A stretch of DNA of 36,869 nucleotides from Synergistaceae bacterium (GTDB taxonomy: Bacteria > Synergistota > Synergistia > Synergistales > Aminobacteriaceae). The notes under the pieces were generated by a model. The model searched no databases, had not been told where the DNA came from, and saw only the letters and a list, made by a program, of their open reading frames with translations. Positions 1-36,869 of this stretch are shown here, one piece after another. The position numbers were made by a program, and so were the translations under genes. The stretch lies in NCBI GenBank assembly GCA_017443945.1, contig JAFSXS010000105.1, positions 1 to 36,869 on the forward strand, given 5' to 3'. Numbering within the stretch: position 1 is the first letter of the stretch; every line of letters begins with the position of its first letter.

Positions 1-35
1 AAAAACTTTTGCACGTGCGGAGAATCAGTAAATTT

Positions 36-50
36 GGGCGGGCGGGTGGG
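36..50 (+). other. G-quadruplex-forming sequence
   Basis: Four runs of three G are separated by single bases (GGGCGGGCGGGTGGG). This is an ideal intramolecular G-quadruplex pattern, and it is striking in an AT-rich non-coding stretch. It is followed by CAGAATC, close to the CAGAAC that follows another G-rich run at 11094-11104. The remainder of 1-248 holds no gene I can support. Its function is unknown. Confidence 0.6.
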
Positions 51-207
51 CAGAATCGATTCAATGCGTCAAATAAAGCCCTGCATATTAGCAGCAAAAA
101 TGGCGGTAAACTTTTTTATTTTTTCTGCGTACAATGTGAGCAAACGATAAGATTTTAGCTTTTGACTCTGTATATTATCGGCAAACTTTCACGGGTTTAT
201 ATTGCGT

Positions 208-213
208 TATAAT
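208..213 (+). promoter_or_regulatory. Putative -10 element of the lipoprotein gene
   Basis: A perfect TATAAT lies 35 bp before the start codon at 249. I do not see a good -35 box at the usual distance, so this is suggestive only. Confidence 0.35.
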
Positions 214-248
214 ATATAAAATTTTCAATCGGGAAGCAGGTTTTATTT

Positions 249-746
249 ATGCGTATGAGTCAAAAAATTTTTTCTGCGTTGATGCTAATTATTTTATCGT
301 GCGTTACGGCTTGTGCTGCTGATGAATCAGAAATTACTTTTTCCGGCAATCTTACTGTTATTATAGACGGCCAAGAGACAATAATTAACGGAAGTAAAAA
401 TATTCCCATGCCTGAAACTTTTAGAATCGAGACTCAAGACGATTACCCGGCTATAATGGCGCAATTATTTAAAGAGGGCGGACACGTTGCAGATAAAGCA
501 GCTATAACCGTAAAGACTTCAGAAAATTTTACAGTCAGCGGCAAAAGAGTCATGGGCGTTTTTGCAATTATAGGGACTAAGCCTCAGAAACTTTTATCAA
601 TAGGCGGCAAGAAAGCACCATATAAAATTTCTGCTGAACCGGGCGATTATTATATAGCAATTAAGAATACTCCCCAAGAAGACAAAGAACAGGAAGAATT
701 AGACGCAGCTATTTTGCAATATATAAAAATTTCCGTTAGCTTATAA
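249..746 (+). CDS. Small predicted lipoprotein of unknown function
   Basis: The 165-aa product starts with a basic then hydrophobic signal peptide (residues 1-21) ending in a lipobox-like V-T-A-C, so Cys22 would be lipidated and the protein held in a membrane facing outward. The remaining ~143 residues are mainly beta-prone with no cysteines and no domain I recognise. The piece around residues 26-45 (VIIDGQ, then a conserved-looking turn) recalls small extracytoplasmic beta-sandwich domains, but this is weak. A second ATG at residue 3 could equally be used; the purine-rich GGGAAGCAGG upstream serves either. It stands alone, 117 bp before the TPP-enzyme gene, which has its own promoter. The gene itself is likely real; its function is unknown. 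Confidence 0.7.
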   Translation: MRMSQKIFSALMLIILSCVTACAADESEITFSGNLTVIIDGQETIINGSKNIPMPETFRIETQDDYPAIMAQLFKEGGHVADKAAITVKTSENFTVSGKRVMGVFAIIGTKPQKLLSIGGKKAPYKISAEPGDYYIAIKNTPQEDKEQEELDAAILQYIKISVSL

Positions 747-776
747 ATTTTTCTCTCACAGTAAGTATTTAACTCG

Positions 777-804
777 TTGACTAAAAAATTTTTTGAGTTA
801 TATT
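777..804 (+). promoter_or_regulatory. Sigma-70-type promoter of the TPP-enzyme/aldehyde dehydrogenase unit
   Basis: TTGACT (777-782) and TATATT (799-804) are separated by 16 bp, a close match to a housekeeping promoter. The expected transcript start near 811 leaves a leader of about 50 bases with AAGGAGG at 846-852. The TTG of this -35 box also opens an in-frame extension of the downstream gene, but it lacks a ribosome site and is not the true start. Confidence 0.6.
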
Positions 805-863
805 TTATTCACATTTCAAAATTTCGTGAACAAATTATATTTATTAAGGAGGACTTTACCCGT

Positions 864-2702
864 ATGAGCAAAAAATTAGTATCAGAGCTTATAGCCGATT
901 ACCTCGAACGCAGGGGAGTGCAATATATTTTCGGTCTTTGCGGTCATACAGTTATCGGAATGCTTGACGCTCTCTCACGCAGCAAAAAAATTAAATACAT
1001 CTCGAATCGTCATGAGGCTGTTGCGTCCACTGCTGCCGACGGTTATGCGCGAGTAACTCACAAGGCTTCTGTTGTAATGTGCCACTTAGGGCCCGGAATT
1101 ACAAATGTTCTAACCGGTGTAGCAAATGCCGCGTTTGATTCAATTCCTATGGTAATTTTTGCCGGTGATGTACCAAGCTATTATTACGGCAAGCACCCCC
1201 ATCAGGAAGTAAATATGCACGGAGACGCGACTCAATATAGAATGCTTGAGCCCGTCTGCAAACGCTGCTGGAGAATCGACGATCCTGAGTCATTGCCTGA
1301 TATTCTCGATAAAGCATTTAGACTCGCTGAATCAGGCCGCCCCGGTCCCGTTTTAATTGATATGCCTATGGACATTTGGTCGCGCGAAATTGAGGAAGAT
1401 TTATTTGCACGCACTTATAATGACAGCCATGTAACAATGAAGCCCGCACTTGATCCCGCAGCAGCAAAGGCAATCGCGAAAAAATTAATCGAAGCAAAGA
1501 GTCCAGTTATTCATGCAGGCGGAGGAATATTACTCGCTCAGGCATCTAACGAACTTGCAGCACTCGCAGAATTTCTTGATATTCCGATTTCACGCACTCT
1601 AATGGGTCATGGCTGTGTCAGTGATTTGCACCCGTTAATGATTGGTCAGACAGGATTTTGGGGACTCGCTCATACTCATGAGTTCACGTTAAATGCAGAT
1701 GTGATTCTTGCATTAGGGACTCGTTTTGCAGAGGCTGACTCTTCAAGCTGGTATCAGGGCGTTACGTTTGATCCGTCAGTAACAAAATTTTTGCAGATCG
1801 ACATTGACCCGTCAGAAATCGGCAGAAATTACCCCGTCGAAATAGGAGCAGTCGCAGATCTCAAATTAGCACTCGCACAAATATTAGACGAAGCAAAGAA
1901 AATTTGTCCGAACGGAATCAAGCGCGAAGGTTTACGAGAGAAAATCGCAAAGGCCAAAGCAGAATTTAAAGAGTCAAACGTCGCAATCTCAAACGATGAC
2001 AGATTCCCGATGACCCCGCAGAGAATCTTGAAAGATTTAAAGGCTGCATTACCCGAAGACGCTTTAATTTTCACGGACGTAGGCTGGAACAAAAACGGAG
2101 TCGCACAACAATATGATATTACGATTCCCGGAACTGTTCATCACTCGTCAGGACTCGCTACAATGGGATTCGGAGCGTCGGCAGTTCTCGGCGGAAAAAT
2201 TGCAGCTCCTGATAAAATTTGTCTTGCATTAATCGGCGACGGAGGATTCGGCGTTAATCCAACTTGCATGGCTACAGCAGTCGAACAGGGAATCGCGTGC
2301 ACATGGCTTGTTATGAATAATTGCGCGTTCGGAACTATCGCAGGACTCGAAAACGCAAACTATCATACTAAATTCGGAACAACATTCCAGACTCCCGACG
2401 GTGAAGTTTATTCGCCTAATTGGGCAGAGGTCGCAAAAGGTTACGGAGTCGAATCAATACGCGTTAATTCAGCAGCAGAACTCGCACCCGCACTCGCAAA
2501 AGCAGTTGAAGCAAATAAAGCAGGCAGACCGTTTTTAGTTGAGGCCATAATGGAAAATATCGCAGTCCCGACCCCAGGGTGCTGGAACATCAACGATATT
2601 TACACGCCTAATGAATTAGTGAAAAACGGCAAGCTCGTGAAGAAAGACGAAAACGGAAAATATATTCCGCCAAGTCACGCAAAATCTCACATTACGAAAT
2701 AA
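864..2702 (+). CDS. TPP-dependent enzyme, acetolactate synthase/2-oxoacid decarboxylase superfamily
   Basis: The 612-aa protein has the three-domain layout of the pyruvate oxidase/acetolactate synthase family: an N-terminal pyrimidine-binding domain with the catalytic glutamate (Glu51 in RHEAVA), a central domain around residues 190-340, and a C-terminal diphosphate-binding domain with the G-D-G...N-N signature starting at Gly458. The start at 864 is chosen because AAGGAGG precedes it. A longer frame back to 777 runs through the promoter. It lies 25 bp before a CoA-acylating aldehyde dehydrogenase, so a natural reading is decarboxylation of a 2-oxoacid to an aldehyde that the next enzyme turns into acyl-CoA. 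No acetolactate synthase small subunit or other ilv gene is near, arguing against branched-chain amino acid synthesis. The substrate is unknown; sulfopyruvate or a related sulfonate is one possibility given the neighbour. Confidence 0.85.
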   Translation: MSKKLVSELIADYLERRGVQYIFGLCGHTVIGMLDALSRSKKIKYISNRHEAVASTAADGYARVTHKASVVMCHLGPGITNVLTGVANAAFDSIPMVIFAGDVPSYYYGKHPHQEVNMHGDATQYRMLEPVCKRCWRIDDPESLPDILDKAFRLAESGRPGPVLIDMPMDIWSREIEEDLFARTYNDSHVTMKPALDPAAAKAIAKKLIEAKSPVIHAGGGILLAQASNELAALAEFLDIPISRTLMGHGCVSDLHPLMIGQTGFWGLAHTHEFTLNADVILALGTRFAEADSSSWYQGVTFDPSVTKFLQIDIDPSEIGRNYPVEIGAVADLKLALAQILDEAKKICPNGIKREGLREKIAKAKAEFKESNVAISNDDRFPMTPQRILKDLKAALPEDALIFTDVGWNKNGVAQQYDITIPGTVHHSSGLATMGFGASAVLGGKIAAPDKICLALIGDGGFGVNPTCMATAVEQGIACTWLVMNNCAFGTIAGLENANYHTKFGTTFQTPDGEVYSPNWAEVAKGYGVESIRVNSAAELAPALAKAVEANKAGRPFLVEAIMENIAVPTPGCWNINDIYTPNELVKNGKLVKKDENGKYIPPSHAKSHITK

Positions 2703-2727
2703 TTTAGAAGGGAGAAATTTTTATATA

Positions 2728-4209
2728 ATGGCACATCATGAAGTAACACCCGAAGAAATAGCAATGCTTGAAGAAATGGTCAAGAAGGCCAAGGCAGCAG
2801 CAGCAGTTATCGCAACTTATGATCAAGAACGAGTCGACCACCTTTGCCGGGCAATTTGTGCAGCACTCTACCCGCTCAAAGTATGGGGGCCTATCTGTGA
2901 TGAAGCAGTTGACGAGACCAGACTCGGCGATAAAGTAACAAAGCGCAACAAACGCAACAAGCTCAAATTAATTTTACGTGACTGCTTGCGTCAAAAAAGT
3001 GTAGGAATTATCGAGAGCAACCCCGAAAAAGGTCTAGTAAAATATGCAAAGCCAGTAGGAGTTATCGCGACTCTTGTTCCGACAACAAATCCATGTGTTA
3101 CGCCGGCAGGTCAGGCAATCTACGCAGTAAAAGCGCGCGACGTTCTTATTTGCTCGCCACACCCCAGAGCTAAAAAAGTTACCTGCAAGACAGTAAATAT
3201 TATTCGCGGAGTTCTTGAGCGTGAAGGCGCACCAGCTGATATTATTCAAGCAATCGAGGAGCCTAGCATTTCATTGACTCAGGAATTAATGAAGATGGTC
3301 GATATGGTAATCGCTACAGGAGGCCGTCCGATGGTGAGATCTGCTTATTCGTCAGGAGTTCCGGCTTATGGTTCGGGCGCAGGAAATTCTACAGTTATCG
3401 TTGACAACACAGCGAACACTAAAGAACGTGCGTACGAAGCAGCAATGAATACGAGAATCTCAAAATGTTCTGACTTCGGTTCGGGCTGTTCATGCGACGG
3501 AAATTTAATCGTTCATGAGTCAGTCTATGATAATTTTGTCGAGGGCTTAATCAAAGAAGGCGCGTATATTCCAACGTGGGAAGAAGCAGAGAAAATTAAG
3601 CGCGTAATGTGGGACGAGACAGGACACAGGCTCCCGGACACTGTTGCAATTTCTGCACAGGCACTCGCGGAAAAAGCAGGTTTCACAATTCCTGCAGACC
3701 GCAAATTTATTGCAGTTCCCAACAACGGACAGAAAGAGGGCTTCACGATTAATAACGCTGATGACATTAAAAAGTGTGTCGGCAAAGAACATTTCTTCTC
3801 GACGGAAAAATTAACTACGCTTTTAACTCTCTTCAAGTATGGCGGAGAATTTCAGACAGCACTTGACATCATGCAGGAAATTTTTGACAAGGCCGGCGGT
3901 AAGGGACACTCTTGCGGGCTTTACTCGTTCGATGATGATCATATTCACCGCTTAGGAATGTGCGCACCTGTTTCACGCTGCATGATTCGCCAGCCAAATA
4001 ACAGAGGCAACGCAGGAAGCGCAACAAACGGAATGCCCCCAACTAACTCAATGGGCTGCGGGACTTGGGGAGGAAATATCGTCAGCGAAAATATTACGTT
4101 AAAGCACTACATGAATACAACGTGGGTAGCTCGTCCGATTCTTGAGGATATGCCGTCGTTACAGGCTTTATTCGGAGAATTTTACGAGGACGGAATGGAC
4201 GAAGAATAA
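2728..4209 (+). CDS. CoA-acylating aldehyde dehydrogenase, SauS-like
   Basis: The 493-aa protein belongs to the acylating branch of the aldehyde dehydrogenase superfamily. It has the PVGV and T-T-N-P segment near residues 109-122, the V-R-S-A-Y-S-S-G and G-A-G-N motifs (203-220) and the presumed catalytic Cys254 in GSGCSCDG. The C-terminal block N-S-M-G-C-G-T-W-G-G-N followed by S-E-N resembles sulfoacetaldehyde dehydrogenase (SauS), which makes sulfoacetyl-CoA; this comparison is from memory. The ribosome site GAAGGGAG lies just upstream, and the gene is 25 bp behind the TPP enzyme, so the two are probably one transcript ended by the hairpin at 4223-4250. General acetaldehyde- or succinate-semialdehyde-type substrates cannot be excluded from sequence alone. 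Confidence 0.85.
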   Translation: MAHHEVTPEEIAMLEEMVKKAKAAAAVIATYDQERVDHLCRAICAALYPLKVWGPICDEAVDETRLGDKVTKRNKRNKLKLILRDCLRQKSVGIIESNPEKGLVKYAKPVGVIATLVPTTNPCVTPAGQAIYAVKARDVLICSPHPRAKKVTCKTVNIIRGVLEREGAPADIIQAIEEPSISLTQELMKMVDMVIATGGRPMVRSAYSSGVPAYGSGAGNSTVIVDNTANTKERAYEAAMNTRISKCSDFGSGCSCDGNLIVHESVYDNFVEGLIKEGAYIPTWEEAEKIKRVMWDETGHRLPDTVAISAQALAEKAGFTIPADRKFIAVPNNGQKEGFTINNADDIKKCVGKEHFFSTEKLTTLLTLFKYGGEFQTALDIMQEIFDKAGGKGHSCGLYSFDDDHIHRLGMCAPVSRCMIRQPNNRGNAGSATNGMPPTNSMGCGTWGGNIVSENITLKHYMNTTWVARPILEDMPSLQALFGEFYEDGMDEE

Positions 4210-4222
4210 ATAAATTATTTTT

Positions 4223-4256
4223 GCGGACTCGGAGTAAAATCCGGGTCTGCTTTAAT
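4223..4256 (+). terminator. Rho-independent terminator after the aldehyde dehydrogenase gene
   Basis: A 10-bp stem with two G-T pairs (4223-4232 with 4241-4250), an 8-base AT-rich loop and a short T-rich tail follow the stop codon. The tail is modest, so some read-through into comEA is possible. Confidence 0.6.
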
Positions 4257-4267
4257 GTTATGTCATC

Positions 4268-4975
4268 ATGAACGAAAAATTTGACTCTCGCAAAGCAATA
4301 ATTACAGGTGCAGGCGTAATAATTTTTCTAATTGTGGGTATGCTCGCTATGTTCTTGATTCCGTCTGACTCTGACTCTAACGCTAATAAATTGCCCGTTC
4401 AGCCTGAAAAAATTTCTGTTCCTGTCTCTGACTCCGTTCCTGTTATAGCAGAAAAAATTTCAACAGTGCCGCAAAAATCTGACTTGTTCATTTACGTTAC
4501 TGGAGCAGTTAATAAACCGGGAGTCTACAAACTTTCAGCAGATTCGCGAATCTTTCAAGCAATCGAAGCCGCCGGGGGTTTCAGCACAAAGGCCGACAAA
4601 GCCTCTATAAATCTCGCAAAAAAATTAATGGACGGGACTCACATTCACGTCGAGCAAAAAGGAGCAGCAAAACCAACACCGCCGCAATTGGTCAATATTC
4701 CGGGAGTCCAAGCAAATAATAACTTAATCGCAATACCGCTCGTCAGCAAACCTGCAAATAATAACAATAACTCAAATAAAAATCTCGTCGACGTAAATAA
4801 GGCCTCAGCAGAAGAATTGCAAAAATTAAACGGTATCGGCCCAGCTCTGGCAAAACGAATAATCGAATACAGGCAAGCTCACGGGAGATTTACTAAACCT
4901 GATGATTTAATACAAGTAAAGGGAATCGGCCCGGCCAAGCTCAAGAAAATGAGAGAACAAATTTTGATTCGCTGA
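4268..4975 (+). CDS. comEA: ComEA-like DNA receptor (SLBB plus helix-hairpin-helix)
   Basis: The 235-aa protein has an N-terminal membrane anchor (about 13-31), a low-complexity linker, an SLBB domain (about 72-132, with YVTGAVNKPGVY) and a C-terminal pair of helix-hairpin-helix motifs (about 172-235, with NGIGPALAKRI and KGIGPAKLKKM). This order is typical of ComEA, the periplasmic double-stranded DNA receptor in natural transformation. It is 6 bp from comEC, the usual partner. No strong ribosome site is visible before the ATG. The linker between the domains is rich in Asn. Confidence 0.92.
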   Translation: MNEKFDSRKAIITGAGVIIFLIVGMLAMFLIPSDSDSNANKLPVQPEKISVPVSDSVPVIAEKISTVPQKSDLFIYVTGAVNKPGVYKLSADSRIFQAIEAAGGFSTKADKASINLAKKLMDGTHIHVEQKGAAKPTPPQLVNIPGVQANNNLIAIPLVSKPANNNNNSNKNLVDVNKASAEELQKLNGIGPALAKRIIEYRQAHGRFTKPDDLIQVKGIGPAKLKKMREQILIR

Positions 4976-4981
4976 TAAAAT

Positions 4982-6367
4982 ATGGAAATTTTACGACGCG
5001 CCCCAATGTTAGCAATTTTAGCAGCGTTGGTGTCAGGTCTTGCGCTTTATGACAAAATCGGCGGAGCAGCATTTATTGTCGCAGTGCCGTTAATTTTTTC
5101 GGGAGTCATGTTTTTATCGTACGAGAATGAATTACCCGGACAATGGAAAATATTTTTTTGCGGGCTTGTTATTGCGCTTATTTGTTCGATTAGGTTATAT
5201 TCTGGAATTTTCCCGCCTCAAATTGAATCGCGCGTAATAAATAATGCTTCGGGAACAGTTGAATCGATTCGCACGTGGGGACGAACTTACATAGCAGTAA
5301 TAAATATTGACAATCATGGCCGATTTATAACGGGACTCCCATTTGCAATATATTTGCCTGGCGACAGAATAAAATTTAACGGAGCTGTCAGACCGCTGAA
5401 AATTTCACGTGATAAAGGCTTTAACGAGGCTCGTTACTGGGGAGCGCGTGATGTAACAGGCTGGGTGAATATGTATGACGTTGAAGAACTGCCGCAAAAA
5501 TTCAGTCTTGCCCTTATGCGTCAAAAAATTTCGCGTTCACTTGGGATTTATGCAACTGACTTGACCGGAAAATATTTAAAAGCTGCTTGGCTGGGTGAAA
5601 GGGTTGACTCATTAAGCAAAGCTCATAGGAAATGGGGCACGAGTCATTTATTAGCGGTCTCAGGCTTTCACGTTGGAATGTTTATTTTGTGCTTGAGTTT
5701 CTTGTTAGGGAAAAATATTTTACTGTTGTCATTATTTATGTGGCTGTACATATTTTTAACTGGGGCTGCTCCGAGTGCGATGCGTGCGGGCTTGATGATT
5801 CAGACAGGATTAATAGCTTTGCTGCTTGGCCGTCCTGTTAGTGCAGTTAATAGTGTGAGTCTTGCGGGAGTAATTTTATTATTGTATTCGCCGTTATATT
5901 TCTGGGATATTGGCTATAGATTATCTGTCTTGAGTGCGCTTGTAATTTGTGCGATTGGGCGTAAAAAATTTATGTGGCTGCTAATAAGTCCTGTTGCTGC
6001 TCTGGTAACTTTTCCGCAAGTTGCTTACACTTTCGGGGGAGTGCCGTTAGTTGGACTTGTGCTGAATTTATTTGCGCCGTTATATTTTGCGTTTGCGTTC
6101 TCGATTGCGTCAGTGTTTGAAATATTGCGTGCGGTTCATGTTCCGTTATCGTTATTTGCGGTTGAAGGAATATTCAAGCTCTGGGAATTTTGCGCGGATT
6201 ACATTGCGGGTCTTATTCCGTACGTAGTTGAATATAATATTTTTATTGCGTGGCTGGGTTCGGGGACGTTTTTATATTTTATTTGCAGATACTTTGATTT
6301 TGCGGTTGCGAGAATATTTGCGGTTATGCTTGTGGGAAGTTTTGCGGCGTTTATGATGTTCTTATAA
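4982..6367 (+). CDS. comEC: Short ComEC/Rec2-family DNA-uptake channel protein
   Basis: The 461-aa membrane protein has the N-terminal soluble domain seen in ComEC (about 60-165) and then the Competence domain (about 195-455) with many membrane helices, including the conserved segment G-T-S-H-L-L-A-V-S-G-F-H-V near residue 220. Full ComEC proteins are usually 700-800 aa and carry a C-terminal metallo-beta-lactamase-like domain thought to degrade the non-transported strand. That domain is absent here: the frame stops cleanly and a convergent gene begins within 22 bp. It follows comEA by 6 bp. It may work with a separate nuclease. Confidence 0.88.
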   Translation: MEILRRAPMLAILAALVSGLALYDKIGGAAFIVAVPLIFSGVMFLSYENELPGQWKIFFCGLVIALICSIRLYSGIFPPQIESRVINNASGTVESIRTWGRTYIAVINIDNHGRFITGLPFAIYLPGDRIKFNGAVRPLKISRDKGFNEARYWGARDVTGWVNMYDVEELPQKFSLALMRQKISRSLGIYATDLTGKYLKAAWLGERVDSLSKAHRKWGTSHLLAVSGFHVGMFILCLSFLLGKNILLLSLFMWLYIFLTGAAPSAMRAGLMIQTGLIALLLGRPVSAVNSVSLAGVILLLYSPLYFWDIGYRLSVLSALVICAIGRKKFMWLLISPVAALVTFPQVAYTFGGVPLVGLVLNLFAPLYFAFAFSIASVFEILRAVHVPLSLFAVEGIFKLWEFCADYIAGLIPYVVEYNIFIAWLGSGTFLYFICRYFDFAVARIFAVMLVGSFAAFMMFL

Positions 6368-6389
6368 TGTAAAAAAAGGGGAGTGGCGT

Positions 6390-7376
6390 TTATTTCAGCG
6401 CCGGAGAATCTATTACAAGACTCGCGCTCCCGTCTTTGTTTGCGTTCATGATTGCGTGAACTCCCAGAGGCAGGAAAAAATTATAATTTCCATGTCCTGC
6501 AGGAACGTTTTTAATCACTGGTTTATGCGACAATAAAGCGTAGTGCTTGAAAATTTGTTCGACCGTAAAATCTGAATCTTCCGGGTTACCGCAATTTTTG
6601 AACTCTCCTAATATAATGCCGTTCACGCGTTTTAATAGGCCGTTCTGCCATAATTGATTCATCATTCTGTCGATTCTGTAGGGTTTCTCGCCGACTTCCT
6701 CAATAAATAATAATGCGCCTTTGCCGTTAATCTCGTAAGGAGTCCCGATAAGCGATGCAATTATAGTCAGATTTCCGCCGATAATTTTTCCTTCAGCTTG
6801 ACCGGCCGCAAGTGTTTCGAGCTTTACACCTTCAGGCATGGGAATTTCTCCGATCGGGGTTGTTCTTGTGAGTCCTGCAAAGAAATTTTCACGCGTATAT
6901 TTAGAGTCTAAATTCGGATTAGTAAATGATACAAGCATAGGCCCGTGAAAAGTGGACATATTACATTTTTCATTAAATACGGCGTGCAATGCTGTTATGT
7001 CGCTGAATCCTACAAAAATTTTCGGGTGCTTGGCTATCATCTTATAATTGAGCCGACCCAAGATTCTAGCACTCCCGTAACCGCCCTTAACGCATACAAT
7101 CGCTTTTATTTCATCGTCAGCAAAGAAATTATTTATATCTTCCGCGCGTTTTCTGTCAGTTCCCGCAAAAATTTCATATTGAGACGTTGCAGAAGGTGCG
7201 AGCTTGACTCTATAACCGTGAGACTCAAGCAATTTTATAGAGTCTGCAAAATCTTCCAGATTCGCACAAGTGGCGGGCGCAAGAACTCCAATACAATCAC
7301 CGGGCTTCAACGCGTTCGAGGCCTCAAGAGTTCCAGCAAATAATAATATAATTAACGTGCACAAAAATTTTTTCAT
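6390..7376 (-). CDS. ldcA: Exported LD-carboxypeptidase, peptidase family S66
   Basis: The 328-aa protein has a signal peptide (1-19) followed by the S66 fold. The expected catalytic triad is visible: Ser125 in VGFSDITALH, a glutamate in FIEEVGE (226 or 227) and His295 in VPAGHGNYN. Family members hydrolyse the L,D bond between meso-diaminopimelate and D-Ala in peptidoglycan tetrapeptides during recycling, or cleave microcin C-type compounds (MccF). Most LdcA enzymes are cytoplasmic, so the apparent export signal is notable and suggests a cell-wall role. AAGGGAG precedes the start. A decayed copy of part of this gene lies just upstream at 7455-7597. Confidence 0.88.
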   Translation of the reverse strand: MKKFLCTLIILLFAGTLEASNALKPGDCIGVLAPATCANLEDFADSIKLLESHGYRVKLAPSATSQYEIFAGTDRKRAEDINNFFADDEIKAIVCVKGGYGSARILGRLNYKMIAKHPKIFVGFSDITALHAVFNEKCNMSTFHGPMLVSFTNPNLDSKYTRENFFAGLTRTTPIGEIPMPEGVKLETLAAGQAEGKIIGGNLTIIASLIGTPYEINGKGALLFIEEVGEKPYRIDRMMNQLWQNGLLKRVNGIILGEFKNCGNPEDSDFTVEQIFKHYALLSHKPVIKNVPAGHGNYNFFLPLGVHAIMNANKDGSASLVIDSPALK

Positions 7377-7707
7377 GAATCTAAGACTCCCTTATATAAT
7401 GCTCATAAAATTTTATCGTTAATTCTCATATTTGGGAAATTATAATAAATCTTTGCGCAATAAATGAGAGTGCTAATGCTATAACATCAACGATGACTAC
7501 AAAAATTTCCGGGTGATTAGCTGTCATATTTATAATTGAGCCGACTCAAGATTCTAGCACTGCTGTAACCGCCCTTAACGTATATAATCGCTTTTATAGT
7601 GAAAACAAATGCAAAAATTTTTTTACAACCGGTGCCGATTGTGCGTAAATGACTGCTCCCGTTGGCCTCAGCATAAATATATAGCGCGAACATGCAAAAG
7701 TTTACTG
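7377..7707. other. Gap of 331 bp holding gene remnants
   Basis: No intact gene is visible. The stretch holds the leader of ldcA, a 23-bp copy (7419-7441) of the 3' end of the acyltransferase gene (8198-8220, one mismatch), the S66 peptidase remnant and the start of a promoter-like repeat near 7698. Confidence 0.6.
7455..7597 (-). pseudogene. Remnant of a second S66 LD-carboxypeptidase gene
   Basis: About 100 bp (7498-7597) match 7011-7109 inside ldcA with roughly a dozen differences and one 1-bp insertion. Read on the - strand it gives IKAIIYVKGGYSSARILSRL, which parallels LdcA residues 91-110, then runs into a stop after the frameshift. Beyond the frameshift, another frame still parallels the Ser125 region, but the serine is replaced. 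It is a short, dead fragment of a duplicated or related gene. Confidence 0.75.
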
Positions 7708-7731
7708 CTATTCAAGTGTATTTACTATATC
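7698..7731 (+). repeat. Copy A of a dispersed promoter-like module
   Basis: The sequence resembles 34791-34822 over about 32 bp, with a shared core TCAAGTG-Y-ATTTACTAT. It overlaps the 3' end of the zinc-ribbon gene on the other strand, so part of the match is also coding there. Related cores occur at 34450 and 34866. Confidence 0.4.
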
Positions 7732-8094
7732 AACATAACAGGCATAAAAAAGTACCAGCGCAAAAACGCCGGCACTCGTAAAAAATTTAATTTTCCGTTG
7801 ACGTGTCATAAGAGCTAATAGACCCGTAATTATGTCTCCGACTGCCCAAATAAATATAATAAATGCTACACCGATTCCAGTTCCTATTTGAGCTCCTGCA
7901 CGTTCTGCCTCGCTAGCTGCATTCATTCCGCCTACCAGCCATAGAAGCATTAACACGTTAAATCCGTAGAACAGCCACAAAAAAATTTTTCCCATTACAG
8001 ACCGTTTCGGCTTGCGTAAAACTTTCCCGCATTTAGGACACTTTAAAGCACTGTCGCTGACTTCTGTGTTACATTCCGGACACTTGATTAACAT
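7708..8094 (-). CDS. Zinc-ribbon membrane protein of unknown function
   Basis: The 128-aa protein begins with a small zinc ribbon (C5-x2-C8 and C19-x2-C22, as in KCPECNTE and KCPKCGKV) followed by a basic hinge and three likely membrane helices (about 34-55, 69-92 and 104-122). Zinc-ribbon plus membrane-helix proteins are common small envelope proteins without a fixed function. The ribosome site AAGGGG lies before the ATG. It stands between the acyltransferase gene and the remnant region, apparently as a single gene. The start is secure because the ribbon begins immediately. Confidence 0.7.
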   Translation of the reverse strand: MLIKCPECNTEVSDSALKCPKCGKVLRKPKRSVMGKIFLWLFYGFNVLMLLWLVGGMNAASEAERAGAQIGTGIGVAFIIFIWAVGDIITGLLALMTRQRKIKFFTSAGVFALVLFYACYVDIVNTLE

Positions 8095-8197
8095 CTTATG
8101 ACCCCTTTTCTATAATTATTTGCGTGATTTATACAGAAGGGGAGAGGGGATATTAGTCAATCAGTAGATTCACGAGTCTTTACAGCAATAAAAATAT

Positions 8198-9247
8198 TTA
8201 ATTCTCATATTTCGGAAATTGCCCTAAAAGTTGCGGCACAAAACGCTCAATTATCAAGCACATAACAGCAGCAAACACAAACGCTATAACACTTCCGACT
8301 AAAGCAGGCACTAATTCAGGATAACCGGGCATTAAATTTTTCGCAAATGGCATCGCTATTTCCCATAAAAAATTTTTATGCAATAAATAAATTCCTAAAG
8401 TGTGCTGACCTATATAATACGTCATGAAATTCAAGCTGAAAGGGTGCGGGGACTCATGAGCAAAGCGGGCGATAATCATAGAAATTGCTAAAATTAATAC
8501 GCTGCCGAATGTACTATTATAGAAGAACCAGAAAATATTTCCGTACATAGAATTTGCCATTATGCATAAATCTAAACTATCAGCGCGCGCAATCGTCCCG
8601 GCGTAAAATAAAATCAGACTCGCACAAAACGTCAATGCAAGCACAAAATTTTTCTGTTGAGCTAGAATCAAAACCGGCAGCCTTAATGCCATTCCCAGCA
8701 AAATAAATCCTCCCGCCGTAAATGCTACTTCAACATTCCATAAATAACCGCCTTCACGAGCAGGAATATTCAACCCTACAGCAAATAATATTACAGCAAG
8801 AACAACGCACCATTTTTCAAAACTTTTTACGCCCATTATGCCCAGAATAGAAATTAACGCCTGAACGATTATTCTTGCAGAAAATAAGCACGTCAAATAC
8901 CATAATGACGTAAGACTCCCGATTCTTGTTATCTCAATATATGAACCGTAAAGCAAACCGGCTATATTCTTGAACGAAAACGGCGCATAAATTAACCCCC
9001 ATATTAAATACGGCACTACGAGAGCAAAAATATTTTTCCTGATAAAATTTTTCCATTCTTTAAGGCTCGTTAATGGCTTTATCTTTATTGACATTCCTGC
9101 GAGAAAGAAAAATAACGGCATGTGAAACGAGTATAACACAAGTCTATATAATGGCCTGTCAAAATTTCCTGCTGTGTGGCCGAGTATGACAAGAAAAATT
9201 GTTATTGCCTTCGCTGCGTCAATTAATTCTATGCGTCGTGATTTCAT
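8198..9247 (-). CDS. Acyltransferase family 3 membrane protein
   Basis: The 349-aa protein has the opening typical of the acyltransferase-3 family (RRIELIDAAKAITIFLVILGH, with the conserved His near residue 24) and then about ten membrane helices, with the usual F-H-M-P-L-F-F-F-L-A-G segment at about 42-52. Such proteins move acyl groups, usually acetyl, onto cell-surface sugars such as O-antigen, capsule or peptidoglycan. There is no extra C-terminal SGNH esterase domain, so it is unlike OatA in full length. AAGGAG precedes the start. It is 15 bp downstream of ribE and could be co-transcribed, though no functional link is evident. Confidence 0.85.
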   Translation of the reverse strand: MKSRRIELIDAAKAITIFLVILGHTAGNFDRPLYRLVLYSFHMPLFFFLAGMSIKIKPLTSLKEWKNFIRKNIFALVVPYLIWGLIYAPFSFKNIAGLLYGSYIEITRIGSLTSLWYLTCLFSARIIVQALISILGIMGVKSFEKWCVVLAVILFAVGLNIPAREGGYLWNVEVAFTAGGFILLGMALRLPVLILAQQKNFVLALTFCASLILFYAGTIARADSLDLCIMANSMYGNIFWFFYNSTFGSVLILAISMIIARFAHESPHPFSLNFMTYYIGQHTLGIYLLHKNFLWEIAMPFAKNLMPGYPELVPALVGSVIAFVFAAVMCLIIERFVPQLLGQFPKYEN

Positions 9248-9262
9248 GTCCGTTTACTCCTT

Positions 9263-9901
9263 TTATAATGCTAATAATGACGTTAAGTAATCGCCTGATT
9301 TATTATTTCCTGAGTCAAAAGTTGTCAAGCGGTCTATATATTTCCCTAAAATGTCAGTCTCTAGATTTATAAAGCTCCCTGCTTTGAGACGGCCAAGTGT
9401 CGTAGCTTTCAGAGTCTCAGGAATCAACCCTACAGAAAAACTTGACTCGCCAGCATTTATTACAGTGAGACTCACACCGTCAATGCATACTGAACCTTTT
9501 TCGACAATCCCACGCAATAAATTTTTATCGTCGGGAATAAATACCGCTTCTTTCGTGTCAGTACCGCGAATTTCTTTAACTTCTGCGACCCCGTCTACAT
9601 GCCCTAACACAAAATGACCGTCTAATCTGTCAGTTAATTTCATCGCGCGTTCGAGATTTACGAGTCTCCCCGGACGCAAATTTTTCCAGAACCATGTGCG
9701 GTTAAAAGTTTCCTGCATCATTTGAACGTCAAAAGTTTTCGAGTCATTTCTTGTAACTGTAAGACATGCCCCGCTTACTGATACAGACTGACCAATTTTT
9801 AAATCTTGTGAAATTTGCGATTCTATTGTCAGCGTATAAAATGTGCCCGTCCTGCGAAAAATTTTTACTGCCGCTACTTCTTCTATAAGTCCTGTGAACA
9901 T
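9263..9901 (-). CDS. ribE: Riboflavin synthase, alpha subunit
   Basis: The 212-aa protein starts with the hallmark MFTGLIEE and contains two internally similar barrel halves (about 1-88 and 89-190), each with a V-x-x-G-V/A-x-L-T-V motif (SVSGACLTV and CIDGVSLTV). It dismutates two molecules of 6,7-dimethyl-8-ribityllumazine into riboflavin. The start overlaps the end of ribD by 19 bp, implying translational coupling. Together with ribA and ribH on the opposite strand the pathway is nearly complete in this window; only the DHBP synthase (ribB) function is not seen. Confidence 0.95.
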   Translation of the reverse strand: MFTGLIEEVAAVKIFRRTGTFYTLTIESQISQDLKIGQSVSVSGACLTVTRNDSKTFDVQMMQETFNRTWFWKNLRPGRLVNLERAMKLTDRLDGHFVLGHVDGVAEVKEIRGTDTKEAVFIPDDKNLLRGIVEKGSVCIDGVSLTVINAGESSFSVGLIPETLKATTLGRLKAGSFINLETDILGKYIDRLTTFDSGNNKSGDYLTSLLAL

Positions 9902-10995
9902 GACAGCCAGCCCTCTATAAAAATATCATCGCCCAAGCGTTTTATCTTTGACTTGGGAATATCGACATTAAATGCCTCACTTACTGATTCAAAATTTAGA
10001 TTCATGCCAAAGCCGCGCCCCTCGCCGAAAATTTTAGGAGCAATGAACAAATTAACGTAATCTGCAAATTTTTCACGCAAAAACGAGCTTAACACCTCCG
10101 GCCCGCCCTCTATCATGAGAGTCAAAATATTTTGTGTTACGAGATAATCAAGCGCAGATTTTATGTCAATGTGATTATTGACAGTTTTTATGCGTGCGAC
10201 TCTTGCTCCTGCGTTCTGTAGGGCGGTAAATTTTTTCTCGTCAGCAGTCTCACTCGTAAGAATCAAACATTTATTATCATTTGCGATTGCTTTAGCGTTT
10301 AAAGGCGTTCTCAATTGCGAGTCAAGAATTATTCTCAACGGGTCAAGGCCTTCAACATGTCTGACAGTTAATTGCGGGTCATCGTGCAGAATGGTATTAA
10401 CTCCGACTAAGACAGCATCATTTTGACTGCGTAATTTGTGAGCCTGTGTGCGTGATTCAATGCCTGTTATCCATTTGCTTGAGTTATTCGCGAGAGTCAT
10501 TTTTCCGTCGAGACTCATTGCAGCTTTTAACGTGATGAACGGCCGATTATGTTTATGAACGAATACAAAGCCGCGATTCAAAAATTTTGCCTGCTCCATA
10601 AAGCCTTGAGTCGTTTGCTTGACTTCGATTCCTGCCTCACGTAAAATTTGCAGCCCTTGACCGTTGACTTTGGGATTTGGATCCGTCATCGCATAAATTA
10701 CTCGCGCAACCCCTTCACTGACGAGTCTTTGTGCGCACGGGGGAGTCTTTCCGAAATGCGAACAGGGTTCTAACGTTACAAAAACTGTAGAGCCGCGTAC
10801 GTCTTCATTGTGATTCTTTGCGTCGTTGAGTGCTTCTATTTCCGCGTGAGGTTGTCCGCATTCGTGGTGCCAGCCTTCACCGATTATTCTATCATTCTTG
10901 ACGATGACGCAGCCGACCATAGGATTTGGCGACGTTCTGCGAAGACCTTTTTTAGCGAGATATAATGCACGCCGCATGTAATAACCGTTTGCTAT
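9883..10995 (-). CDS. ribD: Bifunctional riboflavin deaminase/reductase, probable non-canonical start
   Basis: The N-terminal deaminase domain shows the zinc motif H-A-E-I-E and P-C-S-H-F-G-K-T-P-P-C, and the C-terminal reductase domain includes the strand VGVNTILHDDPQLTV. The enzyme performs the second and third steps of riboflavin synthesis. The first ATG (10975-10977) falls inside the conserved Y-Y-M-x-x-A-L opening of the family. In-frame codons just upstream encode A-N-G-Y-Y, and AGGAGG (11004-11009) is about 26 bases before that ATG but a normal distance from an ATT or ATA codon near 10996-11001. I therefore extend the start by about six codons; the exact codon is uncertain, and the conservative start is 10977. 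Confidence 0.85.
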   Translation of the reverse strand: MANGYYMRRALYLAKKGLRRTSPNPMVGCVIVKNDRIIGEGWHHECGQPHAEIEALNDAKNHNEDVRGSTVFVTLEPCSHFGKTPPCAQRLVSEGVARVIYAMTDPNPKVNGQGLQILREAGIEVKQTTQGFMEQAKFLNRGFVFVHKHNRPFITLKAAMSLDGKMTLANNSSKWITGIESRTQAHKLRSQNDAVLVGVNTILHDDPQLTVRHVEGLDPLRIILDSQLRTPLNAKAIANDNKCLILTSETADEKKFTALQNAGARVARIKTVNNHIDIKSALDYLVTQNILTLMIEGGPEVLSSFLREKFADYVNLFIAPKIFGEGRGFGMNLNFESVSEAFNVDIPKSKIKRLGDDIFIEGWLSCSQDL

Positions 10996-11093
10996 AATAA
11001 TTGCCTCCTTCTTTGAGTGTATGAAAATTTTTATTGATATTATATCTGAATATCTGTAGAAATTTTTGCATGTAGGAGCTACCCCTTATATCA

Positions 11094-11104
11094 GGGTGGG
11101 CGGG
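11094..11104 (+). other. G-rich run, three GGG tracts
   Basis: GGGTGGGCGGG is followed by CAGAAC, resembling the run at 36-50 followed by CAGAATC. Three tracts alone do not give a standard quadruplex, though ACCCC upstream (11081-11085 region) could pair with part of it. Confidence 0.4.
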
Positions 11105-11310
11105 CAGAACAAATTATATAAGCGCGATAAATTATTTACATTGCAGCTGGATTAAGTGCCTTGAACATTTGCAAAAAAAATTGTTGTCTTTATGCGAGAC
11201 AAAATCACGTCATTATTTCGGGGGACGGCGAGAATCAATGAACTATTATAAAACGTTTTCGAATGAGTGATATAATTAATTAATAATTTTTCCCATACGA
11301 TTAATACAGA

Positions 11311-11343
11311 ATAATTTTACAACTACATTTGCAACTACAAAAA
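11311..11343 (+). repeat. 33-bp dispersed repeat, copy 1
   Basis: This is an exact match to 34611-34643. Inside, R-CAACTACA occurs twice with 12-bp spacing (ACAACTACA, TTT, GCAACTACA). Further weak similarity continues downstream of both copies (a TTTTT-Y-GCAG block and TTTCTTTATC). It lies about 170 bp before ribA. Confidence 0.8.
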
Positions 11344-11509
11344 TGTTGGCTCGTTCACGTGATAATAAATATTTACGAAGAAAAAATTTTTTGCAGCGAG
11401 ATAAATTTTTCACTTTTATTTGCACAACAACAGAAGAAAAAATAAATTTCTTTATCGCGATATGTTATGCTAATATTATCCTGCAATAGTAAAGCGAGAT
11501 GAAAATTTT

Positions 11510-12160
11510 TTGAATTGTCATAATCACGAACATGAAATTATTATAAAGCGTCCCGAATTTAAACGGGTAGAGAAAAAATTATCTGTCAAGATTCCAACTG
11601 AATGGGGAGTCTTTGATGTTCATGCATACAGAAGCATAACTCAGGACGACGACTCACACACTCATTTAGCGTTAGTCATGGGAGATATTTTGACTCCTGA
11701 ACCTGTTTTAACACGCGTTCATAGTGAGTGCTTCACCGGTGATGTATTAGGCTCTCTTAGATGCGACTGCGGGCCCCAATTGCATAAGGCACTGTCAATG
11801 ATCGCAGGAGAAAAACGCGGAGTCCTCCTTTATATGCGTCAAGAAGGAAGAGGAATCGGCCTATTAAATAAATTACGTGCCTACAAATTACAGGATGAAG
11901 GACTTGACACAGTTGATGCAAATGTTGCGTTAGGTTTTCCGCCTGACATGCGCGAATACGGAACGGGTGCGCAGATTTTACAAGATTTAGGACTCAAGCG
12001 TATAAGACTCATGACAAATAACCCCGGCAAAATTTCAGGTCTCGAACAATACGGCATAGAAATAACAGAACGAGTCCCGATCTTAATCGCCGCTAATGAA
12101 TACAACGAGAAATATTTACAGACAAAAGAGTCTCGAATGGGACATATTTTCAGGAGGTAA
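11510..12160 (+). CDS. ribA: GTP cyclohydrolase II, stand-alone
   Basis: The 216-aa protein carries the GTP cyclohydrolase II signatures: zinc-binding cysteines in [15 protein letters not shown] (about 73-87), [11 protein letters not shown] (about 107-117) and T-N-N-P-x-K near residue 172. It opens the imidazole ring of GTP in the first step of riboflavin synthesis. Unlike RibBA fusions it lacks the N-terminal DHBP synthase domain. The only in-frame start at a sensible place is TTG, because an upstream ATG in frame (11462) runs into a stop at 11471. The ribosome site is weak (GAGATG). It heads the ribA-ribH-serS string, with ribH 8 bp downstream. Confidence 0.92.
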
Positions 12161-12168
12161 AAATTTTT

Positions 12169-15601
<3,433 letters not shown>

Positions 15602-15620
<19 letters not shown>

Positions 15621-16444
15621 ATTATTATTCCCATGAAAATTATGCAGGTTCCGGACATTGCGGCCAAAATTTTAGTAGTTAATGAGCTTGGCTGCTTTGT
15701 CTGGCTTGAGTGAGTGCCGGAAAAATTTGCAAGTTCTTCATTTACTGCCTCTCTTATTTCATGAACGAGTGCGATATTATTTTGTTCCTGTGATGCTGAA
15801 ATTTCGCGCGATAATTCTTCAAGTTCTTTGCTGTGAGTCCTGCCGTTTGCCTTAATGAGTCCTTCAAGTCCCGGAAATGAATTATTTATCAATTTATCGA
15901 GTCTAGGATCAGGCTCGTTAATTATTTGCGATTTATTGTCAGGAGGATTAATTTTTTGCTGTGCCGGCTGATTTTCACGTGAATATTTTTCGCTGAAGGT
16001 CTGCAGGCCCTTTACTAATTCGCTTAACATTTCTTGAATATTTGATAGTTCCTGCAGGATATTATTATTTTCGTGAATATTATTGCTTGAGTCATGATTT
16101 TCTGCGGCAGATTTTATTACATTTTCGAGACCTGTTGAGATTCCTGTTAATTTATCGGGCAATTTTTCTATTAAGCGTTTAAGATTCGTAAATTCTTCGA
16201 GCATTGAAGCCATTGACTGCATTAACATACTTCGGCCGGCTCTGCTGTCTTCTATGCTTGAACGTATAGATTTCTCAATGTGCGAACGTAACTCTTGAGA
16301 CATTCTGTTAGTGCGTTCGAGTGCGTTTGCGAATTGGTCGGCGGGTACAGCGGAGTTTAACGCCTTTGTCAGTGAAGGCAGCATTTGAGTCGCGAGTTCA
16401 GATACGAGTCTTGCAGTTGTCGGGTCGAGTTCATCAATGGCCAT
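15602..16444 (-). CDS. Tail-anchored coiled-coil protein of unknown function
   Basis: The 280-aa protein is mostly helical and rich in Glu, Gln, Asn and Ser, with likely coiled coils at about 40-160 and 195-235. One membrane helix sits at the very C-terminus (about 258-279), so the bulk faces the cytoplasm. I do not recognise a family. It follows folC by about 80 bp in the division/folate gene string. Phase and content are consistent with a real gene: it has an ATG start with a ribosome-like TGGAG 17 bases upstream and no frame breaks. The 3' end overlaps the convergent glycosyltransferase gene by 19 bp. A scaffolding role is possible but not shown. Confidence 0.65.
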
Positions 16445-16524
16445 TATAAAATTTTCAGCTCCAGTTAAAATTTTTATTTATGAATTAGTATAACAGGTTT
16501 GCGCGAAATATTTATAATTTATTG

Positions 16525-17820
16525 CTATAACAGGAAATTTTTTATTTCTGGTCTGATATGGCCGATTAAATAAAGACTCCCGCAGACAAGAATCAAATCA
16601 TGATTATTTACAGCCTGCTTCACTGCATTTAACGGCAAGTCAAAGCATTCTGGGACATTTGCCCACTTGAAATTTTTTGCGGCATTAAATAATTCTTCTG
16701 GAGTTGCAGCGCGTTTCATTTCCGGGACAGTCGTAAAATATATTGAAGGCTCTAAATTTTTGCTGATTAACTCAAGACAGCCGGTGAAATCTTTATCTCT
16801 CATTGCAGCATAAACAACAGCAATTTTTTTGTCAGGCCATAGAGATTTGACGCTCTCACATAAATTTTTTACGCCGTCGTAGTTATGCCCTCCGTCAAGA
16901 ATTATTAAAGGCTCGCGGGAGATTATTTCGAGTCTTCCCGGCCAAGACGCTTTTTGCATACCGTTATAGATTGCTTTGTTCGTGATTAACGGAAATTTTT
17001 CGCGGATATTTGCAATTGCTGACAGTGCTAATGACGCATTGAGAACTTGATATTTGCCGATTAAACTTGTATGAACGTCTTTAAGATTTAACAAGGGCGA
17101 GTCAAAATCGAATTTGTTGCCGTCTGGAGTAATGCGAATATTATCGAGTTCCACGCACTCACTAACGACAAAGGGCAGGGCTTTATTTTCGCGGCAGAAA
17201 GTTTTAAAAAGTGGTATCAAACTCGAATCAAGTCCGGAAAAAATCGCGGGTGTATCAGCTTTCACGACTGCAAATTTTTCACTGGCTATGCTCTCAAGTG
17301 TAGGGCCTAAATACTCCATGTGATCCATTGAGATTGACGCAATAACAGAACATGCAGTATCAGCAAGTAAATTAGTAGCGTCGAGTTTGCCTCCGAGTCC
17401 TGCTTCAATGACTCCTGCCTGAATATTATTTTCGCGAGCTAAGACAAACGCACAGGCCGTCAGAATCTCAAAGTATGAGGGCAAGTCTTCATTTTCGCGA
17501 ATTTCTTTCACGACTATATTTGCGGCATTAATCCATTCTTGCGCAGTTAATGCATGACCGTTGATTAATAGTCGCTCGCTTGGACTCTCTAAATGCGGAC
17601 TCGAATAGAAACAAGTTTTATAGCCTGACTCATTTAAGATTGACGAGATAAATGCACCTGTTGAGCCTTTGCCGTTAGTGCCTACAATGTGAATGGCCCT
17701 GAAAGTGTTTTGCGGGTTGCCGAGTCTCTCAAGCAGTCGGGAAATTCTTTCAAGGCCGGGAATTATTTTATTTGTCGAATGGTCGTATAAAATTTTCTCG
17801 AACGTGTCAAAATCTTTCAT
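16525..17820 (-). CDS. folC: Folylpolyglutamate/dihydrofolate synthase
   Basis: The 431-aa protein is a Mur-ligase-superfamily enzyme with the P-loop GTNGKGST at 47-54, the family's S-P-H-L-E-S-P-S-E-R-L block (about 74-84), G-L-G-G-K-L-D-A-T-N (about 142-151), the carbamylated-lysine/serine region with S-M-D-H-M-E-Y-L-G (about 165-173) and the C-terminal D-G-G-H-N. It adds glutamate to folates, and often to dihydropteroate. The start is 6 bp past the end of the SPOR gene, so it belongs to the division operon. Sequence alone does not tell whether it is mono- or bifunctional. Confidence 0.93.
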   Translation of the reverse strand: MKDFDTFEKILYDHSTNKIIPGLERISRLLERLGNPQNTFRAIHIVGTNGKGSTGAFISSILNESGYKTCFYSSPHLESPSERLLINGHALTAQEWINAANIVVKEIRENEDLPSYFEILTACAFVLARENNIQAGVIEAGLGGKLDATNLLADTACSVIASISMDHMEYLGPTLESIASEKFAVVKADTPAIFSGLDSSLIPLFKTFCRENKALPFVVSECVELDNIRITPDGNKFDFDSPLLNLKDVHTSLIGKYQVLNASLALSAIANIREKFPLITNKAIYNGMQKASWPGRLEIISREPLIILDGGHNYDGVKNLCESVKSLWPDKKIAVVYAAMRDKDFTGCLELISKNLEPSIYFTTVPEMKRAATPEELFNAAKNFKWANVPECFDLPLNAVKQAVNNHDLILVCGSLYLIGHIRPEIKNFLL

Positions 17821-17826
17821 GATAAA

Positions 17827-18579
17827 TTATTTAGATTTAGGCGGAGGAAATACAAAACTTGTCTTGAATCCCATAGCTTTCATTGCATTCATGACGTGTT
17901 CGGCTGATTTCTTGTCGGCTCCTGCGAATACCCAGACTTTAATATATTTTGACGCAGGATTTGAATACACTGTAGCTTTGTAGCCTGCTTTGTTAATTTT
18001 GTTTGCTGCTTCCTGTGCTGATGATTTAGAACCGTATGCGCCGACTTGGACTCGCCATTGTTTAGATGTTGGCAGATTTGAAATTTTCGGCGGTGTTGCC
18101 GGTTTTGCGGGAGCTGGTGCAGGTTTCTTCGCGGGAGTTACAGCAGGTTTTGCGGGCACTGGCTCAGGCTTTACGGGTTCAGGAACGGGCGTAACTTCAA
18201 CAGTAACAGGCGAGGGAGTCGAAGTCTCTCTAACTCCGGGGACTGCTAACAAATTTGTATCTGACGCTGCAATATCTTGTGAATCAGTTATTATTATTTC
18301 TTGTGCGGGTTCGGGATTCTCGCGTCTCTCACGTTCAGCAAGCAAAGCAGGAGATTCAGCAAATGCCCTCGTCGATGAAATTCCCGGTGAAGTCCTTAAC
18401 CCATTGAGGAAAAACTGCCGTCCTGCAATTATGAGCAAAATTACAGCAGCAACACTCACAACGGGCAGAATAATATCACCAAACGAAGGCAAAATCCCGC
18501 GTTTCTTTATCCCGCGCCTGACTGTTGAACGTCTTGACTCAGTCCTTGAGGTTCTTTCTGAAAAATGCCGGCTGGTCAT
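17827..18579 (-). CDS. SPOR-domain cell-division protein
   Basis: From the chosen start the protein is 250 aa: a basic cytoplasmic head, one membrane helix (about 34-55), a long Pro/Ala/Lys-rich linker (about 115-172) and a C-terminal SPOR domain (about 175-247, opening W-R-V-Q-V-G-A-Y). SPOR domains bind glycan strands stripped of stem peptides at the septum, so a divisome role like FtsN or DedD is expected. The start at 18579 is preferred because GAGGAAG lies 6 bases upstream, although the frame stays open to 18621. It overlaps the 3' end of ftsZ by 41 bp in another frame. Confidence 0.88.
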   Translation of the reverse strand: MTSRHFSERTSRTESRRSTVRRGIKKRGILPSFGDIILPVVSVAAVILLIIAGRQFFLNGLRTSPGISSTRAFAESPALLAERERRENPEPAQEIIITDSQDIAASDTNLLAVPGVRETSTPSPVTVEVTPVPEPVKPEPVPAKPAVTPAKKPAPAPAKPATPPKISNLPTSKQWRVQVGAYGSKSSAQEAANKINKAGYKATVYSNPASKYIKVWVFAGADKKSAEHVMNAMKAMGFKTSFVFPPPKSK

Positions 18580-19795
18580 ATGGCTTCCTCTGCATTCCCG
18601 GGAATACGCTATGTTCATCATTTGCAGGCTGTGTTAATCTAGCTTCCTCAAAACCTTCTTGAGCGCGTCTCTTCTTTGTGTATGCGTCATAAAGAGTATT
18701 AATTCTCGGCGGCTGGGGAGGCTGTACAGGTGCTCTCGGAGGCTGCTGAGTTTTCGGAGTCTGATTCTGTTTCTGCGAGTCATCTGCTGTTGACTTGCTG
18801 ATAATTTTCGGGCGTTCTCTGCCGTCTTCGGGGAATGTCGCAATTAATGTAACGTGAACTTTATCGCCGAGAGATTCATCTATGACGTGCCCCCAGATAA
18901 CTTGTGCGTCAGGGTCTGCTGTTTCCTCGATTATTTGTGCAGCGTCGGACATTTCGCCTAAAGTAATTTCGCTTCCTGTCGTAACATTTAACAAGATACC
19001 TTTTGCACCAGTAACAGGAAATGTCATTAACGGCGATGTGATTGCGTTCTGGGCTGCTTTCTTTGCGCGGTCTTCGCCTTCACCCTCACCCATTCCCATT
19101 ATTGCTGTGCCTGCGTTTGTGAGGATTGCTTTAATGTCTGCGAAATCAAGATTTATGAAACCATTTTTAGTAATCAGGTCTGTAACGCCCTGCACTGCTT
19201 GACGTAAGACTTCATCAACTTTTTTGTAAGCGTCAATAATCTTTATCTTAACTCCGTTGTCCATTTGAAGGAGTCTGTCATTCTCGACGATTAAAAGCGC
19301 GTCAACGTTTTTCTTAAGTTGATTGATTCCTTCTATGGCTGTATTCATGCGCTTACCCATTTCGAAGCCAAACGGTTTTGTAACGACTCCGACAACAAGA
19401 ACGTTCATATCTTTTGCGAGTTCAGCAATTACCGGAGCTGCTCCCGTTCCTGTACCGCCTCCCATACCGGCAGTAACAAACAGCATATCAGCACCCGTTA
19501 TGTATTCTTTGATTTTGTCGCTGCTTTCTTTTGCGGCATTTGCTCCGACTTGAGGATTTGCCCCCGCACCGAGTCCGCGCGTTAAAGCCTCACCGAGAAT
19601 AATTTTATTAGGTGCTTGACTCATGTCTAATGCTCTTGCGTCCGTGTTAGCTGCTACGAAGTCGACACCCTGAACGCCTGACTCTATTATGTGATTGAGT
19701 GCATTTCCTCCGCCGCCTCCGACACCGAACACGACTATTTTTTCATTCTGATGTACGTTATTATTCGCTAAGTTGAATAATTTATTTTGATCCAT
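18539..19795 (-). CDS. ftsZ: Cell-division GTPase FtsZ
   Basis: The 418-aa protein has the N-terminal glycine-rich FGVGGGGGNAL (23-33), the tubulin signature GGGTGTG at 112-118, the T7 loop N-L-D-F-A-D-I (about 213-219), a Pro/Gln-rich linker from about 325, and a C-terminal peptide D-Q-P-A-F-F-R-K close to the usual D-I-P-A-F-L-R-K that binds FtsA and ZipA-like partners. AAAGGAGGAGA precedes the ATG. It follows ftsA by 72 bp and its last 41 bp are shared with the SPOR gene in another frame, so synthesis of the two may be coupled. Confidence 0.98.
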   Translation of the reverse strand: MDQNKLFNLANNNVHQNEKIVVFGVGGGGGNALNHIIESGVQGVDFVAANTDARALDMSQAPNKIILGEALTRGLGAGANPQVGANAAKESSDKIKEYITGADMLFVTAGMGGGTGTGAAPVIAELAKDMNVLVVGVVTKPFGFEMGKRMNTAIEGINQLKKNVDALLIVENDRLLQMDNGVKIKIIDAYKKVDEVLRQAVQGVTDLITKNGFINLDFADIKAILTNAGTAIMGMGEGEGEDRAKKAAQNAITSPLMTFPVTGAKGILLNVTTGSEITLGEMSDAAQIIEETADPDAQVIWGHVIDESLGDKVHVTLIATFPEDGRERPKIISKSTADDSQKQNQTPKTQQPPRAPVQPPQPPRINTLYDAYTKKRRAQEGFEEARLTQPANDEHSVFPGMQRKPYDQPAFFRKNLKD

Positions 19796-19867
19796 TAGCT
19801 AAAGTTCTCCTCCTTTAGTGTGTGAAAAATTATTTTATCGTATTTTTTCGGGCATGACAAAATTTTA

Positions 19868-21292
19868 TTAAAACATGTCGCGTATCCTCGACAAGAAATT
19901 TGTTATAGCGTCCTGAAAATTTCCTTTGCGGCGTTCGTCGTCCTCTTCGTCATCGCCTTCATAGCCGTCATAATCGTCATTATTGTTGTCGTAATAATCA
20001 TCATCTTCACGGGGCTGAGGCTTATTTTTTCCGCGTCCCTTAGTTACTGGTGCAGAGTAGGACTCTTCGCGCTCTTCTTCATCTTCTGACTCTGACTCTT
20101 CGATGTCTTGATCCTGTGAGCGGTTAAATTGTTCTGAGTCAATGAACACATAAGGGTCATTTTCACGGATTACGCAATATTTTAATATACCTGCTGCGCT
20201 GACGTATGACGGGTGATCACGGCCATAAGACATTTGATAAATAGGTTCGCTCACTTTACGTACGGGCATCTGCAAAATATTTGAAAGAAGCATATCTATT
20301 CCGGGTGTCTCGGAGACTCCGCCAGATAAAATTATTCCGCTCGGAAAATGCTGCGGGGTACACTCGGCTAAGGCTGCACGAACATAATCGCCGAATAATT
20401 CTTCAATTCTCGCTAGAATAACCTGTACTGCTAAATCTACGTCAACACCTTCACTGCGCAAAGTGTCGGAATCTGTCGTAAAAATTATTTTCTTGAGTCT
20501 CTCAGCGTCGACCGGGTGTAAATGCAAAACTGTAGCCAAATCGCTTTTTATGTGATCGCCGCCGATGGGAATATTTATAACTCTGAATGCACGCCCCCCG
20601 CGATAAAGCACGATTCCTGTAGTGCCTCCGCCGATACAAATCGATATACAGCCTGAACGCATTTCTTCATCGTAGACAGCTCCTAATGATGAAGCTAACG
20701 GTTTGAGAATTAAGCCTTTGACCTCAAGACCGGCCTTGCGCACACAATCACGGACATTTTTTACATAATTCATGGGAACTGCTACAGTTTGCAGCCACAT
20801 ATCGAGTCTATTTCCGTTCATGTTCAAAGGTTCGTCTACCGGGCGGCCGTCAAGTTCGTAGCTGGTCGGGATCATGTGAAGAGAGTATAAATTATTTCGC
20901 AGATTTACATTTAAGTCTTCCCGTGCGCGTCCTATGAGTCGATTCAGATCTTCACGCATTACTGATTTAGAGTCGCGAGTCCCTAGTGTTATCATGCCGT
21001 GGCTTGACTCGCTTTTGATGTCCATAGCGTTAAAGGCTACTACTACATTGCTTAGCTTTCGTGATGATATGCCGGTCATTCCCTGTGCATCCTGAAGAGC
21101 TTTAGTTATTGACTGCTGTGCTTCCTGAATATTTACAATTACGCCTCGTGAAATTCCGCGTGAAGGCGCTTCCCCGAAACCTATTATATGCAAAGAATCA
21201 GGATAATCGCGATCCCGTTCTGCAACTATCATTGTAGTTTTCGTTGTTCCCATACTCAGTCCGACTAGCAGACTGTCAGATTTTCCCGGCAT
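19868..21292 (-). CDS. ftsA: Cell-division protein FtsA with a long acidic tail
   Basis: The 474-aa protein is an actin-like ATPase that tethers FtsZ filaments to the membrane. Visible elements are the phosphate-1 region GLSMGTTKTTMIV (11-23), the SHS2 inserted domain (about 85-165), phosphate-2 (CISICIGGGTTGIVLYRGG, about 215-233) and the adenosine motif LSGGVSETPG (about 328-337). After about residue 390 comes a ~75-residue low-complexity tail dominated by Asp, Glu, Asn and Tyr, ending in a short amphipathic helix (A-I-T-N-F-L-S-R-I-R-D-M-F), the membrane-targeting sequence. Most FtsA proteins have a shorter linker. AAGGGG precedes the start, and the gene is 54 bp after the ftsQ-like gene. 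Confidence 0.96.
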   Translation of the reverse strand: MPGKSDSLLVGLSMGTTKTTMIVAERDRDYPDSLHIIGFGEAPSRGISRGVIVNIQEAQQSITKALQDAQGMTGISSRKLSNVVVAFNAMDIKSESSHGMITLGTRDSKSVMREDLNRLIGRAREDLNVNLRNNLYSLHMIPTSYELDGRPVDEPLNMNGNRLDMWLQTVAVPMNYVKNVRDCVRKAGLEVKGLILKPLASSLGAVYDEEMRSGCISICIGGGTTGIVLYRGGRAFRVINIPIGGDHIKSDLATVLHLHPVDAERLKKIIFTTDSDTLRSEGVDVDLAVQVILARIEELFGDYVRAALAECTPQHFPSGIILSGGVSETPGIDMLLSNILQMPVRKVSEPIYQMSYGRDHPSYVSAAGILKYCVIRENDPYVFIDSEQFNRSQDQDIEESESEDEEEREESYSAPVTKGRGKNKPQPREDDDYYDNNNDDYDGYEGDDEEDDERRKGNFQDAITNFLSRIRDMF

Positions 21293-21346
21293 TTTTTTAT
21301 GTTCCCCTTCTTATAAGAAATCAATAAATATTAAGTCTATACTATA

Positions 21347-22135
21347 TTATAAATTACGCAATAAAATTTTCCCCTCATAAGTTGCGTCTATTATATGACT
21401 CCCGCCCTCAGTTATTAAGCGCGAAAATAAGTCATCGATTACTGTTCCGACATCTTGACCGTTGTATTTATCACGCTGTAATAATAACTCAAATTTTTGT
21501 TTTCCGTGAGTGAGCTTGAGATTAAATAAATCCATTCCGGCGCGTCGTTCCCATGTTATTTCGCTTGCTGAATCGAACCATTTAAAATTTTTGAACTCGT
21601 CAATAAATGTTGCGATTCTTTCCGTTGAGATTGGCGACCTGAATACCCCGAACATTGGCGGCTGATTGTTATTATTATTATTGCCATGCTCCGGAATTTT
21701 CCAGATTATGCGGCCGGCTTTCTCCTCGTTAGGTCTTCCAGGTTCAGAGAGCCACATTTTACCGTCTCTCGATATGCACCAGATTTTTCCGCGCCATTCT
21801 ACTTTTATCCATGCTTGAAGCCACTCTAATTTTGTCTCGAACTTACCGAATTTTATCATGCTTGTATCAACTGTTACAGGCAAATCGCGTTCGAGAAATT
21901 CTTTCAAGCCCGCAGAATCTTTCAGCAGATAAGGCCAGAACGTTAAGCACCTTGACGGGAAAATCTCCCACAAACGCCGCTCTAATTCCTGAGATTGTGT
22001 CTCAACGTGATAATCTTTCAGAGCAAACCAGAATCTATACTCTTTTATGCGCATGAGTCCGCCTAGAATGAACATAATCAATATAAAGACTCTAAGGCGC
22101 GGACGACGACGCACAGCAGACTCACTGTAATACAA
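21347..22135 (-). CDS. ftsQ: FtsQ/DivIB-like division protein
   Basis: The 262-aa protein is bitopic: a basic N-terminus, one membrane helix (about 14-30) and an extracytoplasmic region. Pieces such as W-L-Q-A-W-I-K-V-E-W-R-G-K-I-W-C-I-S-R-D-G near 105-125 and the final strand I-D-A-T-Y-E-G-K-I-L-L-R fit the FtsQ beta domain. The POTRA domain is diverged. The assignment rests mainly on synteny (between murB and ftsA, in that order) plus topology. It overlaps murB by 14 bp. FtsQ recruits FtsB/FtsL to the septum. A short run of asparagines near residue 151 is low-complexity. Confidence 0.82.
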   Translation of the reverse strand: MYYSESAVRRRPRLRVFILIMFILGGLMRIKEYRFWFALKDYHVETQSQELERRLWEIFPSRCLTFWPYLLKDSAGLKEFLERDLPVTVDTSMIKFGKFETKLEWLQAWIKVEWRGKIWCISRDGKMWLSEPGRPNEEKAGRIIWKIPEHGNNNNNNQPPMFGVFRSPISTERIATFIDEFKNFKWFDSASEITWERRAGMDLFNLKLTHGKQKFELLLQRDKYNGQDVGTVIDDLFSRLITEGGSHIIDATYEGKILLRNL

Positions 22136-23009
22136 AGCACGGGGCAGCAGTCTTTATTTCCTGCTCTAATTTTATTCCCGTGAGATCAAAAACTTTTTTG
22201 CGGCAAATTTCTATCAAGCCAACTATATCAGAATACGAAGCATTACCGGTGTTGACTATAAAATTTGCGTGCATATCCGACACAACAGCAGACCCGACAG
22301 AAAGATTTTTACAGCCGCAATCGTCTAATAATTTACCAGCTGAAAAATTTTCGGGATTCTTGAATGTACATCCGGCAGACCTGAAATTTAACGGCTGATT
22401 TTTACGGCGCAATAAATTTTTCTTGTATTCGTCCTCGTTCCAGCATAAAGAATTATCGAGCTTCAATCTTGCAGAAATTATTATTATTTTCTCGTCAGCA
22501 AGCGAGCATTTACGATATTCAAATTTTATATTATCTGAGTCATAAAGCCTGAATTTATCGGACGAATCCAGAGTCAAGACGCTTTCTATTAATTCGCAGA
22601 TTCCATGACCCGACGTGCCTGCGTTACCTGCAACTGCTCCGCCCAAAGTTCCCGGGATTCCAGCAGCGAACTCAAGACCGCCGATATTTCTATCACGAAA
22701 ATTTTTCACCAGCATAGGCAGACTATAACCTGCCTGAACGTCAACAAAATTTTTCTCCCATTGAATCGCGTTTAATTTCTTAGTTGATACAACGAGAGCA
22801 TTCATTAAACCGTCCGGAAAAAGTATATTGCTGCCTCCGCCGATTATATAAACGGGTAAATTTTTTGTGTGCTCTAAGATTTTGCATAATTCATCGGGTG
22901 AAGAAGGTTCTGCGAAATATTTTGCTGTGCCTCCTGCGCCGATAGTGCATAAACCTGCTAAAGATTTGTACTCGTTTATATTTATGTTCTGCAAATTAAT
23001 TAACGGCAT
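22122..23009 (-). CDS. murB: UDP-N-acetylenolpyruvoylglucosamine reductase
   Basis: The 295-aa protein reduces UDP-GlcNAc enolpyruvate to UDP-MurNAc using FAD and NADPH. Characteristic segments are IGGGSNILFPDG (about 56-67), A-A-G-I-P-G-T-L-G-G-A-V-A-G-N-A-G (about 114-130), the F-E-Y-R-x-C tyrosine region near 168 and SAGCTFKNP near 210-218, where the usual proton-donor serine is a cysteine, as in some other MurB proteins. Glu near the C-terminus lies in K-L-E-Q-E-I. The next gene (ftsQ-like) starts 14 bp inside its 3' end. murC is upstream across a 168-bp gap holding an IS200/IS605 end. Confidence 0.95.
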   Translation of the reverse strand: MPLINLQNININEYKSLAGLCTIGAGGTAKYFAEPSSPDELCKILEHTKNLPVYIIGGGSNILFPDGLMNALVVSTKKLNAIQWEKNFVDVQAGYSLPMLVKNFRDRNIGGLEFAAGIPGTLGGAVAGNAGTSGHGICELIESVLTLDSSDKFRLYDSDNIKFEYRKCSLADEKIIIISARLKLDNSLCWNEDEYKKNLLRRKNQPLNFRSAGCTFKNPENFSAGKLLDDCGCKNLSVGSAVVSDMHANFIVNTGNASYSDIVGLIEICRKKVFDLTGIKLEQEIKTAAPCFVLQ

Positions 23010-23040
23010 TTACTCATCAATTTTTCCTGTTAAATTTTAA

Positions 23041-23153
23041 TTGACGTACTCCTCACTACTGAAGTCGTGGGATTCTGGGATCCTCAAACCTTACCTGATT
23101 GCTCAGGTCTTACGAGTTATCCTCCAATGGTCGACGCCCCAACCATCTTATTT
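23041..23153 (-). mobile_element. Solo IS200/IS605-type right end (omega-RNA-like)
   Basis: Read on the - strand the segment ends with CCCACGACTTCAGTAGTG (imperfect hairpin, 23054-23069), then GAGGAGTACG and TCAA, the pattern of the right ends of IS608/IS605 elements, where TCAA is the cleavage site. Further in are a perfect 6-bp stem with a GCAA (GNRA) tetraloop (23093-23108) and an ATGGT/ACCAT stem (23127-23131 with 23142-23146). TTAC, the typical left target, occurs at 23154-23157. No tnpA or tnpB is present. It is either a remnant or a small non-autonomous element, and it may still make a structured RNA. Confidence 0.7.
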
Positions 23154-23177
23154 GTAATTATTATACCCTAAATAAAA

Positions 23178-24518
23178 TCAATTTTCGCGCAAAAGGTTTT
23201 CACCAATTTTATAAACGTCGCCCGCTCCCATAGTAAGCAATAAATCATCAGGCTTTAATACTGACTTGATAAATTTTATGGCGTTATCGAAATTCACGAG
23301 AGTTATAATTTTTTCGCTGTAATTAATTATTTCCTGCGATGAACTGTGTTCGATTTCGTGTTCGCTGGCAGCATAGACCGGCAATAAAAAAATTTCGTCG
23401 GCCAAGTTTAGGGACTCTGCGATTTCATGAGCAAACATTGCAGTCCGTGAAAATCTGTGAGGCTGATACAAAACTATGATTCTTTTTCCGGGATAAATTG
23501 CGCGTACTGCTTTGAGGGTTGCGGCTATTTCTGCGGGGTGATGTGCGTAATCGTCCATTACTAAAATATTATTTGCTGTCTCACCCTTTAATTGCATACG
23601 ACGTTCTGAACCGTGAAAATCTTTGAGAATCCCTGCACTTGTCTCAAAATCTATACCGTTTATGAATGCTGCTGCGATTGCTGCTAAAGAATTTAATATG
23701 TTGTGTTCGCCCGATATTGAAAGCTCAAGAGTCCCGAGTTCGCGTCCATTATGAGAAATTTTGCATTTAACGCCGCCTCCGGGATTATTTACGATGTCAT
23801 ATGCTCCCCAGTCGTAATTTTTTCCCCAGCCGTAACGATAAATATTTTTGCGGTTCCTGCAGGTCTCGAAAACTTTTTTTGCGCCGTTGTCCTCTGCACA
23901 GATTATTAACGAGTCTTTTCTGCCGTCTGAGAATCTCGTGAAAGCCTGTATTACTTCTTCGCGTGTTTTATAGTGGTCTACGTGATCCCAGTCTGCATTT
24001 GTAATTATTGCTGTTGAGGGGTGAAAGAGTTCAAATGTTCCGTCGCTCTCGTCGAGTTCTGCTATAAAAAATTTTCCTGTTCCTGATATTGCGTTGCTGC
24101 CTAAATCGGGGACGTTTGCTCCGATATAAATTGTAGGGTCGAGTCCTGCGCGCTTGAAAATTAGTCCTGTCATTGATGCTGTTGTAGTTTTTCCGTGTGC
24201 GCCTGCTATGCCTATGCCCTGATAATTATTAAATAAATTGCTTAAGGCCTGTGCGCGCGATAAAATTTTTATGCCTTGATTCTGGGCTTCTATTACTTCG
24301 GGGTTGTCATGACTTACGGCGGAACTTAGTATTAAAGCGTCGGGATTATAAATTTTTATGTGATCAGGAGAATGGCCGATTATGTACGGAATATTATCGA
24401 GACTGTAAGATGACTCTTTGAGGTCGCAGCCCGTTACGTTGAGTCCGTGAGCCTTCAAAAGTTTTGCAAGTGCGCTCATACCTGCACCGCCCATACCCAT
24501 GAGGTGAACGTTTGTCAA
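23178..24518 (-). CDS. murC: UDP-N-acetylmuramate--L-alanine ligase
   Basis: The 446-aa protein is a Mur ligase: an N-terminal UDP-binding domain with LMGMGGAGMSALA (6-18), the ATP-binding P-loop GAHGKTTT (106-113), the central L-D-E-S-D-G-T-F (about 156-163) and N-A-D-W-D-H-V-D-H-Y (about 174-183) motifs, and C-terminal D-D-Y-A-H-H-P and Y-Q-P-H-R-F-S-R-T signatures specific to MurC. It adds L-Ala to UDP-MurNAc in the cytoplasm. It is the first gene of the wall/division string that runs to folC. The 404-bp gap upstream probably carries its promoter. Confidence 0.97.
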   Translation of the reverse strand: MTNVHLMGMGGAGMSALAKLLKAHGLNVTGCDLKESSYSLDNIPYIIGHSPDHIKIYNPDALILSSAVSHDNPEVIEAQNQGIKILSRAQALSNLFNNYQGIGIAGAHGKTTTASMTGLIFKRAGLDPTIYIGANVPDLGSNAISGTGKFFIAELDESDGTFELFHPSTAIITNADWDHVDHYKTREEVIQAFTRFSDGRKDSLIICAEDNGAKKVFETCRNRKNIYRYGWGKNYDWGAYDIVNNPGGGVKCKISHNGRELGTLELSISGEHNILNSLAAIAAAFINGIDFETSAGILKDFHGSERRMQLKGETANNILVMDDYAHHPAEIAATLKAVRAIYPGKRIIVLYQPHRFSRTAMFAHEIAESLNLADEIFLLPVYAASEHEIEHSSSQEIINYSEKIITLVNFDNAIKFIKSVLKPDDLLLTMGAGDVYKIGENLLREN

Positions 24519-24618
24519 AAAATTTCACTCCTATTCAAGATTTATATATGAATTATAGACAATAGACGGCGTGAAAGAAAATATTTTTGCGTGAACTTGT
24601 TTTATGGTTTTGTTTTTT

Positions 24619-24658
24619 GCCGCCGAGCGGGGTGGGTGGGTGGGAGCGAGGCGGCGGC
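24619..24658 (+). other. G-quadruplex motif inside a GC-rich inverted repeat
   Basis: GGGGTGGGTGGGTGGG (24629-24644) has four G tracts with single-T loops. It is flanked by GCCGCC (24619-24624) and GGCGGC (24650-24655 or 24653-24658), able to form a short stem around it. Hairpin and quadruplex could compete. In a genome this AT-rich, the 40-bp GC block stands out. Confidence 0.65.
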
Positions 24659-24698
24659 TGATATACTATAAATTCACGAAAAAGTTTTGTCGTTAAAG

Positions 24699-24857
24699 CT
24701 GTTATGTTCAAATGTGTGATAAAAATTTTTATTGCTTGTTCACACTTTAACGTTCATAATTTGTGTATTGACTACGACTATAAATTTACAGGACTCCAGC
24801 TAACAATCACAAAATACGCTGTTATGTTCAAATGTGTGCTAAAAATTTTATTTCTTG
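24699..24857 (+). repeat. Two direct repeats 120 bp apart
   Basis: The first copy (24699-24738) and the second (24819-24857) share CTGTTATGTTCAAATGTGTG, then A or C, then TAAAAATTTT, with only a few later differences. The TTCAAATG core resembles TTCGAATG and TTCAAGTG in the modules near 11258, 34450 and 34866. It may be a protein-binding site. Confidence 0.75.
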
Positions 24858-24922
24858 TATGCGGGAGGCACCCCTGAAAACCCGTACCCCCCGTAATTAG
24901 TGGCGCAAACTTAGTGTATCGG

Positions 24923-27055
24923 CTAAAAATTTATCAGATCCGGCATTCCTAAATTACCGCTCATATACTCGACAAACTCAGAAATTTTTTCATCGCTTAT
25001 AAACGGTGCCTGCAGTCTTATCGGCAATGGGTAGCCTGCACTCTTGAATAATAAATCGCCTTTTCCCGTGAGTTTCTCTGCGCCGGAGGAGTCAATTATA
25101 TTCTTCGAGTCATCAAGTGATTGCAGAGTAAACGCAGCTCTTGCAGGAATATTAGATTTTATGAGATTCGTAATTGAGTCAGGTGTCTGAGTCGCAATAA
25201 TCATGTGAATCCCTGACGCTCCCGCACGCTGTGAGAGTCTCGTTATTAAATTTTCCGTCTCACTTCCGGCCGAATAAATCAAATCAGCAATTTCGTTAAT
25301 AATTATCACGATAAGCGGCAATTTTTCATTAGTGTCAATCCGGTTATAAGCTGTAATATTTCTGACTTTGGCCTGTGAAAATTTTTCTATGCGCGACTCC
25401 ATTTCGTGAAGTGCAAAATTTAAAGCCTTTAACACCGTCTGAACATCATAAACCGGAGCTGACATCATGTGTGATAAATTTTCATATACTGCAAAATCTG
25501 TCTGTCTCGTGTCAATCATCAAAAATTTTACTTCATCAGGTTTACGCTTTGAACATATGCCAAGAACGCAGGAATTTATAAAAACGCTCTTCCCCGCTCC
25601 TGAATTACCAGCAATTAAAATATTAGGCATTACTTCGAGTCCCTGCACAAAAATTTCGCCGTTAATCTTGCACCCAAGCGGAAGAGTCAATTTTGATGGC
25701 GAGCTTCTGAACTCGTCGGAGTCAATTATATTTCTCAGCGGGATAATTTTTCTTTCCTGCGCAGGAACTTCAACACCGGCATAATGAGTCCCCCATATGG
25801 GCGCTTCGATTCTTACGGGCATTACAGCAAGAGACATAGCTAAATCGTTCGTTAATTCGAGGATTCTATTAACTTTTGTGCCCGGTGCGAGTTCTAATTG
25901 ATATTGAGTTACGGCAGCACCATTTATTATATGAGCTACAGAGGCATTTACACCAAAATTTTTTAACGCTGAAATTATTTGTTTGCCCTGTTTCTCAAGT
26001 GATTTCAATAAATTTTTGTCGGACGCATTTACGATTCTAGGGCCGTAAATTTCATAAGGAGGCGGAAAAATTTGCACACCTTCTGACTCAGTGCTTGAGT
26101 CTTTAACAGGTTCGGGCGTTAATGGCGATTCGTCCTGCAAAATATTCGGAAGCGGCCGCCGGAATCGTTTTTGTCTCGTAATGGGCTGCTTTTTTTCGGG
26201 AGCTGACATTTCGCCGGATTTGATTGACGTTATTAGATTGTCGAAAATATTTATTGAGCGTTTAAACGGGCTGTCGTCGGGTTTAGGTTCCTGCGCTGGT
26301 TCGGGCTTGCCTGAATTTTTCAAGACGGGTGCGGGAATGTTCATTGACTCAATTTCTGCGTGTGCGTTCAAAGCTGTAATTAACGGCGACGGATCAGAAA
26401 ACTGCATAGTCTCATCAAAGCTGTCATTTTTCTTGAATTTCGGCGAGGGAATCTTTGTCGGGAATAAAACATTTTCCGGCCTGTCTTCGAGATAAGTTGC
26501 TTCATCGTCATTGCTTGGCCTTCTGCGTGATTTATTTCGTCTTGGTAAATTAATAGAGTTCAACGCAGGCATAGAAATTTTTAGAATCCTTGATCCAAAC
26601 AAAAACGCTGTCAACACAAACGAGGCAATTACTAATAAAAGCGTGATGAACGGGCCGAAATTTACAGTGAAGAATCGCGCAAGACCATGACCGAATCCCC
26701 CCGGTTGAAATAATGTCCAGTCCGAACGCCAGCCGGTTTCACGCAATAAGCCCAGCATAAACGAGAAAGAAATATATAATTGAAGCGTTCCTAAAATTTG
26801 ACGCTGGACTCTAGGGACACGAAATTTCAATAATTTAGCAATGCACAAGTAAAATATAAATAATAACGGGACAATCAACGCGCCGCCCCATGAATCACGT
26901 AAATATTTCCCCCATTCGCGCCCGCCTTCGCCCGTAAATGAACTGTCAAATAACGCTAATATGCAGTAAAAGCAAAATATTATCAGCACAAATAATAACA
27001 GCTCGCCTAAATTGCCCTGATTCCTGTTTCTTGTTTTATTATTTCGACGCGGCAA
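24923..27055 (-). CDS. ftsK: FtsK/SpoIIIE-like DNA translocase lacking a gamma domain
   Basis: The 710-aa protein has four N-terminal membrane helices (about 17-35, 58-75, 90-105, 134-158), a charged Pro-rich linker (160-330) and an alpha/beta motor (about 335-690) with Walker A GNSGAGKS (483-490), the A-T-Q-T-P-D-S-I-T-N-L-I-K-S-N-I-P-A-R segment (621-639) and G-A-E-K-L-T-G-K-G-D-L-L (658-669). Two oddities: the Walker B aspartate is Asn587 (IIINEIADL), and the protein stops right after the motor, without the DNA-reading gamma winged helix of standard FtsK. It may be a divergent chromosome translocase or a specialised paralogue. It is the last gene of the operon, 27 bp after mltG. Confidence 0.88.
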   Translation of the reverse strand: MPRRNNKTRNRNQGNLGELLLFVLIIFCFYCILALFDSSFTGEGGREWGKYLRDSWGGALIVPLLFIFYLCIAKLLKFRVPRVQRQILGTLQLYISFSFMLGLLRETGWRSDWTLFQPGGFGHGLARFFTVNFGPFITLLLVIASFVLTAFLFGSRILKISMPALNSINLPRRNKSRRRPSNDDEATYLEDRPENVLFPTKIPSPKFKKNDSFDETMQFSDPSPLITALNAHAEIESMNIPAPVLKNSGKPEPAQEPKPDDSPFKRSINIFDNLITSIKSGEMSAPEKKQPITRQKRFRRPLPNILQDESPLTPEPVKDSSTESEGVQIFPPPYEIYGPRIVNASDKNLLKSLEKQGKQIISALKNFGVNASVAHIINGAAVTQYQLELAPGTKVNRILELTNDLAMSLAVMPVRIEAPIWGTHYAGVEVPAQERKIIPLRNIIDSDEFRSSPSKLTLPLGCKINGEIFVQGLEVMPNILIAGNSGAGKSVFINSCVLGICSKRKPDEVKFLMIDTRQTDFAVYENLSHMMSAPVYDVQTVLKALNFALHEMESRIEKFSQAKVRNITAYNRIDTNEKLPLIVIIINEIADLIYSAGSETENLITRLSQRAGASGIHMIIATQTPDSITNLIKSNIPARAAFTLQSLDDSKNIIDSSGAEKLTGKGDLLFKSAGYPLPIRLQAPFISDEKISEFVEYMSGNLGMPDLINF

Positions 27056-27082
27056 ATATATTCACTCCCATTTACAATAAAT

Positions 27083-28189
27083 TTATTTTTCTGATCGCGC
27101 AAGTTTTATATTCCGCCGGTGTTCGTTGAAGGTCTTAGAAAAATAGTGATAGCCGTCTTTTCTTGCTACGTAATAATAATAATTATTTTCTTCGGGTTCA
27201 AGTGCAGCACCCCACGCAGCAGAGCCGGGTATACAAATAGGCTTAGGAGGCAGACCCGAAATTTTATAAGTGTTATAGGGCGAGTCAATTTCCAAATCTT
27301 TATTTAGTACGCGCGTTACTTTCCTTCCTGCGAGCCTCCATGCATACACAACAGTAGCGTCAATTTGCAGAGCCATGTTAGATTTTATTCTGTTGTTGAT
27401 TACGCCTGAAACTGTGCGGCATTCTGAATCATGCAAGACTTCACGTTCAATCATTGAAGCAATTATTGCAGCGTCGACCAATTGACTCGAAGTTAATTTT
27501 TTCGCGTTGATTAAGTCTCCGCGCTGTCTCCACCATGCAGTAGAAGCAGCTTGTACGGCCTCATCGGGTGTCCTGTTGATTAACATGTAAGTCTCTGGCT
27601 CAAGAAATGCTAATCTCGTGTACTCATCGTCGGGAATTGATTTAATTAACTCCTGCATTTCATCGGGATAATTTGAGTCGGTCAATAATGCACGAGTAAA
27701 ATTTGTCATGTTAAATTTGCTGTCTTGATCCTCTAAATTTTCGGCGAGTGCAAAAATATCGAGTCCCGGTAAAATTTGCAGCTTCAGTAATGCAGGCTTG
27801 ATGATTCGTAACTGTCTGGCCAAGTTCCAAGGGTCAGAAGGAACAACTGAATAATGACCGGCTCTAATTTTTTTGTCGATTCCAAATTTTGCAAGCCAAC
27901 GCGCTAATTGAGAAGGAGACCCCGATGACAACGCACCCTGAATCTCGAAAGCTCTTGCGGCCTGAAGTGCTGTCATTCCGCTTGAAATAGTAACGCTGAC
28001 TGTATCGCCGTCCGGTAATGGTATAATGCCTTCCCAAAAATTAGCGGGTACTTTGTAATAATACGAGAAAACTGCTCCGGCTATGACTGCCCATAGAAGC
28101 AGGAAAAATATTAAGCTGATCCCTAAAAGTTTAGGCTTTCGGCGTTTACGTTGATTATGTGATTTAATTTTCTGCAAGTTGCTGCACAT
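27083..28189 (-). CDS. mltG: Endolytic murein transglycosylase MltG
   Basis: The 368-aa protein has a basic N-terminus, one membrane helix (about 21-44), a LysM-like part (about 62-125) and the YceG/MltG catalytic domain. The expected catalytic Glu248 lies in A-S-M-I-E-R-E, followed by V-I-N-N-R-I-K-S-N-M-A-L-Q-I-D-A-T and S-P-Y-N-T-Y-K-I-S-G-L-P-P-x-P-I, both strong family markers. It cuts nascent glycan strands at the membrane, setting strand length. The gene follows the small pseudopilin gene by 38 bp. The ATG has little ribosome-site sequence, and a TTG four codons later with AGGATG upstream is an alternative start. Confidence 0.94.
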   Translation of the reverse strand: MCSNLQKIKSHNQRKRRKPKLLGISLIFFLLLWAVIAGAVFSYYYKVPANFWEGIIPLPDGDTVSVTISSGMTALQAARAFEIQGALSSGSPSQLARWLAKFGIDKKIRAGHYSVVPSDPWNLARQLRIIKPALLKLQILPGLDIFALAENLEDQDSKFNMTNFTRALLTDSNYPDEMQELIKSIPDDEYTRLAFLEPETYMLINRTPDEAVQAASTAWWRQRGDLINAKKLTSSQLVDAAIIASMIEREVLHDSECRTVSGVINNRIKSNMALQIDATVVYAWRLAGRKVTRVLNKDLEIDSPYNTYKISGLPPKPICIPGSAAWGAALEPEENNYYYYVARKDGYHYFSKTFNEHRRNIKLARSEK

Positions 28190-28227
28190 CCTGTAATAGT
28201 TTTGAGCTTATTATAGCAAGTTAATTA

Positions 28228-28683
28228 TTAATCGTTCGCTGTTTCTTCCGCGCCTATCGTAGAGTTTGCAGAAAGTCTCGCCCTACCGTCAGAACTTATT
28301 ACGACATAATATATACTTTCGTCGGATCCGGTTATTTTTATGCTGCCTGTTTTATTGAAGGTCTGATTAACACTGTATATAAATTCTTCTGATTCGTATT
28401 TACAGCCGGGAGTTGCGTTCAAAATTTCGACGGTTTTATCTTCCCATGTAAGATCAATAGAATAATTGCCGCCGCTTTTTTTAGCAATGAACGAAAAAGT
28501 TTGCTTCATTCTGTCAGATTTCTGAATCTGCCTATTAAGCCATGTTACGACTTTTTCTGCCTCGCGTTGTGCTGTCTGATTCGTTAATTTCAGGTTCAAC
28601 ACTGCAACAACGCCGACTCCTGCTAATATTGCACTTGCTATGATTAATTCTATCATTGTGAAGGCTTTACGCTTAAATTGCAT
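28228..28683 (-). CDS. Type IV pseudopilin, GspH/PilE-like
   Basis: The 151-aa protein has a short basic leader and then A-F-T-M-I-E-L-I-I-A, the type III signal cut by prepilin peptidase. Cleavage would fall before Phe8, with Ala instead of Gly at -1, which is known to be tolerated. Glu at +5 is present, as in pilins that assemble normally. One long hydrophobic helix (8-30) precedes a small beta domain. AAAGGAGG precedes the ATG, and the start overlaps the pilMN gene by 11 bp. It may be a minor pilin of a type IV pilus, type II secretion or competence pseudopilus. Confidence 0.88.
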   Translation of the reverse strand: MQFKRKAFTMIELIIASAILAGVGVVAVLNLKLTNQTAQREAEKVVTWLNRQIQKSDRMKQTFSFIAKKSGGNYSIDLTWEDKTVEILNATPGCKYESEEFIYSVNQTFNKTGSIKITGSDESIYYVVISSDGRARLSANSTIGAEETAND

Positions 28684-30058
28684 TATAGAAATCCTCCTTT
28701 AGTGTAAGAATTATGCTGAATACAACTAGATTATTTTCTGATAATGAAGTACCCGGAATAATTACGCTTTCAAATAGTCCGCTTGCTTGAAGTCCCTCAC
28801 TCATCAAACTTAATGACGTACCGTCGGAGGCTGTGCCATTTATAGTTACGACAAAATGAGACTCTTTCCTGCTGAAATCTGCGTCTAATAATTTTATGCC
28901 TGTGCCTGCGTTTGCTTCGAGTGCGTTCAAGACCTCCAAAATCGGTATGTCATCGCGAAGAAAATTTAAAATTTGTTCTGTCTGAGCTTTATTTTGTGAT
29001 AGTGCTGCATTATTTCTCATGATTTCGGAGCGTTTTGCTTGAAGTTCTGCTATAACTTCATGATTATGATCGATTGCGTCCTGTACTATCTCCATGCGTG
29101 AAATAGCAAATAAAATAGTTCCCATCGATAAAATAACAAAGCATGACGACAACAATATCAAAGCTACCCGGCTTAGGTTCAGAGAGTTTTTGCGTCTCTC
29201 GAATGCAATATATTCGGGCGGTCTCAAGTCCATTATATAGGCGTCATCGGGGTCTCTCATTGCCAGTCCGCGAGCTTTATAAAATTTGCTGGAGAAATTT
29301 ACGACTTCTAAATCAGTGCTTGAAGTTATATTCAAATTTACGTCCGCGAGAATTAATTTATTTATCTTGACGCGCTTATATTGAGTCTCTACAAATTGCA
29401 ATGTGCTGCGAATGTCGTTAAAGCTGTTGGCGTTGTCTGCTGTCCTGAAGAAAATTCCGTGTCCTTCCCATGTCGTTACAATGTTGCGTCTGTCTGCAAA
29501 TATGCAAAGTCCTTCGCGGTCTTCAGGAATTGCGCGGAGCATGGCAAAATTTGCGGGTTCGATTGCACCGAGTACGATATTTATTTTATTAGCGATGTCA
29601 ATTAAGTTGTCGATATAATTTCTCTTTACGGCAGCGGCAAGAACGGTTATATTATCCCGATTGCGTGATGCTGAAGGAGTGTCAATTATTACTGCGTCAA
29701 AAACGGCTTCTGAACTCGGAAATGGGAAATTTTCCTCAAGATTGAGCGCTAACGAGCTTTTTATGTCGTCGAGACTCATATTAGGAAAATTCAGCGGCCT
29801 GATAATTACATCACCCGAAGGAACGCCGAGCATTATAGGAACAGAAATTTTACCGGTCTCCTGTATTAGCTGCACAAAACCTTTTTCGAGCATGTTAAAA
29901 TCTTTAATGGAATTACTAGCTACACAGCCGTCTTCTAATGGGATTCTGAACTCTCTAAAATCTTCGCCGTTTTCGTCAAGCTCAATATATCCGAGACTGT
30001 CATTACGGATTGCGAGTCCTGCTGTTAAATTAGGCTTTATCGCATGAAATAATCTCAT
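28673..30058 (-). CDS. PilM-PilN fusion protein
   Basis: The 461-aa protein joins an actin-like PilM domain (about 1-235; segments VPIMLGVPSGDVIIRPLNFP at 53-72 region and L-A-L-N-L-E-E-N-F-P-F) to a PilN domain (about 245-461) that begins with a short D-L-R-P-P-E-Y stretch like the PilN membrane-proximal peptide, then a membrane helix (about 272-296), a coiled coil and a ferredoxin-like periplasmic domain. In most type IV pilus systems these are separate proteins that bind each other through the PilN N-terminus. The gene overlaps the nuclease-pseudopilin gene by 4 bp and the pseudopilin gene by 11 bp. No pilO or pilQ follows. Confidence 0.82.
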   Translation of the reverse strand: MRLFHAIKPNLTAGLAIRNDSLGYIELDENGEDFREFRIPLEDGCVASNSIKDFNMLEKGFVQLIQETGKISVPIMLGVPSGDVIIRPLNFPNMSLDDIKSSLALNLEENFPFPSSEAVFDAVIIDTPSASRNRDNITVLAAAVKRNYIDNLIDIANKINIVLGAIEPANFAMLRAIPEDREGLCIFADRRNIVTTWEGHGIFFRTADNANSFNDIRSTLQFVETQYKRVKINKLILADVNLNITSSTDLEVVNFSSKFYKARGLAMRDPDDAYIMDLRPPEYIAFERRKNSLNLSRVALILLSSCFVILSMGTILFAISRMEIVQDAIDHNHEVIAELQAKRSEIMRNNAALSQNKAQTEQILNFLRDDIPILEVLNALEANAGTGIKLLDADFSRKESHFVVTINGTASDGTSLSLMSEGLQASGLFESVIIPGTSLSENNLVVFSIILTLKEDFYNAI

Positions 30059-31404
30059 TTATACCACACTTCTTCATGAAAAATTGTAGTCTTGGCCGTG
30101 TCATTGCTTACGACTTCTTGAATCATCAAGTAATTATTATCATTCACTGGAGCATAAGCCCTTAATAAATATTTACCCGGCATTGCTGGAAAAATGCGCT
30201 CATATACTTTTTGGCTTGTATATTTTTCCTCGTTAAAATCTTCGCCGAAAGAATAATCTAAATTATGAATATCAAGTGTTACAAGATTTTGTGTATGAGT
30301 GAAATATTTGCCTCCCTTGCTGTTATCTCTGAATGTATTGTAATAAATATTTCCGGTCTTGTTAGGGACTGACGACAAATGCTCTTTGCCGTATCTGATC
30401 ATATCTTGAAGACTTAGTCTGAGACTCATAATTTCGCGTTCTTCAGCTAGAGAGTCAACCGATTGCAGCGAGTAAAAAAATATTTGCGCCGTTACAAGCA
30501 CTGCCAGCAGAGAAAAAATTAACACGCCCAAAAGTGAAGCTCCCCGCCTTGCCTTGAACGTCTTAAATTTTACTGCTCTATCCTGCGCGCACGTAGGTTT
30601 ATATTTGCATTCCGAACACAATTTTTTATCGCCCCTTATATCAGGAAATTTTTTACACTTCAGCGAAATAACCTGCCAGACCGTAAAAAATAAATCCGGC
30701 AAATTTGATTTTATCATTGCTGCTACGCTTGAGGAATCGAAAATATCAGGCTCTATATTGTTCTCATCGAGATAAATTATTTCTATTGACGGCGTTATAC
30801 CAGTTTTCTTATTAATCAGCCACGCATAAACGAGACTCTGTGCAAGCGGTACGGTTATATCACTCTTGTTATAGCCTTTGAACTCGAATAATCTAGCTTC
30901 GGCCTTGTCGGGATTGAATAATAAAGCGTCATAACGTCCGGTAATAATTAAATTTCCTTCGTCCATATTATAAACGCTCTGTAAAATTTGTTCGGGCTTG
31001 ATGAAGACTTTATCAGGAGATTTTATTTCCCGGAAAAATTCGGACATTGCTTTAACCCAGACTTTAACGCCTGAAGCCATAGCTAATAACTGCCCCGACG
31101 TAAAATTTTCTGAATTTAACGCAGCAAACGGAATAAAAAATTTTTCGCGCACAAGAGACTCTAATTTTTCAGGACTGCCGAATGAATTAATAATTTCTTT
31201 GTGAAGCGGGTTAAACTCGTTATAAGCAGCCTCAAAAAATGCCTGCGATATGTTCTTGTGAAAAATTGAGCCGTAATAATCTTTACCCTTAATGCCTACT
31301 GACCACGCAGATTTTTCGCGCCTGTGCAATTTATAAGCAAGAAGGGCCGGACACCTTTGACACAACGCTATATCACTGACTGTAACAAAACAAGTATTAG
31401 ACAT
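30055..31404 (-). CDS. Cas4/RecB-type nuclease fused to a type IV pseudopilin
   Basis: Residues 1-280 form a PD-(D/E)XK nuclease of the Cas4/RecB family: His49, Asp159 (GRYDALL), Glu174-x-Lys176 (FEFK) and Gln189-x3-Tyr193 are all in place, with cysteines at 15/18 and 263, 266, 272 that could hold an iron-sulfur cluster. Residues 284-449 form a prepilin: A-R-R-G288 then A-S-L-L-G-V-L-I and a long hydrophobic helix, so prepilin peptidase could cut after Gly288. Residue +5 is Gly, not Glu, as in GspK-like tip pseudopilins. No stop or canonical start separates the parts. It begins 6 bp after the ATPase gene and overlaps the pilMN gene by 4 bp. The function is unknown; see findings. Confidence 0.8.
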   Translation of the reverse strand: MSNTCFVTVSDIALCQRCPALLAYKLHRREKSAWSVGIKGKDYYGSIFHKNISQAFFEAAYNEFNPLHKEIINSFGSPEKLESLVREKFFIPFAALNSENFTSGQLLAMASGVKVWVKAMSEFFREIKSPDKVFIKPEQILQSVYNMDEGNLIITGRYDALLFNPDKAEARLFEFKGYNKSDITVPLAQSLVYAWLINKKTGITPSIEIIYLDENNIEPDIFDSSSVAAMIKSNLPDLFFTVWQVISLKCKKFPDIRGDKKLCSECKYKPTCAQDRAVKFKTFKARRGASLLGVLIFSLLAVLVTAQIFFYSLQSVDSLAEEREIMSLRLSLQDMIRYGKEHLSSVPNKTGNIYYNTFRDNSKGGKYFTHTQNLVTLDIHNLDYSFGEDFNEEKYTSQKVYERIFPAMPGKYLLRAYAPVNDNNYLMIQEVVSNDTAKTTIFHEEVWYK

Positions 31405-31410
31405 GATAAA

Positions 31411-33348
31411 TTATTTCCTGTCAGCCATAGAAATTAATGTATCGTCCTTTGACGGAAAGAGCCGAAATTTATTATTTGCCCTCACAAAGTCAAGAAGTTC
31501 ACCGGCCGAAATTTTTTGATTTTTCGAGTCTAACATTTCAGCGGCCTTTGCTGTGCTGATTATCTTCATGGGGGACGCGTTTATTATCTCGATTAAAGAA
31601 TTTTCCAGACTCGGAGATACTGCCGGGACTCTGGCTTTTACTGGCGAGACAGTAATTAATTTGAGACTCTTGACGAAATTTTTTATGTCATTGCGTGTTG
31701 CTGCTCTAGGCTTTGACTCAGAATAAATATTTACGTCGCCGTTATCGACTCTGTTAATTAAAGCTGCGAGTCCGTACCATTGAACGCGGGAGTCTTTGTC
31801 GAGCAATAAAACTTTTCCGCCCGAGTCAATAAATTCCTGCATTATTTCATTTGCCTGCTTCCAAGTTTTTTTGTGAATCTTGGTCTCCGAAATATAGAAG
31901 CACTGACAATCATTTGACATCGCGATACCCTGTTTAAGCGCATTACATGTCGACTGATGAAATTTACTGGTTACGATAAAGAACGCAAATTTTTTATCGT
32001 TATAAATTGCTGTAATCTTCAAGTGTTTGCTATTATCTTGCGCGACCTCGAATCCATCCAATGAAGACAGCCACACACCTAGAGACAACGCGAGCAAATC
32101 TGCATTTGGCGGCCAAGCTCTATAATCACCGCGAATTTTTTTGCACTCATCATCGTAAACGCCTTTAATAGTCTTGTAAATTTCTGAGTCTGACCCGTTA
32201 TTATTAATTGCCGGAGTCTGGCCTTGATTCGCTGCCGGAGCTGGTGAGTCATCCTTAAAAATTGCACGGTTAGCAAGCTCTATGACCATTCTAGGGGAGC
32301 AGCCTTGATTCAATTTCACGCGTTCTATGAGCCATTGATAAATTTGTTCCTGATTCTCGTTAAATGCAAAGTCGATTCTATCGCGTATTAATTGCTTGGC
32401 CTGAGTTAATGAACATTCGCCCATTACGATTTTATGATGTTCGAGCCTCTGATATACTGACGAATTTAAAGACGGTTTTATTTTATCGTTCCAAATCTGG
32501 GACTTCATGAAACATAGCGGCAAAATTCCTACAAGATTATCAGTCAATAAATGAATTATATTCCCCCATGCCTCAATTAATTCTTTGTTGACGCTCATAT
32601 AATCTAACTGGTCAAAGCATACGATCATAGGTACATGGGCATAAGCGAGCAGTAATCCCAGAGAGATTAAAATTTTTTCTGCGTTGCTTTCTTTCTTTGC
32701 GTCGGTCATTGAGTCAATATCGCGAGGGGGCAGGCCTAAATTTACTGCGTCTTCGTCGTCGAGTCCTTCTCTGAGCCATTCGAGAATCAAAGCGCGTTTA
32801 TTCTCGTCTTTAGTGTCAGCATAGAGCAAAATACATTTCAGCACGTTTTTATCAAGTCCGGGAATATCGCGTGATAAATAAATTTTTGTGTCAACCTTTG
32901 CAAGATCCGTGAATCCGTCATTTTGTCTGTGCTCGTGATAAGAATTTATGATTTCATTGACTAATAAATCAAATTGCGACATGTTAGAGCTATGAAATTG
33001 CATGAGGCTTATAAAAATTTCTGACAATAAATCCTGTGTTACGCTTTCAGGGTCTCTGAATGCCCGTACAGTTACGAAAATTGCCGGTCTTGAATTAGTT
33101 TTCAATCGGCGCAAAATTCTTGTCAGCATGTGAGTCTTCCCTGAGCCTGCCTCACCGAGAATCAATCCTACTAACGGCATAGAAGGTTCACGGCGTTTGT
33201 GTCTGATTAACTGTTCGATTTCTTCAGAAGCTGACCTATTTAACTGCTGTAAATCGGGATTCATATTTTCCCACGGCATAGGCGACGCTGACGATTCGAA
33301 CGGGTTATTTTCTCTAAGCTGCTTGACAATCGAGTTATTATCTGACAT
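31411..33348 (-). CDS. AAA+ ATPase with C-terminal winged-helix-like end
   Basis: The 645-aa protein has an AAA+ module (about 30-365): Walker A GEAGSGKT (65-72), Walker B M-I-V-C-F-D-Q-L-D (241-249) with Gln where Glu is usual, and G-C-S-P-R-M-V-I-E-L-A-N (349-360) like the lid/sensor-2 region of ORC/Cdc6- or TniB-type ATPases. A linker rich in Asn follows, then an alpha/beta domain (about 400-560) that I do not recognise, and a C-terminal winged-helix-like segment (about 580-645). The ATG at 33348 is preferred over an upstream TTG at 33387. The start overlaps the upstream winged-helix gene by 11 bp. DNA-loading or conflict-system ATPases are the closest themes. Confidence 0.75.
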   Translation of the reverse strand: MSDNNSIVKQLRENNPFESSASPMPWENMNPDLQQLNRSASEEIEQLIRHKRREPSMPLVGLILGEAGSGKTHMLTRILRRLKTNSRPAIFVTVRAFRDPESVTQDLLSEIFISLMQFHSSNMSQFDLLVNEIINSYHEHRQNDGFTDLAKVDTKIYLSRDIPGLDKNVLKCILLYADTKDENKRALILEWLREGLDDEDAVNLGLPPRDIDSMTDAKKESNAEKILISLGLLLAYAHVPMIVCFDQLDYMSVNKELIEAWGNIIHLLTDNLVGILPLCFMKSQIWNDKIKPSLNSSVYQRLEHHKIVMGECSLTQAKQLIRDRIDFAFNENQEQIYQWLIERVKLNQGCSPRMVIELANRAIFKDDSPAPAANQGQTPAINNNGSDSEIYKTIKGVYDDECKKIRGDYRAWPPNADLLALSLGVWLSSLDGFEVAQDNSKHLKITAIYNDKKFAFFIVTSKFHQSTCNALKQGIAMSNDCQCFYISETKIHKKTWKQANEIMQEFIDSGGKVLLLDKDSRVQWYGLAALINRVDNGDVNIYSESKPRAATRNDIKNFVKSLKLITVSPVKARVPAVSPSLENSLIEIINASPMKIISTAKAAEMLDSKNQKISAGELLDFVRANNKFRLFPSKDDTLISMADRK

Positions 33349-34090
33349 TTTTTGTAACCGTTCCCATTCTGTAATTATTCTCGTCAATGAAGGAGTCTTT
33401 TACTTCGTCGGGACTCATTGTAGACTCGTCGGCGATATGAAGTTGTATTAACTCTTTGTCGCGCAGCATCATTAATATTGCGTCAAATAGATCTCTCGGC
33501 CAGTTTAATTTTTTGCGGAGGTCGCAGATTCTCACAAAGACTCGCCCGTTGTCAAGACTCTCGAATGCCCGCATAAATTCTTCCCGGCTGTAATCGGTTG
33601 AAGGAGTGCTAATTTTTTCGGGTTCTGGTTCGGATTCAGGCTCAATTTTTGCAGGTTGAGTCTTTATTGCCGGAGTGTCAGTCAAATAGATTCGTGCGTC
33701 TAAGTTGTCATTGATGATAATTTTTGCGCGGCCGGACTCGACAAAAGAGTTAATAATTTTTGCGACATCAGATTTAGAAAACGGCAATGAACGTGCGATC
33801 CATTTTGCTGATTTGATTTTCGCGTTATTGATTTCTGCGATAACTAAATCTTCGGGCTCGCAGGGTTGAAGAATGTAAAGTGTCGGGCCTTTCTTGTGAA
33901 AAATGAATTTGTCCATCACGAGGGGCTCTAAAATTTTGCGGATTTCTGCGGCGGTCATTTGCGTGTTTATGCCTGTCAGGCGTTTAGCTTCTGCTCCCAT
34001 TACTACAGCTAAATTTTTTACTGTCATGAACGGGCGTTTATTCTTGCTTAATATTTCCTGAACAATATCGGGAATGTCATTAATAGTCAT
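33338..34090 (-). CDS. Multi-winged-helix protein, first gene of the nuclease/pilus operon
   Basis: The 250-aa protein appears to hold two N-terminal winged-helix domains (about 1-75 and 78-135), a Pro/Glu-rich linker (140-163) and a third winged-helix-like domain (about 165-225). I do not recognise the family. DNA binding is inferred from fold only. GAAAGGAG precedes the ATG by a typical distance. The last 11 bp overlap the ATPase gene, so the two proteins are likely made in fixed proportion and could form a complex. It opens a run of seven same-strand genes ending with the ftsK-like gene. It could be a regulator or a DNA-bridging subunit. Confidence 0.65.
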   Translation of the reverse strand: MTINDIPDIVQEILSKNKRPFMTVKNLAVVMGAEAKRLTGINTQMTAAEIRKILEPLVMDKFIFHKKGPTLYILQPCEPEDLVIAEINNAKIKSAKWIARSLPFSKSDVAKIINSFVESGRAKIIINDNLDARIYLTDTPAIKTQPAKIEPESEPEPEKISTPSTDYSREEFMRAFESLDNGRVFVRICDLRKKLNWPRDLFDAILMMLRDKELIQLHIADESTMSPDEVKDSFIDENNYRMGTVTKNVR

Positions 34091-34440
34091 TTATGAAAAA
34101 TTTTCTCCTTTCAAGTTAAAATTTTATATAATACACGAGCTTATAATCATTACGTCCGGGCAAGCTGCACAGTTAAATAATCACTCCTTCTGTGAAAAAC
34201 GTAAAAATTTCTGCAATCTTATAGCATGTTATCATAATTATGTAAAAAGGTGCGATAAATATTTTATGATTCGCGATAAAATAAAACACTTTCGAAAAAC
34301 TATGACAAAATATTTTTGTTGAGCTATTAAATTTGTTGTATGTGTGCGGCCTGTTATAAATGCATGTTTCCGAAAGACTTTATAGCAATATTACATAAAT
34401 GTGAGCTATTATAAATTACGTAGTGGACAGGAAAAAGTTT

Positions 34441-34470
34441 TTGCAAATATTCGAATGCGACTGTTATAAT
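34441..34470 (+). promoter_or_regulatory. Promoter-like module with conserved spacer, copy D
   Basis: TTGCAA (34441-34446), an 18-bp spacer and TATAAT (34465-34470) form a good sigma-70 promoter. The spacer (ATATTCGAATG...) closely resembles that of copy C at 34857-34886, so a regulator may bind between the boxes. No gene starts nearby on this strand; the transcript could be the long leader of the gene at 34933 or a small RNA. Confidence 0.5.
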
Positions 34471-34610
34471 AGGCAATGTCAGATTTTTTGTGTAAATAGA
34501 GTTCGAAGTTCAGTATTTACAAGGCTTCAATTTTTTAATTACACAAAATTTTGGACAAACCCTTATAAATATTCACAGAAAAATTTTCACTCAATCTTTG
34601 ACGGTAAACG

Positions 34611-34643
34611 ATAATTTTACAACTACATTTGCAACTACAAAAA
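34611..34643 (+). repeat. 33-bp dispersed repeat, copy 2
   Basis: It is identical to 11311-11343. Both copies lie in gaps upstream of + strand genes. Inside, R-CAACTACA is repeated with 12-bp spacing, about one helical turn. Confidence 0.8.
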
Positions 34644-34790
34644 AATTAATTTTTCGCAGTTATGATAATCCTTCACACAAAAATTTTATTTCTTTATCAT
34701 GCAATTAATTTATTGTGCTATAGTGAAAACATTTTTTAATCTATCAAGTAAAGTCAAAATCGAAAATATTTTCATACATAATCACGTAAA

Positions 34791-34827
34791 GTTTTTACAG
34801 CTTATCAAGTGCATTTACTATTATAAT
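34791..34827 (+). promoter_or_regulatory. Promoter-like module, copy B
   Basis: TTTACA (34794-34799) is followed by TATCAAGTGCATTTACTA and TATAAT at 34822-34827. The boxes are spaced 22 bp apart (19 to the alternative TATTAT), which is long. The central part matches copy A at 7698-7731. Confidence 0.35.
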
Positions 34828-34856
34828 AATAAAATAGATAACTAACGAAAAAATTT

Positions 34857-34886
34857 TTGCAAATATTCAAGTGTATTTGTTATAGT
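34857..34886 (+). promoter_or_regulatory. Promoter module, copy C, of the gene at 34933
   Basis: TTGCAA (34857-34862), an 18-bp spacer and TATAGT (34881-34886) lie 47 bp before the ATG at 34933. The spacing and most spacer bases match copy D. An extended -10 (TGCTATACT, 34895-34903) offers a second possible start. Confidence 0.55.
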
Positions 34887-34932
34887 GTTTAGTGTGCTAT
34901 ACTTGATTGATTCATTAGGAGGAGGCGTAAAT

Positions 34933-35577
34933 ATGCCCAGAAAACAGAACGAGAAATATACAATACAAGAACAGCTTAAACCGCGAACAATAATGACAGC
35001 ACAGGAGCTTTTAAACGCAATTTCCGAGACTGAATATCCTGATTACGTGCTTGAAATTATTGCAATAGTACGCGAATGGATGAATAATTCTCTTGAGGCT
35101 CCGGACAATAATTACAACGGGCAGAATGCTTTTGACGCTATATTGAGCCAATTTTTTGACGAGGAAGCTATGGGAGTCATGAATCTTTATGAGAGCTTGA
35201 ACAAATTTGAAGACATCGCAGACCTTATACCCGGACACAAACGCCCCGAAGGAAAGCCGGATACTATTGTAGTGAGCGTTAATCCTCCCGACTGTGAGAA
35301 CGGTTTTAGAGTCGCCGTAGATTATGCAACAGTTTTTAACAGGCCGAAATGCAATAGAATCTGGATAATTTCGAATACTTACATATACGACGATATTATA
35401 AGATTTGCTCCTCACGTTGACGCACTCGCAGCACAAGGAATTAAAATACGCTTTATTCTCGTAAATGCATGGGGATGGGTTGAGCTGCCCTTAAGCGCAA
35501 AGACTGCCACAAAGAAGCAATTTATATTAAACACTGAAGAGCCGCCCAAACGTACACGAAGAAGGAAAATAATTTAA
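34933..35577 (+). CDS. Protein of unknown function, 214 aa
   Basis: I do not recognise this protein. The ATG at 34933 has AGGAGGAGG about 7 bases upstream; an earlier in-frame GTG at 34885 has none. The sequence has no signal peptide or membrane helix. An N-terminal helical, acidic half (about 1-95) leads to an alpha/beta half (about 105-195) with strands DTIVVSVNP, FRVAVDYATV, RIWIISNT and IRFILVNAWGW, followed by a basic tail (P-K-R-T-R-R-R-K). The basic tail could contact nucleic acid. It stands alone between a repeat-rich promoter region and a terminator, suggesting separate, possibly regulated expression. Confidence 0.7.
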   Translation: MPRKQNEKYTIQEQLKPRTIMTAQELLNAISETEYPDYVLEIIAIVREWMNNSLEAPDNNYNGQNAFDAILSQFFDEEAMGVMNLYESLNKFEDIADLIPGHKRPEGKPDTIVVSVNPPDCENGFRVAVDYATVFNRPKCNRIWIISNTYIYDDIIRFAPHVDALAAQGIKIRFILVNAWGWVELPLSAKTATKKQFILNTEEPPKRTRRRKII

Positions 35578-35589
35578 TTTTTTAGAGCG

Positions 35590-35620
35590 CAGGTCTTGTG
35601 AATAACGAGGCCTGTTTTAT
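35590..35620 (+). terminator. Rho-independent terminator after the gene at 34933
   Basis: CAGGTCT (35590-35596) pairs with AGGCCTG (35608-35614) with one G-T pair, followed by TTTTATTTATTT. It may also serve the convergent ATP-grasp gene, whose stop codon is at 35621. Confidence 0.65.
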
Positions 35621-36688
35621 TTATTTCTCAAGATATCCCATCTCAGCATATTTCTGACCTAACTTAGAATTTCTTAACCCTCCGTGTATCTGAAATAAAT
35701 TAAGTGTGGATTTCATATTAATTTCTATTACTGCGAATCCGTCATCTTGAATCACTATATCCCACGCAATAAAATCAAAAAATGGAAGTTTTGCGGTCAA
35801 GTCGATAATTTTTCGCTTCAAATCTGCCCAGCCTGGAATAATTAAGCCTTTTATTTTTGCGCCTGTGTCTGGGTGATAGTCATAACAATTTTGACCGAGC
35901 GTTATACTTTTCATTGAGCCTAATTCGCCCGTTTCGAGATTTATAATTGCGCTGCCTCCGCCCTGTGAGAAATTATCAACAGGAGCTGATATATTGGTGC
36001 CGATTCGCTGGACTGCTGCAAAAATTTCGTGTTCGCCGCTGCCTTTAGTTTTGCGTATAGATATTATTCTTACGGTGTTAATGCTTTTGTCGAAAATGGC
36101 AGATTCAAATTTTCCCTGCGTAATTTTTTCCTGCACTATGCCGGATTTGAATTTATTTATTATTTCCGCAAATTTTTCGCGCGTACAGATTTCGCCCTTG
36201 TAGAATAAATTTTCACCGTCAGACGAGAATACATATACGTTATAACCGTCGCAGCCGCCTCTATCTTTTATGGTACCCCCCCCCCCCTTAGGTAATTTTA
36301 CGAGGTAGTCATATAAATTATTTGCGTTAATTTTTTCGGACTTTATCGGGATAACGCGGCCGTCATTTATAAGCGCATAATTTTCCGGGACTCGTACATA
36401 ATTGCCGAACACAAGCGAGAATAAATATTTATCATCAGAAATCGGGAAATATCTTCCGTCTTTGAGTCTCGGCTGGTATGCTTCCCACGATGAAATATAT
36501 TCCCTGTAATCGTTGTTAATTAAGTCAAAAGTTTGACTCTCTGTAAAAGTAAATCCGTGTTTGCGCATGTCCGCAATATTGTTAATATCAATTTTAGATA
36601 TATTGTGATGTGAATTAACGATAAAATTTCTGAATTTCGAGAGTTTGTATTTACTATAAATTTTCCTGAGCAACTTTATAATTAGCAT
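35621..36688 (-). CDS. Sugar-transfer-associated ATP-grasp protein with a poly-G tract
   Basis: The 355-aa protein fits the ATP-grasp group found in capsule and surface-sugar clusters: an N-terminal helical part, a nucleotide-binding loop region (about 130-155, with R-G-G-C-D-G-Y-N-V-Y-V-F), basic substrate residues (INTVRIISIRK, about 205-215) and the C-terminal F-D-F-I-A-W-D-I-V-I and V-I-E-I-N-M-K-S-T metal-binding strands, ending near H-G-G-L-R. Members probably form an amide or phosphate bond during polysaccharide decoration; the substrate is unknown. Twelve consecutive G encode most of Gly135-138, so length changes would truncate the protein. Its start directly abuts the stop of the cytidylyltransferase gene, with AGGAGG inside that gene. 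Confidence 0.82.
   Translation of the reverse strand: MLIIKLLRKIYSKYKLSKFRNFIVNSHHNISKIDINNIADMRKHGFTFTESQTFDLINNDYREYISSWEAYQPRLKDGRYFPISDDKYLFSLVFGNYVRVPENYALINDGRVIPIKSEKINANNLYDYLVKLPKGGGGTIKDRGGCDGYNVYVFSSDGENLFYKGEICTREKFAEIINKFKSGIVQEKITQGKFESAIFDKSINTVRIISIRKTKGSGEHEIFAAVQRIGTNISAPVDNFSQGGGSAIINLETGELGSMKSITLGQNCYDYHPDTGAKIKGLIIPGWADLKRKIIDLTAKLPFFDFIAWDIVIQDDGFAVIEINMKSTLNLFQIHGGLRNSKLGQKYAEMGYLEK
36276..36287 (-). repeat. Homopolymer of 12 G (C on the + strand) inside the ATP-grasp gene
   Basis: A 12-bp single-base tract lies in codons 134-138 of the ATP-grasp gene. The gene reads in frame at this length, and gain or loss of one base would shift the frame. Such tracts are typical of contingency loci but are also prone to sequencing error. 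Confidence 0.75.
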
Positions 36689-36869
36689 TTAATTTTCCTC
36701 CTGTGATTTAATTTTTTCGCGCAAAATAGTCGTAGAGATTCCCTGCGTATATGGTATATATTCGACTTTAACGCCGACTTCAGCGAGAATCTTCTCAAAT
36801 TTATTCCAGCGTTCTGTACCCTTCCAATCATCGCCGACAAAAACTGTATCAAATTTATATTTATTCCAT
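36689..36869 (-). CDS. Cytidylyltransferase, TagD-like, 3' part only
   Basis: The last 60 codons of a gene that continues beyond the window edge are visible. They encode K-Y-K-F-D-T-V-F-V-G-D-D-W-K-G, then R-W, and near the end Y-T-Q-G-I-S-T-T-I-L-R. V-G-D-D-W and G-I-S-T-T are the substrate- and CTP-binding signatures of the glycerol-3-phosphate/choline-phosphate type cytidylyltransferase family (HxGH superfamily). The expected N-terminal HxGH lies outside the window. Its stop codon is immediately followed by the ATP-grasp start, so the two work in the same pathway, presumably CDP-activated decoration of a surface polymer. The exact substrate is open. Confidence 0.82.
   Translation of the reverse strand, partial: WNKYKFDTVFVGDDWKGTERWNKFEKILAEVGVKVEYIPYTQGISTTILREKIKSQEEN

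Follow-up and report, generated by a model that had tools for sequence, protein, structure and literature searches.

The closest described counterparts of the locus analysed here are the "HerA/FtsK capture" anti-invader systems, which were predicted computationally by Rakesh, Aravind, Krishnan 2024 (PMC10853773), and whose theme is restated in a follow-up paper (PMC12839542). These systems are built around an Orc/Cdc6 ATPase in which an inactive restriction endonuclease (REase) domain always lies between the AAA+ module and a C-terminal winged-helix (wHTH) domain (PMC10853773). They further contain an active REase from one of two described families and an FtsK, one set of them with FtsK-alpha, and in some of them a protein with two to four wHTHs is found (PMC10853773). 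Among pilus-related proteins, PulL has been described as a PilM-PilN fusion (PMC10191384). The locus described below joins a module that resembles the former to pilus and cell-wall genes in a single operon.

The window, by which we mean the whole stretch of 36,869 nucleotides that was analysed, is a single contig (G000:C105) from a draft genome of 2.4 Mb (completeness about 96%), whose near relatives are Synergistaceae/Synergistales and Fretibacterium, mostly MAGs from the ruminant gut. Its minus strand carries seven overlapping or closely spaced genes, with open reading frames and coordinates as a sequence-only reading had given them and gaps of -11 to +38 bp. The operon begins with a triple wHTH protein of 250 aa (33338..34090), followed by an Orc/Cdc6-type AAA+ ATPase of 645 aa (31411..33348) and a Cas4-like Fe-S PD-(D/E)XK nuclease fused in frame to a minor pseudopilin (30055..31404; nuclease approximately aa 1-280, pilin approximately aa 285-449). 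Behind this triad come a PilM-PilN fusion protein of 461 aa with PilM_2 and PilN domains (28673..30058), a ComGE-like pseudopilin of 151 aa with an N-terminal methylation motif (28228..28683; N_methyl, TIGR02532), the endolytic transglycosylase MltG (27083..28189; YceG E=2e-58) and a cell-division FtsK with a degenerate motor (24923..27055; FtsK_alpha and FtsK_SpoIIIE). Read 5' to 3', the gaps are -11 bp between the wHTH and ATPase genes, +6 bp from ATPase to nuclease, -4 bp from nuclease to PilM-PilN, -11 bp from PilM-PilN to pseudopilin, +38 bp from pseudopilin to MltG and +27 bp from MltG to FtsK. On the same strand MurC (23178..24518; Mur_ligase domains) begins a downstream murC-murB-ftsQ-ftsA-ftsZ block, the order of which is shared with relatives and shows the dcw location of the operon.

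The gene order is kept by homologues in dozens of species, and dN/dS values of about 0.13-0.17 between near relatives indicate purifying selection; the arrangement is therefore not due to chance. Across the operon, 6 terminator-like sites were found against 8.9 expected by chance, none of them convincing, and a terminator separating the triad from the pil genes was rejected because such sites are at or below chance. The AT-rich gap upstream of the operon holds three imperfect direct repeats of 34-38 nt with 65-82% identity (34431-34468, 34788-34821 and 34847-34884), which end in -10-like TTATAAT/TTATAGT and are possibly repeated promoters. Beyond them, positions 34885-35577 encode a 230-aa protein that has no Pfam match and is conserved in 42 of the 46 genomes searched across the order.

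An AlphaFold2 model of the wHTH protein (pLDDT 81) resolves three wHTH units, at approximately residues 6-74, 79-136 and 169-247. Its Foldseek matches are tandem-wHTH proteins with low TM-scores throughout, and searches of Pfam, PADLOC and NCBIfam gave no match. Direct kinship with the domains of DndG, SspB or FokI was considered and set aside, as these were not recovered by Foldseek and TM-scores were low. In relatives the gene lies directly upstream of the ATPase gene almost everywhere. The ATPase model (pLDDT 85.7) comprises an AAA+ region (approximately 38-364), a domain of alpha-beta-beta-beta-alpha-beta topology (approximately 416-516) and a C-terminal wHTH (approximately 579-641). Both model and alignment identify the inserted domain as REase-like and lacking the D/E-x-K motif, and hence catalytically empty. 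Foldseek ranked Cdc6/ORC folds at the top (best E ~1e-5, TM up to 0.48 by target); further down its list were EcoT38I, a restriction enzyme, and VC1899. Domain searches returned AAA_22/KAP-like matches and the ORC1-type NF001624 (E=7e-4), and a profile of the ATPase compared with PDB sequences found nothing. Membership of a known defence family was also rejected, PADLOC and NCBIfam giving only weak P-loop matches (Avs2, mad8).

The nuclease matches PDDEXK_1 (E=2e-7), and the H, D, E-x-K and QxxxY motifs together with four cysteines are intact in 31 of the 34 homologues scored. It falls below the Cas4 cut-offs, with 13.7 bits against 65 for TIGR00372 and 16.1 against 22.7 for Pfam Cas_Cas4. In the sister genera and in a Planctomycete (L116) the nuclease runs on into an FtsK-alpha domain and an FtsK motor, and the Walker motifs are intact in the nuclease-fused motors checked from sister genera. 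In PADLOC this FtsK part best matches SspH and mad8. The genus of the window, by contrast, has no HerA/FtsK motor belonging to the module: its nuclease is without the FtsK part and a minor pilin stands in its place. In Fretibacterium fastidiosum (L103:8252-12288) an in-frame fusion links the ATPase to the FtsK part by way of a cysteine-poor nuclease remnant. This is a natural loss of the nuclease in which ATPase and motor have been retained.

Of 43 genomes in the window's genus, 39 encode the ATPase, one of them only as a fragment, as do about 16 genomes of other genera in the family, while in the remaining families of the phylum there was nothing beyond chance-level matches. Where the triad occurs its order is wHTH, ATPase, nuclease; the nuclease usually follows the nearly invariant first pair. 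Other phyla also have the triad or its core, which is present in termite-gut Planctomycetaceae (L114-L116, L119 and L120, with L116 complete), in a Methanomicrobiales archaeon (L117, two genes), in a Deltaproteobacterium (L121) and in many Cyanobacteria (L122-L147). This conservation inside and outside the genus bears out the sequence-only reading of the first three genes as a coherent module of DNA-processing or conflict type. The cyanobacterial loci (for example L137:8281-12335) encode a wHTH protein of about 226 aa and an ATPase of about 620 aa, followed by a DUF1802 protein; its Mrr-like "ECK" nuclease core replaces the Cas4-like nuclease. Most loci with sufficient flanking sequence have the three genes side by side, and their surroundings are ordinary genes. 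No functional literature on DUF1802 was found in our search, which returned only an unrelated paper. Exchange of the nuclease while the wHTH-ATPase pair stays constant would be expected of a modular DNA-targeting system. Viral contigs held no relatives of the ATPase or the wHTH protein, and plasmids gave five weak cyanobacterial matches with one query and none with another, so that carriage of the triad by mobile elements was rejected; no defence island was seen around it. Large genes lie inside or beside several triads of termite-gut Synergistaceae (L111:1283-2791, L113:3794-5284, L109:11215-12792 and L111:5630-7042), one of them with a weak DUF6880 match, and possibly represent an accessory component.

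The nuclease and pilin of the window are joined at RRG/ASLL, a basic leader ending in glycine that is followed by a hydrophobic stretch (RRG/ASLLGVLIFSLLAV) without glutamate at position 5. Within the genus, 16 genomes have the two as one open reading frame and 11 as separate genes. On the tree, at least six changes between the fused and split states are required, some of which could be assembly indels, and clustering of the states is no greater than with shuffled labels. Since the two forms interchange, tethering of the nuclease to the pilin is not required. The free interchange fits removal of the nuclease as a giant leader by a prepilin peptidase, for which two Peptidase_A24 matches in the genome are candidates.

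The association with pilus genes is specific to the window's genus. None of ten sister-genus triad loci adjoins pil genes. Elsewhere in the order, across its other genera and families, the usual pilus operon toward the secretin and efp contains pilM, pilN and the next genes, mltG and ftsK stand together at a second locus, and the triad is found at yet another. MltG and FtsK form an ancestral pair within the family. Other genera encode PilM and PilN by two adjacent genes, which are fused in the window. Within the genus, the pilin, PilM::PilN and pseudopilin genes precede mltG-ftsK-murC, with the triad in front; in 18 of 27 genomes a divergent rsmH, part of the division cluster's other half, is found upstream. 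We assign the pilin to the pilus side, since in a sister genus a similar one sits shortly before pilM. The pilus parts themselves are genuine, as the first reading had supposed: PilB, PilT, PilC, a secretin by efp and the prepilin peptidases are encoded at other loci of the same genome. The three separate ancestral loci and the lack of any link in the sister genera show that the mixture arose by juxtaposition in the ancestor of the genus. For the suggestion that triad and pilus genes form one machine, the survey of relatives thus cuts both ways, the triad lying away from pil genes in sister genera and the link being fixed within the genus, with no convincing terminator between them in the window.

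Two further elements of that suggestion concern the division FtsK and ComEC. The gene that had been taken for a DNA pump (24923-27055) encodes a divisome FtsK in which the Walker B aspartate is replaced by asparagine and the gamma domain is absent. No gamma domain was detected in the genus's single divisome FtsK in the two examined; across the genus (L031-L067) the Walker lysine is often arginine and the Walker B aspartate mostly asparagine or serine, only G035 being intact among those compared. FtsK of the sister genera is intact and includes the gamma domain. On these grounds the operon FtsK was rejected as the triad's own motor. With a dN/dS of about 0.17 (window pair) it remains under purifying selection, so its role in membrane and division probably persists. 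ComEA and a nuclease-less ComEC are indeed present in the window (4268-6367; ComEC 4982-6367), as had been pointed out, but the short ComEC has no value as a clue to uptake. All across the order ComEC is approximately 460-600 aa long and has no nuclease domain; this is therefore an old trait, unrelated to the operon and no evidence for a special uptake machine. For the same reason the nuclease was rejected as a substitute for the missing ComEC domain. Of the earlier interpretation, the DNA-processing module and the pilus parts stand, while the pump and the ComEC clue are not supported.

We consider it somewhat probable that the triad is an anti-invader module, restriction-like and of the Orc/Cdc6-coupled "HerA/FtsK capture" type, that was transplanted into a pil-dcw operon. 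We infer a defence function from the architecture and the swapping of nucleases. The triple-wHTH protein and the Orc/Cdc6-iREase-wHTH ATPase would probably recognise and encircle target DNA, after which cleavage or resection by the Fe-S Cas4-like nuclease would be licensed by ATP hydrolysis; ancestrally, the nuclease's own FtsK-alpha/FtsK motor would reel in the DNA. In the ancestor of this rumen and gut Synergistaceae genus, the module is proposed to have moved in front of a pilin-pilM::pilN segment adjoining mltG-ftsK-murC; the nuclease lost its FtsK part, and the triad would now be expressed as one operon with the pil, mltG and ftsK genes. With the FtsK part lost, the nuclease would act motor-less or with another motor. 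Fusion to the pilin is probably tolerated, either because a prepilin peptidase would cut behind RRG and free the nuclease, or because the pilin may also be translated separately. Against the defence reading counts that the triad is near-universal in the genus, stably chromosomal and without viral relatives, which is unusual for a defence system. The missing defence island and the standing of the capture systems as predictions weigh against it too, and the lack of the defining FtsK part in the window copy counts against its assignment to the capture systems.

The same distribution could reflect a housekeeping complex for DNA repair or chromosome processing, with an Orc-like loader, a resecting nuclease and an FtsK motor, inherited vertically and co-expressed with division genes rather than serving defence. 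The presence of the ATPase in nearly all genomes of the genus, the location of most triads in the dcw cluster beside rsmH-ftsL-ftsI-murE-murF, the absence from viral contigs and the ordinary surroundings of the cyanobacterial loci are all in keeping with such a role. Yet no other family of the phylum has the triad, some genomes have secondarily lost it (a fragment is left in G024), the nuclease has been exchanged for another type between clades and in one case lost, and the architectures nearest to it in the literature are those of predicted conflict systems. We regard a housekeeping role as unlikely. How the module relates to its neighbours is a separate matter, and here the balance is even as to whether it simply landed before the pil-mltG-ftsK-murC operon and shares its transcript with no functional coupling, an account of the link only that is compatible with the anti-invader reading. 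The three ancestral loci, the pil genes without an intact triad in G024, G036, G018 and G038, the separation of triad and PilMN in G013 and the interchangeable fusion state all accord with it. It explains less readily why, in species whose ATPases are about 45-55% identical, the inner junction has survived longer than the two outer ones. The junction of nuclease/pilin with PilMN is kept in the window and in 22 of 23 evaluable relatives, G013 being the exception, whereas the upstream junction has changed in eight relatives and the window and that toward MltG in three; the link persists also in genomes rearranged on both outer sides.

This persistence, the repeated in-frame fusion and the presence in the genome of a type IV pilus (T4P) core, prepilin peptidase and ComEA/ComEC are what speaks for the original idea that the pilin holds the nuclease at the T4P or competence machine, to process or screen DNA entering via the pilus. 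The idea is nevertheless improbable in our view: outside the genus, whether in its sister genera or in further phyla, the module has no pilus link; the nuclease and pilin switch between fused and split states; ComEC is short across the whole order; and a search of the draft genome did not recover DprA. A long shot, slightly less probable again, is that a capture-type restriction nuclease was turned into an oversized, cleavable minor-pilin leader, and would be brought to or held at the T4P/DNA-uptake machine to inspect or resect incoming DNA. Functional coupling of the triad to DNA uptake is a possible but hypothetical reading.

For a defence class known only from prediction, these loci provide a wide and independent comparative base in Synergistaceae, Planctomycetes, an archaeon and Cyanobacteria, and they add the Cas4-like and DUF1802 nucleases as partners of capture-type systems. 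The window's genus also offers a natural experiment, as a lineage in which a motor-less module has merged into a pilus operon and fused and split nuclease-pilins can be compared. Should nuclease and pilus cooperate, immunity would be directly linked to DNA import; if the nuclease is a pilin leader, the coupling would be physical.

The operon can be set beside several known systems. The PilM::PilN fusion recalls PulL of the GspL/PulL type, while compared with the T4P inner-membrane complex of PilM, PilN and minor pilins the genes lie outside the ancestral pilMNOPQ operon and the minor pilin bears a nuclease instead of a short leader. With Cas4/AddB-type Fe-S nucleases the nuclease shares the RecB-family motifs and an arrangement of one N-terminal and three C-terminal cysteines, but the profile match is weak (E ~1e-3 to 1e-2) and there is no CRISPR context. 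The FtsK/HerA motor, the P-loop protein and the multi-wHTH logic are reminiscent of DndFGH/SspFGH, SspH being the best PADLOC match of the FtsK part; however, no DndF or DndG homologue was found by profile and a Cas4-like nuclease is present instead. The likeness to the capture systems extends to the Orc/Cdc6 AAA+ module, the inactive REase before the C-terminal wHTH and the separate multi-wHTH protein, and, in sister genera and a Planctomycete only, to an FtsK with FtsK-alpha. The active-looking PD-(D/E)XK nuclease of the triad is a candidate counterpart of their active REase. The triad differs from the capture systems in a Cas4-like nuclease with Fe-S cysteines, neither Cas4 nor RecB being named in the main text of PMC10853773, in being vertical and chromosomal rather than mobile, and, in the window's genus, in lacking the FtsK part and being linked or fused to pilus genes. 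The sister-genus triads fit the description of the capture systems closely; the window copy lacks their FtsK feature, and we therefore describe it as a derived variant rather than a full member.
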